Positions 1 to 64,000 of a stretch of 64,000 nucleotides of DNA are shown here, piece after piece. Each line of letters opens with the position of its first letter. Position 1 is the first letter of the stretch. The notes beneath the pieces are model-generated. The model did not search any database. It saw only the letters and a list, made by a program, of their open reading frames with translations, and was not told the origin of the DNA. The stretch comes from Rathayibacter sp. Leaf185 (lineage in GTDB: Bacteria; Actinomycetota; Actinomycetes; Actinomycetales; Microbacteriaceae). The stretch lies in the NCBI RefSeq assembly GCF_001423885.1, contig NZ_LMPP01000004.1:186001-250000 (forward strand), read 5' to 3'. Both the position numbers and the translations under genes were made by a program.

Positions 1-1858
<1,858 letters not shown>

Positions 1859-3073
1859 TCAGACCGCCCGGTTCGAGAGCCCGGCCCGCGCGGCGCGGGA
1901 ATAGGCCTCGGGCACGGCGGCGACGAACGCGTCGACCTCGGCCTCGGTCGTGGTGCGCCCGAGGGTCATCCGCAGCACGCCTCGCGCCTCGTCCTCGCTC
2001 CGGCCGAGCGCGAGGACGACGTGCGAGGGCTCGGGGATGCCCGCGGTGCACGCCGATCCGGTCGAGACCGAGAACCCCGCCATGTCGAGGAGGAAGAGGA
2101 GCGAGTCGCCCTGCGCCCCCGGGAAGGCGAGGTGCGCGTTGTTCGCGACGCGACGGCCGGAGTCGACGGCCGGCCCGGTAAGCGTTGCACCGGGCACTGC
2201 TTCCAGGACGCCCGCGACGAGCCGGTCGCGCAGCGCGGCGAGCCGGGGAGTCTCCTCCGGTGTCTCCGCCACCGCCTCGGTGACCGCCGCTGCGAACGCG
2301 GCCGCACCCGGGACGTCCTGGGTGCCCGAGCGGACGCTCCGCTGCTGTCCCCCGCCGTGCAGGACCGGGACGACCTTCGCGTCGCGCGCCAGGACCAGCG
2401 CCCCCGTCGCGATCGGGCCGCCCACCTTGTGACCCGAGACGCTGACGGCGACGAGCCCGGCGCCTCCGCGCGAGGACGACGCCCGACGGACGGCGCCGAT
2501 CTCGAGCGGCACGTGCCCGAGTGCGGCGACCGCGTCGAGATGCAGGGGCACGCGCGCACGCGCGCAGACGGCCGCGAGCTCCGCGACCGGCGCGACGGTG
2601 CCGATCTCGTTGTTCACCCAGAGGGCGGAGACGAGCGCGACGGAGGCGGAGTCGCGCGCGATCGCCGCGGCGAGCGCCTCCGGTCGCAGCGTGCCCTCGT
2701 CGTCGAGCGGCAGCCACTCGACCTGCGCCCCCTCGTGCGAGGCCAGCCACTCGACGCTGTCGATCGTCGCGTGGTGCTCGCCGCCCGGCACGAGGATGCG
2801 GGTGCGCGCGGGATCCTCGGCGACCCGCTGCCAGTAGAGCCCCTTGAGGGCGAGGTTGATCGCCTCGGTGCCGCCCGCGGTCAGGACGACCTCGATCGGC
2901 TCGCAGCCGAGGGCTGCGGCGATGGCGGCGCGGGCGTCCTCGAGGCGGCGGCGCGCCTCCTGACCCGAGCCGTGGACGGAGGAGGGATTGCCGGGATGCG
3001 CGGACGCGTCCGCGAAAGCGGCGAGCGCGACGGCCCGGAGCGGGGTCGTCGCCGCGTGGTCGAGATAGATCAC
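1859..3073 (-). CDS. Cysteine desulfurase, NifS/IscS family
   Basis: PLP-dependent enzyme that takes sulfur from L-cysteine as an enzyme-bound persulfide for tRNA thiolation or Fe-S assembly. I chose the GTG at 3073 because the family's conserved N-terminus, YLDHAATTP, starts there; this gives 404 aa. The PLP lysine is in SGHKVGGP (K216) and the persulfide cysteine in TGSACTAG (C342). It lies directly upstream of mnmA on the same strand, which suggests it feeds MnmA, though general supply to other acceptors is equally possible. A longer in-frame reading to 3175 would overlap the glgX start and lacks family sequence. Confidence 0.93.
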   Translation of the reverse strand: MIYLDHAATTPLRAVALAAFADASAHPGNPSSVHGSGQEARRRLEDARAAIAAALGCEPIEVVLTAGGTEAINLALKGLYWQRVAEDPARTRILVPGGEHHATIDSVEWLASHEGAQVEWLPLDDEGTLRPEALAAAIARDSASVALVSALWVNNEIGTVAPVAELAAVCARARVPLHLDAVAALGHVPLEIGAVRRASSSRGGAGLVAVSVSGHKVGGPIATGALVLARDAKVVPVLHGGGQQRSVRSGTQDVPGAAAFAAAVTEAVAETPEETPRLAALRDRLVAGVLEAVPGATLTGPAVDSGRRVANNAHLAFPGAQGDSLLFLLDMAGFSVSTGSACTAGIPEPSHVVLALGRSEDEARGVLRMTLGRTTTEAEVDAFVAAVPEAYSRAARAGLSNRAV

Positions 3074-3124
3074 GGCAGCCCTTCGTCCCACGTCCGGGGC
3101 GCGGAGGTGACCTTCGCCCCTCAC

Positions 3125-3130
3125 TACTGT
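3125..3130 (+). promoter_or_regulatory. -10 element of glgX, leaderless spacing
   Basis: TACTGT lies 7 bases before the glgX ATG. The same hexamer stands 6 bases before the glgE start, so two glycogen genes share this arrangement. Confidence 0.6.
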
Positions 3131-3137
3131 AAGTCGC

Positions 3138-5216
3138 ATGAACTCATCCGACCCCTTGTCCCGACTCGGAGTCACCGTGGACGCGGAGGGCGGCGAACTG
3201 CGGATCTGGTCGGCCCATGCGAGCGCCGTCGACCTGCTGCTCTACGACGAGAAGGACCCGGCCTGGGTCACCCGGACAGTGCCTCTCGAGTGCGACGACG
3301 AGTGCGTCTGGTCGGCACGGTCACCGCTGCTGACTCCCGGACGCCGCTACGCCGTCCGTGTCGACGGTCCGTCGGAGCTGCGCTTCGACCCGCGGACGGC
3401 GCTCCTCGAGCCCTACTCGCGCGGGCTGCACCGCGTCGCCGAGAACGAGTGGCGCTCGGTGGTGGTCGACGACTCCTTCGACTGGGGCGCCTCCGAGAAG
3501 CCGCGGACCCCGCTCGACCGCACGGTGATCTACGAGGCGCATGTGAAGGGCCTCACCAAGCTGAACCCGGCCCTGCCCGTCGAGCTGCGCGGCACGTACG
3601 CGGGGCTCGCGCACGAGTCGACGGTCGCCGCCCTCCTCGACCTCGGGGTCACGGCCGTCGAGCTGCTGCCGGTGCACGCCTTCGTGTCGGAGCAGCGGCT
3701 CCTGCGCCAGGGCCTCACCAACTACTGGGGCTACAACACGCTCAACTTCTTCAGCCCGCACGCGGCCTACGCCTCGTCGGCCGCTCAGCGCGGCGGGCCG
3801 ACCGCGGTGCTCCGCGAGTTCAAGGGCATGGTCAAGCTGCTGCACGAGGCGGGTCTCGAGGTGATCCTCGATGTCGTCTACAACCACACCGCCGAGGAGG
3901 GGCCGAACGGGCCGCGCTCGAGCCTGCGAGGCATCGACGACCGCAGCTACTACCGCCAGACCGAGGAGGGCCACTACATCGATGTCACCGGCTGCGGCAA
4001 CACGATCGACTTCGGCAACCCCGTCGCCCAGCGCCTCGTGCTCGACTCCCTCCGCTACTGGTCGAACGAGGTCGGGATCGACGGGTTCCGCCTCGACCTC
4101 GCCGCGACGCTCGGGCGCGACGGGAACGCGCACTTCCGGACCGACCACCCCCTGTTGACGGCGGCGGTGGAGGATCCCGCTCTGGCCGGCGTGAAGATGA
4201 TCGCCGAGCCGTGGGACGTCGGCATGGGCGGCTGGCAGACCGGCAACTTCCCCTCGGGCTGGTCGGAGTGGAACGACCGCTACCGCGACCGGGCGCGCAA
4301 CTTCTGGCTCTCGGACATCGACTACTCCCGCCGGGCCGGGACGGCTCCGGTCGGGATCGGCGGGTTCGCGACGCGCCTGTCCGGCTCGTCGAACACGTTC
4401 TCGGCCGAGCGCGGCCCGCTCGCCTCGGTGAACTTCGTCACCGCGCACGACGGTTTCACCCTCTCGGACCTCGTCTCGTACAACGTCAAGCACAACATCG
4501 GCAACGGGGAGTCGAACCGCGACGGAGGCGACAACAACCGCTCCTTCAACCACGGCTTCGAAGGGCCGTCGGCCGATGTGGGCGTGAACCTCGTGCGGCG
4601 CAAGGCGATGCGCAATCTGCTCGGCACGCTCCTGCTGTCGGCGGGCGTGCCGATGATCACCGCTGGGGACGAGTTCGGCCGCAGCCAGCGCGGCAACAAC
4701 AACGCCTACTGCCAGGACTCGGATCTCACCTGGCTGCGCTGGGAGAGCCTCAGTGACTGGCAGGAGCAGCTCCGCGAGCACACCCGCACGCTGCTCCGCC
4801 TGCGTCGTGAGCATCCGGCGCTCCGGCCGACCCGCTACGGGCGCGGTGGCGAGGTCACTCCGGGAGCGAGCAGCATGCGCTGGTTCGACGCCCACGGGCA
4901 CGGCATGTCGGATCACGACTGGACCTCGGCCGAGAACCGCACGCTGCAGTACCTGGCCTCCTCGACGCCGGAGTCCGAGGAGTTCGACCGGATCCTGCTG
5001 GTCGTGCATGGCGTCGAGCACGAGGCGAGCGTCGTGCTGGCCGAGAGCGACGGGGTCACCGGCTACACCCGGCTCTGGAACAGCGACGAACCCGAGCCGC
5101 TCGGGCACGGAGAAGCGTTCGAGCCCGGGCAGGTCATCCGCGTCGCCGGCACGTCGATGCAGCTGTTCGCCGCGCACGGGGAGGCGACGACCGCCGAGAT
5201 CGCGGGCGGCTCGTGA
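3138..5216 (+). CDS. glgX: Glycogen debranching enzyme GlgX (GH13_11, isoamylase type)
   Basis: Hydrolyses alpha-1,6 branches of phosphorylase-trimmed glycogen in the cytoplasm. The 692-aa protein begins with a CBM48-like beta domain, followed by the GH13 barrel. DVVYNH starts near residue 245, the nucleophile is D320 in GFRLDLAA, the acid/base is E357 in IAEPWD, and D438 lies in TAHDGF. The stretch GESNRDGGDNN with NHGFEGP is typical of GlgX. It is divergent from the cysteine desulfurase gene. Its stop overlaps the next start in a GTGA junction. With glgP downstream it forms the glycogen breakdown part of the cluster. Confidence 0.95.
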   Translation: MNSSDPLSRLGVTVDAEGGELRIWSAHASAVDLLLYDEKDPAWVTRTVPLECDDECVWSARSPLLTPGRRYAVRVDGPSELRFDPRTALLEPYSRGLHRVAENEWRSVVVDDSFDWGASEKPRTPLDRTVIYEAHVKGLTKLNPALPVELRGTYAGLAHESTVAALLDLGVTAVELLPVHAFVSEQRLLRQGLTNYWGYNTLNFFSPHAAYASSAAQRGGPTAVLREFKGMVKLLHEAGLEVILDVVYNHTAEEGPNGPRSSLRGIDDRSYYRQTEEGHYIDVTGCGNTIDFGNPVAQRLVLDSLRYWSNEVGIDGFRLDLAATLGRDGNAHFRTDHPLLTAAVEDPALAGVKMIAEPWDVGMGGWQTGNFPSGWSEWNDRYRDRARNFWLSDIDYSRRAGTAPVGIGGFATRLSGSSNTFSAERGPLASVNFVTAHDGFTLSDLVSYNVKHNIGNGESNRDGGDNNRSFNHGFEGPSADVGVNLVRRKAMRNLLGTLLLSAGVPMITAGDEFGRSQRGNNNAYCQDSDLTWLRWESLSDWQEQLREHTRTLLRLRREHPALRPTRYGRGGEVTPGASSMRWFDAHGHGMSDHDWTSAENRTLQYLASSTPESEEFDRILLVVHGVEHEASVVLAESDGVTGYTRLWNSDEPEPLGHGEAFEPGQVIRVAGTSMQLFAAHGEATTAEIAGGS

Positions 5217-5701
5217 CGGCGGCTCGGCAGGGTCCGGGCACACCCGCGACTGTCGCGCTGGCAGCCGCCGGCATCGAGTTCGTCGCGCGCGAGTACCGGC
5301 ACGACCCCGGCGCCGCGAGCTACGGAGGCGAGGCGGCGGAGGCGCTCGGCGTCGAACCGGAGCGGGTCTTCAAGACCCTGCTGGTCGACGTCGACGGCGA
5401 GCTGGTCGTCGGGATCGTCCCGGTCACCGGCTCGCTCGGGCTGAAGGAGCTCGCCTCGGCGGTCGGCGGCAAGCGCGCGGCGATGGCCGACCCCGCCCTG
5501 GCGCAGCGACGGACCGGGTACGTTCTCGGCGGCATCTCACCCGTGGGCCAGAAGACGCGGCACCGGACGGTGCTCGACGAGACGGCCGAGCTCTTCGACA
5601 CCGTCCTCGTCTCGGGCGGTCGCCGCGGCTTCGACATCGAGCTGTCCCCCGCGGATCTCGTCGCGGCGACCGGCGCGATCCTCGCCGACATCGCGCGCTG
5701 A
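5213..5701 (+). CDS. ybaK: Cys-tRNA(Pro)/Cys-tRNA(Cys) deacylase, YbaK/EbsC family
   Basis: Removes mischarged cysteine from tRNA(Pro), a trans-editing activity. The 162-aa length is normal. Family features include FKTLLV near residue 45 with its conserved lysine, GSLGLKELA, and the glycine-rich YVLGGISPVGQK. The GTG start overlaps the glgX stop by 4 bases, so translation is coupled although the function is unrelated to glycogen. Family assignment is strong; the exact tRNA substrate is inferred from family knowledge. Confidence 0.93.
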   Translation: MTAARQGPGTPATVALAAAGIEFVAREYRHDPGAASYGGEAAEALGVEPERVFKTLLVDVDGELVVGIVPVTGSLGLKELASAVGGKRAAMADPALAQRRTGYVLGGISPVGQKTRHRTVLDETAELFDTVLVSGGRRGFDIELSPADLVAATGAILADIAR

Positions 5702-5770
5702 CGCTCTCCGCGGGTCCCACTCCCCGGGGCCGGCACGGCGCACCGAGGAGGGGGAGGGTCGCGGAGGAGC

Positions 5771-8341
5771 TCAGCCGGCGGCGGCGACCAGGCCGAGCTC
5801 GGCCGAGCGCGCGAGGAGCGGGTGCTGCGGCACCACTCGCACCGTGTAGCCGAACGAGCCGCTGCGGTCGAGGGTGACCGTGCCCGCGTACGGCACCCGG
5901 CCGACCGCGTCGGCGGGCACGACGGCGGCGAGCGACTCCGCGACCTCGAGCTCCTGCAGCTGCACGTCGGTCAGCGAGCCGTCAGCGGCTGTCGTGCCGT
6001 AGACGACCTGCACGGTGACGTCCTCGGGCCTGAGATCACCGAGGAGCACTCCCGCACGCACCGCGAGCCGGTCGCCGCGCTGCGGGACTGCGTCGATACC
6101 GCCCGATTCGACCGAGGCGACGGAGACGGCGGGCCAGCCCGCGCGCACCCGCAGCTTCCACGCCGACAGCTCCTTCGCCGGCTCGAAGTGGTCGACAACG
6201 ATGGCACGACCGGCCTCCGCCGAGGGGCGGTACAGGTCGTCGACGTACTGGCGCACCATCCGCTCGGCGGAGAGCTCGGGCGAGAGCGTCGCCAGCGTGT
6301 GCCGGATCGAGCGCACCCAGCGGCGCGGGACCCCGTCGTGGTCGCGCTCGTAGAAGCGCGGCGCGACCTCGCTCTCGAGCAGCTCGTAGAGCGCGTCGGC
6401 CTCGAGGGTGTCGCGCGCCTCCGGATCGAGGGCGCGGTCGGAGGAGGGGATCGCCCAGCCGTTCTCGCCGTCGAAGTACTCGTTCCACCAGCCGTCGAGG
6501 ATGGAGAGGTTGAGCGACCCGTTCAGCGCCGCCTTCATCCCCGACGTGCCGCACGCCTCGAGCGGGCGGAGCGGGTTGTTGAGCCACACGTCGGTGCCGG
6601 GATAGAGCAGCTGCGCCATCGCGATGTCGTAGTCGGGGAGGAACACGATCCGCCGGCGGACGTCGGGCTCCTGGGCGAAGCGCACGAGCTTCTGGATGAG
6701 CCGCTTGCCCTCCTCGTCGGCCGGGTGCGACTTGCCCGCGATCACGATCTGGATCGGGTGCTCGGGGTGGGTGAGCAGAGCGCGCAGCCGCTCGGGGTCG
6801 TGCAGCATCAGCGTGAGCCGCTTGTAGGTGGGTACGCGCCGCGCGAAGCCGATCGTCAGCACGTCCGGGTCGAGCAGGTCGTCGAGCCAGGCCGGCGTGA
6901 GGCCGCCGGGGTTCTGCTCGCGCCACGACCTCGCGGCCCGGACGCGGGCGTCGCGCACCAGCTGCTCGCGCATCGTGCGCCGCGCCTGCCAGATGTCGCC
7001 GTCGCTCAGAGCCCCGGACGCCCAGTCGGCGCGCGTCGTGTCCTCGGTCCCGAGGCGGTCGCGGGCCAGCGCGCTGAGCACGGGATCGGTCCAGGTCGCC
7101 GCGTGCACGCCGTTCGTGACCGAGCCGATGGGCACCTCCGCGGTGTCGAACCCCGGCCAGAGCGGCGAGAACATCGAGCGGCTGACCTCGCCGTGCAGCT
7201 TCGAGACGCCGTTGGAGCGCTGGGCGAGCCGGAGCCCCATGAACGCCATGTTGAACATGCCGCCGGAGCCGTCCTCGGCACCGAGGGCCAGGACGTCCTC
7301 GACCTGCACGCCCGGCAGCAGCTCGGTGGAGAAGTACTGCTCGATGAGCCCGCGATCGAAGCGGTCGATGCCGGCGGGCACCGGGGTGTGGGTCGTGAAG
7401 ACCGTGCTCGCGCGCACGACCTGCAGCGCCTGGTCGAAGTCGAGACCGGAGCCGATCAGGCCCGAGATGCGCTCGAGCCCCTGGAAGCCGGCATGGCCCT
7501 CGTTGGTGTGGAACACCTCCGGGAGCGGCGCGCCCGACACCTCGGACCACAGCTCGAGGGCGCGCACCCCGCCGATGCCGAGCAGCAGCTCCTGCAGGAG
7601 GCGGTGCTCACCGCCGCCCCCGTAGAGCCGGTCGGTCGTGCCGCGCAGCGAGTCCTCGTTCTCGGGGATGTCGGTGTCGAGCAGCAGGAGCGTCACGCGC
7701 CCGACCTCTGCCCGCCACACCCGGGCGTACAGGGCGCGGCCGTCGGGGAGCGCCAGCACGATCCGCGCCGCGGACCCGTCGGCCAGACGCACGACGCGCA
7801 ACGGCAGGCCGTCGGGATCGAGGGAGGGGTACGACTCGAGCTGCCAGCCGTCGGCCGAGATGCCCTGCGAGAAGTAGCCGGAGCGGTAGAAGAGCCCGAC
7901 TCCCGTCAGCGGGATGCCGAGGTCGGAGGACGCCTTGAGGTGGTCGCCGGCGAGGATGCCGAGGCCGCCCGAGTACTGCGGCAGGGCGGCGGCGATGCCG
8001 AACTCGGGCGAGAAGTACGCGATCGACCGCGGTGCCGACTCCGGCAGCGACTGGTACCAGCGCGGCTCGGTGCGGTAGCGCTCGAGTTCGTCGCGCAGGC
8101 GCCAGGCGTCGTCGATGAAGCCCTGGTCGCCGGCCAGCTCGGCCAGGCGCTCGGGGCTCACGGCTCCGAGGAGCGCGGTCGGATCCGCGCCGCCGCGGCT
8201 CCACAGCTCGGGATCGACCCGCTCGAACAGCCGCCGGGTGGGCTCGTGCCAGGCCCAGCGGAGATTGCCCGCGAGCTCACCGAGCGCCGAGAGCGCGGGC
8301 GGCAGGACGGAGCGGACGGTGAAGCGGCGGATGGCCTTCAC
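5771..8341 (-). CDS. glgP: Alpha-glucan (maltodextrin/glycogen) phosphorylase GlgP, GT35
   Basis: Releases glucose-1-phosphate from the non-reducing ends of glucans using PLP and phosphate. With the GTG at 8341 the protein has 856 aa and begins at the conserved N-terminal domain containing LAGNLRWAWHEPT. This layout fits the actinobacterial/archaeal-type phosphorylases with an extra N-terminal domain. The PLP lysine is K603 in GTSGMKAALNG. Earlier in-frame starts up to 8503 add only low-complexity sequence. The gene is convergent with ybaK. It pairs with glgX: phosphorylase trims chains and GlgX removes the resulting branches. Confidence 0.94.
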   Translation of the reverse strand: MKAIRRFTVRSVLPPALSALGELAGNLRWAWHEPTRRLFERVDPELWSRGGADPTALLGAVSPERLAELAGDQGFIDDAWRLRDELERYRTEPRWYQSLPESAPRSIAYFSPEFGIAAALPQYSGGLGILAGDHLKASSDLGIPLTGVGLFYRSGYFSQGISADGWQLESYPSLDPDGLPLRVVRLADGSAARIVLALPDGRALYARVWRAEVGRVTLLLLDTDIPENEDSLRGTTDRLYGGGGEHRLLQELLLGIGGVRALELWSEVSGAPLPEVFHTNEGHAGFQGLERISGLIGSGLDFDQALQVVRASTVFTTHTPVPAGIDRFDRGLIEQYFSTELLPGVQVEDVLALGAEDGSGGMFNMAFMGLRLAQRSNGVSKLHGEVSRSMFSPLWPGFDTAEVPIGSVTNGVHAATWTDPVLSALARDRLGTEDTTRADWASGALSDGDIWQARRTMREQLVRDARVRAARSWREQNPGGLTPAWLDDLLDPDVLTIGFARRVPTYKRLTLMLHDPERLRALLTHPEHPIQIVIAGKSHPADEEGKRLIQKLVRFAQEPDVRRRIVFLPDYDIAMAQLLYPGTDVWLNNPLRPLEACGTSGMKAALNGSLNLSILDGWWNEYFDGENGWAIPSSDRALDPEARDTLEADALYELLESEVAPRFYERDHDGVPRRWVRSIRHTLATLSPELSAERMVRQYVDDLYRPSAEAGRAIVVDHFEPAKELSAWKLRVRAGWPAVSVASVESGGIDAVPQRGDRLAVRAGVLLGDLRPEDVTVQVVYGTTAADGSLTDVQLQELEVAESLAAVVPADAVGRVPYAGTVTLDRSGSFGYTVRVVPQHPLLARSAELGLVAAAG

Positions 8342-8411
8342 GGCACTCCTCGACTCTCTGCGGACCCCGGCGGACACAGGCGCGGGAGCGCCGGGGCGGT
8401 CGCGCGAGCAC

Positions 8412-8417
8412 ACCCTA
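8412..8417 (-). promoter_or_regulatory. Possible -10 of glgP
   Basis: TAGGGT on the minus strand lies about 70 bases before the chosen GTG. It would give a leader of about 60 bases. No convincing -35 is seen. Confidence 0.35.
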
Positions 8418-8469
8418 CTGGACTGCTCGTTCCCGGGGAGGTGCGGGGTCGCGAACCCGGTGCGCGAGG

Positions 8470-8495
8470 GCGGGCGACCCCGGAGGGCCGCCCGC
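8470..8495 (-). terminator. Hairpin after the RCC1/Ig repeat gene
   Basis: A GC-rich 7-bp stem (GCGGGCG pairing with CGCCCGC) sits just beyond the stop codon at 8514. No clear T-run follows, so it is a weak candidate. Confidence 0.4.
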
Positions 8496-8513
8496 CGCGT
8501 CACGAGCCGTCGG

Positions 8514-11180
8514 TCAGCGGACCGTGGTGCTCACCGTGTCGGAGTTGCTCCGGATCGACGGATCGGGGGTCCTCACCGAGAACGTGGTCGCCAGAGCGGT
8601 GCCCTTGCCTGTGCTCGTGGCCTTGACGGTGATCTTCTCGACGACGGTCTGCCCGTCGGCGAGGCTCGAGCGCTGGAAGACGACGATGCTCCCGATCCGG
8701 GTGTACTTCCCCGTCGCGGACACGAACTGGACGTTCGAGGGCAGGATCACCTTCGAGTACACCGTCGTCGAAGTGGCCGGTCCGGCGTTCTTCGTCGTGA
8801 GCGTGTACGTCGCGGTCTTCCCCTTCACCGCTGAGCTCGGCCCAGCGAGATCCACCCGCAGGTCGGCCTTAGCGGTGACCTTCTGCGGCGAGACGGTCAG
8901 GGTGCTGCTGGCCTGCGCTGTCCCGGCCGAGTTCTCGGCTCGCGCGGTGAACGTGTAGGTGCCGGCGGTGGTCGGGGTCCCGGAGAGCCGTCCGGCGCTG
9001 CTCAGGGTGAGACCAGGGGGCAGCGTGCCCGAGATCACCGAGACGGTCGGAGCCGGGCTCCCGGTGACGGTGTAGGCGTAGTCGTACGCGGAGCCGACCA
9101 TGCCGGCCGCCACGACTCCGGAGATCGACGGTGCGACAGTGGCGGAGTCGATGGTGACGGAGTCGCCGACCTGCACGGTGCCGGCCGCGTTCCCGGCAGA
9201 GAGCGTGTACGCGTACACGCCCGCCGTGGTCGGCGTGCCGGTGAGGCGCCCGGCGGAGTCGAGCGCGAGACCCGGAGGCAGTGTGCCCGAGGTCACGGAG
9301 ACGGTCGGAGCGGGAGCCCCGGTGGCGACGTACGCGAAGTCGTACGCGGACCCGACCGTTCCACCCGGGGCGTCGCCGGAGAGAGCCGGGGCGGTGTCCG
9401 CGGACGCGATGGTGACCGAATCGGAGAGCTGCGCGGTGCCGGCCGTGCTCACGGCCGTGAGCGTGAAGCCGAACGTGCCCGCCGCGGTCGGAGTGCCGGT
9501 GAGGCGGCCAGCGGTGCCGAGCGCGAGACCAGGAGGCAGCGCGCCCGAGGTGACCGAGACGGTGGGCGTCGGGTTGCCGGCGACCGAGTAGCCGAAGGCG
9601 TACGCGGCACCGACGACTCCGTCTCCGGCGGACCCGGAGAGCGCCGGCGCGATGGGCGCCGGTGCGATCGTGACAGTGCTGGTCGCGTCGGCGGTCCCGG
9701 ACGCGTTCGAGGCGCGAACGGTGAAGGTGTACGTGCCCGCGGCGGTCGGGGTGCCGGTGAGACGGCCTGCGCTCTCGAGGACGAGACCCGGAGGCAGCTG
9801 GCCCGACAGCACGGAGACAGCGGGGGTCGGGCTCCCGGTCACCGTGTAGGTGAAGTCGTACGGGGTGTCGACCGTTCCCGTTCCCGCGTCACCGGTCACG
9901 GTCGGCGGGGTCGCCGACGCCTCGACGGTGATCGTGTGGGAGGCGCCCTCGGTCGTGCCGAAGGGGTTGCGGGCAGCGACCGTGAAGGTCGACTCCCCGG
10001 CGGCGGTGGGCGTTCCGGAGAGGACGCCGGCCGAGGTGAGGGCCAGGCCGTCGGGGAGGCTCCCCGACGACACCTCGAACGTCGCGGCGGCGTCGCTCGC
10101 GGTGAACGAGTAGGCCACGCTCGTGCCGACCGTGGCCGTCGTCGGCGGCGCATCGGCCGTCAGGACGGGCAGGGGTCCCACGGCGAGAGTGTGCGATTCG
10201 CTCGTCGAGATCGCAGTGGCGCCGACGGCTCCGTCGGGGACGACCGCCTGCCCGTAGCGGTTGTCGCCCCAGGCGACGACGGTGCCGGTGCTGGTCAGCG
10301 CGAGGCTGTCGGAGCCGCCGGCGGCGATGGCGGTGACGCCGGCGAGCCCGGCGGGAACCGTGCTCTGCCCGGAGAAGTCGCCACCCCAGGCGGTGACGGT
10401 GCCGTCGCCGGTGAGCGCGAGGCTGTGGGAGCTGCCGGCGGCGATGGCGGTGACGCCGGCGAGGTCGGTGGGAACCGTCGCCTGCCCGGAGGAGTCGTCG
10501 CCCCAGGCTGTGACCGTGCCATCGCTCGTCAGCGCGAGCGCGTGAGCGCTGCCGGCGGATATCGCGGTGACGCCCGTGAGCCCCGCGGGAACGGCGATCT
10601 GCCCGGCGGAATTGCTCCCCCAGCCGGTGACGGTGCCGTCGTTCGTGAGCGCGAGGCTGTAGTAGCGACCGGCCGCGATGGCGGTGACGCCGGTGAGTCC
10701 CGGAGGAACAGTGGCCTGGCCGAAGGTGCTGTCTCCCCAGGCGGTGACGGTGCCGTCGCTCTTCAGAGCCAGGCCGTGGTAGAGGCCGGCGGCGATCGCG
10801 GTGACATCCGTGAGCCCGGCAGGCACTCTGGTCTGTCCCGCGCCGTTGTACCCCCAGGCGGCGACGGTGCCGTCGCTGCGCAGCGCGAGGCTCCAGTCGG
10901 GGCCGGCGGAGACGGCGGTCACGTCCGTCAGGCCGGCCGGCGCGACGGTCTGCCCGTCCAGGTTCTTGCCCCAGCCGGCGACTCCGCTCGCAGTCGCAGC
11001 GGGGTTGATCGGCTCGGCACCCGTCGCGAGAGGAGCGAGGAGGCCGGCGATGAGCGCGAGCAGCGCGGTCGACGCGAGAAGGCCGCGCCTGCCGCCTCGA
11101 CGCACTCGTCGCGGCGGAGACTCGGAGGAGGAGGGGTCCCCCTCGAGCCTGGTGGGAGGAAGGGCGGAGAGGAAGGGCAT
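8514..11180 (-). CDS. Secreted multidomain surface protein: RCC1-like repeats, Ig-like (He_PIG-type) repeats, C-terminal DUF11-like domain
   Basis: An 888-aa protein starting at ATG 11180, preceded by GGAGGCACC as ribosome site. Residues 1-55 form a basic, then hydrophobic, Sec-type signal peptide with LLALIAGLLAPLATGAEP. Next come about seven 39-aa units of the form VTAIAAG-x(3)-SLALTSDGTVTAWG, resembling RCC1 propeller blades. Five Ig-like units of about 87 aa follow, each with LPPGL and SGTPTTAG motifs. The last ~110 residues resemble a DUF11-type adhesive domain. No LPxTG anchor is visible, so the protein is probably released or held non-covalently. A role in adhesion or surface interaction is inferred from architecture only. 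It is unrelated to the neighbouring glycogen genes. Confidence 0.88.
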   Translation of the reverse strand: MPFLSALPPTRLEGDPSSSESPPRRVRRGGRRGLLASTALLALIAGLLAPLATGAEPINPAATASGVAGWGKNLDGQTVAPAGLTDVTAVSAGPDWSLALRSDGTVAAWGYNGAGQTRVPAGLTDVTAIAAGLYHGLALKSDGTVTAWGDSTFGQATVPPGLTGVTAIAAGRYYSLALTNDGTVTGWGSNSAGQIAVPAGLTGVTAISAGSAHALALTSDGTVTAWGDDSSGQATVPTDLAGVTAIAAGSSHSLALTGDGTVTAWGGDFSGQSTVPAGLAGVTAIAAGGSDSLALTSTGTVVAWGDNRYGQAVVPDGAVGATAISTSESHTLAVGPLPVLTADAPPTTATVGTSVAYSFTASDAAATFEVSSGSLPDGLALTSAGVLSGTPTAAGESTFTVAARNPFGTTEGASHTITVEASATPPTVTGDAGTGTVDTPYDFTYTVTGSPTPAVSVLSGQLPPGLVLESAGRLTGTPTAAGTYTFTVRASNASGTADATSTVTIAPAPIAPALSGSAGDGVVGAAYAFGYSVAGNPTPTVSVTSGALPPGLALGTAGRLTGTPTAAGTFGFTLTAVSTAGTAQLSDSVTIASADTAPALSGDAPGGTVGSAYDFAYVATGAPAPTVSVTSGTLPPGLALDSAGRLTGTPTTAGVYAYTLSAGNAAGTVQVGDSVTIDSATVAPSISGVVAAGMVGSAYDYAYTVTGSPAPTVSVISGTLPPGLTLSSAGRLSGTPTTAGTYTFTARAENSAGTAQASSTLTVSPQKVTAKADLRVDLAGPSSAVKGKTATYTLTTKNAGPATSTTVYSKVILPSNVQFVSATGKYTRIGSIVVFQRSSLADGQTVVEKITVKATSTGKGTALATTFSVRTPDPSIRSNSDTVSTTVR

Positions 11181-11367
11181 CGGTGCCTCCGGGTCGGATC
11201 TGCGCGACCGGCGCGGGTCGCTCTCGCACCGTGGCACCCAGACACGACGGCTGACAATCGCCGCTAGAGGACATGTCCGCAAGCGGGCGCTCGTGCTCAC
11301 TCGGCGCCGCTTCTGCCACAGCCCCGAGCACGGGCGCAACCGGCGTGCCAAAGACTGCCCCGGTCGC

Positions 11368-11373
11368 TACTGT
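11368..11373 (+). promoter_or_regulatory. -10 element of glgE, leaderless spacing
   Basis: TACTGT lies 6 bases before the GTG at 11380. No ribosome-binding sequence precedes that GTG, which supports both the start choice and a leaderless message. Confidence 0.6.
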
Positions 11374-11379
11374 CGAGTC

Positions 11380-13578
11380 GTGGCTCAGACACCTTTCTTC
11401 AAGGCTTCGCACGGCAAGGACGCACGACGAGGAGGACGCGGGAAGACCGCGCCGGAGGAGGTGACGACGCCTGTCGAAGCGGCCGATGCCCCCGAGGAGG
11501 CGGCCGCGGCGGCACCGCCGGCCGCGGATGCTCTCTCCACCCCCGAGACGGCGCCGCCCGCCCCGCCGACGGGCAGCGGCTACGAGGTCCGCGCCGAGCG
11601 CATCCCGATCATCGACCCCCAGCCCCGGCTCGAGGACGACCGCTGGCCGGCCAAAGCCTTCGTCGGCGAGGTCGTCCCGTTCGCGGCCACCGCGTTCCGC
11701 GAGGGCCACGACCTCATCGGCGTCGACCTCCTGCTCACCTCGCCCGAGGGCGTCGAGAGCGAGCACCGGATGTCGCTGCTCGCGACCGGCACCGACCGGT
11801 ACGGCCGTCTCGTGCTCCTCGACGCCGAGGGCGACTGGACCTACCGGATCCGCGCCTTCGCCGACGACTGGGCGACCTGGCTGCACACCGCCGAGGTCAA
11901 GATCCCGGCCGGCCTCGACCTCGACGTGACCTTCGCACTCGGCGTTGGGCTCCTCCGCGAAGCCGCGGACGACGAGGAGCGCCCCGGAGCCGAGCGCACC
12001 CTGCTGACCGAGGCCGCCTCCCGCGTGGCCGACGCCGCACTGACGCCGGAGGAGCGACTCGACGCGGCCACCGACGCCGCGGTGCACGGAGCCCTGGACG
12101 CTCGCCCCGTGATGAGCCTCGCGAGCGTCTCGGCGCCCCGCGTCGTGCACGTGGAGCGCACCCGCGCCGGTGTCGGCGCCTGGTACGAATTCTTCCCGCG
12201 CTCGGAGGGTGCTGTCGCGAACGAGGACGGCTCCGTCACGAGCGGTTCCTTCCGCACGGCGGCCCTGCGTGTCCCGGCGGTCGCCGAGATGGGCTTCGAT
12301 GTCCTCTACCTGCCGCCGATCCACCCGATCGGCCGCACGTTCCGCAAGGGACCGAACAACACGCTGAACGCCTCCGAGACCGACCCCGGCTCGCCCTGGG
12401 CGATCGGCTCGAGCGACGGCGGCCACGACGCCATCCACCCCGACCTGGGCACCGTCGACGACTTCCGCGCGTTCCACGAGGCCGTCACCGACGCCGGACT
12501 CGAGCTCGCACTCGACTTCGCCCTGCAGGCCTCGCCCGACCACCCCTGGGTGACGAGCCACCCGGAGTGGTTCACGACCCTCCCCGACGGGACGATCGCC
12601 TACGCCGAGAACCCGCCGAAGAAGTACCAGGACATCTACCCGATCAACTTCGACAACGACCCCGCCGGCATCCGGCAGGAGTCGCTGCGGATCCTGGAGT
12701 ACTGGATCTCGCTCGGTGTCACGATCTTCCGCGTCGACAATCCGCACACCAAGCCGCTCGACTTCTGGGAGTGGGTCATCCACGAGGTCAACGCGAAGCA
12801 CCCCGAGGTCGTGTTCCTCGCCGAGGCGTTCACCCGCCCGGCGATCATGCGCGCGCTCGGCAAGGTGGGCTTCCAGCAGTCGTACTCGTACTTCACCTGG
12901 CGCAACACCAAGGAGGAGCTCACCGAGTTCTTCACCAGCATCTCGCAGGAGACGGCCGACTACATGCGGCCGAACCTCTTCGTGAACACCCCCGACATCC
13001 TCACCGAGTACCTGCAGTACGGCGGTCCGTCCGCCTACAAGGTGCGTGCCGCGCTCGCGTCGACGGCCTCGCCGCTGTGGGGCGTCTACTCCGGCTTCGA
13101 GCTGATCGAGAACGTCGCGCGCCCCGGCGCCGAGGAGAACATCGACAACGAGAAGTTCCAGTACAAGGTGCGCGACTGGGCCGAGGCGGAGGCGTCCGGC
13201 CGCTCGATCGCCCCCTACATCACGCGCCTCAACGAGATCCGACGGGCGCACCCCGCCCTCCGTCAGCTTCGCAACCTGCTCGTGCACGGCAGCGACGACG
13301 ACGCGATCCTCGTCTACTCCAAGCACCTCGAGCGCGCCTTCACGGGTACGGGCTCGGCCGACACGATCCTCGTGGTCGCGAACACCGATCCGCACTCGGC
13401 GCGGGAGACGACCGTGCACCTCGACCTGCCCGCTCTCGGGCTCGACTGGGGCGCGACCTTCGAGGTCGAGGACCTGATCACCGGCGCGGTCTGGACCTGG
13501 GGCAGCGACAACTACGTGCGGCTCGACTCCTTCGTCGAGCCCGTGCACATCCTGAGCGTGAAGGCGGACGGACGATGA
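11380..13578 (+). CDS. glgE: Alpha-1,4-glucan:maltose-1-phosphate maltosyltransferase GlgE (GH13_3)
   Basis: Transfers maltose from maltose-1-phosphate onto glucan chains, building glycogen or capsular alpha-glucan without ADP-glucose. With the GTG at 11380 the protein has 732 aa. The first ~65 residues are Ala/Pro/Glu-rich and probably disordered. The recognisable fold begins near YEVRAERIPII. The catalytic nucleophile is D453 in FRVDNPHTKP and the acid/base E482 in FLAEAFTRP, 29 residues apart as in characterised GlgE. The glgB start overlaps its stop (ATGA), which couples chain extension to branching. TreS and Pep2 genes, the usual maltose-1-phosphate source, are not in the window. Confidence 0.95.
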   Translation: MAQTPFFKASHGKDARRGGRGKTAPEEVTTPVEAADAPEEAAAAAPPAADALSTPETAPPAPPTGSGYEVRAERIPIIDPQPRLEDDRWPAKAFVGEVVPFAATAFREGHDLIGVDLLLTSPEGVESEHRMSLLATGTDRYGRLVLLDAEGDWTYRIRAFADDWATWLHTAEVKIPAGLDLDVTFALGVGLLREAADDEERPGAERTLLTEAASRVADAALTPEERLDAATDAAVHGALDARPVMSLASVSAPRVVHVERTRAGVGAWYEFFPRSEGAVANEDGSVTSGSFRTAALRVPAVAEMGFDVLYLPPIHPIGRTFRKGPNNTLNASETDPGSPWAIGSSDGGHDAIHPDLGTVDDFRAFHEAVTDAGLELALDFALQASPDHPWVTSHPEWFTTLPDGTIAYAENPPKKYQDIYPINFDNDPAGIRQESLRILEYWISLGVTIFRVDNPHTKPLDFWEWVIHEVNAKHPEVVFLAEAFTRPAIMRALGKVGFQQSYSYFTWRNTKEELTEFFTSISQETADYMRPNLFVNTPDILTEYLQYGGPSAYKVRAALASTASPLWGVYSGFELIENVARPGAEENIDNEKFQYKVRDWAEAEASGRSIAPYITRLNEIRRAHPALRQLRNLLVHGSDDDAILVYSKHLERAFTGTGSADTILVVANTDPHSARETTVHLDLPALGLDWGATFEVEDLITGAVWTWGSDNYVRLDSFVEPVHILSVKADGR

Positions 13579-16055
13579 GCGACACGGTTCCCGAGAACGA
13601 CGGAACGAGCGCCGCCGAGGCCGCGGGACTGACCCCGCGCGTCGAGACGGTCGTGACCACCGGCACGAGCGCTGCCACGACCACGGGGGCGACGGCGCGT
13701 CACGCGGCGACCGCGGCGCACGAGTCGCCGACCTCCGACGCTTCCGACGTCGCGAGCGTGGAGGACGACCTCGCCGCGACCCCGGTCGATGACGACAGCG
13801 CCGCGGACGGGACAGCCTCCCCCGGCGATGCCGACACTCCCGCCGAGGCCTCCGGTCCGGTCGACGGCTCCTCCGCGATCGACCTGCCCGACATCCCGGA
13901 GTGGATCCTGCAGCAGATCGCCACCGGCAGCAACGCGCTCCCCCACGCCGTCCTCGGCCAGCACGTCGTCTCGGCCTCCGGCGTCTCCGACGAGGTCACC
14001 GTCGTGCGCGTGCGCCGCCCGCTCGCCGACCGCGTCGTGGCCGTGCTCTCGACCGGCGCACGCATCGAGCTGAGCCACCTGCACGACGGCATCTGGCAGG
14101 GCTTCCACATCCTCGGCCCGCAGGCCTACACCGTCGAGGCGAGCTACGGCGACGGCGACTCGTGGACCGCGGAGGATCCCTACCGCTTCTCGAAGACGGT
14201 AGGCGACTTCGACCTCTACCTGATCGGCGAGGGTCGCCACGAGCGTCTCTGGGAGGCGCTCGGCGCGCGGCACCGCGAGCACGAGGGAGTCTGGGGCACC
14301 TCGTTCTCGGTCTGGGCGCCGCACGCGCAGGCCGTCCGCGTCGTCGGCGACTTCAACGAGTGGAGCGGCGAGGGGCACGCGCTCCGCAACCTCGGCGTCA
14401 CGGGCGTGTGGGAGATCTTCGTGCCCGGGCTCGAGCCCGGCGCCTCCTACAAGTTCGACCTGCTCTCGCGCGACGGCCGCTGGGTCCGCAAGGCCGACCC
14501 GATGGCCCGCGCCACCGAGGTGCCGCCCGCGACCGCCTCGCGCATCCCGGTCTCGCACCACCACTGGAGCGACTCCGCCTGGATGGAGAAGCGCGCGGCG
14601 ACGGACCCGCACACCCAGCCGATGAGCGTGTACGAGATGCACCTCGGCTCGTGGAAGCCGGGACTCGGCTACCGCGACGTCGCCGATCCGCTGATCGAGT
14701 ACATCACCGCGCTCGGCTTCACCCACGTCGAGTTCATGCCGCTCGCCGAGCACCCGTTCGGAGGCTCGTGGGGCTACCAGGTGACCGGCTACTTCGCCGC
14801 CTCGAGCCGCTTCGGCACCGCCGACGACCTCAAGTACCTGATCGACCGACTGCACCAGGCCGGCATCGGCGTGATCGTCGACTGGGTTCCCGGGCACTTC
14901 CCCAAGGACGACTTCGCCCTCGCCCGATTCGACGGCGAGCCCCTCTACGAGCACCCCGACTGGCGCCGCGGCGAGCAGATGGACTGGGGCACCTACGTCT
15001 TCGACTTCGGTCACACGCAGGTCCGCAACTTCCTCGTCGCGAACGCGCTGTTCTGGCTCGAGGAGTTCCACGTCGACGCCCTGCGCGTGGACGCCGTCGC
15101 CTCGATGCTCTACCTCGACTACTCGCGCAAGGAGGGCGAGTGGCTGCCGAACGAGCACGGCGGACGCGAGCACCTCGAGGCCATCAGCTTCCTGCAGGAG
15201 GTGAACGCCACCGCCTACAAGCTCTACCCCGGCATCATGATGATCGCCGAGGAGTCGACGAGCTGGCCGGGCGTCACGCAGCCCACGGTCTCGGGCGGGC
15301 TCGGCTTCGGGCTCAAGTGGAACATGGGCTGGATGCACGACTCGCTCGACTACATGGCGAACGATCCGCTGTGGCGCCAGTACCACCTCGGCGAGCTGAC
15401 CTTCTCGTTCGTCTACGCGTTCAGCGAGAACTTCGTGCTGCCGATCAGCCACGACGAGGTCGTGCACGGCAAGGGCTCGCTGATCAACAAGATGCCCGGC
15501 GACCACTGGCAGCAGCTCGCGAACGTGCGCGCCTACCTGGCCTTCATGTGGGCTCACCCCGGCAAGCAGCTGCTCTTCATGGGGCAGGAGTTCGGGCAGT
15601 ACTCGGAGTGGAGCGAGGAGCGCGGACTCGACTGGTGGATCCTCGATCAGCCGAGTCACAAGGGGCTCTGGAGCCTCGTCGGTGAGCTGAACCGCGTCTA
15701 CCGCGAGTCGACCTCGCTCTGGGAGCTCGACAACGACCAGGCCGGCTTCGAGTGGATCGACGGCGGTGCCGCGGCGCCGAACGTGATCTCGTTCCTCCGC
15801 CGCGACCGCGAGGGCCGCTCCGTCGCGATCGTCGCCAACTTCTCGGGATCGCCGGTGCACGGCTACCGGATCGGTCTGCCGCAGGCCGGCCGCTGGGAGG
15901 AGCTCGTCAACACCGACGCCGAGATCTACGGTGGTTCGGGTGTGGGCAACTTCGGTGCGGTCGAGGCACGCGACGAGCCGTGGGCCGGCCGCCCGGCCTC
16001 GGCCGAGCTGATCCTGCCCCCGCTCGGGGTGCTCTACCTCCGCCCCACCGACTGA
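13575..16055 (+). CDS. glgB: 1,4-alpha-glucan branching enzyme GlgB (GH13_9)
   Basis: Makes alpha-1,6 branches in glycogen. The protein has 826 aa from the ATG overlapping the glgE stop. Residues 1 to about 95 are a Thr/Ala/Asp/Glu-rich tail absent from typical GlgB. A tandem N-terminal beta domain and CBM48 follow, then the GH13 barrel. The nucleophile is D506 in LRVDAVAS and the acid/base E559 in IAEEST; SHDEVVHGK follows about 67 residues later. A perfect hairpin terminator lies about 80 bases downstream. It forms an operon with glgE, the classic GlgE-GlgB pair. Confidence 0.95.
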   Translation: MSDTVPENDGTSAAEAAGLTPRVETVVTTGTSAATTTGATARHAATAAHESPTSDASDVASVEDDLAATPVDDDSAADGTASPGDADTPAEASGPVDGSSAIDLPDIPEWILQQIATGSNALPHAVLGQHVVSASGVSDEVTVVRVRRPLADRVVAVLSTGARIELSHLHDGIWQGFHILGPQAYTVEASYGDGDSWTAEDPYRFSKTVGDFDLYLIGEGRHERLWEALGARHREHEGVWGTSFSVWAPHAQAVRVVGDFNEWSGEGHALRNLGVTGVWEIFVPGLEPGASYKFDLLSRDGRWVRKADPMARATEVPPATASRIPVSHHHWSDSAWMEKRAATDPHTQPMSVYEMHLGSWKPGLGYRDVADPLIEYITALGFTHVEFMPLAEHPFGGSWGYQVTGYFAASSRFGTADDLKYLIDRLHQAGIGVIVDWVPGHFPKDDFALARFDGEPLYEHPDWRRGEQMDWGTYVFDFGHTQVRNFLVANALFWLEEFHVDALRVDAVASMLYLDYSRKEGEWLPNEHGGREHLEAISFLQEVNATAYKLYPGIMMIAEESTSWPGVTQPTVSGGLGFGLKWNMGWMHDSLDYMANDPLWRQYHLGELTFSFVYAFSENFVLPISHDEVVHGKGSLINKMPGDHWQQLANVRAYLAFMWAHPGKQLLFMGQEFGQYSEWSEERGLDWWILDQPSHKGLWSLVGELNRVYRESTSLWELDNDQAGFEWIDGGAAAPNVISFLRRDREGRSVAIVANFSGSPVHGYRIGLPQAGRWEELVNTDAEIYGGSGVGNFGAVEARDEPWAGRPASAELILPPLGVLYLRPTD

Positions 16056-16138
16056 CGCCCGAGGGAACCCCGGACCGTCGAGACGACCCGTAGCCCCGGG
16101 CTCCCTCAACGGTTCGGAGTTCCCTCGCCGCGAATGAC

Positions 16139-16174
16139 AGAACCCCCTCCGCAGACCATTGCGGAGGGGGTTCT
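16139..16174 (+). terminator. Rho-independent terminator of glgE-glgB
   Basis: A perfect 15-bp stem, AGAACCCCCTCCGCA with its complement, encloses the 6-base loop GACCAT and ends in a short T-containing tail. It is strong enough to act in both directions. Confidence 0.85.
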
Positions 16175-16187
16175 CTTGTAGGCGGAA

Positions 16188-16215
16188 GTGAGAAACGCGT
16201 TCCAGCGTTTCTCAC
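16188..16215. terminator. Second hairpin between glgB and the thioredoxin gene
   Basis: A perfect 11-bp inverted repeat (GTGAGAAACGC) has the loop GTTCCA. It is the middle of three hairpins in 160 bases between convergent genes. It may be a bidirectional terminator or an RNA processing site. Confidence 0.5.
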
Positions 16216-16267
16216 GAGCCGACCGCGACCCGCTCTCGGAAACGCAACTCCTCGTAAAGCCGACCGC

Positions 16268-16298
16268 GGCAGGGTGAGCGCTCGCCGCTCACCCTGCC
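16268..16298 (-). terminator. Terminator hairpin of the thioredoxin-like gene
   Basis: A perfect 13-bp stem (GGCAGGGTGAGCG) with a 5-base loop lies just beyond the stop codon at 16306 on the minus strand. Confidence 0.7.
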
Positions 16299-16305
16299 GA
16301 CCAAC

Positions 16306-17265
16306 TCAGTACAGGAGGCCGGTGAGGCGGGCGCGGGCCTTGTTGACGCGGGGGTCGGTGGTGCCGACGATCTCGAACAGCTCGAGGAGGCGTGCACGGG
16401 TCGCCGCCTTCCCCTCGGCATCGAGCCGGGGGAAGATCGACAGGAGGCGGTCGAAGGCGTCCTCGACGTGTCCGCCCGAGACGTCGAGATCGGCGACGGC
16501 GAGCTGCGCGTCGAGGTTCGACGGCTCGGCCGCGGCCGTGGAGCGCACCTCGTCGAGGGTGCGGCCCTGCAGCCGCGACAGCAGCCGGACCTGCGCGAGA
16601 CCGGCGACGGCCAGATCGTCGCGCGGGTTCTGCGCGATGGCGGTCTCGTACTCGGTGATCGCCGCGGCGTAGTCGCCGCGATCGATGGCGTCGTACGCCT
16701 CCTGGTGGTGCGGGGGCAGCGGAGCCGGCTCGGGCTCCCCCGCCTCGGCGGCGGACCCGTCGACCGGGACCGTGCCCGTGACGCCGTTCTGCGCGGCGAG
16801 CTGCAGGACCTGCTCGAGCAGATCGCGCAGCTGCTCCTCGGCCACCAGGCCGCTGAACAGCGGGACCGGGCGTCCGCCGAGGATGGCGGCGATCGTCGGC
16901 ACCGACTGCACCTGGAAGGCCTGAGCGAGCTGCGGGCTCGACTCGACGTCGACTCCGACGAGCACGAAGGCACCGGCGTACGAGACGATCACACGCTCGA
17001 GCAGCGCGGTCATGCTCGTGCTCTGCTCCGACCACGACCCGCGGAGGTCGACGATCACGGGAACCCGCGAGGAGAGCTGGACGACCTGGTCGAACTCGGC
17101 GTCCCCGGCGGTGAGCAGCAGCGGATTCGCGGTGGGCGGGGGCCCGGCCGGTGCGTCACCGGCGGCGGCCGGCGCGGTCGGAGCCGGAGCCGGGCGCCGG
17201 TTCACGAGGGTGGACAGGTCGACGGCGCCGCGGAGGTTTCCGGGCAGGGGCGGGAGGGTGCTCAC
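16306..17265 (-). CDS. Tetratricopeptide thioredoxin-like protein (CnoX/YbbN type)
   Basis: A 319-aa cytoplasmic protein. A Pro/Ala-rich linker leads to a thioredoxin fold (residues ~65-165) and a TPR-rich C-terminal half with DAIDRGDYAAAI. The position of the CxxC redox motif reads GSWSEQS, so both active-site cysteines are absent, as in many actinobacterial homologues. Related proteins act as holdases that pass clients to chaperones; this role is inferred. The GTG start overlaps the stop of the upstream membrane-protein gene (GTGA), so the two are coupled. Confidence 0.85.
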   Translation of the reverse strand: MSTLPPLPGNLRGAVDLSTLVNRRPAPAPTAPAAAGDAPAGPPPTANPLLLTAGDAEFDQVVQLSSRVPVIVDLRGSWSEQSTSMTALLERVIVSYAGAFVLVGVDVESSPQLAQAFQVQSVPTIAAILGGRPVPLFSGLVAEEQLRDLLEQVLQLAAQNGVTGTVPVDGSAAEAGEPEPAPLPPHHQEAYDAIDRGDYAAAITEYETAIAQNPRDDLAVAGLAQVRLLSRLQGRTLDEVRSTAAAEPSNLDAQLAVADLDVSGGHVEDAFDRLLSIFPRLDAEGKAATRARLLELFEIVGTTDPRVNKARARLTGLLY

Positions 17266-19052
17266 GGCAGCTGCACCACCGAGACGAGTCCTTGACTCCA
17301 TCCGAGCATGACGATCTTCTCCTCTGATCCGACGGGCGGTACGTAGAACAGCAACTGGTATCCGTAGGTGGTCTCGATGCCGGTCGTCGACTTGTCGGTG
17401 CCGAGCAGGATCTGCGAGGCACCGGAGGTCGAGACGGTCGAGCCCTCGGCGGTGGGCTTCACGGTCGACACCTCGGCGATGCTCGCGGCCACGAGGGCTC
17501 CCGAGTCGTTCGTCGCGAGGGCGATCGTGGGCGAGGTGCCGGCCTTGTTCGAGAACTCGATCGAGGCCGTGTCCGGCAGGGCGGCTCGGTCGGCGTTCTT
17601 CTTGTCGATGCCGACCTGGCCGCGCAGGGTGTCCCCGTCGGCCGCGAACGTCTCGGCGTACGTGCTCGCATCGCCGTTGGCGAGGATGTCGGCGTAGGCC
17701 GAGCCCACCGACTCCGGAGCGAGCTTCATCAGCTTCGAGTCGGGAGCGACGATCGAGGTGCCGACCGTGACGGGAGCGACATCGGGGATCCGCGCGTTGG
17801 CCTCGAGCGAGATGGCGTAGTCGACCTTGTAGTCGACACGCGGGCTGGCCTGGCTCATCATCAGCGCGATGGGCGCCTGGGTGCTGTCTGCCGAGTTCTG
17901 CACGACCGCGGTGACGAGGCGGGGCCACGACTGCGTGTCCTGAGGGAGGACGAGACTGACGGGCGTCGCGGGGATCGACTGCGGTGGGTCGATCGTGCCG
18001 CCCTTGACGACGACCTCGTAGTTGGTCGTCCGCTCGGTGAGGGCCTCGCCCTGGAAGCGCTCGGCGAGGGCGGTGGCGTCGTGCGCCTCGTCGGCGGCCG
18101 CCGCGACGGCCGAGACCGAGGCGACGATCGCCTCCGCCTGCTGGGTCGTGACGACCGGGGTCGCGACCTCGGCGGCGGGCTCGGCGGTCGACGTGGCCGA
18201 CGGCGTCGGCGTCTCGGTGGCGCCGGCGGCGAGATCGGGCCAGTAATCGGAGCTGCAGCCCGCGAGCAGGACGCTCGTGCCGACCACGATCGGCAGCACG
18301 AGCAGCCCACGGCGGCGCGAGGGTCGGGGCGAGGCGATCGACGCCTGGATGCCGGCGCGGGCGCGCGGCCGACGGGCACCACGCGGGACCTTGCCCTGCG
18401 GACCCTTGCGTCGCGGACCGTGCTGGCGCCGCAGGTGCAGGAACGCCCAGATGTAGAGGACGAGCCCGACGAGCAGGAGGAACGCGCCGCCGAGCAGCAG
18501 CGGACCGGCGAGCGGCGTAGCGGTGTCGACCGGCCAGCTGACGCGGATGTCTCTCGCCGCGGGGGCCGTGCCGTCGGTGGCGATCAGGATCGAGACGTCC
18601 TCGGGGACGTCGAGCGCGACGGTGATGCTGCCCGTTCCCTCGAACTGCTCGAGCCAGAGGTCGGAGCCGCGCGGGTCGAGGACGGCGGCATCCGCCGTGG
18701 CGACATCGGACGCCAGCTCCAGGGCTGTCCCTGTCTCCTCCGAGGCCGTCAGAGCGGCGGGCTCGGCGCGGTAGCCGATCGCCTCGTAGTCGGATCCGCC
18801 CACCCAGCCGAGCACGTCGGTGGTCCGCGCGTAGGCCAGGACCAGGTCGCCGTCGCCCTCGACGGTGATCGTCTGCCGACCCGGGTTCGCGTCGAGCGTG
18901 CTGCCGTCGATGACCGCGTAGGGTGCGCCCGACTCGAGCGCGGTCTCGGCGGTGAGCGACTCCGGAGGCGCCCAGACGGTCCGCTGACCGATGCCGAGGG
19001 CGATCAGCGCCGCAGCGATGACCGTGGCGATGATGGCGAAGACGAACCGCAC
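17262..19052 (-). CDS. Large membrane protein of unknown function with an internal lipobox-like segment
   Basis: 596 aa from the GTG at 19052, which follows a good AGGAGG ribosome site. TM1 is at residues ~3-25. An external domain of ~170 aa follows, then TM2 (LLLGGAFLLLVGLVLYIW), a very basic cytoplasmic stretch of ~50 residues, and a third hydrophobic segment, LVLPIVVGTSVLLAGCSS, which looks like a lipoprotein signal. A second external domain of ~320 aa ends the protein. I recognise no enzymatic domain. No internal start codon precedes the lipobox, so it appears to be one polypeptide. It overlaps the thioredoxin-like gene and is probably co-expressed with it. Confidence 0.8.
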   Translation of the reverse strand: MRFVFAIIATVIAAALIALGIGQRTVWAPPESLTAETALESGAPYAVIDGSTLDANPGRQTITVEGDGDLVLAYARTTDVLGWVGGSDYEAIGYRAEPAALTASEETGTALELASDVATADAAVLDPRGSDLWLEQFEGTGSITVALDVPEDVSILIATDGTAPAARDIRVSWPVDTATPLAGPLLLGGAFLLLVGLVLYIWAFLHLRRQHGPRRKGPQGKVPRGARRPRARAGIQASIASPRPSRRRGLLVLPIVVGTSVLLAGCSSDYWPDLAAGATETPTPSATSTAEPAAEVATPVVTTQQAEAIVASVSAVAAAADEAHDATALAERFQGEALTERTTNYEVVVKGGTIDPPQSIPATPVSLVLPQDTQSWPRLVTAVVQNSADSTQAPIALMMSQASPRVDYKVDYAISLEANARIPDVAPVTVGTSIVAPDSKLMKLAPESVGSAYADILANGDASTYAETFAADGDTLRGQVGIDKKNADRAALPDTASIEFSNKAGTSPTIALATNDSGALVAASIAEVSTVKPTAEGSTVSTSGASQILLGTDKSTTGIETTYGYQLLFYVPPVGSEEKIVMLGWSQGLVSVVQLP

Positions 19053-19253
19053 GAAAGAACTCCTCCTGTGTTGCCCGATCAGGGGGGCGACCTCGGCCGG
19101 CCAGGGTGACGCGGCCGGCCCGCGGCTCGACGGCAACAGACAAAGACAGTCCAGAGTAGCCGATGGCCTTCGACGAACCCAGGAGATGCCCGTGAGCGAC
19201 CCCCGGCGCGCGACCGGTGGGGTGTCGCCCCGGGCCGGGAGGCCACCGCTGAC

Positions 19254-19259
19254 TAAACT
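19254..19259 (+). promoter_or_regulatory. Possible -10 of the coiled-coil gene
   Basis: TAAACT lies about 50 bases before the GTG at 19310. No clear -35 is seen. It would give a leader of about 45 bases carrying the GGAGGAG ribosome site. Confidence 0.4.
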
Positions 19260-19309
19260 TCCCGGAGTGCCGCGGCCCCGTCGCGGATCTGATGTGCGGA
19301 GGAGACGAC

Positions 19310-20725
19310 GTGGCAAGCGACGAGGCCGAATTCACCCAGGTGTTCCGTGGCTACGACCGGGACGAGGTCGACAAGGCCATCCAGGGTCTGCGGCGCGAGC
19401 TGATCCACGCGAACACGCAGGCCGCCGAGAGCGGCCGCGAGGTCAGGCGGCTCTCCTCCCGCATCGACGGCCTCGAGAAGGAGCTGCAGCAGGTCGGCAC
19501 GCCGACCTATGCGGGTCTCGGCGCCAAGCTCGAGCACACCCTCCGGGTCGCCGAGGAGCAGTCGGACCGGCTGATCGCCCAGGCCGAGAACGACGCGTCG
19601 GCGCTGCGCCGCTCGACCCGCGACGACGGCGACCGCATCGTCCAGGAGGCGCGCGACGAGGCCGAGCGCCTGATCACGGAGGCGCGCCGCCGGGCCGACC
19701 GCACGCGCAACGAGTCCGAGGCGCAGGCCGCGGCCACGCTCGGCAAGGCGGCGGACGACCGCGACGTCATGACGCAGGACGCCGTCCGCGAGGCCGCCGC
19801 GATCCGCGGCACCGTGGCCACCGAGGCCGCCGAGACCCGTGCGACCGCCAAACGCGAGGCCGCGGCGATCCGGTCGGAGGCGGAGCGCGAGGCCGCCGAG
19901 ATGCGCGCGGTCGCCGCCCGCGAGGTCGAGGTGGCGCGCGCCGAGGCCGCCCGCCTGACGCAGAGCACCGAGCTCCTGCGCGCCGAGGTCGCCTCCGAGG
20001 TCGACCGCCTGCGGGCCGCCGTCGCCGCCGAGGTCGCCGACGCCCGCTCCGCCGTCGAGGCCGAGATCCTGACGGCCCGGGCCGATCTCGACGCCGAGCT
20101 GGCGGGCGGGCGAGCCGATGCCGCGCGCGAGCTCGCCGACCAGCGCACCCGCCTCGTCCAGGAGCGCGCGGACGCCGTGGCGCTGCTCGACGCCGAGCTC
20201 GCGGGACTCCGCGCCGCCGCGCACGACGAGGCCGCCGCCCTCTCGCGCGACGTCGAGCAGGCCCGCATCGATCTGGTCGTCGAGCTCGCCGCCCGCCGCG
20301 AGGAGGCCGACCGCGACTACCTCGTGCGCCACCAGGAGGCGGTCGCCCAGACCCAGCGGTACCTCGACGAGTCGAACCTGCAGCTCGCCGACGCCATCCG
20401 CCGCGCCAACGACAAGCGGCTCGAGGCCGACGAGCTGCGCAGCGACGCACTCGACGAGACCACGCGCCTGCGCCGCGACGCGCAGGACGAGTCGGACCGG
20501 ATGCTCGACGAGGCGCGCGAGCGGGCGCAGCAGATCGTGGCCGACGCCGAGCGCCGCACCCGCGAGCTGGTCTCGTCGGCGGAGGGGCGACTCGACGAGA
20601 TCCGCACCGAGCGCGACGCCATCGCGGGCTACGTCACGGGCCTGCGCGGCCTGATCGGCCACATCGACGGGATGTCCGAGGACGGCTCGAAGGACTCCGA
20701 GGACTCCGACGACTCGAAGGACTGA
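19310..20725 (+). CDS. DivIVA-like long coiled-coil protein
   Basis: A 471-aa protein from the GTG at 19310, preceded 7 bases upstream by GGAGGA; an ATG at 19292 would add six residues. The N-terminus FRGYDRDEVDKAI matches the short DivIVA membrane-curvature module. After it come about 380 residues of Ala/Glu/Arg heptads with no breaks, a long coiled coil. The tail is acidic, rich in Ser/Asp/Lys. Related actinobacterial proteins organise polar growth or septal sites (Wag31/Scy-like); that role is inferred. It is a single-gene unit followed by a terminator. Confidence 0.8.
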   Translation: MASDEAEFTQVFRGYDRDEVDKAIQGLRRELIHANTQAAESGREVRRLSSRIDGLEKELQQVGTPTYAGLGAKLEHTLRVAEEQSDRLIAQAENDASALRRSTRDDGDRIVQEARDEAERLITEARRRADRTRNESEAQAAATLGKAADDRDVMTQDAVREAAAIRGTVATEAAETRATAKREAAAIRSEAEREAAEMRAVAAREVEVARAEAARLTQSTELLRAEVASEVDRLRAAVAAEVADARSAVEAEILTARADLDAELAGGRADAARELADQRTRLVQERADAVALLDAELAGLRAAAHDEAAALSRDVEQARIDLVVELAARREEADRDYLVRHQEAVAQTQRYLDESNLQLADAIRRANDKRLEADELRSDALDETTRLRRDAQDESDRMLDEARERAQQIVADAERRTRELVSSAEGRLDEIRTERDAIAGYVTGLRGLIGHIDGMSEDGSKDSEDSDDSKD

Positions 20726-20732
20726 GGACGTC

Positions 20733-20773
20733 GGAGGCCCGGTCCGTCGATCCCGTCGACGGGCCGGGCCTCC
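20733..20773. terminator. Terminator between the coiled-coil gene and the hydrolase gene
   Basis: A long hairpin with arms GGAGGCCCGG and CCGGGCCTCC continues into GTCGA/TCGAC. It lies between convergent genes and can serve both. Confidence 0.75.
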
Positions 20774-20785
20774 TTCACGGCCGGA

Positions 20786-21511
20786 TCAGGCCGTCGCGCC
20801 CGGCCACTCCGTCGGCAGCGGCGAGGAGGCGGGGGCCACGACGCGCACGATCTCGTCGAGCACCCGCCGTGTCTGTGCCTCGCCGACCCACAGGTGCTTG
20901 CCGCCCTCGACGGCCACGAGCTCGAGCTGCGGCACCGAGGCGAAGCGCTCGGCTGCCTCCGGAGGGCGCAGGTAGTCGTCGAGCTCGGGGATCAGCGCGA
21001 CCAGCGGCCTGCCGTCCTCGGCCCAGGCCGCCACCTCGTCGGCCGACGCGCGGTGCAGTGGCGGCGAGAGGAGGATCGCCCCGTCGATCGGATGCTCCCT
21101 CCCCCACTTGAGGGCGAGCTCGGTGCCGAACGACCAGCCGACGAGCCACGGATGCGGTAGTCCGCGCTCGGCCACGAAGCTCATCGCCGCAGCGACGTCG
21201 GCGCGCTCGGTGTTCCCGTGACCGAACTCGCCCCCACTCGTACCGCGGGGCGAGTGGGTGCCGCGGGTGTTGAACCGCAGCACGGCGAGATCGGCGAGAG
21301 CCGGCAGCCGCGCCGCGGCCTTCCGAAGGATGTGCGAGTCCATGAAGCCGCCGTGCGTGGGCAGCGGATGCAGGGTGACGAGAGTCGCGACCGGCTCGCG
21401 GTCGAGCGGTAGAGCCAGCTCGCCCACCAGGGTCAGCCCGTCGGCCGTCTGCAGCTCGATGTCCTCGCGCCTGGCGGGCAGCATCACTCCGCCGCGGATC
21501 TCGGTCGTCAT
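20786..21511 (-). CDS. Alpha/beta hydrolase
   Basis: A 241-aa protein starting at the ATG overlapping the upstream stop (ATGA), with AAGGAG as ribosome site. The nucleophile elbow is GWSFGTE, the oxyanion region follows TLHPLPTHGG, and the catalytic histidine is probably in GGKHLWVG. The region FNTRGTHSPRGTS resembles KANL3/Tex30-type and dienelactone-hydrolase-like proteins. The substrate is unknown. It is coupled to a small zinc-ribbon gene. Confidence 0.85.
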   Translation of the reverse strand: MTTEIRGGVMLPARREDIELQTADGLTLVGELALPLDREPVATLVTLHPLPTHGGFMDSHILRKAAARLPALADLAVLRFNTRGTHSPRGTSGGEFGHGNTERADVAAAMSFVAERGLPHPWLVGWSFGTELALKWGREHPIDGAILLSPPLHRASADEVAAWAEDGRPLVALIPELDDYLRPPEAAERFASVPQLELVAVEGGKHLWVGEAQTRRVLDEIVRVVAPASSPLPTEWPGATA

Positions 21512-21816
21512 CGGGCTCCTTCGATTCTCCAGCAGTGGGTGTGCCAGTGTCGGCGTCCCGCGAGGTCGGCCGCGTCGCCGAGCGCTCCGTCGGCGCGCCA
21601 GATCACGAGGTGGGCCATCCCGATGTCGATCGTCTGGCCGCAGCCCGGGCAGAGGTAGTTCTTGACGGCGCGGGCAGCCGAGACGGGCTGCACGTTCCAT
21701 TCGCGTCCGCGGCGCGTTTCGGTGCGACGCCAGCCCGCGAGCATCTGCGAGAGATCGCGCTGCTCGTCGCCGTCGTCGTCGCGCCTGCTCCCCCGGGGTC
21801 TGTTGCTGCGCGGCAT
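21508..21816 (-). CDS. Small conserved zinc-finger-like protein
   Basis: A 102-aa protein. The first 40 residues are polar. Then come CPGCGQTIDIG, HLVIW and RRHWHTHCW, a set of cysteines and histidines likely to bind one zinc ion. Proteins of this shape are common in actinobacteria, but I know of no assigned function. The ATG lies 6 bases after a TAGACT -10. It is the first gene of a two-gene unit with the hydrolase. Confidence 0.8.
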   Translation of the reverse strand: MPRSNRPRGSRRDDDGDEQRDLSQMLAGWRRTETRRGREWNVQPVSAARAVKNYLCPGCGQTIDIGMAHLVIWRADGALGDAADLAGRRHWHTHCWRIEGAR

Positions 21817-21822
21817 CGCACC

Positions 21823-21828
21823 AGTCTA
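21823..21828 (-). promoter_or_regulatory. -10 element, leaderless spacing (small zinc-finger gene)
   Basis: TAGACT, then 6 bases, then ATG on the minus strand. It is identical to the mnmA hexamer and spacing. Confidence 0.6.
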
Positions 21829-21853
21829 GGAGGCGCTCGGAGGGCCTCCCGGG

Positions 21854-23596
21854 TCAGTGCGAGCTGTCGTCCATCTCGAGCCGCGTCTCCTCGGCGTCGA
21901 GCATCAGCTGGGCGCGACGGAGGATGCGCGACGAGTAGACGCCGCGGGTCCGCGCCTCCAGGAGCGCCTCGCGCTCGGCGAGCAGGACCGCACGCCGCAG
22001 GTGCAGGTACTGCCCGTGCGGCCCGAGCGGCGCATCGGCGTTCCGCTCCACCTGCTCCCAGGCCACCTGCGACCGGGTGAGGGTGTCGCGGCGGACCCGC
22101 TCGAGCACGCGCGGGGCGACTGTGCCCTCGGGGAGCTCGTCCACCGCCTCCGGGAGCGCCTGGATGCCGGTGGAGGCCACCTCGTCGAGGAGCGTGGCGA
22201 GCTCACGGCGATCGGCATCGCCGTCGCTCCCCTGGATGCCGGTCAGCCGGATCAGCGCCGGGAGGGTCGCTCCCTGCAGCAGGAGGGTGACCACCGCGAC
22301 CGTGAAAGCGATCAGGATCAGCTGCGAGCGGTAGGGCGTCTCCGCGGGAAGGGACTGCGCCGCCGCGAGCGTGACCACGCCGCGCATCCCGGACCACGAC
22401 AGGATCACGCCGCCCCGCCAGCCGAACGCCTCGCTCGTCGTCGCCGCCAGGTCCGTCTCCCGGCGCTGGTAGAGCTTCTCGGCCCGCTGCTGGCGCCTCC
22501 TGAACCGCTCATCGCTCGTGGCGCTGTTGCGCAGCCGCATCACGCCGACCTTCAACCGCCGGTTGATGCGCTCCGCCCGCCGCCCGGAACCGCGCAGCCA
22601 GAGCAGCAGCGGCCAGACGAAGAGCGTCCGCAGCACGATCAGGATGACCACCGTCGCCAGACCGAGGTACACGGCGGTGTCGGCGCCGAGCCCGCCCTTC
22701 ACCTCGCCGATGATCGCCTTGATCTCGGCGCCCATCAGGAGGAACACCCCGTTCTCGAGGAGGAACTGCGCCGTCCGCCAGTTGATCCGCTCGCTGAGTC
22801 GCGACTGCGGGCTCAGGAAGCGGGCGCTGTTGTGGCCGGTGTAGATACCGGTGACCACGACCGCGAGCACACCCGATGCGCCGAGCTCCTCAGCGGGGAT
22901 GTAGGCGAGGAACGGCACCGCGAACGAGACCGCGGTGTCGAGCACGGGGTCGCTCAGCTTCGAGCGGATGAAGACCGTCAGCACGCCCATGACCAGCCCG
23001 AGGGCGATCGCCATCAGCACGGAGTAGACGAAGAGCACCCCGACCTCGCCGATGTCGATGGCATCGGAGGTGACGGAGGAGCCCACCACCGCGGCCGCGG
23101 CCGTCGCGGCGCGCAGGAGCACCAGTGCGGACGCGTCGTTCACGAGGCTCTCGCCCTCGAGCACGGTCACGAGGCGCGGAGGCAGGCCGAGCTTCTTCCC
23201 GATCGAGGTCGCGGCGACCGCATCCGTGGGGCTCACGACCGCACCCAGGGCGATGGCCGCCGGGAGGCTGAGGTCGGGCAGGACGATGTAGAGGAAGAGG
23301 CCGACGACGAGCGCGGTGACGAACACGAGCAGCACCGACAGCCCGAAGATCGAGCGGAGGTTGCGGCGGAAGTCGGTCAGCGGGACCTGGATCGCCGCCG
23401 AGTAGAGCAGCGGCGGCAGCACCCCCGCGAGGATCAGCTCGGGCTCGACCTCGATCTCGGGGACGCCCGGCAGATAGGAGGCGCCGATCCCGACGACCAC
23501 GAGGATCAGCGGAGCCGCGATTCCGAGCCGGCTCGAGAACCGCGCGACCGTGACGACGGTGATGATCCCGGCGATCCCGAGCAGCGCGTAATCCAC
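21854..23596 (-). CDS. Na+/H+ antiporter, CPA1 (NhaP/NHE) family
   Basis: A 580-aa inner-membrane exchanger. About 12 hydrophobic segments span residues 1-330. GAVVSPTDAVAAT and EGESLVNDASALV carry the conserved acidic residues of the ion site. A basic cytoplasmic stretch (~340-375), further membrane segments containing SWSGMRGVVTLAAA, and a C-terminal soluble tail of ~110 residues follow. The start is the GTG at 23596, 6 bases after TACCCT. It probably supports pH and sodium homeostasis; ion specificity cannot be read from the sequence. Confidence 0.92.
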   Translation of the reverse strand: MDYALLGIAGIITVVTVARFSSRLGIAAPLILVVVGIGASYLPGVPEIEVEPELILAGVLPPLLYSAAIQVPLTDFRRNLRSIFGLSVLLVFVTALVVGLFLYIVLPDLSLPAAIALGAVVSPTDAVAATSIGKKLGLPPRLVTVLEGESLVNDASALVLLRAATAAAAVVGSSVTSDAIDIGEVGVLFVYSVLMAIALGLVMGVLTVFIRSKLSDPVLDTAVSFAVPFLAYIPAEELGASGVLAVVVTGIYTGHNSARFLSPQSRLSERINWRTAQFLLENGVFLLMGAEIKAIIGEVKGGLGADTAVYLGLATVVILIVLRTLFVWPLLLWLRGSGRRAERINRRLKVGVMRLRNSATSDERFRRRQQRAEKLYQRRETDLAATTSEAFGWRGGVILSWSGMRGVVTLAAAQSLPAETPYRSQLILIAFTVAVVTLLLQGATLPALIRLTGIQGSDGDADRRELATLLDEVASTGIQALPEAVDELPEGTVAPRVLERVRRDTLTRSQVAWEQVERNADAPLGPHGQYLHLRRAVLLAEREALLEARTRGVYSSRILRRAQLMLDAEETRLEMDDSSH

Positions 23597-23602
23597 GGCA
23601 CC

Positions 23603-23608
23603 AGGGTA
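23603..23608 (-). promoter_or_regulatory. -10 element, leaderless spacing (antiporter gene)
   Basis: TACCCT, 6 bases, then the GTG start, on the minus strand. The same hexamer and spacing precede ftsY. Confidence 0.6.
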
Positions 23609-23657
23609 GCGAGGCGGTCAGCGCCGAGTGTCGCCCGACCGCGCTACCGCAGGCGGA

Positions 23658-24374
23658 TCAGTACCAGCCGACGCTCTCGGAGTGCGCCCAGGCGCCGCAC
23701 GGGGATCCGTAGCGGCCCGAGATGTAGCCGAGACCCCAGGTGATCTGCGTGCTCGCGCTGGTCGCCCAATCGCCGCCCGCACTCGCCATCTTGTTCCCGG
23801 GAAGAGCCTGCGGGATGCCGTAGGCACCGCTGGACTTGTTCTCGGCGTAGACGTTCCAGCCGGATTCGCGGTTCCAGAGCAGGACGAGGCAGTCGTATTC
23901 GCTGTCCGCCCAGCCGCGCTGCACGATCATGTCGTACGCGATCGCCTTGGCCGAGCCGGGGTCGGGAGCGGCGGCACGCGCGACGGGTGCTGCGACCTCC
24001 TCCGACACGTCCTCCTCCTGGACGGCCTCGGCCGTCTCAGTGGGGGTGGGCGTCGGAGTCGGGGTCGGCGTGGGCTTCGCCTGAGCGTCGAAGGTGTCGC
24101 GCTCGACGGTCCGCTCGACGGCACCGGCGACGACCAGACGCTGCGCGGGATCACCGTCGAACCGGGCGGGTGCCTGGTAGTACGGCGAGGCGACCGCTCC
24201 GCTGGAGGGATCGACGACGCTGACCATCACGAACCCGATCGACGCCGCGAAAGCGAGGAATGCGAGGGGGATGCGGGTCCTGGACCGGCGAACGGTGGCC
24301 CGCTTCGCGGCGGTCGGTGCTGCGGTCGAGTGCCGCGAGACCGGTGCCTGGGAGACGGAACGTTCTTGATGCAT
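23658..24374 (-). CDS. Secreted or anchored lysozyme-fold (transglycosylase-like) protein
   Basis: 238 aa from the ATG at 24374; a GTG at 24386 would add four residues. A basic N-terminus leads to one membrane segment (IPLAFLAFAASIGFVMVSVV), an extracellular region with a KPTPTPTP linker, and a C-terminal domain with LLWNRESGWNVYAENKSSGA followed by YGIPQALPG. The glutamate of RES is the likely catalytic acid, as in transglycosylase and aggregation-promoting-factor domains. It probably remodels peptidoglycan; this is inferred from the fold. Confidence 0.87.
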   Translation of the reverse strand: MHQERSVSQAPVSRHSTAAPTAAKRATVRRSRTRIPLAFLAFAASIGFVMVSVVDPSSGAVASPYYQAPARFDGDPAQRLVVAGAVERTVERDTFDAQAKPTPTPTPTPTPTETAEAVQEEDVSEEVAAPVARAAAPDPGSAKAIAYDMIVQRGWADSEYDCLVLLWNRESGWNVYAENKSSGAYGIPQALPGNKMASAGGDWATSASTQITWGLGYISGRYGSPCGAWAHSESVGWY

Positions 24375-24435
24375 AGCCACGATCACGAAAGCATAACGGA
24401 CTAAAGCCTGATCGGCCAGGCTATCGACGCGCGCG

Positions 24436-24987
24436 TCAGCGGACCGCCAGCATCACGTCGACCACGGTGTCGAGCACGAGGTCGACCTGCGGCTCCGAGT
24501 ACCCGCCGCGCTGCGGGGCGAACGAGACTGTGCGGACGTCGTCGACGGTGAGGACGGAGCCGTCTCGGAAGTAGCCGGAGATGCGGTCGGCGAAGGCGTC
24601 GACCTGCCGGATGTTGTAGCCGGTGGTGAGCACGCCGGCATGATCGAAGCGCTCGCGGGCGGGCCGGGCGAGGCGGTTGACGATCTCCTGCGCGGTACCG
24701 CGCGCCTCCCGCAGCCACTGCTCCTCGCCCTTCTCGGCGATGGCGAACTGGCGCTCCCGGAGCGCGAACGCATCCTCGAGGCGCTCGAGCGCCGCGTCGA
24801 CGTGGGGCGCGGAGTAGCCCCCCTTCTTGAGCGAGAACGCCGTGTGGCGGAGGTCGGCGGCCCGCAGATCGGCGGGTCCGCCGGAGAGCTGCGCGTACGC
24901 CTCCCGAGCCGAGGCCAGGAACGAGTCGACCTCGGCGGTGTCGTAGCCGGGCCGGGACTCGCGCGCGTAGGGGAAGGGAGCGTCCAT
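24436..24987 (-). CDS. DivIVA-domain repeat protein
   Basis: A 183-aa protein containing four copies of a short motif of the type G-Y-x(4)-V-D-x-(F/A/L): PGYDTAEVDSFL, GGYSAPHVDAAL, TGYNIRQVDAFA and GGYSEPQVDLVL. This is the DivIVA N-terminal signature repeated, separated by short helical stretches with no long coiled coil. Such actinobacterial proteins are uncharacterised; a link to cell-wall growth sites is inferred. The ATG lies 6 bases after CAGAAT, so it may be leaderless. It lies downstream of cdsA on the same strand. Confidence 0.82.
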   Translation of the reverse strand: MDAPFPYARESRPGYDTAEVDSFLASAREAYAQLSGGPADLRAADLRHTAFSLKKGGYSAPHVDAALERLEDAFALRERQFAIAEKGEEQWLREARGTAQEIVNRLARPARERFDHAGVLTTGYNIRQVDAFADRISGYFRDGSVLTVDDVRTVSFAPQRGGYSEPQVDLVLDTVVDVMLAVR

Positions 24988-24993
24988 CCCGTC

Positions 24994-24999
24994 ATTCTG
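24994..24999 (-). promoter_or_regulatory. Possible -10 with leaderless spacing (DivIVA-repeat gene)
   Basis: CAGAAT, 6 bases, then ATG. CAGAAT is also the likely -10 of rplS, where it has a good -35, so this variant is credible here. Confidence 0.45.
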
Positions 25000-25058
25000 C
25001 CAAGAGCCGCGGCCCGCGGCCGACAGCGGCGCGCTCGGCCAGGGCCCTGCCCGCTGGC

Positions 25059-26075
25059 TCAGTGCGCGAAGACGAAGTACAGCACGTAGGCCGCTGCTGC
25101 CGACGGGAGGATCGAGTCGAGCCGGTCCAGCAGGCCGCCGTGCCCCGGCAGCCACGTGCTCATGTCCTTGATCCCGATGTCGCGCTTGATGAGCGACTCG
25201 GCGAGATCGCCGAGCGTCGCCGTCAGGAGGATCACCGCACCGAAGATCGCGCCCACCCACCACGGCTGGTCGAGCAGCAGGACGGCGAGCAGCACGCCCG
25301 CCACCACTCCTGCGATGCCGGCGCCGGCGAAGCCCTCCCAGGTCTTCTTCGGGCTGATGCGCGGGGCCATCGGGTGCTTGCCCCAGGTGAGGCCGCTCGC
25401 GTACGCGCCGGTGTCGACCACGATCGCGAGGACGAGGAACGACAGCGCCCAGAGCTGACCGCCCGGCTCGGCGACGAGGCGGATCGCGAACGCGCCGAGG
25501 AACGTGACGTAGGCCTGCACGAAGGCACCGAGACCGAGGTCGAGCAGCAGATCCTTCCGCGTCGACGAGGTGTGCTTGACGAGCTGCTCGCCCAGGCGCC
25601 ACAGGGCGATGAAGATCGAGCCCAGGAGGACCGCGAGGAACCCGCCGGAGATGCCCCCGTAATACGCGGCGGGCACCGCCACGACCGCCACGATCCCGGT
25701 GGGGATGCGCGGGATGTCGCGACCGGCGTGGCGCAGCGCGATGGAGAGCTCCAGCGCGGCGAACAGCACGAGCACCCCGGCGAGCACCATGAAGAGCTCT
25801 TTGATCACGAGGAGGCTGACGAGCATCACGCCGACACCGGCGAGGCCGATGAGCGTCGCAGAGACGAGGTTGCGCCCGGAGCGCGCCGTCAGACGGTCGT
25901 TCGTCGCCTCGAGCTGCGCCCTCGTCGCCTCGAGCTGCCGCTCGACATCGGCACGGCCCTGCTGGGCACGCGCACGCAGGGCGTCGCGCGTGACCATCCG
26001 CGACCCCCGGGCTCCCGGGACGTGCGGACCGAGTGGCTCCTCGCCGCCTTCGGGTTCCACGGGGTGCTCTGCCAC
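25059..26075 (-). CDS. cdsA: Phosphatidate cytidylyltransferase CdsA
   Basis: Makes CDP-diacylglycerol from phosphatidic acid and CTP for phospholipid synthesis. The 338-aa protein has a ~65-residue charged cytoplasmic N-terminus, then about eight membrane segments. The family signature is at the C-terminus: GDLAESLIKRDIGIKD, then LPGHGGLLDRLDS. The start is the GTG at 26075, 6 bases after the frr stop, so the two are co-transcribed. The order frr-cdsA is conserved in many bacteria. Confidence 0.94.
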   Translation of the reverse strand: MAEHPVEPEGGEEPLGPHVPGARGSRMVTRDALRARAQQGRADVERQLEATRAQLEATNDRLTARSGRNLVSATLIGLAGVGVMLVSLLVIKELFMVLAGVLVLFAALELSIALRHAGRDIPRIPTGIVAVVAVPAAYYGGISGGFLAVLLGSIFIALWRLGEQLVKHTSSTRKDLLLDLGLGAFVQAYVTFLGAFAIRLVAEPGGQLWALSFLVLAIVVDTGAYASGLTWGKHPMAPRISPKKTWEGFAGAGIAGVVAGVLLAVLLLDQPWWVGAIFGAVILLTATLGDLAESLIKRDIGIKDMSTWLPGHGGLLDRLDSILPSAAAAYVLYFVFAH

Positions 26076-26081
26076 GGCCGA

Positions 26082-26636
26082 CTACACCTCGAGGAGTTCG
26101 GATTCCTTGCGCTTGAGCGCCTCGTCGATCGCGTCGACGTGCTGCTTCGTGAGCGCCTCGAGCTCCTTCTCACCGCGCGAGAGCTCGTCGTCGCCGATGT
26201 CGCCCTTCAGTGCGTCGAGGTCGTCCTTCGCCTTGCGGCGGATGTTGCGGACGGCGATCTTCGCGTCCTCCGCCTTGGTGCGGACGACCTTCACGAACTC
26301 CTTGCGGCGCTCGGTCGTCAGCTCGGGGAGGGTGACGCGGATGAGCGTGCCGTCATTGGTGGGATTCGCGCCGAGGTTCGGCATGTCCCGGATGGCCTGC
26401 TCGATGTCGCGCAGCGAGCCCTTGTCGTAGGGCGTGACGAGGAGCGTGCGCGCCTCCTGGTTCTGCATCGACGCGAGCTGCGACAGCGGAGTCGGCGTGC
26501 CGTAGTAGCTCACCAGCACCTTCTGGAACATGCCGGGGTTCGCCCGGCCGGTGCGCACGGACGAGAAGTCCTCCTTGGCGACCTCGACGGCCTTGCCCAT
26601 CTTGGTCTTCGCGTCGGCCAGTACATCCGAGATCAC
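26082..26636 (-). CDS. frr: Ribosome recycling factor
   Basis: With EF-G, splits post-termination ribosomes. The 184-aa protein matches the family length. [12 protein letters not shown] near residue 25 and the C-terminal helix of the three-helix bundle are clear. The start is the GTG at 26636, with AAGGAG 6 bases upstream. It lies 34 bases after pyrH, as in most bacteria. Confidence 0.96.
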
Positions 26637-26670
26637 AGGGGGCTCCTTAGTAAAGAGGGAAGTGGTCAGT

Positions 26671-27402
26671 CTAGTTCGAGACGAGGGTGCCGAGCTGGGC
26701 CCCGCGGATGGCCTTGGCGACGTTGCCAGCGGGCTCCATCCCGAAGACCTGCATCGGCATGCCGTTGTCCATGCAGAGGCTGAAGGCGGTCGAGTCGACG
26801 ACCTTGAGACCCCGCTGGAGCGCCTCCTGGTAGGTGAGGGTGTCGAGCTTCTTGGCGTCGGGGTTCGTCCGCGGGTCGGCGTCGTAGACACCGTCGACGC
26901 CGTTCTTCGCGACGAGGACGACGTCGGCGTGCGTCTCGAGAGCGCGCTGCGCGGCGACCGTGTCGGTCGAGAAGTACGGCAGTCCGGCACCGGCGCCGAA
27001 GATGACGACGCGGCCCTTCTCCATGTGGCGGATCGCGCGGCGGGGGATGTAGGGCTCGGCGACCTGCGTCATCGCGATCGCCGACTGCACCCGCGTCTCC
27101 GCTCCGGCCTGCTCGAGGAAGTCCTGCAGTGCGAGGGCGTTCATCACGGTGCCCAGCATGCCCATGTAGTCGGCGCGCCCGCGGTCCATGCCGCGCTGCG
27201 ACAGCTCTGCTCCGCGGAAGAAGTTGCCTCCGCCGACGACGACCGAGATCTCGACCTCGGTGGCCGCATCCGCGATCTCCCGCGCGAGAGCGCTGATGAC
27301 ATCGGGATTCACGCCGAGCGTGCCTGCACCGAACGCCTCCCCCGACAGCTTCAGAAGCACCCTGCGGCGCTTGCCCGTCGTCATCGCATCCGTCTGCGTC
27401 AT
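26671..27402 (-). CDS. pyrH: UMP kinase PyrH
   Basis: Phosphorylates UMP to UDP in pyrimidine synthesis; a hexameric amino-acid-kinase-fold enzyme. The 243-aa protein has KLSGEAFG (residues ~18-25), [23 protein letters not shown] and the C-terminal DNGMPMQVF. The ATG at 27402 is preceded by GGGAGGAAAC. A TAGATT hexamer about 30 bases upstream may be its -10, which gives pyrH-frr-cdsA its own promoter after the tsf terminator. Confidence 0.96.
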
Positions 27403-27493
27403 GGACGTTTCCTCCCGTAGACCCGTACAAATCTATCCCGCGCGGGACGCACCCGCGACCAGCCCCGGGGCACCCGACCCCGGGCAGAGCGAA

Positions 27494-27527
27494 GGGAGTC
27501 CGGGTCGACTGAACGACCCGGACTCCC
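27494..27527 (-). terminator. Terminator of rpsB-tsf
   Basis: A perfect 14-bp stem (GGGAGTCCGGGTCG) with the 6-base loop ACTGAA lies just after the tsf stop on the minus strand. Confidence 0.85.
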
Positions 27528-27537
27528 CTCGTGTGTC

Positions 27538-28365
27538 TTAGGCGCCGACCTTGAAACGGGCGAAGCCCGAGACGGTCAGACCCGCGTCGCTCAGGACCTT
27601 GGCGACGGACAGCTTGTTGTCCTTCGCGTAGTCCTGGTCGAGCAGCGCGACCTGCTTGAAGTACGCGTTGACGCGTCCCTCGATGATCTTCGGAAGGGCT
27701 GCCTCGGGCTTGCCCTCGCCGCGCGAGATCTCCTCGACGATGCGGCGCTCGTTGTCGACCTCGGCGGTCGGGACGTCCTCGCGCGACAGGTACGTCGGGT
27801 TGGCGAACGAGATGTGCTGCGCCACGGAGCGCGCGGTCTCGGCGTCGTGCCCCGAGTAGCCCACGACCACGCCGACCTGCGGGGGCAGGTCCTTGTTGGT
27901 CTTGTGCAGGTAGACGGCGAAGTGCTCGCCGGTCACGGTGGCGACGCGGCGGAGCTCCACCTTCTCGCCGAGGATGGCGGCCTCGTCGTTGATGATGTCG
28001 GCGACGGTCTTGCCGCCGGCGGGGGCCGCGAGGGCCTCCTCGACGGTGGTCGAGCCGGCGGCGACGACCGCAGCGAGCACGGCGTCGGCGAGGGCGATGA
28101 ACTTCGTGCCCTTGGCGACGAAGTCGGTCTCGCAGGCGAGCTCGATCATGGTCGCGACTCCGCCGTTCTCAGCGGCGGCGACGAGGCCCTCGCTGGTCGA
28201 GCGGTCGGCGCGCTTCGCGTTGCCCTTGGCGCCCTTGAGGCGGAGGATCTCGACGGCCTTGTCCAGGTCGCCGTCGGCCTCGACGAGAGCGTTCTTCGTG
28301 TCGACCATTCCGGTACCGAGCTGCTCGCGCAGCGTCTTGACGTCAGCGAGGCTGAAAGTAGCCAT
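27538..28365 (-). CDS. tsf: Elongation factor Ts
   Basis: Nucleotide exchange factor for EF-Tu. The 275-aa protein has an N-terminal UBA-like helix pair (LREQLGTGMVDTKNAL) and the signature ELACETDFVAKG near residue 75, then the two core subdomains. The length is normal for actinobacteria. It follows rpsB at a distance of about 155 bases that contains a hairpin. Confidence 0.96.
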   Translation of the reverse strand: MATFSLADVKTLREQLGTGMVDTKNALVEADGDLDKAVEILRLKGAKGNAKRADRSTSEGLVAAAENGGVATMIELACETDFVAKGTKFIALADAVLAAVVAAGSTTVEEALAAPAGGKTVADIINDEAAILGEKVELRRVATVTGEHFAVYLHKTNKDLPPQVGVVVGYSGHDAETARSVAQHISFANPTYLSREDVPTAEVDNERRIVEEISRGEGKPEAALPKIIEGRVNAYFKQVALLDQDYAKDNKLSVAKVLSDAGLTVSGFARFKVGA

Positions 28366-28465
28366 AGTTCTGCGTACTCCTTCGTGTTCTGAAGACCCCG
28401 GTCGCCGTCTCGGCTCGTCGGGTCCCCAGCGATTCTGTTACGGGGATGTCGTGCTCCTACCGAAC

Positions 28466-28505
28466 GGGGGCCGAACGTTCTGCATCCGCAGAACGTCCGA
28501 CCCCC
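28466..28505 (-). terminator. Imperfect hairpin between rpsB and tsf
   Basis: An 18-bp stem with two mismatches and a 4-base ATCC loop, GGGGGCCGAACGTTCTGC against its near-complement. It lies just after the rpsB stop. It could be an attenuator or RNA-processing site that lowers tsf relative to rpsB. Confidence 0.55.
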
Positions 28506-28521
28506 GACTCAGGAGGTGGTG

Positions 28522-29505
28522 TCAGGCCTTGGCGGTCTCGTCGGTCGAGGCCTCGGCGGGCGCGTCGGTCGACTCGGCAGGGGCCTCGTCGGCAACGGTC
28601 TCGTCGACGACGAGCTCGTCGGCGGGCGACTCGGCCTCGGCGACGGCCTCGTCGATCGTCTCGGCCTCGGCGTCGGCGACCTTCTCGGTCTCCGCGCCGG
28701 CCTGCTCGTTCGGCTCCTCGACGGCGGCATCGGGGGTGCCCGACGTGAGCAGCTCCTTCTCCCACTCGGCGAGCGGCTCGACGGCGGAGACGTTGCCCTC
28801 GGCCTCGGGCTTCTGGTGACGCTGGATGAGGCCCTCGGCTGCGGCGTCGGCGATGATGCGGGTGAGCAGGCTCACCGAGCGGATCGCGTCGTCGTTGCCC
28901 GGGATCGGGTACTGGACCTCGTCGGGGTCGCAGTTCGTGTCGAGGATGCCGATGACCGGGATGCCCAGCTTCTTGGCCTCGTCGATCGCGAGGTGCTCCT
29001 TCTTGGTGTCGACGACCCACAGGGCCGACGGCGTCTTCGAGAGGTTGCGGATTCCGCCGAGCGACTTGTGCAGCTTGTCGAGCTCGCGCTTCTTGATGAG
29101 GAGTTCCTTCTTCGTGAACCCGCTCTTGGCGGTGTCGTCGAAGTCGAGCTCCTCGAGCTCCTTCATGCGCGCGAGGCGCTTGGAGACGGTCTGGAAGTTG
29201 GTCAGCAGACCACCGAGCCAGCGCTGGTTGACGTAGGGCTGGCCGACGCGGGTCGCCTGCTCCGAGATCGCGTTCTGCGCCTGCTTCTTGGTGCCGACGA
29301 AGAGGATGGTGCCGCCGTGGGCGACCGTCTCCTTCACGAAGTCGTAGCTCTTGTCGATGTAGGCCAGCGACTGCTGGAGGTCGATGATGTAGCTGCCCGA
29401 GCGCTCGGTCAGGATGAAGCGCTTCATCTTCGGGTTCCAGCGACGGGTCTGGTGCCCGAAGTGGACGCCGCTGTCGAGCAGCTGGCGCATGGTGACGACT
29501 GCCAT
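28522..29505 (-). CDS. rpsB: 30S ribosomal protein S2 with a long acidic tail
   Basis: Component of the small subunit. The protein has 327 aa from the ATG at 29505, with AAGGAG upstream. The S2 core contains [23 protein letters not shown] at the start and the family motif [16 protein letters not shown] near residue 155. The last ~80 residues are a Glu/Ala/Asp-rich tail absent from E. coli S2 (about 240 aa) but seen in some actinobacteria. Earlier in-frame starts add only low-complexity sequence. Confidence 0.95.
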
Positions 29506-29697
29506 GAGTCGTTCTCCTTGTCTCGGGGCTCGGGCGCACGACGGCGCCGAACTCCCGTTCGGTTGTCTGTGACGGCCGGTCGGCACGTCACCCTGGCGCC
29601 CGGCGTGCTCCCGCCCGTCCGAGTGAGCGGAGGGACCGTGGGGAGCGGAGGCCGAATGGGCGCGCGTAGTCACCCCGACGAGCGAGGTGCTGGCTAG

Positions 29698-29703
29698 ATC
29701 TTA
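29698..29703 (-). promoter_or_regulatory. Possible -10 of rpsB
   Basis: TAAGAT on the minus strand lies about 190 bases before the rpsB ATG. The leader would contain a small perfect hairpin at 29547-29562 (CCGAAC/GTTCGG). An autoregulatory S2 leader is possible but not shown. Confidence 0.4.
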
Positions 29704-29748
29704 GCACCCGCGCGGGATCGGGCCGAGCTACCGCTCGCCGTGTGCGTG

Positions 29749-29862
29749 TCCGGCTCGCAGAGACAGCTCCGGCTCGCAGGAACACGTCCGGCTCGCAGAA
29801 ACACGTCCGGCTCGCGGGAATCCGGGATTCCGACGAGCCGAACGTGATTCCGCGAGCCGGAG
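29749..29862. repeat. Array of six 19-bp units, four forward and two inverted
   Basis: Four abutting 19-bp units with consensus TCCGGCTCGCAGGAACACG begin at 29749, 29768, 29787 and 29806. Two inverted units follow without a break at 29825 and 29844. The 19-bp phase is exact across the turn-around. The array lies between the sugar porter stop and the rpsB promoter. The same units occur at 47401, and a related array lies at 59512. Confidence 0.85.
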
Positions 29863-29880
29863 GTCCGCCGCGGGTGCGAG

Positions 29881-31344
29881 CTACTTGCGCGCAGACTTCA
29901 TGACGGTGCGGATGTGCAGCGTGTCCATCTCCTCCAGCGAGCGGCCCTTGGTCTCGGGGACGAACATGAAGACGAAGACGAACGAGAGCGCCGCGAAGGT
30001 GGCGTAGAGGCCGTAGGCGAGAGTGAGCGAGACGTCCTGCGACAGGATCGGGAACGTCACGGTGATCGCGAAGTTGGCGATCCACTGCGCGGAGGCGGCC
30101 AGGCCGAGAGCCGCGGCGCGGATCCGGTTCGGGAAGATCTCGCCGAGGAGCACCCAGACCAGCGGTCCCCAGGTCGCGCCGAAGAACACGACGAAGGCGT
30201 TGGCCGAGACCAGCGCGATCGGGCCCCAGGCGCCGGGCAGGCTCACGTCTTCGCCACTGATCGTCGACTGGCTGAACGCGATAGCCATCAGGGCGAGCGA
30301 GATCGCCATGCCCGCGGAGCCGACCAGCAGCAGCGGCTTCCGGCCCACCTTGTCGACGAGGAAGATCGCGACGAACGTGACGACGACGTTGACGACCGAG
30401 GTGAACACAGAGATCGCGAACGAGTTCGACTCGTCGAAGCCGACCGCGCTCCAGAGCGAGGTGGAGTAGTAGAAGATCACGTTGATGCCGACGAACTGCT
30501 GGAACACCGACAGCAGGATGCCGACCCAGACGACGGGCAGCAGGCCCAGCGCGGGACCGCGGAGGCTCGACTTCTGCGCGTTCTCGGCGTCCTCGTCGAT
30601 CTTCTGCTGGATGTCGTTCAGCGCATCGTCGACCTCGTCGCGCGGAGTGACGGTCGCGAGCACCTTGCGCGCCTCCTCCTTCTTGCCGCGGGTCGCGAGG
30701 TAGCGCGGCGACTCGGGAAGGGTGAGGGCGAGCAGACCGTAGATGATCGCGGGGACGGCGCAGGCGATGAACATCCAGCGCCAGGCGGCCACGCCGAACC
30801 AGTAGGGCTCGGAGGCGCCGTCGGCACCGTTCGCGATCAGGGTGTCCGAGAGCAGCGCGGCGAAGATGCCGAGCGTGATCGCGAGCTGCTGGAGCGAGGC
30901 GAGGGCACCGCGGATCGCCTTGGGGGCGATCTCGGAGATGTAGGTCGGCGCGATCACCGAGGCGATGCCGATACCGAGGCCGCCGACCACGCGCCAGAGC
31001 ACGAGGTCCCAGACGGCGAAGGCGGCGCCGGCGCCGATCGAGGAGACGAGGAAGAGGACGGCGCCGAGCAGCATCACCTTGATGCGGCCCCAGCGGTCGG
31101 CGAGGCGGCCCGCCAGGTAGGCGCCGAGGGCACAGCCGAGCAGCGCGGAGGCGACCGCGAATCCGATCAGGGCGGCCGACAGCTCGAACTCGCCCTGCAC
31201 CGCCTCGACCGCGCCGTTCACGACAGAGGAGTCGAAGCCGAAGAGGAACCCGCCGACCGCCGCCGCGATGGCGAGGCCGATCACCTTCCTCCGCAGTTTC
31301 GCCGCCGAGGGATTCGGGGTGGTGTCAGATCGTCCGCTGGTCAT
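29881..31344 (-). CDS. Sugar porter (MFS) transporter
   Basis: A 487-aa protein with 12 membrane segments, family TC 2.A.1.1, probably sugar/H+ symport. GFDSSVVNGA is in TM1, GRLADRWGR after TM2, PESPRYLATRGK after TM6, QQFVGINVIFYYS in TM7, DKVGRKPLLL after TM8 and PETKGRSLEEM at the C-terminus. All are classic sugar-porter signatures. The sugar cannot be read from the sequence. No regulator or catabolic gene sits next to it. Confidence 0.92.
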   Translation of the reverse strand: MTSGRSDTTPNPSAAKLRRKVIGLAIAAAVGGFLFGFDSSVVNGAVEAVQGEFELSAALIGFAVASALLGCALGAYLAGRLADRWGRIKVMLLGAVLFLVSSIGAGAAFAVWDLVLWRVVGGLGIGIASVIAPTYISEIAPKAIRGALASLQQLAITLGIFAALLSDTLIANGADGASEPYWFGVAAWRWMFIACAVPAIIYGLLALTLPESPRYLATRGKKEEARKVLATVTPRDEVDDALNDIQQKIDEDAENAQKSSLRGPALGLLPVVWVGILLSVFQQFVGINVIFYYSTSLWSAVGFDESNSFAISVFTSVVNVVVTFVAIFLVDKVGRKPLLLVGSAGMAISLALMAIAFSQSTISGEDVSLPGAWGPIALVSANAFVVFFGATWGPLVWVLLGEIFPNRIRAAALGLAASAQWIANFAITVTFPILSQDVSLTLAYGLYATFAALSFVFVFMFVPETKGRSLEEMDTLHIRTVMKSARK

Positions 31345-31553
31345 GGTCGTCTCCGATTCTCGCCGCCGGTGGGTGCGCTGGTCTCGCCCCGCTCCGGATC
31401 ACAGGCACGTTACTCCCGGCTAGGAATCCACCGAGACGGGTTGTGCTCGGGAGGATTCTGCGGCGCTCCTCCACACTGTCCGCTCTCCTCCGCTTCTCCC
31501 CCGGTCGGGCCGCAGGTCGTCCGCGCCGAGGCGCCGTTCGCCACCGTGGTCGG

Positions 31554-32867
31554 ATGAGTCGTCTTCCCTCCCTCCTCCCGGGCGTGTTCCTGGTGCTCGC
31601 GCTGATCGCTCCGATGCTCTGGACACCGCCCGTCGCGGGCTTCTCGGTGATCGCGCCCTGGGCCGCGCCCGCGCACCGGTACGCCGCGGGGCATCGCGGC
31701 ATCGATCTCGCGGCCTCGCCCGGCGCTGAAGTCGTCGCGGTGGCGGCGGGAACGGTGTCGTTCGCGGGGGCGGTGGTCGACCGGCCGGTGGTGAGCATCG
31801 AGCACGCCGACGGGCTGGTGTCGACCATGGAGCCGGTCATGGCGAGCGTGACGAAGGGGCAGGTCGTTGCGGCGGGCGACGTGATCGGAGTCGTCGGCGC
31901 CGGCGGGCACTGCGACGGGTCGTGCGTGCACCTGGGCGTCCGGGAGGACGGGGAGTACGTGTCGCCGATGCGCTTCTTCGGCGGGATACCGCGGGCGGTG
32001 CTACTGCCGATGGACGATGTCGCGTCAGGCGCGCGGGTGCGCGAGCCGGTAGGCCTCGCGGATGCGCTCGGTCGAGACGTGCGTGTAGATCTGCGTGGTG
32101 CCCAGGCTCGCGTGGCCGAGCATCTCCTGGACCGCGCGGAGGTCGGCCCCGCCGTCGAGGAGGTGGGTGGCGGCGGTGTGCCGCAGGGTGTGCGGGCCGG
32201 AGGGGCCGGAGCCCTGGCCCCCGTCGAGGAGGCTCGCGACGACTCCGTAGACCGTGCGCGGTGTGAGGCGGGCGCCGCGACGACCGAGGAGGAGCGCGTC
32301 GGTGCGCTCGGCGACCAGAGCGGGGCGGGCCTTCTCGAGGTAGGCGACGAGCGCCTCCTTCGCGGGGACGCCGAAGGGGACGACGCGCTGCTTCGAGCCC
32401 TTGCCGGTGACGAGGACGGTGAGCCGGGAGAGGTCGAGATCTCCCGTGTCGATGGCGACGAGCTCCGAGACGCGGATCCCGGAGGCGTAGAGCAGCTCGA
32501 TGATCGCGAGGTCGCGGATCGCGACGGGATCGTCGGTCGCCCCCTGCGCCGACACGATGTCGATGACGTGCTCGGTCTGCGGCTGCGTGAGCACCCGGGG
32601 AAGGGATCGCCCGGCCTTCGGAGTCCGAAGCCGCGCTGCAACGTCGGTCGCGAGTCGCTCGGAGCGGAGGGCCCAGGACGAGAAGGAGCGCACCGCGGCC
32701 GTCCGTCGCGCGAGCGTCGCCCGTGCGACTCCTGTCTGCGACTCGTGCCACAGCCAGTCCCGCAGCAGTTCGAGGTCGAGCTGGTGCATACGTTCGGTGT
32801 TCTTGGTCTTCGCGAACTCGACGAGCTTGGCGAGGTCGCCCCGGTAGCCCTTCGCGGTCGCGGGTGA
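31554..32867 (+). CDS. M23-type peptidoglycan peptidase-like protein, apparently lacking its stop codon
   Basis: The first ~150 residues are a small M23-like exported protein: hydrophobic N-terminus ([16 protein letters not shown]), then [20 protein letters not shown] with the H-x3-D zinc motif and [10 protein letters not shown] near residue 125. The first histidine of the usual HxH is a cysteine. Homologues usually end soon after a stretch like [13 protein letters not shown]. Here the frame stays open for another ~850 bases antisense to xerC, giving 437 aa in total. The true end is probably near 32010, and the stop may have been lost by mutation or frameshift. A +1 shift would stop at 32052. 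Confidence 0.6.
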
Positions 32868-32936
32868 GAGGGATCGCTCGTCGAGCACGTAGCGGAGGAA
32901 GTCCTCGACCGCGCCGGCGAGCGAGTCGTCAGGCAT
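32025..32936 (-). CDS. xerC: Tyrosine recombinase XerC
   Basis: Site-specific recombinase resolving chromosome dimers at dif with XerD. The 303-aa protein has an N-terminal SAM-like core-binding domain and a catalytic domain. All six catalytic residues are present: R155 in SGIRVSEL, K182 in GKGSKQR, H249 and R252 in [10 protein letters not shown]275 in LGHASLGTT, and nucleophile Y284. The ATG at 32936 overlaps the metallophosphoesterase stop by 8 bases. It is probably the housekeeping XerC and not the island integrase. Confidence 0.93.
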
Positions 32937-33858
32937 CGGGCATCCGCGACCAGAGGTCGATGCGCCCCTGCTCGTCCAGGCTCTCGAGCTTCTCGATCAG
33001 GTCGGTACCGAAGCGGGTCGCGATCGGAGCGATCGCGGTCGGGACGAGCGACGTCGCAACGGTCTCGGGATGGACGTGCACGAGCGAGAAGCTCTGCGCG
33101 CCGTCGATGCCGCGGAGCTCCCGCTCCGGGGCACTGAGGTCCATCGTGTAGCTGGTCGCGCCGGCGACGAAGACGGGGACACCGGCGAAAGTCGCCGCTG
33201 TCGGGTAGTGCAGGTGCCCGCCGAGGATCGCACGCACGTCGGTGCCCCGCACGACCTCCTCGAGCCGGTCCATCCCGCGCAGTTCGAGCACCGTCATCGC
33301 GCCGAGCGGAGTCGGCAGCGGCGGGTGGTGCAGGGCGATGATCGTGCCGAGCGGGGCCGGGGTCGAGAGCATGTCCGCGAGGGTCTCGAGCTGAGCGTCT
33401 GATAGCGCGCCGTGGTGGAACCCGGGGACGGCGCTGTCGAGGGCGATGAGGCGGAGTCCGCCGAGATCGACGACCTGGTCGATGGGGGTGACGGCATCGC
33501 CCGTCTCGTCGAGGAGCACGCTGCGGAAGGCGCGGCGCTCGTCGTGGTTGCCCATCACCCAGACGATCGGGCACCCGAAGCGCTCACCCAGAGGATCGAG
33601 CGCGACGCGGACCCGGCGGTACGCGTCCTCCTCTCCGCGGTCGGCGACGTCGCCGGTGACGACGATCGCGTCGAGCGCTCCCCCGCGCTCGACGAGCCGT
33701 TCCACGGCCTGCGCGAGCCGGGCGACGGTGTCTACCCGTCCGTAGAGCGGAGCACCCTCCCCGAGGAAGTGCGTGTCACTGAGGTGCGCGATCGCGCGGT
33801 CGGCCGTTCTGAAGTGACCGAGCTGCGGCCTCGCCGCCCGTGCCGTCTCGTCGCTCAC
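32929..33858 (-). CDS. Calcineurin-like metallophosphoesterase (CpdA-like)
   Basis: A 309-aa protein from the GTG at 33858, preceded by AAGGGGAG. The di-metal motifs are in order: [32 protein letters not shown] and GGHLHYP. The closest family is class III cyclic-nucleotide phosphodiesterase/Icc-type proteins; the substrate is uncertain. It overlaps xerC by 8 bases. A TACGCT hexamer at 33884-33889 could be its -10. It is the last core gene before the accessory island. Confidence 0.9.
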
Positions 33859-34227
33859 GCCACTCCCCTTCGCCGATGCGTCTTCAGCGTAGGGCGGACG
33901 ACCGACACGGCCCGTCCCGAATGTCGCGGTCGGACTGCGTCCGGGAATCTCGAACTCCTGCCCGAGCCCGCGACGCGGAGCAGAGATCGCAGCGCCGACG
34001 GAACAACGACAGCGGCTGCGACGCAGCGTGATCCTGCGGATCTGCACACGCGGCGTTTTACCCTCCGACCCCAGCCGTTGTGTTCCACGAACAGCCTGGT
34101 GCTCCGGCGAGAGCATGCAGGCGCCCGCCACCAACCCTCGATCCCTGACAGAAAGGCCTCCCGCGGATGTCACCCTCAGGACCCGGACGTCCGATATCGT
34201 TCCTAGGACTCGACGGAAGGCTCTCCC
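33859..34227. other. Left boundary region of the accessory island, no gene seen
   Basis: About 370 bases with no convincing coding frame. The first part is GC-rich like the core. Composition drops near 34,200-34,250. The ribosome site GGAAGG precedes the restriction-modification start. No tRNA, integrase or repeat matching the right boundary near 42,165 was found by eye. Confidence 0.5.
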
Positions 34228-37200
34228 ATGACCAATGGCATCGACACGAGCACTCAACTAGTAAATAACTACTTAGCCAGCCTGCGAGCCATCCACAGCA
34301 CGGGTGCCGGCACCGCCGAAACATCGTATTACCCCGCACTTCACAATCTTCTGTCGGGGCTGGGAGCGGTCGGAAGCAGGCGATGGAGTTCACTTCCAAG
34401 CCCGAGGGGAATCAACGGTGATTTTCCTGATGTGGCTCTCTACGACAATAGAAGCAACGTTCTAGTTCTACCAATTGAGGTCAAAGGCTGGGATCACTCA
34501 ATTGAGGCCCTCGCAATTTCACCACAAGCGAAACGTTATGCAAAGTCATTCGGTGGCGGCCGAATTCTGGTCACCAATCTTGTGTCCTTTGCCGTCTCCG
34601 AACTGGACGTAGCCTCAGATACCCTCCGTTTGCGTGACCTCATCACTCTGACAGACCCAATCAGCCCGCTCGCTAGCCCGGTAGACGGAGCGGTCGCTCG
34701 ACTCCTCGGATTGCTAGACGCTTCGACCACAGTACGAGGCTCAATAACGAGACCGCGCGCGGTCGCAGATCTGCTCGCTTACCACGGTCGACGAATGATG
34801 AAGACTGTAGATGCAGCCGGCGATAGCAAAGAGTTGCTGTCTGCGATCGGTGCCAGCTTCCGTGATGGGCTTGGAATGGACCTCGAAGCGAAAATCCTCG
34901 TTCCGACTACGGTACAAACTGTCGTATACGGCTTGTTCGCGGCGTGGTTGGAAGATGAGACTCCAGACGACTTCGATTGGCTAAGTGCGGCGTATCGGCT
35001 ACGGCTTCCAGTTTACGCCGATATGATTCACACAATTCTGACACCGCGCATCGTGCAAAAGTGTAACCTTCCTCCCATCCTAGAAGACACCGCGCGCATG
35101 CTGTCGTGGGTTGATAGAGATGCATTCACTAAGATGTTCGATGGCGGAGCAATCGAGTATTTCTACGAACCGTTTCTCGCCGCATTCGACGAAAATCTCC
35201 GACGCGAACTGGGTGTCTGGTACACGCCGAAAGCTGTGGCCGAGTACCAAGTAGCGCGAGTTCACCACCACTTGAAGACAGATTTCGGACTTGCGGATGG
35301 AATAGCCGACAGTGTCGAATCTCTCATACTAGATCCCGCGTGCGGTACAGGGACTTATCTCACGCACATCCTGACTGCAATCCGTCAGCATCACCTCGAC
35401 AGCGGACAGCCGGAGATCGTAGCGTCGCAACGGGCGGCCGACGCCGCAAAAACGCGCGTGATCGGCTTTGAGATTCTCCCAGCCGCTTTCGTCATCGCCC
35501 ACATCAACGTGAGCCACCTTTTGGCCTCCTGGGGAGTTCCTCTGCAAGATGGCGAACGCGCACGGATATATCTCACCAATTCATTGATCAACTGGCAACC
35601 CGAGGGGAATCCTCCGGCATTCCCGATCGAAGCACTTGCCGGCGAAATTGCCTATGCTCGTGAAGTCAAGAATGTCGAGCCCGTTCTAGCGATTATTGGA
35701 AATCCACCCTACGAAGGATTCTCAGCAGCTGAGACTGCCGAGGAAAGGGAACTACTCAAGCCATGGATTGAGGGACTCTTTTCCATATATGGCGTTCGTA
35801 AGCATCGGTTGGGTGATCTATACGTTCGCTTCTGGCGTGTCTCAGTCTACAAGGTCGAGAAACTCACCACGCGAGGAATTGTTAGTTTCATCACCAACCG
35901 ACGATGGCTCGGCGGCCGATCCTTCCCGATCATGCGAGATGCAGTTAGGACAGCTTTCGACCAAGTGATGGTCGACGACCTACATGGTGATATTCATGAG
36001 CGGCTCGGGAACGACGGAAGCATCTTCACGACTGCCACTGCGAGCGGGATTCGAGTTGGCACCGCGATTGTGACCGGAGTCCGGACATCCGGGACAGCGG
36101 CTCTTACAGCCAGGCGACGGGACCTTATCGGTAGCGGCGCACAAAAACGCGACCAGCTTTCAGCCTTCGCTGATGACATTCTCAAGACGGACGAATCTTA
36201 CGAAGAAATACAGCTCAGCCGCGCCGCCAGATGGCGCTTCACGTCACAGGCGCCCTCTGACGCACCAGCATTAGACGAGTATTTCGTCCGGCATTTTTCT
36301 GGGGTACAGCCGGTACGCGATGATGCTGTGCTTGACGTTTCAAAAGAATCCCTAACGGTACGGATGAAGGCATATTACGACTTTAGCGGCACAAGCACTG
36401 AGCAACTGATGTCAGATTATCCTGCTTTCGCTATTGAGCGTTCGCGGTATGTGCCAGCTAAAGTTCGAGCAGCTCTGGCCGAAAGAAACGCCATTTTCGA
36501 GAGCGATCGCGTCGTTGAGTTCGAATACCGGCCGATGACCCGACGATGGATGTATTGGGAAACAAGATCGAAATTGCTCAATGAGGCGCGTCGAGATCTG
36601 TTCGAAAGCTGGGTTGGCGTGGACGGACAGCGTGCGATCGCGTGCGCCCAGATTGCGCGACGCCCTGGTGGAGCTCGACCGATCGTGACGTCGGCAGTTC
36701 CTGCCTACGCAAGTACGGACCCAGACGCTCGCGTCTTTACAAGGCTAATAGATTATGGGACCGCAATGAGTGCAGCACCTTCGGATGCGTTCGATCTAGA
36801 GGTTGAGACTGCCGGCGAGCTCAAAGGTGTTCAGACTGCTATTGACCACTCCTGGATCAAAGCTGCACGGGAGATTGGGATTCGAGGGTCGGACACGGAG
36901 GTTGGGGACATCATCTTCTATGCGATCATCGCGATCTCTGCGAGCCCCGACTGGCTCGATCTACAACCCGCACAGTCGGACGACTTTCCTGTCGTTCCGA
37001 TTCCAAGCGACGCACAGGGCCTCTTAAAGACAGCCACGGCTGGTCGTCTCGTCGCTGACCTTCTTGATCTAAGCGTTGGGGTGAAAAATGTGACTCAGGG
37101 GCCCCTAGCGCCAGACCTTGCGTCCGTCGGTGTCCCAACCAGCTTCGACGCTGCAATCCTACGGGAAGGCGTACGGGGCCAATACGGGGGAATTTACGAC

Positions 37201-37464
37201 GCAAAAACGGAAACGGTCTGGTGGGACTCATCTGCAGGGGGCGGTTGGAGCGGAATCCCGCGCGCAGTCTGGGAGTATTCAGCCGGTGGCTTCCCCATCC
37301 TCGCAAAATCGCTTGCGTATGGCGTGAATCAGACTTTGACAGCTCCGGATCGAGAATTGTTCATGGAGAGGGCTCGGCGACTTGCAGGGATTATTGCGAT
37401 GCAGACCCAACTGAATGAACTTCTCGTTCTCGCGGTTGCATCCCCGTTGGATAACAAGTCCTGA
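34228..37464 (+). CDS. Single-polypeptide restriction-modification enzyme (Type IIG-like, with Type ISP-like methylase/specificity regions)
   Basis: A 1078-aa protein. An N-terminal PD-(D/E)xK nuclease is suggested by PDVALY (D68) and IEVKG (E84, K86). A helical linker leads to RRELGVWYTPKAVAEYQ and then an N6-adenine methyltransferase with motif I DPACGTGTY (369-377) and motif IV GNPPY (491-495). The last ~450 residues are probably the DNA-recognition domain. No helicase motifs are visible, unlike full Type ISP enzymes of over 1500 aa. Codon use and base composition are clearly AT-richer than the flanks, indicating transfer. It is a solitary gene with its own terminator. Confidence 0.85.
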   Translation: MTNGIDTSTQLVNNYLASLRAIHSTGAGTAETSYYPALHNLLSGLGAVGSRRWSSLPSPRGINGDFPDVALYDNRSNVLVLPIEVKGWDHSIEALAISPQAKRYAKSFGGGRILVTNLVSFAVSELDVASDTLRLRDLITLTDPISPLASPVDGAVARLLGLLDASTTVRGSITRPRAVADLLAYHGRRMMKTVDAAGDSKELLSAIGASFRDGLGMDLEAKILVPTTVQTVVYGLFAAWLEDETPDDFDWLSAAYRLRLPVYADMIHTILTPRIVQKCNLPPILEDTARMLSWVDRDAFTKMFDGGAIEYFYEPFLAAFDENLRRELGVWYTPKAVAEYQVARVHHHLKTDFGLADGIADSVESLILDPACGTGTYLTHILTAIRQHHLDSGQPEIVASQRAADAAKTRVIGFEILPAAFVIAHINVSHLLASWGVPLQDGERARIYLTNSLINWQPEGNPPAFPIEALAGEIAYAREVKNVEPVLAIIGNPPYEGFSAAETAEERELLKPWIEGLFSIYGVRKHRLGDLYVRFWRVSVYKVEKLTTRGIVSFITNRRWLGGRSFPIMRDAVRTAFDQVMVDDLHGDIHERLGNDGSIFTTATASGIRVGTAIVTGVRTSGTAALTARRRDLIGSGAQKRDQLSAFADDILKTDESYEEIQLSRAARWRFTSQAPSDAPALDEYFVRHFSGVQPVRDDAVLDVSKESLTVRMKAYYDFSGTSTEQLMSDYPAFAIERSRYVPAKVRAALAERNAIFESDRVVEFEYRPMTRRWMYWETRSKLLNEARRDLFESWVGVDGQRAIACAQIARRPGGARPIVTSAVPAYASTDPDARVFTRLIDYGTAMSAAPSDAFDLEVETAGELKGVQTAIDHSWIKAAREIGIRGSDTEVGDIIFYAIIAISASPDWLDLQPAQSDDFPVVPIPSDAQGLLKTATAGRLVADLLDLSVGVKNVTQGPLAPDLASVGVPTSFDAAILREGVRGQYGGIYDAKTETVWWDSSAGGGWSGIPRAVWEYSAGGFPILAKSLAYGVNQTLTAPDRELFMERARRLAGIIAMQTQLNELLVLAVASPLDNKS

Positions 37465-37483
37465 CCGGGAGTCAAGTCAGGAC
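37458..37483 (+). terminator. Terminator of the restriction-modification gene
   Basis: An 8-bp perfect inverted repeat (GTCCTGAC/GTCAGGAC) with a 10-base loop straddles the stop codon. Confidence 0.55.
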
Positions 37484-37625
37484 GACAAACGCCGCCAACT
37501 TTGGCCTTGACCTGAGCCAGTGAAGAGGTTGTGGGGAATTATTTGTCGCTTCGCAAGAAGTCGCCACCCTGCAACCGACTCGCTTGGGTCAGGTGCCAAT
37601 GGTCCTCTTTTTCAACGGTAGCAAA

Positions 37626-37790
37626 TCAAAAGTCAAAGTCTTCGGCCTCGTCGCTTGCGTTTCCGTACCATAAGGTCGTGACGCCGCACGAACACCACCA
37701 ATATGCCATCACGGGTACGCGACGTGTGTATGAGCGAAATAGCAAGGCTGCACCGCAGCTCAGGCAACGCAGGCATAAATCGTCGTTCAT
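37626..37790 (-). CDS. Small zinc-ribbon protein (54 aa)
   Basis: Start ATG 37790, stop TGA at 37626. The cysteines are arranged as LCLRCLSCGAALLF, then YWWCSCGVTTLWYG, suiting one zinc site. The tail is acidic. It converges on the restriction-modification gene. Its ATG overlaps the stop of a 25-residue frame (37787-37864, ATGA), which could be a coupled leader peptide or the end of a decayed gene. Function unknown. Confidence 0.5.
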   Translation of the reverse strand: MNDDLCLRCLSCGAALLFRSYTRRVPVMAYWWCSCGVTTLWYGNASDEAEDFDF

Positions 37791-37864
37791 TCGTCTAGTG
37801 TCCTCGACTGCCGATGGAACATCTCGGTCAGTCGCAAAACATCGGTGCCGCCGAGGTCGGTCAT

Positions 37865-38380
37865 TAGCTCGGTTGGTTTGAAATCCGCGTATCAGGCGTG
37901 AACCCCGACGTCCAGCTCCCCTCAGTTCAGCCCCGGGAGATTGTAGCGTGGACCCGTTGGAGCTTGCTCGGCTTCTTCAATCCCTCAAGTGATGGTGCCG
38001 ACGTGGGTGCGTCGACGCCTCCTGCGCGTGGTCACTGCACACAGGATTTTGGCCAAAGCACCGCCGCTGATCCTCCCATGGCGCAGACCGTGCACTATCG
38101 GCAACCGTCCCGCCGACCACGCGGCGCTGGCGGTTTCTTCTTGCGACACGTCCGGAATCTAACTCTGGAAAGACAAAGTCACGCGATCTCCGGAGACAAC
38201 GCCAGCACACCACAGAGCATCGCAGCGCCTCATAGCACCAATTTGCGGCAGCCGATTAAGGCGAGCCTTCCCATCCTGAGGATCATTACCGATTGGCCGC
38301 GAGTACTCTAACCACGAGGAAAAGTGAATAATCGAGACGGCCACATAAGTACGTCTCGATGTCGCTGAGTGAGGGGAAAC
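37865..38380. other. Gene-poor island stretch
   Basis: About 515 bases. Several short frames exist on both strands, but none has family resemblance, a good ribosome site or consistent codon use. It may be eroded sequence. I found no trace of the missing comM C-terminal half or of dprA here. Confidence 0.4.
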
Positions 38381-38494
38381 ATGTCGACGGACGGGATAGA
38401 AAAAGAGCGCAACAACGAGGCGCGGCGGCGAGCAGGTGTCATGGCAACTATTGGCATCGTCGTCAAACCTATCCGCATATTTGTCAGGAATTGA
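38381..38494 (+). CDS. Possible small protein (37 aa)
   Basis: ATG after GAGGGGAAAC, stop TGA at 38492-38494. The product is highly charged at first (EKERNNEARRR), then has a short hydrophobic run with KPIRIFVRN at the end. A strong hairpin terminator begins 5 bases after the stop. The ribosome site plus terminator suggest a real unit. Function unknown. Confidence 0.4.
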   Translation: MSTDGIEKERNNEARRRAGVMATIGIVVKPIRIFVRN

Positions 38495-38498
38495 AAGG

Positions 38499-38542
38499 GC
38501 CCCCTCCCTTGCGAGGGTCTGAACTCAAGCAAGAGAGGGGGC
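38499..38542 (+). terminator. Terminator of the 37-aa gene
   Basis: A 14-bp stem with one mismatch (GCCCCCTCCCTTGC against GCAAGAGAGGGGGC) and a 16-base loop. Confidence 0.65.
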
Positions 38543-38554
38543 GTCGCTAGGCTA

Positions 38555-38870
38555 TTACTGGCCGGGACGAAATCCCTTCCGGCGTCCCGCGAGGCGTTCA
38601 GCCGGGCCTAGCACGGCGCTGTTGGGTGCGAGCTGGTTGAGCTTAGCCGGGGTGACGACCATCTCGATCATCGCCCGTTGCGGAACTCGAGCGCCACCAG
38701 CTTAGCGACAGGCTTTAGATCCTTGATTTCGGTCGCGGGAGCGTCGAACTATTTCTGCTCATTGAGATCAGGGGGCGGACAACGATCGTGGCGATCGGGT
38801 CGTCCTGGGCTTCGGCACCGGTGACGTCCGAAACCCTGATTTCGCGGCGCCCAACGGGATCGCACTTCTT
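38555..38870 (-). pseudogene. Decayed gene of unknown function
   Basis: Protein-like stretches occur in shifting frames on the minus strand: GRREIRVSDVTGAEAQDD, then TEIKDLKPVAKLVALEFRNG, then VVTPAKLNQLAPNSAVLG ending at a TAA at 38555. At least two frameshifts separate them. The gene lies just downstream of the small-terminase-like remnant. The family is not recognised. Confidence 0.4.
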
Positions 38871-38887
38871 GTTATCGTTGATCTACA

Positions 38888-39172
38888 TTGGTTACGGCGG
38901 TCTGTCATTAGCTTGGTGATCGTTGCGTCGAAGCATCCATAGAGGCCACCATTGATCAGCCGGCGTGCTTGAACCTGCATAGCTCTGTCAAAGATGTGGG
39001 AAGACTCCATACCGAAAGGCGTCGTCAACTCGCACCATGCGTAGAGCGTGGTCCGATCAATGTCGAGATACAGGCCAAGGCCCTAACGAGTTGGCAGATC
39101 TGCAATGCACTGGTCTGCATACTTCGATGCTCGCTCGACGAGATTTTTAGGTAGCGTTGTGGGTCTTTCCAT
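38888..39172 (-). pseudogene. Phage small-terminase / DNA-packaging (gp3-like) gene, broken by a stop
   Basis: From ATG 39172 the frame reads ERPTTLPKNLVERASKYADQ, then CIADLPTR, a TAG at 39083-39085, then GLGLYLDIDRTTLYAWCE, FSHIFDRAMQ-like sequence (SSHIFDRAMQVQARRL) and INGGLYGCFDATITKLMTDRRN. The order of a helix-turn-helix (DIDRTTLYAWC) then LINGGL and an ATITKLM helix is what I remember of gp3-type DNA-packaging proteins. One in-frame stop plus a downstream frameshift mark it as broken. It follows the 198-aa membrane gene by 25 bases. Confidence 0.5.
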
Positions 39173-39197
39173 ATACCACTGTTCTATCATAGCTCTG

Positions 39198-39794
39198 CTA
39201 TTTGACCCAGCGCCAAGGTGTGTATTTTTGGCTCTTGTACCATGCGCGGAAGCGGCTGAGTGCCTTCGTATCAACAGGAACGATTGTCCCGTCGTGCACT
39301 ATTGAATCGTATTCGACAGCGGTTGCTTCGACAAACGCACTACCGTCCGATTTCTTGTGCCATACCTTGCCATTGATGTCCACAAAACGGATAGCCGCAC
39401 GGGTGTATTTGTTACCCACGTCTTCGAAGATCACTTCATTTGTCGTGTTGGGGTCAATCATCGGAGTCGTGAGGGGCATCGCCGAATGGGATATGAGCTC
39501 GGTACGCAATTCACCCTTTTCAGTGCGAAGCGCCAATGTAGGCAATAGAATTGGTGTGATCGGCCCGTTCACCCACGTGACGATCGCATTAGTGGTGGTG
39601 TCATCTTGCGGGTGGAACACCATCGTCAGGTTGAATGAGTCGGGAGCGATACGAGCCTTGGCCCGGACGTCACCTCGCCACACTCGGTACGCCACGACGA
39701 CCGCCAGGATTGTGCCGATGCCAGAGAGCCAGTCAGCGAACTCGCCTGGCTGGAGGCCGAACACGTTCTTGACGAAGTCCCAGAATCCATCCAC
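39198..39794 (-). CDS. Membrane-anchored protein of unknown function (198 aa)
   Basis: The frame is intact between decayed neighbours. The start is the GTG at 39794. One membrane segment is present, ADWLSGIGTILAVVVAYRVW (residues ~20-40), then a basic stop-transfer stretch and a ~150-residue soluble domain, probably mostly beta, ending YTPWRWVK. No family recognised. Proteins with an N-terminal single TM of this form occur in actinobacterial prophages and islands. TAGGCT 6 bases upstream may be a -10, but it overlaps the stop of the preceding remnant. Confidence 0.65.
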   Translation of the reverse strand: MDGFWDFVKNVFGLQPGEFADWLSGIGTILAVVVAYRVWRGDVRAKARIAPDSFNLTMVFHPQDDTTTNAIVTWVNGPITPILLPTLALRTEKGELRTELISHSAMPLTTPMIDPNTTNEVIFEDVGNKYTRAAIRFVDINGKVWHKKSDGSAFVEATAVEYDSIVHDGTIVPVDTKALSRFRAWYKSQKYTPWRWVK

Positions 39795-39800
39795 GCACGG

Positions 39801-39806
39801 AGCCTA
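39801..39806 (-). promoter_or_regulatory. Possible -10, leaderless spacing (198-aa membrane gene)
   Basis: TAGGCT, 6 bases, GTG. The TAG of this hexamer is also the stop of the upstream decayed zinc-ribbon frame, so the match may be coincidental. Confidence 0.35.
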
Positions 39807-40040
39807 GCGTTGCGCCTCCACTACGTAGTCCACGAGCACCTTCGCCTTGCAACTTGTGCAGCCCAGCACGACGAACCAGGCCGTTGCTCTAGACCGGTCG
39901 TTCCCTGCCGTCACGTCTGCTTGAACCGCTGCCACGTGTGCTCGCACGTCGTCGGCTTATGGCGTGCGAAGCGGCGTGCCTCAGCGGCCTCCCGGATACG
40001 ACCGTGCAGAGCGGATCGAAGCGTGTCTATGGGTGGTCAT
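39804..40040 (-). pseudogene. Decayed small zinc-ribbon gene
   Basis: ATG at 40040 after GGGGGAGAGG gives TTHRHASIRSA. A shifted frame continues GRIREAAEARRFARHKPTTCEHTW-type sequence (PTTCEHTWQRFKQT). A third frame gives WFVVLGCTSCKAKVLVDYVV ending at TAG 39804-39806. CEH plus CTSC would form a zinc site. Two frameshifts are needed to join the parts. Confidence 0.45.
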
Positions 40041-40605
40041 GCCTCTCCCCCGTGCTTTAGGATAGGCGCCGATGTTGTAGGCGGACCAGGCGGACCAACC
40101 GCCGCCCTGGTAGGTCGTCCACGCTGCTCGGGCGTTCGCCTCGAGCTGCAAGCGCTCCTCGTCGCCGATCAGTCCGATCCGCAGGTGAATCCTGTTGGCT
40201 GCATCAGCCCGGCGTCGTTTCTGCCGTTCGTGTCCGCCTCGTTGACGGCGTCAGCTCTACAACCGCTCTCGGCCCGCATCACGGCGAGTGCCGTGTCGAC
40301 GTCCCCGGCGTACTGCTCTAGGAGCGGTCCGTACTGCTCACACCCGCTTGGTGCTGGCGATGGTGCTGCGGGCTGCGCAGGAGCGCTCTGTGCCTCGACT
40401 GGCTGCTCAGGTGGACTTGGTGCCGCTTTCGGTTCTTTGACGCTAGCTACGGCGACTAGCGGGCTTCTTTTGACGCTGCTGCTACCGCTCGTTCGATCTG
40501 GCTCACGTTGAGGGACCGCAGTGTCCAGCCGGTGATGATGCCAGCGAGGCTGAACGCCATGATGGCGACGATGAACCATGGCAGGATTGGTGAGGCGATG
40601 GTGCG
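40038..40605 (-). pseudogene. Frameshifted membrane-anchored transglycosylase (SLT-type) gene
   Basis: Three frames join into one protein: a TM segment (ILPWFIVAIMAFSLAGIIT), a Pro/Ala linker leading to DTALAVMRAESGCRADAVNE with the catalytic Glu of RAES, and a C-terminal part with EANARAAWTTYQGGGWSAWSAY. The order matches small SLT-domain proteins of phages and mobile elements in actinobacteria. The two frame changes are near 40,470 and 40,190. It is probably a lysis or cell-wall gene that has lost function. Confidence 0.6.
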
Positions 40606-40688
40606 CTTGAATCAGTTGGGTTGATTTGATGGTACAAATCTGTCGTCGTGTGTAGTACTCCTATTCCGTTTTCCTTAGTTAGGTGTGC

Positions 40689-40757
40689 TTACTTGACTTC
40701 TGCGAACGTGGTCTTGCTCGGCGTTCGGCAGTCCGTGATTGCTATTAGGTCAGTCAT
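40689..40757 (-). CDS. Possible 22-aa peptide at the head of the phage-like block
   Basis: ATG 40757 after AAGGAAAC, stop TAA at 40689. It lies downstream of a clear minus-strand promoter and before the transglycosylase remnant. It may be a leader peptide. Confidence 0.3.
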   Translation of the reverse strand: MTDLIAITDCRTPSKTTFAEVK

Positions 40758-40805
40758 GTTTGTGTTTCCTTGTTTGTTTGACTTCCTTTGGTTAGGCATG
40801 AACAC

Positions 40806-40834
40806 TATGTATAGTCGATACTATTCTTCGTCAA
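40806..40834 (-). promoter_or_regulatory. Promoter for the minus-strand phage-like block
   Basis: TTGACG as -35 at 40829-40834 and TACATA (17-base spacer) or TATACA (15-base spacer) as -10. It is the most AT-rich point of the window and faces away from the 322-aa gene. Confidence 0.5.
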
Positions 40835-40837
40835 TGG

Positions 40838-40843
40838 TACGCT
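40838..40843 (+). promoter_or_regulatory. -10 element, leaderless spacing (322-aa gene)
   Basis: TACGCT, 6 bases, ATG. It lies back to back with the minus-strand promoter, within 5 bases of its -35. Confidence 0.55.
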
Positions 40844-40849
40844 GTCGCC

Positions 40850-41818
40850 ATGGCAATAACCTATTCGGTCAAGACGTGGTTCAGAGTCCCGTCGGATAAG
40901 ACCATCGGCTTCACCTCAGACGTCGACATCGAGGTGGCGGGAAAGCCTTACGAGGTCAAGATCGATGGACACCGAGTTTGGACCAGTTTCCCCGACTTCG
41001 ACAAGGAACGAGACACGCAGGGACTATTAAACCCGGAGACAGGCGACCTCTTCGCCGTTGCCGCATTCAGAGTCTTTGCCACGTCATTCCTTGTAGTACC
41101 AGATGATGCCACGCCTAGTCAGATCCAGAAGGAGGTCGGCGAGGCCAGTGAGAGAAATCACACGGCCGCAGTGCGGCTAGTGGACGCTCTGCGCATTGCC
41201 AGTCCAAACACAGGCTTGGTTGGGACACGACTAGAAAGCATCCACGCCACGTACAACAGGGTTCCGGGCGGGGAAGCTGTTGAAATGACAATCCGCACTC
41301 CGAACCGAGGTGTCATTGTTGGCTACCCCTCGCTTCCCTTGTCGCTTGCGGATCGGGTGATGGCGCAGGGACCCGACATCGTGAGCGTTCTAATGGCACA
41401 GGCGACATTCAATATTCGGCACTCTGTCGACCCGAATCCTCAACTCGCCGTGCTTCTGGCCGCCATTGCGTGCGAAGTGCATGCCACGCAGCTCATCGAG
41501 GCCACGGTAGATACTGCTGACGCTGACACCGTACGAAATTTTTATAAAGTTGCCAACCGAGCTCGGGAGCCGAAGGAGAAGTACGGAAAGCTCGCCAAAG
41601 CCCTTTGGTCGAAATCATTAGAGGCCGAGCACCCTGCCCTCTGGAAGCACTTGGTCGAACTCTTCGCAGTCAGGCACCGCATCGCTCACAGCGGTGCTCT
41701 CGTAGAGTTGGAAGCTGGAGAGCCGTTGGTATACCAGGCAAGGCTCGCCATCCACTGGCTGACCCTGATATCCGAGGGAAAGGACTCTAAGACGCTTCCG
41801 ATGTTCCCGATCGTCTGA
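40850..41818 (+). CDS. Unknown protein with an HEPN-like R-x4-H motif (322 aa)
   Basis: I do not recognise the full-length family. The N-terminal ~180 residues look beta-rich (VKTWFRVPSDKTIGFTSDVD, TRLESIHATYNR). The C-terminal ~120 are helical, with a segment LLAAIACEVHATQLIEA and FAVRHRIAHSG (R275, H280). The R-x4-H with following small residues resembles ApeA-like HEPN domains, which include RNases of defence systems. This is a motif-level match only. The gene is intact, stands alone with its own promoter, is less GC-rich than the core, and converges on the SOS-controlled gene with 8 bases between. Confidence 0.55.
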   Translation: MAITYSVKTWFRVPSDKTIGFTSDVDIEVAGKPYEVKIDGHRVWTSFPDFDKERDTQGLLNPETGDLFAVAAFRVFATSFLVVPDDATPSQIQKEVGEASERNHTAAVRLVDALRIASPNTGLVGTRLESIHATYNRVPGGEAVEMTIRTPNRGVIVGYPSLPLSLADRVMAQGPDIVSVLMAQATFNIRHSVDPNPQLAVLLAAIACEVHATQLIEATVDTADADTVRNFYKVANRAREPKEKYGKLAKALWSKSLEAEHPALWKHLVELFAVRHRIAHSGALVELEAGEPLVYQARLAIHWLTLISEGKDSKTLPMFPIV

Positions 41819-41826
41819 CGGACCCC

Positions 41827-42129
41827 TCAGATCCTCCGCACAGCGTTGGCCCACACCCAGGCGTCGAGCTTCGTCCCGTCCGACGTGCTCCACTCGACGT
41901 GGACCCCTCGGTCGTTCCACTCCACGGCGTACGCCTCGACGACGACGCGCTGCTCATGGAAGCGCACCCACGCCTCGACCTTGACAGCTGCACCACGGCA
42001 GACGGGGCTGCGGGCGATGTCGAGCTCCTCGGGCGTCAGGCTCACGGGCGCCGGCCTGACGGCAGCTTCGGCGACACGTTGCGCCATCTGCCGGTCGATG
42101 CTGTCTGCGTAGCGTCGGTTGGTTCCCAT
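41827..42129 (-). CDS. Small conserved actinobacterial protein under a LexA box (100 aa)
   Basis: From ATG 42129: TNRRYADSIDRQMAQRVAE, a middle stretch VSLTPEELDIARSPV, then a beta-rich C-terminus ending DAWVWANAVRRI. Proteins of this form recur in Microbacteriaceae genomes and plasmids without known function. A CGAAC-N4-GTTCG palindrome lies 16 bases upstream of the ATG, so SOS control is likely. The same frame is open upstream into the truncated comM, so a 336-aa fusion could also be made from the yraN-comM transcript. Confidence 0.65.
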   Translation of the reverse strand: MGTNRRYADSIDRQMAQRVAEAAVRPAPVSLTPEELDIARSPVCRGAAVKVEAWVRFHEQRVVVEAYAVEWNDRGVHVEWSTSDGTKLDAWVWANAVRRI

Positions 42130-42144
42130 GACGTCCCACTGTAG

Positions 42145-42160
42145 CCGAACGTATGTTCGA
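42145..42160. promoter_or_regulatory. LexA (SOS) box
   Basis: CGAAC-GTAT-GTTCG matches the actinobacterial/Gram-positive SOS core CGAAC-N4-GTTCG exactly. It precedes a TACAGT hexamer and the ATG of the 100-aa gene on the minus strand. It abuts the point where comM homology ends. Confidence 0.8.
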
Positions 42161-42165
42161 ACACA

Positions 42166-42837
42166 GGACGGCAGCAGGAACACGTGGCGACCACCCGCCG
42201 CCGCGACGATCATCGCCTCCGCCACCTCCTCGCTGCCGATCACGTCCGCGAAGTCGAGGCGCGCCTCAGGATCGATCGGCGCCGCGGGCGCCGTCGTCTC
42301 TTTCGGCAGAACCGGAAGCTCCCACTTGGTGCCGTGCCAGACCGCGGCAGCCGCGAGGGAGGACACCGCGATGACCTCGACCCCGTCGACGAGCTCGGCC
42401 TCGAGCCGGTCGGCGGAGGGGACCATCACCCGCCGCCGGCCCTCGCGTGCTGCCGCGAGCACCGCCGGCAGCACTCCTGCCACCGACCGCAGCCGGCCGT
42501 CCAATCCCAGCTCGCCGACATGCACGACCGACGCCACCGACTCCGCATTCACCTCCCCCAGCGCCGCCAGCGCCGCGAGCCCGATCGTGAGATCGAACGC
42601 CGACCCGTGCTTGGGCATCGCCGCCGGCGACAGGTTCACCGTGATCTTGTACTCCGAGATCACCGAGCCCGAGTTGATCGCCGCCGATCGCACCCGCTCC
42701 TTCGCCTGCGACAGCGCCGCATCCGGCAACCCGATGATCATCACGCCCGGCGTCCCGTCGGCCGAGTGCGCCTCGACTCCGACGACCGCGCCCGTGAAGC
42801 CCACGAGGCCCACCGACGACGTCCTCCCGATACCCAT
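42166..42837 (-). pseudogene. comM: ComM/YifB Mg-chelatase-like ATPase, N-terminal fragment truncated by the island
   Basis: Starts at ATG 42837 (or GTG 42840, overlapping the yraN stop). It contains the full N-terminal lon-protease-like domain (GVMIIGLPDAALSQAKERVR, KITVNLSPA, GSAFDLTIGLAAL) up to DFADVIGSEEVAEA and GGRHVFLL. The Walker A sequence that should follow directly (GPPGAGKT type) is missing. Island sequence continues in frame instead. ComM helps branch migration of incoming DNA during transformation. Without its AAA+ domain this fragment cannot work. Confidence 0.88.
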
Positions 42838-43190
42838 CACGCCACCGCCCGCAGATGACGCACCTGCGTAGGCACACCCTCCGGCGCGATGATCCCCACC
42901 GCATCGATCCGCAGACGCCGCGACCGCTCGTGATGCTCGTGCGCCCACGCATACGCCAGACGCCGCAACCGCTGCGCTTTCGCCCGCGCGATCGCCTCGA
43001 CCGGCAACCCGAACCGCGTCGACGAACGGGTCTTCACCTCGACCACCACCAGCGCCGCGCCCTCACGCGCCACGATGTCCAGCTCGCCCTCCCGCACCCG
43101 CCAATTGCGATCCAGGATCTCGAAACCGTGCGCCTTCAGATGCGCCGCAGCGATCTCCTCGTCACGCCGCCCCAACTCGTCCTTATCCAT
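42837..43190 (-). CDS. yraN: YraN family (UPF0102) nuclease-fold protein
   Basis: A 117-aa protein with a PD-(D/E)xK-like core: GELDIVAREG (D38) and VVEVKTRSS (E51, K53). The ATG at 43190 follows GGGAGG by 5 bases. It overlaps the comM start, as is usual next to comM. Function is not established; the fold suggests DNA or RNA cleavage or binding. Confidence 0.9.
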   Translation of the reverse strand: MDKDELGRRDEEIAAAHLKAHGFEILDRNWRVREGELDIVAREGAALVVVEVKTRSSTRFGLPVEAIARAKAQRLRRLAYAWAHEHHERSRRLRIDAVGIIAPEGVPTQVRHLRAVA

Positions 43191-43355
43191 CAGAACCTCC
43201 CGCGTGAAGAGTTGCGGAGGGGGCGGGTGGGCGTGAGGAGCGGCAGCGGGTCTCGGGAGAGAACGAGCGAGGTGCGACTGTGGAGGAGGCCCGAGAGGAC
43301 GCGCGCGGTACGCGTGTAGACGAGGAGAAGCAGACACCGCACGGCCCGAGGGGGT

Positions 43356-43399
43356 GGGATCTCTATACGCCGCCGGAGGCGGCTACTCGATCAGCAGGG
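43356..43399. repeat. Intergenic hairpin repeat of Microbacteriaceae type
   Basis: GGGATCTCTATACGCCGCC leads to a hairpin at 43369-43383 and then GGCTACTCGATCAGCAGGG. From memory, similar TCGATACGCC...GGCTACTCGATCAGC elements are scattered in genomes of this family. It occupies the ~300-base gap between yraN and DUF2469, which otherwise shows nothing coding. Confidence 0.5.
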
Positions 43400-43487
43400 C
43401 AGGGATGCCCCTGCGTTCGAGCGCACAGGCGTCGCCAGTGCAGCTGACGGCCAAGCCGACAACAGAGGAACGAGCGAGCAAGTAGCC

Positions 43488-43811
43488 CTACTCGTCGAGC
43501 GCGAGCTCCTTGGGCAGCTCGAACTCCTTGCGGGAGAGCTCCTCGACGTTGACGTCCTTGAAGGTCAGCACGCGGACGGACTTCACGAAGCGGTCGGAGC
43601 GGTAGACGTCCCAGACCCACACGTCGCGCATGGTCAGCTCGAAGTAGAAGTCGTGCTCGGTGTCGCGGCGGACCAGCTCGACCTCGTTCGCCAGGTAGAA
43701 GCGGCGCTCGGTCTCGACGACGTACGAGAACTGCGACACGACGTCGCGGTACTCCCGGTACAGTGCCAGCTCGACCTCGCGGTCGTAGTCCTCGAATTCG
43801 TCTTCATCCAT
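43488..43811 (-). CDS. DUF2469 family protein
   Basis: A 107-aa acidic cytoplasmic protein, EDEFEDYDREVELALYREYR at the start and FKDVNVEEL near the end. It is highly conserved across actinobacteria, nearly always beside rnhB, with no known function. TAGACT lies 9 bases before the ATG, giving at most a very short leader. Confidence 0.92.
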   Translation of the reverse strand: MDEDEFEDYDREVELALYREYRDVVSQFSYVVETERRFYLANEVELVRRDTEHDFYFELTMRDVWVWDVYRSDRFVKSVRVLTFKDVNVEELSRKEFELPKELALDE

Positions 43812-43823
43812 CGTCCGTCGAGT

Positions 43824-44513
43824 CTACGCCGGTGCGGAGGCGGCCTCGGCCTCCACGGCCGAGCGCGACTTGGACAGCCAGGTGACACGGTGCAGCGGCG
43901 ACGGGCCGACGCGGTCGAGGCCGGCCCAGTGCGCGGCGCTGCCGTAGCCCTTGTTGCTGTCCCAGGCGTAGTCGGCGAAGTCGTCGTGGTGACGCACCAT
44001 CTGGCCGTCGCGGCCGACCTTCGCGAGCACGGAGGCGGCCGACACCGACGCGCAGTCGCGGTCGGCCTTGATGCGGGTCACGATGGTGAGCTCCGACGCC
44101 CAGGGGCCGAGGGCGGGGCTCAGCCAGTCGTGCTTGCCGTCGAGCAGCACCACGGCGGTCGAGAGGTCGACGCCCTGGTCGACGAGGCGCTCGATGCCGC
44201 GCGAGGCGGCGCGCGCCAGGCCGGCGATGATGCCCGTCTCGTCGATCTCGTCGGCGGAGGACTCGCCGATCGCCCAGCCCGACACCCACTTCACGACGCC
44301 CGGCAGCAGGGCCTCGCGGCGGGCGGGCGCCAGGAGCTTGGAGTCGCGCAGCCCCTCGGGGAAGCGGCCGCAGCGGGAGCCGATCGAGACGACTCCGACC
44401 GACACCGGACCGGCGATCGCGCCACGGCCGACCTCGTCGCAGCCGATGACGCTCTCGTAGCCCTGGCGGAACAGCCGGCGCTCGAGGGTGAGGGTGGGGT
44501 CGGCGACGACCAC
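43824..44513 (-). CDS. rnhB: Ribonuclease HII
   Basis: Removes RNA from RNA-DNA hybrids and single ribonucleotides from DNA. The 229-aa protein has CDEVGRGAIAGP (D26, E27), RDSKLL and the later acidic pair in LLDGKHDWL and IKADRDCASVSAAS. The start is the GTG at 44513, directly next to the lepB stop. It forms an operon with lepB and DUF2469. Confidence 0.95.
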   Translation of the reverse strand: MVVADPTLTLERRLFRQGYESVIGCDEVGRGAIAGPVSVGVVSIGSRCGRFPEGLRDSKLLAPARREALLPGVVKWVSGWAIGESSADEIDETGIIAGLARAASRGIERLVDQGVDLSTAVVLLDGKHDWLSPALGPWASELTIVTRIKADRDCASVSAASVLAKVGRDGQMVRHHDDFADYAWDSNKGYGSAAHWAGLDRVGPSPLHRVTWLSKSRSAVEAEAASAPA

Positions 44514-45329
44514 CTAGCCCTCGCTGCTCTCGGTCTCGTCGGAGCTCTCCTCCGAGGCCTCGTTCTCGACGCCCTGGAACACCGAGGGGTAGTCGTCGAG
44601 CCAGGCCCACTGCTCGATCGGCCAGGTCACCAGGATCGCGCGGCCGACGACGTTGTCGATCGGCACGAAGCCGCCACCGGGCTTGTCGGTGTTGTAGCGC
44701 GAATCGGCCGAGTTGTAGCGGTTGTCGCCCATCACCCAGAGCGAGCCCTCGGGGACGACGACGTCGAACGGCGTCGCCGAGACGGCCTGCACGCCGTCGG
44801 GCAGCTTCACGTAGGGCTCGTCGATCGGGTTGCCGTTGATCTCGATCTGGCCGAGCGGGGTGCAGCACGTGACGTGGTCGCCGGGCAGGCCGATGACGCG
44901 CTTGATCAGGTGGTCGTTGCTGTCGGGCGCGGTGAGGCCGACGATCGCGAGGGCGGAGTCGACGGCGGCCTGGAACGCCGGCACCTGCGGCTCGGTGGTC
45001 GGCGACAGCCAGCCGCCCGGATCGCGGAAGACGACGACGTCTCCGCGCGAGATCGGCACGAGCGAGGGCACGAGCTCGTTGACCAGGATGCGGTCGTTCT
45101 CGATCAGCGTCTGCTCCATCGAGGAGGACGGGATGTAGAAGGACCGGATCAGGAACGTCTTCACGAGGAAGGACACCAGCACCGCGACGACGAAGATGAT
45201 CAGGACATCGCGGAGGAAGAGCAGGACGCCTCGGCGGCGGCGCGGGCGGCGCGACTCCCCCGGCTCTGCCGAGTGGCGGGAGTGCTCACCTTCACCGGGA
45301 AGGCGGACCGGGGTCGTGCTGTCTGTCAT
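44514..45329 (-). CDS. lepB: Signal peptidase I
   Basis: Cleaves Sec signal peptides at the outer face of the membrane. With ATG 45329 the protein has 271 aa; a start at 45392 would add 21. The N-terminus is basic, then one TM segment (FLRDVLIIFVVAVLVSFLV). The catalytic serine is S70 in IPSSSMEQTL and the general base K143 in LIKRVIGLPGD. Box E is GDNRYNSADSR. The tail is acidic and Ser-rich. The start choice is uncertain because neither candidate has a good ribosome site. Confidence 0.93.
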   Translation of the reverse strand: MTDSTTPVRLPGEGEHSRHSAEPGESRRPRRRRGVLLFLRDVLIIFVVAVLVSFLVKTFLIRSFYIPSSSMEQTLIENDRILVNELVPSLVPISRGDVVVFRDPGGWLSPTTEPQVPAFQAAVDSALAIVGLTAPDSNDHLIKRVIGLPGDHVTCCTPLGQIEINGNPIDEPYVKLPDGVQAVSATPFDVVVPEGSLWVMGDNRYNSADSRYNTDKPGGGFVPIDNVVGRAILVTWPIEQWAWLDDYPSVFQGVENEASEESSDETESSEG

Positions 45330-45525
45330 CGCTGGCGTGGCCCCTACTGCGCTGGTGTGCACCGTGCTGGTGCGGCTCGTGCTGTCGTGCATCGGTCGTG
45401 CTCTCGAGCTGGGCGCACGGTGCTGATCGGCACCGTGCGTCGTCGTCACGGTGCGTCCCGGCGAGCGGCCGGTCCTCGTGCGTCGCGGGGCCGAGATCCC
45501 GGACGGGAACGGCCCCTGGAAAGCA

Positions 45526-45563
45526 CCGAACCCCGGTCCCATTGTAGAGGGACCGGGGTTCGG
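45526..45563 (-). terminator. Terminator of rplS
   Basis: A perfect 15-bp stem (CCGAACCCCGGTCCC) with an 8-base loop lies just after the rplS stop on the minus strand. It separates rplS from lepB. Confidence 0.85.
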
Positions 45564-45584
45564 GACGTTCTGTGCGAGGACCGC

Positions 45585-45929
45585 CTAGGAGCGCTTCTCC
45601 TTGATCTTCGCCTTCTTGCCGCGGAGGTTGCGGAGGTAGTACAGCTTCGCGCGACGCACGTCACCGCGGGTGACGACCTCGATGTGGTCGATCACCGGGG
45701 AGTGCACCGGGAAGGTGCGCTCGACGCCCACCTGGAAGCTGACCTTGCGGACCGTGAAGCTCTCGCGGACGCCCTCGTTGGAGCGTCCGATGACGACGCC
45801 CTGGAAGACCTGGATGCGCGAGCGCGAGCCCTCGACGATGTTGACGTGGACCTTGACGGTGTCGCCCGCACGGAAGTCGGGGATGTCGGTCCGGAGTGAC
45901 GCCGCATCGACGGAATCGAGGATGTGCAT
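45585..45929 (-). CDS. rplS: 50S ribosomal protein L19
   Basis: A 114-aa protein from ATG 45929, normal for L19. [26 protein letters not shown], the VRK box and the C-terminal signature [17 protein letters not shown] are present. It is transcribed alone between a good promoter and a strong terminator. Confidence 0.97.
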
Positions 45930-46048
45930 GATGTATCGCTCTCCGTGCCCGCCACAGGTCGAACACCGTTTCGTTGAAGGAAGGTAGGTGTGCGCCTCGC
46001 GTCGTCGCGGCTCCCCTGTGGCAGAGCCTGCGCCAGGCACAAGCGCTT

Positions 46049-46078
46049 ATTCTGTCACGCCGCGCCAGGCCGCGTCAA
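46049..46078 (-). promoter_or_regulatory. Promoter of rplS
   Basis: TTGACG (-35, 46073-46078) and CAGAAT (-10, 46049-46054) with an 18-base spacer. The leader is about 115 bases. Confidence 0.6.
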
Positions 46079-46088
46079 AGCACGACCG

Positions 46089-46571
46089 TCAGACGACGAT
46101 GGTCTGGCCGTCTTGGGGGCGCTCCGGGTCGTAGCGGTCGCCGACGATCGGATGCTGCGCACCGGTCTGCGTCGAGGTCGCCTCCGCGAAGGCCAGCAGG
46201 GTCGCACGGGCATCGGTGACGAAGCGCCAGGTCGAGTGCCAGAAGGCGACGAGCCCGAGGAGGATCGAGAGCAGGCCGATCGCCCAGGCTCCCGGAGGGA
46301 AGAACCCGAAGGCGAAGAGGGAGGCGTGCCAGGCTCCGAGCGCCGCGACGTCGCCCCAGGCCGGGGTCCGAGTCGGCCGCACAGTCACCCGGAATGACAC
46401 GATGCCGGCCACGACTGTGAGGCAGACCGCCAGAATGGGGAGGGCGATGACGAGACCGAGGACGGTCCACCCGCTCGATCCCCCGAAGAGTCCGTACCCG
46501 AGGAGGATCCACAGGGGCAGGACGATCGCGGCCGGATACTGCCAGGAACCGAAAGCCCGTCGCGTGCGCAT
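46089..46571 (-). CDS. Small membrane protein of unknown function
   Basis: 160 aa from ATG 46571. Four hydrophobic segments: YPAAIVLPLWILLGYGLFGG, VLGLVIALPILAVCLTVVAG, AALGAWHASLFAFGFF and WAIGLLSILLGLVAFW, then a polar tail. No family recognised. It is divergent from map; TATACG 8 bases upstream may be its -10. Confidence 0.7.
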   Translation of the reverse strand: MRTRRAFGSWQYPAAIVLPLWILLGYGLFGGSSGWTVLGLVIALPILAVCLTVVAGIVSFRVTVRPTRTPAWGDVAALGAWHASLFAFGFFPPGAWAIGLLSILLGLVAFWHSTWRFVTDARATLLAFAEATSTQTGAQHPIVGDRYDPERPQDGQTIVV

Positions 46572-46629
46572 GCACCGACCGTATACACGACCGCTGAACA
46601 ACGCCTCAGCGACTCCCGAGAGGATCAGG

Positions 46630-47397
46630 ATGATCGAGCTACGCACCCCCGCCGAGATCGAGGAGATGCGCCCCGCCGGCCGTTTCGTCGCCGAGGTCCT
46701 CCAGGCGACGGCCGCCGCCGCCGGAGTGGGTGTCAACCTCCTCGAGCTCGACCGCCTCGCGCACGACATGATCCGGAAGGCCGGAGCCGAGTCGTGCTAC
46801 ATCGACTACCACCCTTCGTTCGGCGCCAGCCCGTTCGGCAAGGTGCTCTGCACGTCGGTGAACGACGCCGTGCTGCACGGCCTGCCGTTCGACTACCGGC
46901 TGCGCGACGGCGACCTGCTGACCCTCGACTTCGCGGCGTCCGTGAACGGCTGGGTGGCCGACTCCGCCGTGACCGTCGCCGTCGGCACCCCGCGCGCAGA
47001 AGATCTGGCGCTCATCGACACGACGACGCGCGCGCTCGACGCGGGCATCGCCGCAGCCCGGCCCGGCGGCAAGATCGGCGACATCTCGGCCGCGATCGCC
47101 GCCGTCGCGCGGGCGGAGGGCCTCTCGATCAACACCGACTTCGGCGGTCACGGCGTCGGGCGCACCATGCACGGAGACCCGCACATCGCGAACGACGGAC
47201 GCGCCGGCCGCGGGTACCCGCTCCGCCCGGGCCTCGTGGTCGCGATCGAGCCGTGGTTCCTGCAGTCGACCGACAAGATCTTCACCGACAAGGACGGCTG
47301 GACGCTGCGCAGCCGCGACGGCTCCCGCGGGGCGCACATGGAGCACACGATCGCGATCACCGAGACGGGCGTCGAGGTGCTGACGGCGCGCAGCTGA
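46630..47397 (+). CDS. map: Methionine aminopeptidase, type I
   Basis: Removes the initiator methionine from nascent proteins. The 255-aa protein starts at ATG 46630, after GAGAGG. The five metal ligands are in LTLDFAASVNGWVADSA (two Asp), GGHGVGRTMH (His), AIEPWF (Glu) and HMEHTIAIT (Glu). The first half contains SVNDAVLHGLP. It is probably a second Map paralogue because it is not in the usual secY-adk-map setting; this is inferred. Confidence 0.93.
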   Translation: MIELRTPAEIEEMRPAGRFVAEVLQATAAAAGVGVNLLELDRLAHDMIRKAGAESCYIDYHPSFGASPFGKVLCTSVNDAVLHGLPFDYRLRDGDLLTLDFAASVNGWVADSAVTVAVGTPRAEDLALIDTTTRALDAGIAAARPGGKIGDISAAIAAVARAEGLSINTDFGGHGVGRTMHGDPHIANDGRAGRGYPLRPGLVVAIEPWFLQSTDKIFTDKDGWTLRSRDGSRGAHMEHTIAITETGVEVLTARS

Positions 47398-47400
47398 CCG

Positions 47401-47476
47401 TTCGGCTCGCAGGGCACGGTCCGGCTCGCAGGAATCCGCGGATCCTGCGAGCCCAAGGTGTTTCTGCGAGCCGAGG
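47401..47476. repeat. 19-bp phased repeat: two forward and two inverted units
   Basis: Forward units at 47401 and 47420 (TTCGGCTCGCAGGGCACGG and TCCGGCTCGCAGGAATCCG) are followed without gap by inverted units at 47439 and 47458. The inner two form a near-perfect hairpin. It is the same family as 29749-29862. It lies between map and merR and could also terminate map. Confidence 0.85.
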
Positions 47477-47500
47477 GTGGCCGAAGGAGTGGACAGTGAC

Positions 47501-47524
47501 GCTATCGGATAGCGATACTATCCG
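47501..47524. promoter_or_regulatory. Operator of the MerR-family regulator
   Basis: Two overlapping palindromes: GCTATC-G-GATAGC (47501-47513) and CGGATAG-CGATA-CTATCCG (47506-47524). A TACTAT -10 lies inside, 4 bases before the ATG. The position fits autoregulation. Confidence 0.6.
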
Positions 47525-47525
47525 T

Positions 47526-48158
47526 ATGCGCATCTCCGAGCTCAGCGACGCCAGCGGCATCAGCGTGGCGACGATCAAGTACTACATCCGCGAGGGGATC
47601 CTCGCCCCGGGCGTCTCCTCCGGCCCGCAGCGGGCCGACTACGGCGACGAGCACCTGGCGCGGCTGCGGCTGCTCCGGGCGCTGATCGAGAGCGGCGGAG
47701 TCGGCATCGCCGGCGCCAAGCGCATCACGACGGTGCTCGACCGCGGGGATCCGCCGTCGGTCGCGTTCGAGGTCGCGCAGGACGTCGTCTCGGCGAACGC
47801 CGACTCCGCGACCCCCGCCACGGACGCGTCGACGGAGCGCGTGCGCTCGCTCGTCGGCGACACCGTGTGCGGCCACCCGGCGGTCGTCACGGCCGCCAGG
47901 GCCCTCGACGCCCTCGAGGTGTCGGGCGGCGCGATGACCGACTCGTGGCTCGAGAGCTACGCGGAGGCGGCGCGCCTCGTCGCCCGCGCGGACCTCGACG
48001 AGCTGGAGGCGCGCACGAGCGTCAGCGAGCAGGCGTCGATAGCCGCCGTCGGGACGGCGATGGGCGACGTCGTGCTGCAGTCGCTCCGGAGGATCGCCCA
48101 GGCGCGCGAGACCCAAGCGCGCTTCGGAACGCGCAGCCCCGCGGAGGCGGCACGATGA
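47526..48158 (+). CDS. MerR-family transcriptional regulator
   Basis: 210 aa. The N-terminal winged-helix domain contains RISELSDASGISVATIKYYIREG, typical of MerR. GDEHLARLRLLRALIESGGVGI follows. The C-terminal ~130 residues are helical, with no metal-binding cysteine cluster, so the effector is unknown. Its stop overlaps the next start (ATGA). It probably controls itself and the two membrane genes that follow. Confidence 0.88.
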   Translation: MRISELSDASGISVATIKYYIREGILAPGVSSGPQRADYGDEHLARLRLLRALIESGGVGIAGAKRITTVLDRGDPPSVAFEVAQDVVSANADSATPATDASTERVRSLVGDTVCGHPAVVTAARALDALEVSGGAMTDSWLESYAEAARLVARADLDELEARTSVSEQASIAAVGTAMGDVVLQSLRRIAQARETQARFGTRSPAEAAR

Positions 48159-49102
48159 GCGCCACGATGGCACCGGCTCGCGACTCCGCCCGCCTCGCCC
48201 CGCACCGGCCGCTCCTCGTCCTGGCCGTCGCCATGGCGATCGGCGCGGCCCTCTGCGTCATCGCCCTGATCCTCGATCCGCGCGAGCTCGGCGCTCAGCC
48301 GCTCTGGGCGAAGCCGCTCAAGTTCTGCCTCTCGATCGCCGTGTACTCGGTGACCCTCGCCTGGCTGATCGGGCTCCTCCCCCGGCGCCGGCGCTTCGCC
48401 TCCGCGCTCGGCAGCATCGCGGTGGCCGGTCTCGTCATCGAGATGGTGATCATCGCCGGCGCGGCCGCCTTCGGAGTCACCAGTCACTTCAACGTCTCGA
48501 CACCCTTCCACACGGTGCTCTGGGGCGCGATGGCCGTGTCGATCGTGGTCGTCTGGCTCGTGACCCTCGGGCTCGCCGCTCTGCTCGTGCGCGTGCCGCT
48601 GCCGGATCCGGCACTCACGCTCGCCGTGCGCGCGGGGCTCGTCATCGGGCTGGTCGGCATGGCGCTCGCGTTCCTGATGACGGGGCCGACGGCGTCGCAG
48701 CTCTCGGACTACCGGGGCATCGTCGGCGCGCACGCGGTCGGCGTCGACGACGGCGGAGCCGGGCTCCCCTTCCTCGGCTGGAGCACCACCGGCGGCGATC
48801 TGCGGATCCCGCACTTCATCGGCATGCACGCGCTGCAGGGGCTGCCGCTGCTCGCGATCGCGCTCGACCGCCTGGCGCCTCGGGTGCGGGTGCTGCGGGA
48901 CGCGGCCACGCGCCTCCGTCTGGTCGCGATCGCGTCCGTCGCCTGGGCGGCCGTGGTCGCGCTGACCTGCTGGCAGGCGCTGCGCGGTCAATCGATCGTG
49001 ACCCCGGATGCGCTCACCCTCGCCCTCGGCGGGGTCGTCGCGGCGCTGCTCGTCGCGAGCACGGCCGGCACTCTGGTGCGGCGAGCGGGGGTGGCGCGAT
49101 GA
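48155..49102 (+). CDS. Integral membrane protein of unknown function
   Basis: 315 aa with about eight hydrophobic segments, including LLVLAVAMAIGAALCVIALI and FCLSIAVYSVTLAWLIGLL. Conserved-looking polar features are PLWAKPLKFCLS near residue 50 and GDLRIPHFIGMHALQGLPL near residue 215, where the histidines could bind a cofactor. It is coupled to merR and to the next gene by 4-base overlaps. Function unknown. Confidence 0.8.
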   Translation: MSATMAPARDSARLAPHRPLLVLAVAMAIGAALCVIALILDPRELGAQPLWAKPLKFCLSIAVYSVTLAWLIGLLPRRRRFASALGSIAVAGLVIEMVIIAGAAAFGVTSHFNVSTPFHTVLWGAMAVSIVVVWLVTLGLAALLVRVPLPDPALTLAVRAGLVIGLVGMALAFLMTGPTASQLSDYRGIVGAHAVGVDDGGAGLPFLGWSTTGGDLRIPHFIGMHALQGLPLLAIALDRLAPRVRVLRDAATRLRLVAIASVAWAAVVALTCWQALRGQSIVTPDALTLALGGVVAALLVASTAGTLVRRAGVAR

Positions 49103-49449
49103 GCGCGCTGCGCCGCGGCTGGACGCCGCTCGCCCTGGTCTACCTCGTGCTCGCCGTCGCGGGCCTCGTCGGGACCTGGACGTGGAACATCCGCGCCGTG
49201 CTCGAGAGCGTCGACTTCCTCGGTGATCTCTCCGCGGGCGGCCCTGCGGTGTCGTCGATCACCACCGACCTGCTCGTCGTGGCCGTCGCGGCCGTCGCGT
49301 TCATGGTCGTCGAGGGGCGGCGCGTCGGGATGCGCCGGGTCTGGATCCTGGTGCTGCTCGCGCCGCTGGTCGCGCTGGCGTTCGCGTTCCCGCTGTTCCT
49401 CGCACTGAGGGAACGCCACCTCGCGATCAAGAAGAGCCCGGAGGGCTAG
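49099..49449 (+). CDS. DUF2834-like small membrane protein
   Basis: 116 aa with three membrane segments ([53 protein letters not shown]). It resembles DUF2834 proteins. Last gene of the merR unit; it runs 4 bases into the convergent trmD. Confidence 0.75.
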
Positions 49450-50129
49450 GAGAGCAGCTCGGGACGTACCCTGCGGGTGCGCTCGACGCTCTGCTCGTGG
49501 CGCCACGCGGCGATCGCTCCGTGGTTGCCGCTGAGCAGCACCGGAGGGACGTCGAGGCCGCGCCAGGAGGCGGGCTTGGTGTAGCTGGGGTACTCGAGCA
49601 GGCCGTCGGAGTGGCTCTCCTCGACGAGGCTCGCGGGGTTGCCGACGACACCGGGGACGAGGCGTCCGATGGCCTCGATCATCGCCATCACCGCGACCTC
49701 ACCGCCGTTGAGCACGTAGTCGCCGAGGCTGATCAGGCGGACGCGGGCTCGGGAGGCGGTGTGGTCGACGACGCGCTGGTCGATGCCCTCGTAGCGGCCG
49801 CAGCCGAAGACGAGGGACGACTCCTCGGCGAGCTCGCGGGCGGTGGCCTGGGTGAAGAGCTCGCCGGCGGGCGACGGGAAGACGACGACCGGGTCGGCCT
49901 CGGAGTCGACGAGGGCGTCGAGCGCCTCGCCCCACGGCTCGGGCCGCATGACCATGCCGGCGCCGCCTCCGTAGGGCGTGTCGTCGACGGTGCGGTGCCG
50001 GTCGTGGGTGAACGAACGCAGATCGTGCACGCCGAGCTCGATCAGCCCGCTCTGGCGCGCACGCCCGAGCAGGCTGATGTCGAGCACTCCGAAGAACTCG
50101 GGGAAGATCGTGACGATGTCGATCTTCAC
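49446..50129 (-). CDS. trmD: tRNA (guanine-N1-)-methyltransferase TrmD
   Basis: Methylates G37 of tRNAs, preventing frameshifting. The 227-aa protein has the SPOUT knot motifs: [16 protein letters not shown] (~48-63), [13 protein letters not shown] (~108-120) and [13 protein letters not shown] (~134-146). It overlaps rimM by 4 bases. Part of the rpsP-khpA-rimM-trmD operon. Confidence 0.96.
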
Positions 50130-50848
50130 GACCGGGGCTCCTCCTGGGCGGGGGCGTCGGCGGTCGGCTCGGAGTCGTCGGGTGCGTTTCCGACCGGCTC
50201 TGCAGCCTCGGCCGCAGACGCGTCCTCAGTCGGCTCCTGCGCCGTGAGCGCCGGGTCGGTGAGGTCGACGCCGGACAGGTCGACCTCGGCGGGCTCCTCC
50301 TCCGGCGCCTCCTCGAAGAGGCCGATCGGAGGGGTCACCGTGACGACACCCGCGACCGGGTCGATCGACGGGACGATCGCGTTCACGAACGGCACCATGA
50401 CTTCGCCCGAGGGCGTGCCGACGATCAGCAGATCCTGCGCCGGGAAGTGGTCGACGCGGCGGACCGTGCCCACCTCGACTCCGTCGCGCACGACCTTGAG
50501 GCCGACGAGCTGGTAGTCGTACCAGCTGTCGTCGTCGCCCGGCTCGGTCTGGAGGTCCTCGTCGATCCAGAGGATCGCCTTGAGGAGCGTCTCGGCCGCG
50601 CTGCGATCCTCGATGCCCCTGAAGAAGGCGACGGCGTGGCTGTTGTACCAGCGGAGCTCGACGAGCTCGAGCTTCTTGCCGTGCCACTCCGACGTGCGGG
50701 GCACCTGCAGCGTGAAGGACGAACCGGGCGTGAAGCGCTTGTCGGGCTCATCGGTGTAGAGCTCGAGCTTGATCGCGCCCTTGAGCCCGTGGGCCTTGGT
50801 CAATCGGGCGACGCGGAGCTGCGTCGTGCCCGTCTCGGGGATCGACAC
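50126..50848 (-). CDS. rimM: Ribosome maturation factor RimM with acidic C-terminal extension
   Basis: Assists 30S head assembly by binding S19. The 240-aa protein has the RimM N-domain ([18 protein letters not shown]) and PRC-barrel ([17 protein letters not shown]). After PIGLFEE the last ~70 residues are Glu/Ala/Pro/Asp-rich and not part of the usual 170-aa protein. GTG start. It lies close to khpA upstream. Confidence 0.94.
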
Positions 50849-50850
50849 CT

Positions 50851-51087
50851 CTACTTGTCGGTGTCGACGACGTCGACGCGCACACGGCGACCGTCGGCGA
50901 GGGCGGCGACCAGGGTGCGGACGGCCTTGGCGGTGCGGCCGGAACGTCCGATCACGCGGCCGAGGTCCTCGGGGTGCACGCGCACCTCGAGGACCTCTCC
51001 GCGTGGGGAGCTCGCAGCCACGACACGGACCTCATCGGGGTTCTCGACGATCCCCTTGACGAGGTGTTCGACAGCAGGAGCGAGCAT
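50851..51087 (-). CDS. khpA: KH-domain RNA-binding protein KhpA
   Basis: A 78-aa single KH domain with the GRVIGRSGRTAKAVRT loop (GxxG-type). It acts in RNA binding; partners in other bacteria include KhpB. It lies between rpsP (3 bases) and rimM (2 bases), its standard place. Confidence 0.94.
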   Translation of the reverse strand: MLAPAVEHLVKGIVENPDEVRVVAASSPRGEVLEVRVHPEDLGRVIGRSGRTAKAVRTLVAALADGRRVRVDVVDTDK

Positions 51088-51090
51088 CGA

Positions 51091-51504
51091 CTACGCCTCG
51101 GTGGAGGTCTCGTCGGCGGTGGCCTCGGGAGCCGGGGCGGCCTTGGCGGGAGCCTCGGACTTCGGCTTGAGGACGGGCTTCTTCTTGGCGTCGACGACGT
51201 AGGGAGCCTTGGGCTCCTTCACCTTGACGGTGCTGACGGCGTCGGCGTCGCCCTGGAAGCGGCCCCAGTCGCCGGTCAGCTTGAGGATCGCGGCGACCTG
51301 CTCGGTCGGCTGCGCGCCGACTCCGAGCCAGTACTGCGCGCGCTCCGAGTCGACCTGGATGAACGAGGGCTCCTCGGTCGGGTGGTACTTGCCGATCTCC
51401 TCGATCACGCGGCCGTCGCGCTTGGTGCGCGAGTCGGCGACGACGATGCGGTAGTAGGGCGCTCGGATCTTGCCGAGGCGCTTCAGACGAATCTTGACAG
51501 CCAC
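51091..51504 (-). CDS. rpsP: 30S ribosomal protein S16
   Basis: 137 aa from the GTG at 51504, with AGGAGA 4 bases upstream. The S16 core [20 protein letters not shown] is at the start. After about residue 100 a Lys/Ala/Pro/Glu tail extends beyond the ~85-aa E. coli protein, a common feature in actinobacteria. First gene of the operon. Confidence 0.96.
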
Positions 51505-51822
51505 AATTCTCCTGTGTGGTCGTTGACCAGTGAGTGGTCGAGATGGATGAACTGAGCCGTGAGCGTGGGGGCACACCCGGCCGGAAGCTCGAGGGGGTTT
51601 CGTCGGCGGTGAGTAGAGGGTCGACCGCCTCGGACCCGACGGATCATTCTGCCAGAAAAACGCCCGGTCTGCGGGCCCGACACCCGGGCATCCGCCGCAG
51701 TATCCCTCTCCGAGCCGCTGAGCGCTGCCGGGTGCGCGTCCGAGGCCGTCATCGGGCACCGGATGCGAGGATGTGCAGGCGCGTCCCGACCCCGCGGGCG
51801 CCGGATCGACGAGGACGCCGTC
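51505..51822. other. Divergent intergenic region of rpsP and the GCS2-type ligase
   Basis: About 318 bases without a gene. A minus-strand CAGAAT at about 51651-51656, ahead of rpsP, is a possible -10, like that of rplS; it would give a leader of over 100 bases. No terminator or repeat was seen. Confidence 0.4.
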
Positions 51823-52968
51823 ATGGAGATCAGCTTCGCCACATCCGACCGCTCGACCCTCGGGATCGAGTGGGAGGTCGCCATCGTCGACCGCGAGACC
51901 GGCGACCTCGCCAATGTCGCCGACGTCGTGCTGGAGGCGCTCCGCGGCGACGACGGCGAGCCGCATCCGCAGATCACCGGCGAGCTGCTGCGCAACACCG
52001 TCGAGCTGGTCTCGGGGGTGCACCGCACGGTGCGCGACGGGGTCGCCGACCTGCAGGACCAGCTGCGGCAGGTGCGCGAGATCACGGATCCGATGGGTCT
52101 CGACCTCGTCTGCTCGGGCACGCACCCCTTCGCCCAGTGGTACGACCAGACGGTCACGGACAAGGAGCGCTACCACCGCCTCATCGACCGGACCCAGTGG
52201 TGGGGCCGCAACATGATGATCTGGGGCATCCACGTCCACGTCGGCATCGAGGACCGCGACAAGGTCCTGCCGATCCTGAACTCGCTGCTCGACTACTACC
52301 CGCACCTGCAGGCGCTCTCGGCGTCGAGCCCGTTCTGGGGTGGAGTCGACACGGGCTACGCGTCGAACCGCGCGCTGATGTTCCAGCAGCTGCCGACCGC
52401 CGGACTGCCGCCGCAGTTCGGCGCGTGGGCGAACTACGAGGAGTACGTCGACGACATGATGCGCACCGGCATCATCGACGACCACACGGAGGTGCGCTGG
52501 GACATCCGCCCCTCGCCGCAGTGGGGCACGCTCGAGATGCGCGCCTGCGACGGACTCTCCTCGGCCGAGGAGATCGGCGCTGTCGCCGCGCTCATCCAGT
52601 GCCTGGTCGAGCACCTGTCGTCGCGCCTGGACGCGGGCGAGGACCTGCCGACCATGCAGCCCTGGTACGTGCGCGAGAACAAGTGGCGGGCGGCGCGCTA
52701 CGGACTCGACGCCGAGATCATCCTGAACGCGGCCGGAGACGAGCGGCTCGTGACCGACGACATCCGCGATCTGCTGCAGACCCTGGCGCCCGTCGCCGAG
52801 CGGCTCGACTGCACCGAGGAGCTCGCCGACGTCGAGCTGATCCTCGTCGCAGGAGCGAGCTACCAGCGGCAGCTGCGGACGGCCGCCGCGAACGACGGCG
52901 ATCTGAAGGCCGTCGTCCGCGCCCTGGCGGGCGAGCTGCGCGACGGACTCCGGGACCCGCGGGCGTGA
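51823..52968 (+). CDS. Glutamate-cysteine ligase-like carboxylate-amine ligase (YbdK/GCS2 family)
   Basis: 381 aa from ATG 51823. Family signatures: [12 protein letters not shown] at the start, THPFAQW near residue 100, [11 protein letters not shown] near 140 and [13 protein letters not shown] near 288. Relatives condense glutamate with cysteine weakly or act on unknown carboxylates. In actinobacteria the physiological role is unclear. The next gene overlaps its stop (GTGA). Confidence 0.9.
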
Positions 52969-53756
52969 GGCGGCCGGTCGCGGCGGTCGCGCTGCTCGGG
53001 CTGCTCGTGCTCGCGGGGTGCTCGACGGCGCCTCCGGAGGCGACCAGCACGGCGACACCGCAGGCCGAGGCATCCGCCGGAGCCGCGCCGCAGGAGACCG
53101 CCGACTCCGCTCCTCCGGCGGGGGACGACTCCGCTCCCCTCGTCGTCGGCGCGGAGATCCCGGTCGGCGCGCGCGTGACCGTCGTCGGCGACAGCATCGT
53201 CCGCGGGTACGGACTCGAGCCCGAGGCGGCCTGGCCGATCCTCGCGGGCGACGCGTTCGGCTGGAGCGTCACGAACCTCGGCTGCGACGGCGGCGGATTC
53301 GTGCAGCCCGGTGCGTGCGAGGCGCCGATCGGCGACCGCGGCGAGGAGATCGCCGAGACGGACCCCGACGTGGTCGTCGTGATCGCGAGCAGCAACGACC
53401 TCGGGTCCCCGAGCGACGAGGTGGCCGAGGCGATCCCTCCGGCGATCGCGTCGATCACGGAGGCGGTGCCGACGGCCCGCCTGATCGCCCTCGACTCGGT
53501 CTGGGGGCCGGACCCGCGCCCGAGCGACCTCGACGAGTACGACGCCGCGCTCGTCGCGGCGGTGACCGCCGCGGGAGGCGTGGCACTCGAGTACCCGGAC
53601 CCGCTGCGCACCGATGGGCTGCTCGCGGAGGACGGCGTGCACCCGACCGAGGCGGGCCAGCTCGCGCTCGCCGAGGCGTTCGCGCTGGCGGTCGAGAAGG
53701 CCGGGCTCGCCCAGACGGCGCCGACCGACCTGCGGGCGACGGACGCGCCCGACTGA
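52965..53756 (+). CDS. SGNH/GDSL-hydrolase lipoprotein
   Basis: 263 aa. A lipobox ([10 protein letters not shown]) at residues ~9-18 is followed by a Thr/Ala/Pro-rich linker of ~50 residues. The SGNH domain has block [12 protein letters not shown] (Ser), GCDGGG, block III SSNDLG (Asn) and block V EDGVHPT (Asp, His). It is probably a surface esterase or deacetylase; the substrate is unknown. Coupled to the ligase gene. Confidence 0.87.
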
Positions 53757-53818
53757 CCGCACGCCTTCGGCCGAGAGGAGGTCTCCTGGGCGGTCGCCCC
53801 CTCCCGGCCGGCGTCGCG

Positions 53819-54637
53819 TCAGGCGTTCTTGCCGTCGCGCCAGGAGAGCAGCTCGCGCACCGGCGCCAGATCGATGTCGGGCCCCGTGATCCCCAGGGTG
53901 AACAGGCGCGCGCCGAGGTCGAACTGCTGGTCGAGCACACCGAAGGAGGCGTCGCCGACTCCCCCGCGCACGCTCGCACCGGTGGAGATCTCGATCGCGG
54001 ACATGTCGCGATCGACCTTCCCGCACCACTCGGCGAGGACTCCGAGCTTGCGCTCGAGCGTCGGCACGTCGGAGAAGCTGTGCCAGATGTCGGCGTGCTC
54101 CGCGACGATCCGCAGGGTCTTCTTCTCTCCGCCTCCGCCGATCATCACCGGGATGTCGCGGGTGGGAGCGGGGTTCAGCTTCTCCCAGCGGCTCCGGATG
54201 CGCGGCATCGCCTCCGACAGCTCGTCGAGACGCGAACCGACCGTGCCGAACTCGTAGCCGTACTCCTGGTAGTCGCGCTCGAACCAGCCGGAGCCGATGC
54301 CGAAGATCAGGCGACCCTCGGCACCCTTCGCGCTGATGTGGTCGACGGTGCGCGCCATGTCGGCGAGGAGATCGGGGTTGCGGTAGCTGTTGCAGGAGAC
54401 GAGGGGACCGAACTCGATGCGGCTGGTCTGCTCGGCCCAGGCCGCGAGCATGCTCCAGCCCTCGAAGTGCAGGCCGTCGGGCTCGCCCGACAGCGGGAAG
54501 AAGTGATCCCAGTTGAAGGCGATGTCGACGCCCATGTCCTCGATCTCGGCGAGAGTGTCGCGGATGACCTCGTAGGGGACGTGCTGGGGGGCGATCTGGA
54601 CGCCGATGCGGACGGGGCGCGCGGGTGCGGTTGTCAT
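53819..54637 (-). CDS. LLM-class (luciferase-like, F420-type) oxidoreductase
   Basis: A 272-aa TIM-barrel protein. Typical features: RIGVQIAPQH at the start, FNWDHFFPL near residue 42, LVSCNSYRNPDLLADMARTV near 80, and GIGSGWFERDYQEYG near 112. This subgroup usually uses F420. The substrate is unknown. ATG start; monocistronic by appearance. Confidence 0.88.
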   Translation of the reverse strand: MTTAPARPVRIGVQIAPQHVPYEVIRDTLAEIEDMGVDIAFNWDHFFPLSGEPDGLHFEGWSMLAAWAEQTSRIEFGPLVSCNSYRNPDLLADMARTVDHISAKGAEGRLIFGIGSGWFERDYQEYGYEFGTVGSRLDELSEAMPRIRSRWEKLNPAPTRDIPVMIGGGGEKKTLRIVAEHADIWHSFSDVPTLERKLGVLAEWCGKVDRDMSAIEISTGASVRGGVGDASFGVLDQQFDLGARLFTLGITGPDIDLAPVRELLSWRDGKNA

Positions 54638-54672
54638 GCGTTCACGCTAGCCCCCGGGGGTGGCGGTGGACG

Positions 54673-55125
54673 CTATTCGCCGGCGGGGTCGGGGGCCGTC
54701 GTGGGAGGCGCGTCGGTGGTCGAGCGGGCGAGCTTGACGGTGGTCGCGCCCGCATCGTCGAAGAGGCGGAGGCGTCCGCCGTCGATCGAGGCCATCGCGG
54801 ACTCGGTGAAGATCGTCGGGAGGGCGACTCCGTCGCAGGCGATCTGGGTGCTCATGCCCGCCTCGACGGTGAGCGCGCCCTCGCCGTCGATCGACCACTC
54901 CCCCTGGGCGCCGTTGCAGCCGTCCGATCCGGTCCACGTTCCGTCATCGGCGATCAGGAGGAACGGCACCTCCGGCGAGTCGTAGGCGACGCCCGTGACC
55001 CACCGACCGACCAGGTCCTCGGGAGCGGGAGCAGACATGGCGTCGACTCCCGAACCCTCGGCGCAGCCGGCCAGACCGAGCGCGAGCGCCAGCACAGCGG
55101 AGGCGCCGAGCGCGCGGCGGATCAT
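54673..55125 (-). CDS. META-domain (HslJ-like) lipoprotein
   Basis: 150 aa. Signal peptide with lipobox LALGLAGC at residues ~14-21. The domain contains LVGRWVTGVAY, GTWTGSDGCNGAQGEW and AMSTQIACDG-like sequence, as in META proteins. The ATG overlaps the ffh stop, which would co-express it with ffh. Function unknown; HslJ homologues relate to envelope stress. Confidence 0.85.
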   Translation of the reverse strand: MIRRALGASAVLALALGLAGCAEGSGVDAMSAPAPEDLVGRWVTGVAYDSPEVPFLLIADDGTWTGSDGCNGAQGEWSIDGEGALTVEAGMSTQIACDGVALPTIFTESAMASIDGGRLRLFDDAGATTVKLARSTTDAPPTTAPDPAGE

Positions 55126-56678
55126 CGGCCGAGGAGCTTCTGCAGCTGCTCCAGCTCCTCCGGCGACGGCTGAGTCGCGCCCTTGCCGGCTCCGAGGCCG
55201 AAGCCCGACCCTCCGCCGTCGGTCGGCCGCGGGCCCGCGGCGATCGCCGCGTTCTCGGCCGCACGCTTGGCCGGGTTGCCCGACTTCGAGCCGCTCTTCT
55301 TCTTCTGCGGCTTCGGCTTGCCGCCGTAGCCGGCGCCGGGCACCGGGCCCATGCCGGGGACGTTGGGCATGCCGCCCTTGGCGACCGTCTTCATCATCTT
55401 CGCGGCCTGCTCGAAGCGGATGACGAGCTGATTGACGTCGGTGACGGTCATGCCCGAGCCGCGCGCGATGCGCAGGCGCCGGGAGCCGTTGAGCAGCTTG
55501 GGGTTGATCCGCTCGGCCTTGGTCATCGACTGGATGATCGCCTCGGTGCGCACGATCGCGCGCTCGTCGAACTGGTCGAGCTGCTCGCGCATGCCCTTCG
55601 CACCCGGGAGCATGCCGATCATCTTCTTGATCGAGCCCATGTTGCGCAGCTGCTGCATCTGGCCGAGGAAGTCGTCGAGGGTGAACGAGTCGCCCATGAT
55701 CTTCTCGGCGATCTTGCGCGCCTCGTCCTCGTCGAACGCGGACTGCGCCTGCTCGATGAGGGTGAGGACGTCGCCGAGGTCGAGGATGCGGCTCGCCATG
55801 CGGTCGGGGTGGAACTGCTCGAAGTCGTCGAGTCCCTCGCCCGTGGACGCGAAGAGGATCGGGCGGCCGGTGAGCGAGGCGACCGAGAGGGCCGCGCCTC
55901 CCCGGGCGTCGCCGTCGAGCTTCGACAGGACGACGCCGGTGAAGTCGACCCCCTCCTGGAACGCCTTCGCGGTGGCGACCGCGTCCTGGCCGATCATCGC
56001 GTCGATGACGAACAGCACCTCGTCGGGGTTCGTGACCCGGCGGATGTCGGAGGCCTGCTTCATCATGTCGGCGTCGACGCCGAGGCGGCCGGCGGTGTCG
56101 ATGATGACGGTGTCGTACTGCTTGTCGGTGGCGAAGCGGATCGCCTCCTGGGCGACCTTGACCGGGTTCCCGACTCCGTTGCCGGGCTGCGGAGCGAAGA
56201 CCGCGACTCCGGCCTGCTCGCCGACGACCTGCAGCTGCTGCACGGCGTTGGGGCGCTGGAGGTCGGCCGCGACGAGGAGCGGCGTGTGACCGTCCTTCCC
56301 GAGGAACTTGCCGAGCTTGCCCGCGAGGGTCGTCTTTCCCGCGCCCTGGAGGCCGGCGAGCATGATGACGGTCGGCGGGCGCTTGGCGAACTCGAGGCGG
56401 CGCGACTGGCCGCCGAGGATCGCGACGAGCTCCTCATTGACGATCTGCACGACCTGCTGGGCCGGGTTGAGCGCCTTATTGACCTCGTCGCCGAGCGCCC
56501 GCTCGCGCACCTTGCCGGTGAACTCCTTGACGACCTCGAGCGCGACGTCGGCGTCGAGCAGCGCGCGCCGGATCTCGCGGACGGTGCCGTCGACGTCGGA
56601 GGCCGAGAGCTTGCCCTTGGTGCGGAGGTTCTTGAACGTCTCGACGAGTCGATCGGAGAGGGTGCCGAAAGTAGCCAT
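55122..56678 (-). CDS. ffh: Signal recognition particle protein Ffh
   Basis: GTPase subunit of SRP that binds signal sequences and 4.5S RNA. 518 aa from ATG 56678. NG domain: P-loop GLQGAGKTTLAGKL (109-122), DTAGRL, and SKLDGDARGG. The M domain is Met-rich, with GSGMTVTDVNQLV. The tail is Gly/Pro/Lys-rich with a charged end, longer than in E. coli (453 aa). Confidence 0.96.
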   Translation of the reverse strand: MATFGTLSDRLVETFKNLRTKGKLSASDVDGTVREIRRALLDADVALEVVKEFTGKVRERALGDEVNKALNPAQQVVQIVNEELVAILGGQSRRLEFAKRPPTVIMLAGLQGAGKTTLAGKLGKFLGKDGHTPLLVAADLQRPNAVQQLQVVGEQAGVAVFAPQPGNGVGNPVKVAQEAIRFATDKQYDTVIIDTAGRLGVDADMMKQASDIRRVTNPDEVLFVIDAMIGQDAVATAKAFQEGVDFTGVVLSKLDGDARGGAALSVASLTGRPILFASTGEGLDDFEQFHPDRMASRILDLGDVLTLIEQAQSAFDEDEARKIAEKIMGDSFTLDDFLGQMQQLRNMGSIKKMIGMLPGAKGMREQLDQFDERAIVRTEAIIQSMTKAERINPKLLNGSRRLRIARGSGMTVTDVNQLVIRFEQAAKMMKTVAKGGMPNVPGMGPVPGAGYGGKPKPQKKKSGSKSGNPAKRAAENAAIAAGPRPTDGGGSGFGLGAGKGATQPSPEELEQLQKLLGR

Positions 56679-56688
56679 GATGCCCGGA

Positions 56689-56694
56689 ATTCTA
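56689..56694 (-). promoter_or_regulatory. -10 element of ffh
   Basis: TAGAAT lies 10 bases before the ffh ATG, giving a leader of only a few bases. No ribosome site is seen. Confidence 0.5.
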
Positions 56695-56765
56695 CCGGAG
56701 GCGCGGAGGGGGTCTGTCGGCACGCCCCACCCATCGATTAACTGGACCGAGTGCAAGAACGCGAA

Positions 56766-56771
56766 TAGTGT
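56766..56771 (+). promoter_or_regulatory. -10 element of lipB, leaderless spacing
   Basis: TAGTGT, 6 bases, then the GTG start of lipB. Confidence 0.6.
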
Positions 56772-56777
56772 GGCGGC

Positions 56778-57446
56778 GTGATCGAGACACTCGTGGCGGG
56801 CGACTCCGCAGAACCACTGGACTACCGCGACGGCTGGGAGCTGCAGCGCCGCCTCCATGCCGAGATCGTCGCCGGATCGCGCCCGAGCACGCTGGTGCTG
56901 TGCGAGCACGCCTCCGTCTACACGGCGGGCAAGCGCGCGGAGGCGCACGAGCGGCCGGACGACGGCTCCCCCGTCGTCGACGTCGACCGCGGCGGGCGCC
57001 TCACCTGGCACGGACCGGGCCAGCTCGTCGGATATCCGCTGGTGCGGCTGCGGGAGCCGGTCGACGTGGTCGCCTACGTCCGCTCGCTCGAGGGGGTGCT
57101 GATCGCGGTGCTCGCCGACCTGGGCGTCGAGGGCGTGCGGGTCGACGGGCGCTCGGGCGTCTGGATCCGCCGCGGCCTCGGAGCCGACAAGATCGCCGCG
57201 ATCGGGATCCGCGTCGCGAGCGGGGTCACCATGCACGGCTTCGCGCTGAACGTGTCGAACAGCCTCGAGCCCTACGCGCGCATCGTCGCCTGCGGCATCG
57301 CCGACGCGGGGGTGACGACGATCGAGCGCGAGCTCGGACGCGCGCCGTCGATGGCCGTGGTGCGCGCTCGAGTGATGGCCAGGCTCTCGGAGGCGGCACC
57401 CGCCTTCGCGGCGCCGTCCACCGCCTCCGCGGAGGTCGCCGCATGA
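56778..57446 (+). CDS. lipB: Octanoyl-[acyl carrier protein]:protein N-octanoyltransferase LipB
   Basis: Transfers octanoate from ACP to lipoyl domains. 222 aa. [17 protein letters not shown] near residue 73, [20 protein letters not shown] with the catalytic lysine near 135, [16 protein letters not shown], and [12 protein letters not shown] with the catalytic cysteine. GTG start. Overlaps lipA by 4 bases. Confidence 0.95.
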
Positions 57447-58429
57447 GCGCCGACACCGGCGGCCGCAAGCTGCTGCGCCTCGAGGTCCGCAACGCCGAGA
57501 CGCCGATCGAGCGCAAGCCGCCGTGGATCCGCACCACGGCGACCATGGGCCCGGAGTACCGGCAGCTGCAGGCGCTCGTGAAGAGCGAGGAGCTGCACAC
57601 GGTCTGCCAGGAGGCGGGCTGCCCCAACATCTTCGAGTGCTGGGAGGACCGCGAGGCGACGTTCCTCATCGGCGGCGCGCAGTGCACGCGGCGCTGCGAC
57701 TTCTGCCAGATCGACACCGGGAAGCCGGCCGACTACGACGCCGACGAGCCGCGGCGCGTCGGCGAGTCTGTGGCGCGGATGAACCTCCGGTACGCGACCG
57801 TCACCGGCGTGGCCCGCGACGATCTGCCGGACGAGGGCTCGTGGCTCTACGCCGAGACGATCCGGCAGATCCATGCGCAGTCGCCCGGCACGGGCGTCGA
57901 GATCCTGGTGCCCGACTTCACGGGGCATGCCGAGCACCTGCAGCGGGTGTTCGACGCGCGGCCGGAGGTGTTCGCGCACAACGTCGAGACGGTCCCGCGG
58001 ATCTTCAAGCGGATCAGGCCGGCATTCCGCTATGAGCGCTCGCTCGACGTGCTGACGCAGGGGCGCGAGGCGGGGCTGATCACGAAGTCGAACCTCATCC
58101 TCGGCATGGGCGAGGAGCGCGAGGAGATCTCGCAGGCGCTGCAGGATCTGCACGACGCCGGGACCGACATCATCACGATCACGCAGTACCTGCGGCCGAC
58201 GCCGCGGCACCTCCCGGTCGACCGCTGGGTGCACCCGGAGGAGTTCGTCGCGATCAAGGAGGAGGCGGAGGACATCGGGTTCCTCGGCGTGCTCTCGGGA
58301 CCGCTCGTGCGCTCCTCCTACCGCGCGGGGCGGCTGTGGGCGCGCTCGATGGAGTCGAAGGGGCTGCCCGTGCCGGAGCACCTGCAGCACCTGGCCGATG
58401 CGGCGCTCGGATTCGCGCAGGCGGTCTGA
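57443..58429 (+). CDS. lipA: Lipoyl synthase LipA
   Basis: Radical-SAM enzyme inserting two sulfurs into octanoyl groups. 328 aa. The auxiliary cluster binds C55, C60 and C66 ([12 protein letters not shown]); the SAM cluster binds C81, C85 and C88 (CTRRCDFC). The C-terminal RSSYRAG serine motif is present. Length is normal. Forms the lipB-lipA operon. Confidence 0.96.
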
Positions 58430-58436
58430 CGCGGCC

Positions 58437-58499
58437 CCGCGAGATGCCACTCCGGTACGCCTCGTCCGGCGTGTCGCGTACTGAGGTGGCATCTCGCGG
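58437..58499. repeat. Long imperfect palindrome between lipA and ftsY
   Basis: Arms CCGCGAGATGCCAC and GTGGCATCTCGCGG are perfect complements. They continue with partial pairing (CGGTACG/CGTACTG) around a ~17-base centre. It lies between convergent genes, where it could terminate both. It is a different family from the 19-bp units. Confidence 0.7.
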
Positions 58500-58522
58500 C
58501 GGCGCCCACCGCCGGCAGCGCG

Positions 58523-59398
<876 letters not shown>

Positions 59399-59404
59399 GG
59401 GTCA

Positions 59405-59410
59405 AGGGTA
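59405..59410 (-). promoter_or_regulatory. -10 element of ftsY, leaderless spacing
   Basis: TACCCT, 6 bases, then ATG on the minus strand. The hexamer is identical to the one before the antiporter gene. Confidence 0.6.
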
Positions 59411-59511
59411 CCGGCGCGCGAGGTGGGACTCTCTGGCGCGGGGCGGTGCGATCTGCAGGTGATGGCGGCGTCGCGGTCATGACCACGCGGACGAACGCGC
59501 TCTCCGGCTCC

Positions 59512-59587
59512 GAACTCCTGCTGACCGCACGAACTCCTGCTGACCGCACGAACTCCTGCGAACCGCACAGGGGCCTGCAGACCGCAC
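59512..59587. repeat. Four tandem 19-bp units, variant family
   Basis: Units at 59512, 59531, 59550 and 59569. The first two are identical, GAACTCCTGCTGACCGCAC; the third differs at two positions and the fourth at about five. The period equals that of the arrays at 29749 and 47401, and both share a CGCA-N-GAAC core when rotated. No inverted units were found here. It lies between smc and ftsY. Confidence 0.8.
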
Positions 59588-59597
59588 CCGCGGCAGG

Positions 59598-62500
59598 TCA
59601 GACCGCCGGGGCCTCCACGCGCTGGCCGACGACGGCGGAGACGCCGTCCTGGCGCATCGAGACGCCGTAGAGGGCGTCCGCGATCTCCATGGTGCGCTTC
59701 TGGTGCGTGATCACGATCAACTGGCTCGAGGTCCGCAGGTCCTGGAAGATGCTCAGGAGGCGCCCCAGGTTGGCATCGTCGAGGGCCGCCTCGACCTCGT
59801 CCATGATGTAGAACGGGCTCGGTCGCGACTTGAAGATCGCGACCATGAAGGCGACGGCGGCCAGTGAGCGCTCGCCTCCCGAGAGCAGCGAGAGCCGCTC
59901 GATCTTCTTCCCGGCCGGGCGCACGGCCACCTCGATGCCGGTGGTGAGCAGGTTGTCGGGATCGGTGAGGCGGATGCTGCCGGTGCCGCCCGGGAAGAGC
60001 ACCGGGAACACGTCGGCGAACGCGGCCTGGGTGTCGTCGAAGGCCGACGCGAACACCGTCTGCATGGTCTCGTCGAGCTCCTCGATGATCGTCATCAGGT
60101 CGCGACGCGTGTTCGTCAGGTCGGTCAGCTGCTCGGTGAGGAACACGTGGCGCTGCTCGAGTGCCGCGAACTCCTCGAGCGCGAGCGGGTTCACCCGGCC
60201 GAGCTGGCCGAGCTGCTTCTCGGCCTTGTCGAGGCGCCGGCGCTGCTCCTCGCGCACGAACGGGCGGTCGGGGGCGTCGGAGTCGGTCTCATCGGGCACG
60301 CCGACCTCGGGTCCGTACTCGGCCACCAGCACGTCCTCGACGAGTCCGAGCTCGGATCCCGCGCGCTCGAGCAGACCGGAGAGCTGCAGCCGCTTCTCGT
60401 AGATCTGCAGCTCGAGTCCGTGCACGCTCTCGGTCACCGACTGGAGTCGGTCGCGGAGCGCGGCCTCCTCGCGCCGGAGCAGCTGGAGCTCGGCGTTCTG
60501 CTGCGATCGCGCCGCCTCGGCCTGCACCAGCTCGGCGCGCGCCTGCTGCACCGAGCGGTCGACGGAGGCGAGGACCGCGGGGATCGCTCCGGTGACCTCG
60601 GCCGCGGCGTCGTGCTGGCGCCTCCGGATGACCGCGCGGCGGGCCGCCTCGTCGGCGGCGGCGCGGTCGGCGGCGAGCTGGCGGGCGAGCGCCTCGCCGC
60701 GGGACTGCTCGGCGCGGACCCGCTCCTTGGCGGTCTCGACTCCCAGCCGTGCCTCGATCTCGCGCTCGCGCGCCGCGTCGACCTCGCCCTGCAGACCGTC
60801 TCGCCCGCTCACGTCGAGGATCGGCCGCGGTCGCGAGCGCGCGGTGTCGAGCTCGCTCTTGGCCCTGTATGCCGCCTGCTCCGCGTCACCGACCCGCTCG
60901 GAGGCGATGCTCAGAGCCTTCTCGCCGCGCCCGTGCTCGGCGACGGCGGCCTCGAGCTGCGCACGCACGCGGCCGAGGCGCTCGGTGTGGGCGGCGCGGG
61001 CGGCGTCGTGCTCGCGGAGGGCGGCCAGGGCGAGGCGCGACTGCTCCTTCGCGGCCTTCAGGGCGCCGGTCTGCTCGGCGAGCTCGAAGCGGAGGCGGTC
61101 GATGCTCCCCTCGATCTCCTCCAGCCGGCTCGCGGCGGTGTCGCGCTCGGAGACGAGCTCGAGGCGGCTGCGCTGGCCGCCGGCGCCTCCGCTGAGCACG
61201 ACGTCCGAGACAGAGGCTCCGTCGCGGGTGACCACGGTGACCGGGTGCACGCTCCCGGCGAAGGCGGGCCACAGCCTCCGCGCCGCGGCGAGATCGTCGA
61301 CGACGACGATCTGCTCGAGGAGGGCGCGGACCCCCGCGGGCCCGGTGACGAGATCGCCGGCGCGAACGGCCCCCTCCGGCACGTCGAGGGTGAGAGGGGG
61401 ACGCGCCGCGTCGGCGACGAGCAGCTCGACCCGGCCGAGCTCGCGGCGGACCGCCTCGTCGAGGGCCGCCTCCGCGTGCGCGACGGTATCGGTGAGGACG
61501 GCGTCGGCGGCGACGCCCAGCGCTGCGGCGATGGCGGCCTCGTAGCCGGAGCGCACCTGGATCCGCTCGGCGACGCGGCCGCGGACGCCGTCGAGGCGGG
61601 TCGCGATCAGCTCGGCCGAGCCGTCGGAGTTGTCGAGGGCGAGGGAGAGGGCGCTCGTGCGGGCGGCGAGGCCGTCGCGTTCGCGCTCGAGGGCGTGCAG
61701 GTCCTCGCGGAGGCGCTCGATCTCGCCCTCTGCCTCGAACACCGAGGACTGTGCGAGCTCGTAGCCCTCGTCGAGAGTGCCGTCGGTGCCGCCGCCCGCC
61801 TCGCCGATCTCGTCCTCGAGGGAGTCGAGCTGACGCTGGGCCGCCTCGCGTCGCTGCACTGCGGAGTCGAGCGTGTTCTGCGCGCGCAGCACCTCGCCGC
61901 GCACGGCCGCGAGGCGGGATGCCGCGGTGTCGGCCTGGCCGGTGAGCTTCGATATCTCGAGGTCGTGCCGCGAGACCAGCGCGGACTGCGCGGCGATCTC
62001 GTCGTCGACGGCGTCGAGCGTGCGACGGGCCGCGAGCGTCGCCTGCTGCGCGGCGGCCCAGGCGGCCTCGGCGTCGAGCACTCCCTGCCGGAGGCGCTCG
62101 AGCTCGTCACGCGCCTCCTCGATCAGCTGCGGCGTGACGCGCGGCTGAGCCTGCGGCTGCTCCGACTCGAGCTCGAGCAGGGCGAGGCGCTGCCCGGCCA
62201 GCGCCGACAGGTTGCGCAGCCGCTCCTGCACCGACTCGAGCTCGAAGGTCGTGCGCCGGGCGTCGTCGACCGCGTCGCCGACCATCTCGGACTCGATGCG
62301 CGCCATCCGCAGAGTCGACTGCTCGAGCTTCTCCTGCAGCACGATCCGCTCGCTGTGCCGCTCGCTCTCGGACCGGGCGAAGCCGTCGAGGGCGGTGCGG
62401 AGGGTCACCACGTCGTCGGCGAGCAGGCGCGCCCGCGCGTCGCGCACGACCGCGGCGATCGTCTGGGCCTGACGTGCGACCTCGGCCTGGCGGCCGAGCG

Positions 62501-63110
62501 GCTTGAGCTGGCGCCTGATCTCGCCCGCGAGGTCGGAGAGGCGGGTGAGGTTGGCCTGCATCGCGTCGAGCTTGCGGAGGGTCTTCTCCTTGCGGCGGCG
62601 GTGCTTGAGGATGCCGGCGGCCTCCTCGATGAAGCCGCGGCGCTCCTCCGGAGTAGCGTGCAGGACCGCGTCGAGCTGCCCCTGGCCGACGATCACGTGC
62701 ATCTCGCGGCCGAGACCGGAGTCGCTCAGCAGCTCCTGCACATCGAGCAGCCGGCAGGAGCGGCCGTTGATCGCGTACTCGCTGCCTCCGTTGCGGAACA
62801 GCGTGCGGGTGATCGTCACCTCGGTGTACTCGATCGGCAGAGCGCCGTCTGTGTTGTCGATGGTGAGCGCGACCTCGGCACGACCGAGGGGGCCGCGGGT
62901 GGAGGTGCCCGCGAAGATGACGTCCTCCATCTTGCCGCCGCGGAGGGTCTTGGCGCCCTGCTCCCCCATTACCCAGGCGAGCGCGTCGACGACGTTGCTC
63001 TTGCCCGAGCCGTTGGGGCCGACGACGCAGGTGACGCCGGGCTCGAAGGCGAACGTGGTCGGCTGAGCGAAGGACTTGAACCCCTTGAGGGTCAGGCTCT
63101 TCAGATACAC
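59598..63110 (-). CDS. smc: Chromosome segregation protein SMC
   Basis: Condensin ATPase with ScpA/ScpB. 1170 aa from the GTG at 63110. Walker A GPNGSGKSN (31-39), two long coiled-coil arms, a hinge with conserved glycines around residues 505-640, the ABC signature LLSGGERSLAA and Walker B FYIMDEVEAALDD near the C-terminus. A TACCGT hexamer at about 63150 may be the -10. smc-ftsY order is conserved. Confidence 0.96.
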   Translation of the reverse strand: MYLKSLTLKGFKSFAQPTTFAFEPGVTCVVGPNGSGKSNVVDALAWVMGEQGAKTLRGGKMEDVIFAGTSTRGPLGRAEVALTIDNTDGALPIEYTEVTITRTLFRNGGSEYAINGRSCRLLDVQELLSDSGLGREMHVIVGQGQLDAVLHATPEERRGFIEEAAGILKHRRRKEKTLRKLDAMQANLTRLSDLAGEIRRQLKPLGRQAEVARQAQTIAAVVRDARARLLADDVVTLRTALDGFARSESERHSERIVLQEKLEQSTLRMARIESEMVGDAVDDARRTTFELESVQERLRNLSALAGQRLALLELESEQPQAQPRVTPQLIEEARDELERLRQGVLDAEAAWAAAQQATLAARRTLDAVDDEIAAQSALVSRHDLEISKLTGQADTAASRLAAVRGEVLRAQNTLDSAVQRREAAQRQLDSLEDEIGEAGGGTDGTLDEGYELAQSSVFEAEGEIERLREDLHALERERDGLAARTSALSLALDNSDGSAELIATRLDGVRGRVAERIQVRSGYEAAIAAALGVAADAVLTDTVAHAEAALDEAVRRELGRVELLVADAARPPLTLDVPEGAVRAGDLVTGPAGVRALLEQIVVVDDLAAARRLWPAFAGSVHPVTVVTRDGASVSDVVLSGGAGGQRSRLELVSERDTAASRLEEIEGSIDRLRFELAEQTGALKAAKEQSRLALAALREHDAARAAHTERLGRVRAQLEAAVAEHGRGEKALSIASERVGDAEQAAYRAKSELDTARSRPRPILDVSGRDGLQGEVDAAREREIEARLGVETAKERVRAEQSRGEALARQLAADRAAADEAARRAVIRRRQHDAAAEVTGAIPAVLASVDRSVQQARAELVQAEAARSQQNAELQLLRREEAALRDRLQSVTESVHGLELQIYEKRLQLSGLLERAGSELGLVEDVLVAEYGPEVGVPDETDSDAPDRPFVREEQRRRLDKAEKQLGQLGRVNPLALEEFAALEQRHVFLTEQLTDLTNTRRDLMTIIEELDETMQTVFASAFDDTQAAFADVFPVLFPGGTGSIRLTDPDNLLTTGIEVAVRPAGKKIERLSLLSGGERSLAAVAFMVAIFKSRPSPFYIMDEVEAALDDANLGRLLSIFQDLRTSSQLIVITHQKRTMEIADALYGVSMRQDGVSAVVGQRVEAPAV

Positions 63111-63360
63111 CTGCGCCCGCCTCGCTCCCGTTCGAAAACGATCCCCACGGTACTCGATGGGCCGCTCGGGCCCGGGAGGCGGGTGCTGAGCGCCGTCGCG
63201 CCGGGCAGTCGGCAGGGCCGCCGCCGCGCACGCAGCGGGGATCGGTCCTGCAGAGGAGCGCGGGTGCGACGATTGTCCTCGACGAGGCCGCGCCGCAGCT
63301 CGCGCCGGCCGACCGCCACTGGTCCGTCGCCGGTGACCGCCCGACCGCAGAGGTGACCCG

Positions 63361-64000
63361 ATGCCCACACTGATCCGCGACGTCACCATCGTCGACGCGC
63401 ACGGAACCGACGACAGCGCCTGGGTTCTGCTGGACGAGGGCACGATCCTCGAGCGCGGAGCGGGCGATCCGCCCCCGGCGGACGGCGCCACGGTGGTGGA
63501 GGGTCGTGGCCGCTACCTCGTCCCGGGGTTCATCGATCTGCACGTGCACGGCGGTGGCGGGCACAGCAACGAGGGCGGCGGCGACGCACTCCTGGCGGCC
63601 CTCGCCTCCCACCACCGGCACGGGACGACGCGGGCGGTGGCCAGCTTCGTCGCCGCCCCCGCGGCCGAGATCATCGAGCACCTGCGCGCGGCGGCGGAGG
63701 CGGCCCGCAGCACTCCGCTCCTGCTCGGGAGCCACCTGGAGGGCCCGTTCCTCGCCGAGGAGCGGACCGGCGCGCATGATCCGCGCCACCTCCGCGACCC
63801 CGACGCCGACGAGGTCCGGGCGCTCCTCGATGCGGCGGCGGGCACCCTCCGCCAGGTCACCCTCGACCCGCGGCGCGCGGGAGCGGAGGCGGCCCTCGGG
63901 TCGTTCACCGCCGCCGGAGTCGTCGTCGCCGTCGGTCACACCGAGGCCGACTACCGCGAGGCGCTCGACGCCTTCGGCGCGGGCGCGACCCTCCTGACGC
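63361..64000 (+). CDS. nagA: N-acetylglucosamine-6-phosphate deacetylase NagA, N-terminal part (runs off the window)
   Basis: Deacetylates GlcNAc-6-phosphate in amino-sugar use and wall recycling. About 213 residues are visible from ATG 63361. LVPGFIDLHVHGGGG carries the metal-binding HxH (H61, H63), SHLEGPFLA the metal-ligand glutamate near 130, and VAVGHTEADY a further metal-binding histidine. The gene is divergent from smc; the intervening 250 bases show no other gene. Confidence 0.92.
   Translation, partial: MPTLIRDVTIVDAHGTDDSAWVLLDEGTILERGAGDPPPADGATVVEGRGRYLVPGFIDLHVHGGGGHSNEGGGDALLAALASHHRHGTTRAVASFVAAPAAEIIEHLRAAAEAARSTPLLLGSHLEGPFLAEERTGAHDPRHLRDPDADEVRALLDAAAGTLRQVTLDPRRAGAEAALGSFTAAGVVVAVGHTEADYREALDAFGAGATLLT

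What the first reader, a model, noticed from the sequence alone, without database searches (positions are those of the whole stretch)
34200..42172. Accessory island has replaced most of comM and apparently dprA
The N-terminal domain of ComM is intact, but homology stops exactly before the Walker A motif. AT-richer foreign sequence continues in the same frame. In related Microbacteriaceae I recall yraN-comM-dprA-xerC-like order; here the comM ATPase half and dprA are absent and 8 kb of accessory genes stand in their place. comM is a known integration site for resistance islands in Acinetobacter. A comM-targeting island in an actinobacterium that also removes dprA would block processing of incoming DNA.
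Basis: partly seen in the sequence, partly recalled or inferred. Interest (0 to 1): 0.85.

Follow-up and report, generated by a model that had tools for sequence, protein, structure and literature searches.

The report
Phage-remnant island replacing comM and dprA
In this Rathayibacter bacterium an 8.3 kb patch of foreign, partly phage-derived DNA stands where the motor half of comM and all of dprA should be, two genes thought to process DNA taken up from outside; in related bacteria the same gene pair is a repeated landing place for mobile DNA.

Summary
The window is from Rathayibacter. comM keeps 221 codons (42173-42837, minus) and stops directly before Walker A. A GC-poor block, 33913-42172 (8260 bp, GC 0.572 against 0.705 in the flanks), stands where a close relative (G003) has 2318 bp: the comM ATPase half plus dprA. 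Neither was found elsewhere in the genome. The block holds phage-gene remnants, an intact Type ISP restriction-modification enzyme and a 322-aa orphan. No integrase, att arm or flanking repeat was found, so I read it as a deletion/replacement scar, not a clean insertion.

The wider idea, comM as an actinobacterial integration target, is strongly supported. In Microbacteriaceae, serine integrases of three divergent lineages enter comM at the same Walker B codons, one at Walker A, one near the C-terminus; tyrosine recombinases sit at a third motif; a related integrase clade enters dprA. comM as a serine-integrase target is already published. Joint loss of comM and dprA recurs in two other genera (G052, G227), each time with defence-like cargo, without a base-rate control. 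Loss of transformation is inferred, not shown. New variant of a known kind.

The parts
33913..42172 (.). Foreign block standing where relatives have the comM ATPase half and dprA
   Evidence: Homology to relatives stops at both ends; GC 0.572 vs 0.705, 2318 bp in its place in G003
42173..42837 (-). comM 5' remnant, 221 codons, cut directly before Walker A
   Evidence: TIGR00368 positions 5-217 of 499; junction; start codon
41827..42837 (-). Open frame fusing the comM N-terminal domain to an element gene (336 aa)
   Evidence: Translation
41827..42129 (-). 100-aa element gene, no family; relatives 73% and 70% identical inside the comM islands of G005 and G011, 40% in the dprA element of G297
42146..42160 (-). 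TCGAACATACGTTCG, exact match to the SOS-box-like pattern searched (pattern recalled)
   Evidence: 2 of 100 shuffles of the window reach its 7 matches with up to one mismatch; same residues in the L033 frame
40850..41818 (+). 322-aa ORF, no family, no PADLOC match; carries an Rx4H string (RHRIAH) of the kind seen in HEPN proteins (recalled motif)
   Evidence: structure model useless, mean pLDDT 36
40169..40579 (-). 136-aa remnant related to a phage transglycosylase-like gene of the relatives' islands
   Evidence: ORF; window 40472-40825 is 70-74% identical to L033/L031; the L033 gene matches PHROG transglycosylases, E 2.4e-8
39198..39794 (-). 198-aa ORF, no family, related to ORFs in the comM islands of G005 and G011
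38906..39189 (-). Remnant related to a terminase small subunit gene
   Evidence: 74% nt to L033:6713-6996; that gene matches phrog_606, E 1.2e-5
38574..38911 (-). Remnant of an element gene shared with the G005 and G011 islands
   Evidence: 74% and 73% nt
34228..37464 (+). Type ISP / IIG restriction-modification enzyme, 1078 aa, intact frame
   Evidence: PF18135 E 1.1e-17, N6_Mtase; PADLOC REase_MTase_IIG E 4.1e-63; plasmid relatives annotated type ISP
32929..33858 (-). Native metallophosphoesterase gene flanking the block
   Evidence: PF00149 E 3e-18
32025..32936 (-). Native xerC
   Evidence: TIGR02224 E 1.1e-94, below its cut-off
42837..43190 (-). Native yraN, overlapping the comM start (gene name recalled)
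   Evidence: ORF; conserved in relatives

Best explanation
The block is the scar of a phage-type element at a locus that such elements enter again and again. An element related to those in comM of other Rathayibacter reached the yraN-comM-dprA locus; it decayed, its integrase and att ends were lost, and one or more deletions took the comM ATPase half and dprA. A restriction-modification enzyme and a 322-aa orphan now occupy the place. Shown: the ends, the absence of both genes from the assembled genome, the remnants shared with comM islands of relatives, and the use of comM and dprA as recombinase targets across the family. Inferred: the order of events, and the consequence (from the recalled roles of DprA and ComM): DNA entering through ComEC would be neither handed to RecA by DprA nor extended by ComM, so the strain should recombine incoming single strands poorly and be less able to shed mobile elements by transformation.
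For: Abrupt boundaries against relatives. The block shares four segments with the comM island of G005 and five with that of G011 (67-77% nt). In the genus 4 of 15 genomes (own included) carry an element at one exact comM site, Walker B: G009 with a serine integrase and a major head protein, G005, G007 and G011 with broken phage genes. comM is entered at Walker B in 12 of 299 family genomes, all among the 30 re-examined; with G009, 13 of 13 have a serine integrase within about 1.7 kb of a junction. dprA is missing in only 9 of 299, own included.
Against: No recombinase, att arm or flanking repeat in the block. The break is at Walker A, not at the Walker B site of the related islands. The shared segments are only 73% identical on average although the G011 backbone is 87-94% identical, so the window's element is a cousin, not the inherited island of G011. 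The phage matches rest on the relatives' copies. No intermediate stage was found. Competence of this organism is untested.
Confidence: 0.62

Rival explanations
1. Integrase entry at Walker A. A serine-integrase element of another kind integrated at the Walker A codons, 42172 is its attL, and a later deletion removed the other end with the integrase, the comM 3' half and dprA.
For: G148 has a 35 kb gap in comM with a serine integrase at the junction, which falls in the Walker A codons within about two codons of the window's break. The order of shared segments in the window is a rotation of that in G011, as if one circle had been opened elsewhere, but 4 of 24 orders of four markers are rotations.
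Against: By eye no similarity between the sequence after the window's break and that after G148's; no integrase left; homology to the interior of other islands begins 11 bp from comM.
Confidence: 0.2
2. Two related elements, one in comM and one in dprA, recombined with each other and so deleted the DNA between them.
For: Related serine integrases enter comM and dprA, and the dprA element of G297 carries a relative of the window's 100-aa gene.
Against: It should leave the dprA 3' part next to the metallophosphoesterase; none is found. No doubly occupied locus turned up among the loci read, though I made no search for one.
Confidence: 0.07
3. One-sided homologous plus illegitimate recombination with incoming DNA brought the block in and removed comM-dprA in one step.
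For: In G005, G007 and G011 a second yraN and an intact comM stand beyond the island, as if a broken comM had been replaced from one side, so such events are plausible here.
Against: No donor found; no second comM in the window block.
Confidence: 0.07
4. Assembly or contamination artefact.
For: Sharp GC change at both ends.
Against: 9-contig genome, 99.99% complete, block inside one contig; comM ATPase half and dprA found on no contig; the same type of loss in two other good genomes.
Confidence: 0.03

Closest known systems
Serine-integrase elements in the magnesium chelatase (comM) gene (Durrant et al. 2022, PMC10083194, section 6 read)
   Same: [quoted passage not shown] the elements in the window's relatives look like this kind. 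That their gene is comM is my reading of the name.
   Different: The window has no integrase and has lost the comM 3' half and dprA. Their supplements were not available, so I cannot say whether these species or dprA are listed.
Mobile elements in comM of Aggregatibacter, Acinetobacter, Mannheimia, Francisella and Pseudomonas syringae (Croucher et al. 2016, PMC4774983, passages)
   Same: comM broken by mobile DNA, explained as conflict with transformation.
   Different: The cases in their figure have an integrase similar to CF65_00446; loss of dprA is not mentioned in the passages seen.
AbaR islands in comM of Acinetobacter baumannii (PMC7508600, listing with title and start of abstract)
   Same: Island in comM; by the title its removal increased natural transformability.
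   Different: Resistance island, transposon type (recalled), against a phage-derived remnant.
Wolbachia sr1WO prophage in magnesium chelatase (PMC9203015, passages)
   Same: Serine-recombinase prophage splitting a gene of the same name.
   Different: Portions of the gene kept on either side; other host lineage.

Membership tests
Serine-integrase element in comM | Large serine integrase in the element | tested here: not met
   None of 22 recombinase queries (three comM lineages, Walker A, C-terminal, dprA and tyrosine types) matches the block at E 1e-3; no relative of the G009 integrase in the own genome at 1e-40, a threshold that would miss other lineages. Met in G009.
Serine-integrase element in comM | comM split at a precise site, both halves kept | tested here: not met
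   Only positions 5-217 of comM left.
Serine-integrase element in comM | attL/attR with short common core and inverted arms | tested here: not met
   No repeat of 10 bp or more between the boundary zones. In G009 core and inverted arms are seen (arms by eye).
Prophage remnant | Recognisable but broken phage genes | tested here: met
   Segments shared with terminase small subunit and transglycosylase-like genes of G011; the phage-family matches are of the relatives' copies.
Genomic island replacing comM-dprA | Derived state: relatives have the intact locus | tested here: met
   Intact order in relatives; dprA in 38 of 40 and 290 of 299 genomes, own genome included in both.
AbaR-type comM island | Tn7-like transposition genes and resistance genes (recalled) | tested here: inconclusive
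   None among the four island ORFs searched; no dedicated search was run.
Type ISP / IIG restriction-modification | Single chain with methylase and ISP C-terminal specificity domain | tested here: met
   PF18135 and PF02384 over their cut-offs.
Loss of natural transformation | Strain not transformable | not testable with these tools
   Only gene content known: comM ATPase half and dprA absent, comEC-type gene present.

The most novel reading that the evidence does not exclude
The yraN-comM-dprA locus of Microbacteriaceae is a pathway-level target of mobile DNA. Unrelated recombinases have settled on different conserved motifs of comM, and a clade related to one group of comM integrases has settled on dprA, so what is selected is the breaking of incoming-DNA processing rather than one DNA site. 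The end state, seen in three genera (window, G052, G227), is replacement of the processing pair by cassettes with antiphage genes (Type ISP enzyme; TIR-TM; HEC-01A/B): a host that trades transformation for defence.
Probability: 0.3. Interest if true: 0.72.

Novelty: new variant of a known kind. Interest (0 to 1): 0.5.

Why it matters
comM as a target of serine integrases is published. Joint loss of comM and dprA, entry of dprA by a related integrase clade, and apparent repair of comM by a second copy in Rathayibacter make a natural series: intact, interrupted, repaired, erased. That series makes it testable whether mobile elements are selected to break DNA processing, and whether actinobacteria without proven competence nonetheless need these genes.

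Tried and rejected
Clean insertion at one att site: rejected, no repeats, arms or recombinase. The window island as the inherited G011 island: rejected, 73% against an 87-94% backbone. G013 as a second genus member without comM and dprA: not counted, its contig ends at the locus. A second copy of the island in the genome: none in the listed matches (40 of 761 candidates scored). G173, G197 and G235, which I first took for Walker B splits: dropped, their halves overlap by 17 to 48 residues at contig ends, so they are contig breaks; G094 was checked the same way and kept. G017, G053, G126, G178 and G236: two matches in one open frame, over the cut-off together, so intact. G202: halves touch, probably a frameshift. 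G203, G196, G301, G288, G232: fragments at or near contig ends, or only part seen; not counted. G109, G184, G233 and G281 (E worse than 1e-6) were not re-examined. G272: lacks both genes but is a 1.3 Mb genome with another gene order; not counted with the three replacements. The 100-aa protein in phages and the 322-aa protein in plasmids: no match. Head protein of G009 in viral contigs: no relative. Structure of the 322-aa protein: mean pLDDT 36, so no fold search. Base rate of defence genes in islands of this family: not measured, so three of three is suggestive only.
Full report
Source. The genus includes a listed pathogen (titles listed), so I describe and mend nothing.

Observation. BLAST of window 28-48 kb against same-genus loci shows homology ending at 42172/42173 in comM and between 33792 and 33933 upstream of a metallophosphoesterase gene, 33912 in G003 and G011. 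The remnant ends directly before GPPGAGKT. In G003 the interval is 2318 bp and holds the comM 3' half and dprA. In the own genome TIGR00368 finds only positions 5-217 and TIGR00732 nothing. The comEC family PF03772 is found in all 15 genus genomes, in G000 in an open frame of 1090 codons.

What fills the place. An intact 1078-aa Type ISP/IIG enzyme, a 322-aa orphan, a 198-aa and a 100-aa element protein without family, and remnants shared with the comM islands of G005 and G011. Of the ORFs of the block only these four were searched in family libraries. An exact SOS-box-like string lies at 42146-42160 upstream of the 100-aa gene; with one mismatch allowed the window has seven matches at four places, 2.33 expected, and 2 of 100 shuffles reach seven.

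Relatives in the genus. In 4 of 15 genomes (own included) comM is entered at one exact point, the Walker B codons. G009: clean split, serine integrase beside the 3' half, primase-like, terminase-small-subunit-like and major head protein genes (phrog_3990, E 4.2e-93) in 12 kb. G005, G007 and G011: an orphan comM 5' part, phage-gene remnants, then a second yraN with an intact comM and, beyond it, dprA; the two comM copies are 93-97.5% identical within a genome and 76-90% between genomes. Their left ends share a GTGGAGCTGCAAAGTACACCACG-like sequence, which by eye resembles inverted arms of the third integrase lineage. I read this as repair of a broken comM from one side; that is inference. The G005 and G011 islands are 86% identical over 6778 aligned bases, like their backbone (82.7-88.4%), so this island may be inherited.

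Relatives in the family. TIGR00368 matches 276 of 299 genomes, own included, 246 over the cut-off. I re-examined 30 with weak best scores. Twelve have comM entered at Walker B: G070, G083, G085, G094, G108, G154, G165, G217, G220, G253, G292, G300. G148 is split at Walker A, G115 and G260 near residue 340. Three that looked alike (G173, G197, G235) are contig breaks. Genomes with an intact best match were not re-examined, so these are lower bounds: G007 and G011 have extra pieces, and G018 has comM entered near residue 473 with a serine integrase there. In 13 of 13 Walker B genomes (the 12 plus G009) a serine integrase lies within about 1.7 kb of a junction. Linked at 35% identity over 250 aa, those compared form three groups, 21-31% alike where BLAST aligned them, with the Walker A integrase apart; three of the ORFs used (G253, G220, G108) run on into comM sequence, so their values are rough. 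G115 and G260 have a tyrosine recombinase at the junction.

dprA is entered too. In G297, G312 and G054 a dprA 3' part begins at residue about 250 beside a serine integrase; in G297 both halves were seen, 10.8 kb apart, comM intact. In a 45-row tree (aligned stretches under 250 aa and duplicates were dropped) the seven comM rows fall in one branch with two unlabelled rows (99/96) and the three dprA rows in another with one unlabelled row (100/100); the root is a midpoint, and the dprA branch lies inside a larger group with targets unknown. Of 51 named loci found with the G009 integrase, 4 lie at comM (Rathayibacter, Microbacterium oxydans, M. algeriense, Demequina) and one, Naasia (L128), at dprA; the other 46 showed neither within the fetched flanks of at most 3 kb.

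Other joint losses. dprA is missing from 9 of 299 family genomes, 4 of them among the 268 of good quality: G000, G052, G227 and the small-genome G272. None of the four has a complete comM. Genomes without comM that keep dprA are commoner, many of them small, so comM loss as such is not rare. G052: comM ends at residue about 164, no dprA in the fetched stretch, AT-richer DNA with a TIR-TM protein and a small resolvase up to a glycosyltransferase and the metallophosphoesterase. G227: yraN, comM and dprA not found, 3.4 kb of GC 0.53-0.59 with a HEC-01A/HEC-01B pair (E 3e-119 and 1.4e-55) between DUF2469 and the metallophosphoesterase. Three of three with defence-like cargo has no base-rate control, and most other proteins of these blocks that I scanned matched nothing in PADLOC.

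Literature. Durrant et al. 2022 (PMC10083194, section 6 read) already report a magnesium chelatase gene as the target of 12.4% of site-specific serine integrases and enrichment of competence genes. Croucher et al. 2016 (PMC4774983, passages) and a Wolbachia paper (PMC9203015, passages) give further cases. Searches for comM with dprA, islands, defence or actinobacteria listed nothing that by title or abstract concerns joint replacement of comM and dprA; this covers only the open-licence library, and the hits were not read through for it.

Verdict. Observation confirmed; comM as an actinobacterial target supported but known in kind; the window itself is an eroded scar whose making I infer. The bold reading, pathway-level targeting of DNA processing with replacement by defence cassettes, is not excluded and is testable.

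Noticed in passing
L031, L033, L034 (G005, G011, G007): Orphan comM 5' part, phage-gene remnants, then a second yraN and an intact comM: three Rathayibacter genomes appear to have regained comM beside the element.
   Followed up: partly
L179:1392-13354, L180:7670-9183, L181:3849-5182: dprA entered by serine-integrase elements at the RFLQRNRLIAA codons; the integrases form a clade related to one group of comM integrases.
   Followed up: partly
L119, L117/L118 (G115, G260): comM entered at the LVLAANPCPCG codons by elements with a tyrosine recombinase followed by large ORFs without family, perhaps a recombinase trio.
   Followed up: partly
L174:13156-15972 (G227): HEC-01A/B pair and a 230-aa ORF stand where yraN-comM-dprA should be.
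   Followed up: partly
window 43360-43388: Palindromic intergenic repeat GAGTAGCCGCC..GGCGGCGTATCGAGA upstream of yraN; 5 places with up to 2 mismatches in the genome, 0 for the backwards control.
   Followed up: partly
L031:8711-9601: ArdC-like anti-restriction gene in the G005 comM island (PF08401), while the window's island has a restriction enzyme.
   Followed up: no
L178 (G018): Serine-integrase element of about 15 kb entering comM near residue 473 and separating it from dprA.
   Followed up: no
L035 (G032, same order): comM pieces 3-79 and 76-499 about 9.5 kb apart: a further entry point early in the gene.
   Followed up: no
L101:998-3586 (G253): The comM 5' half reads in frame into the serine integrase, an 862-aa open frame.
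   Followed up: no
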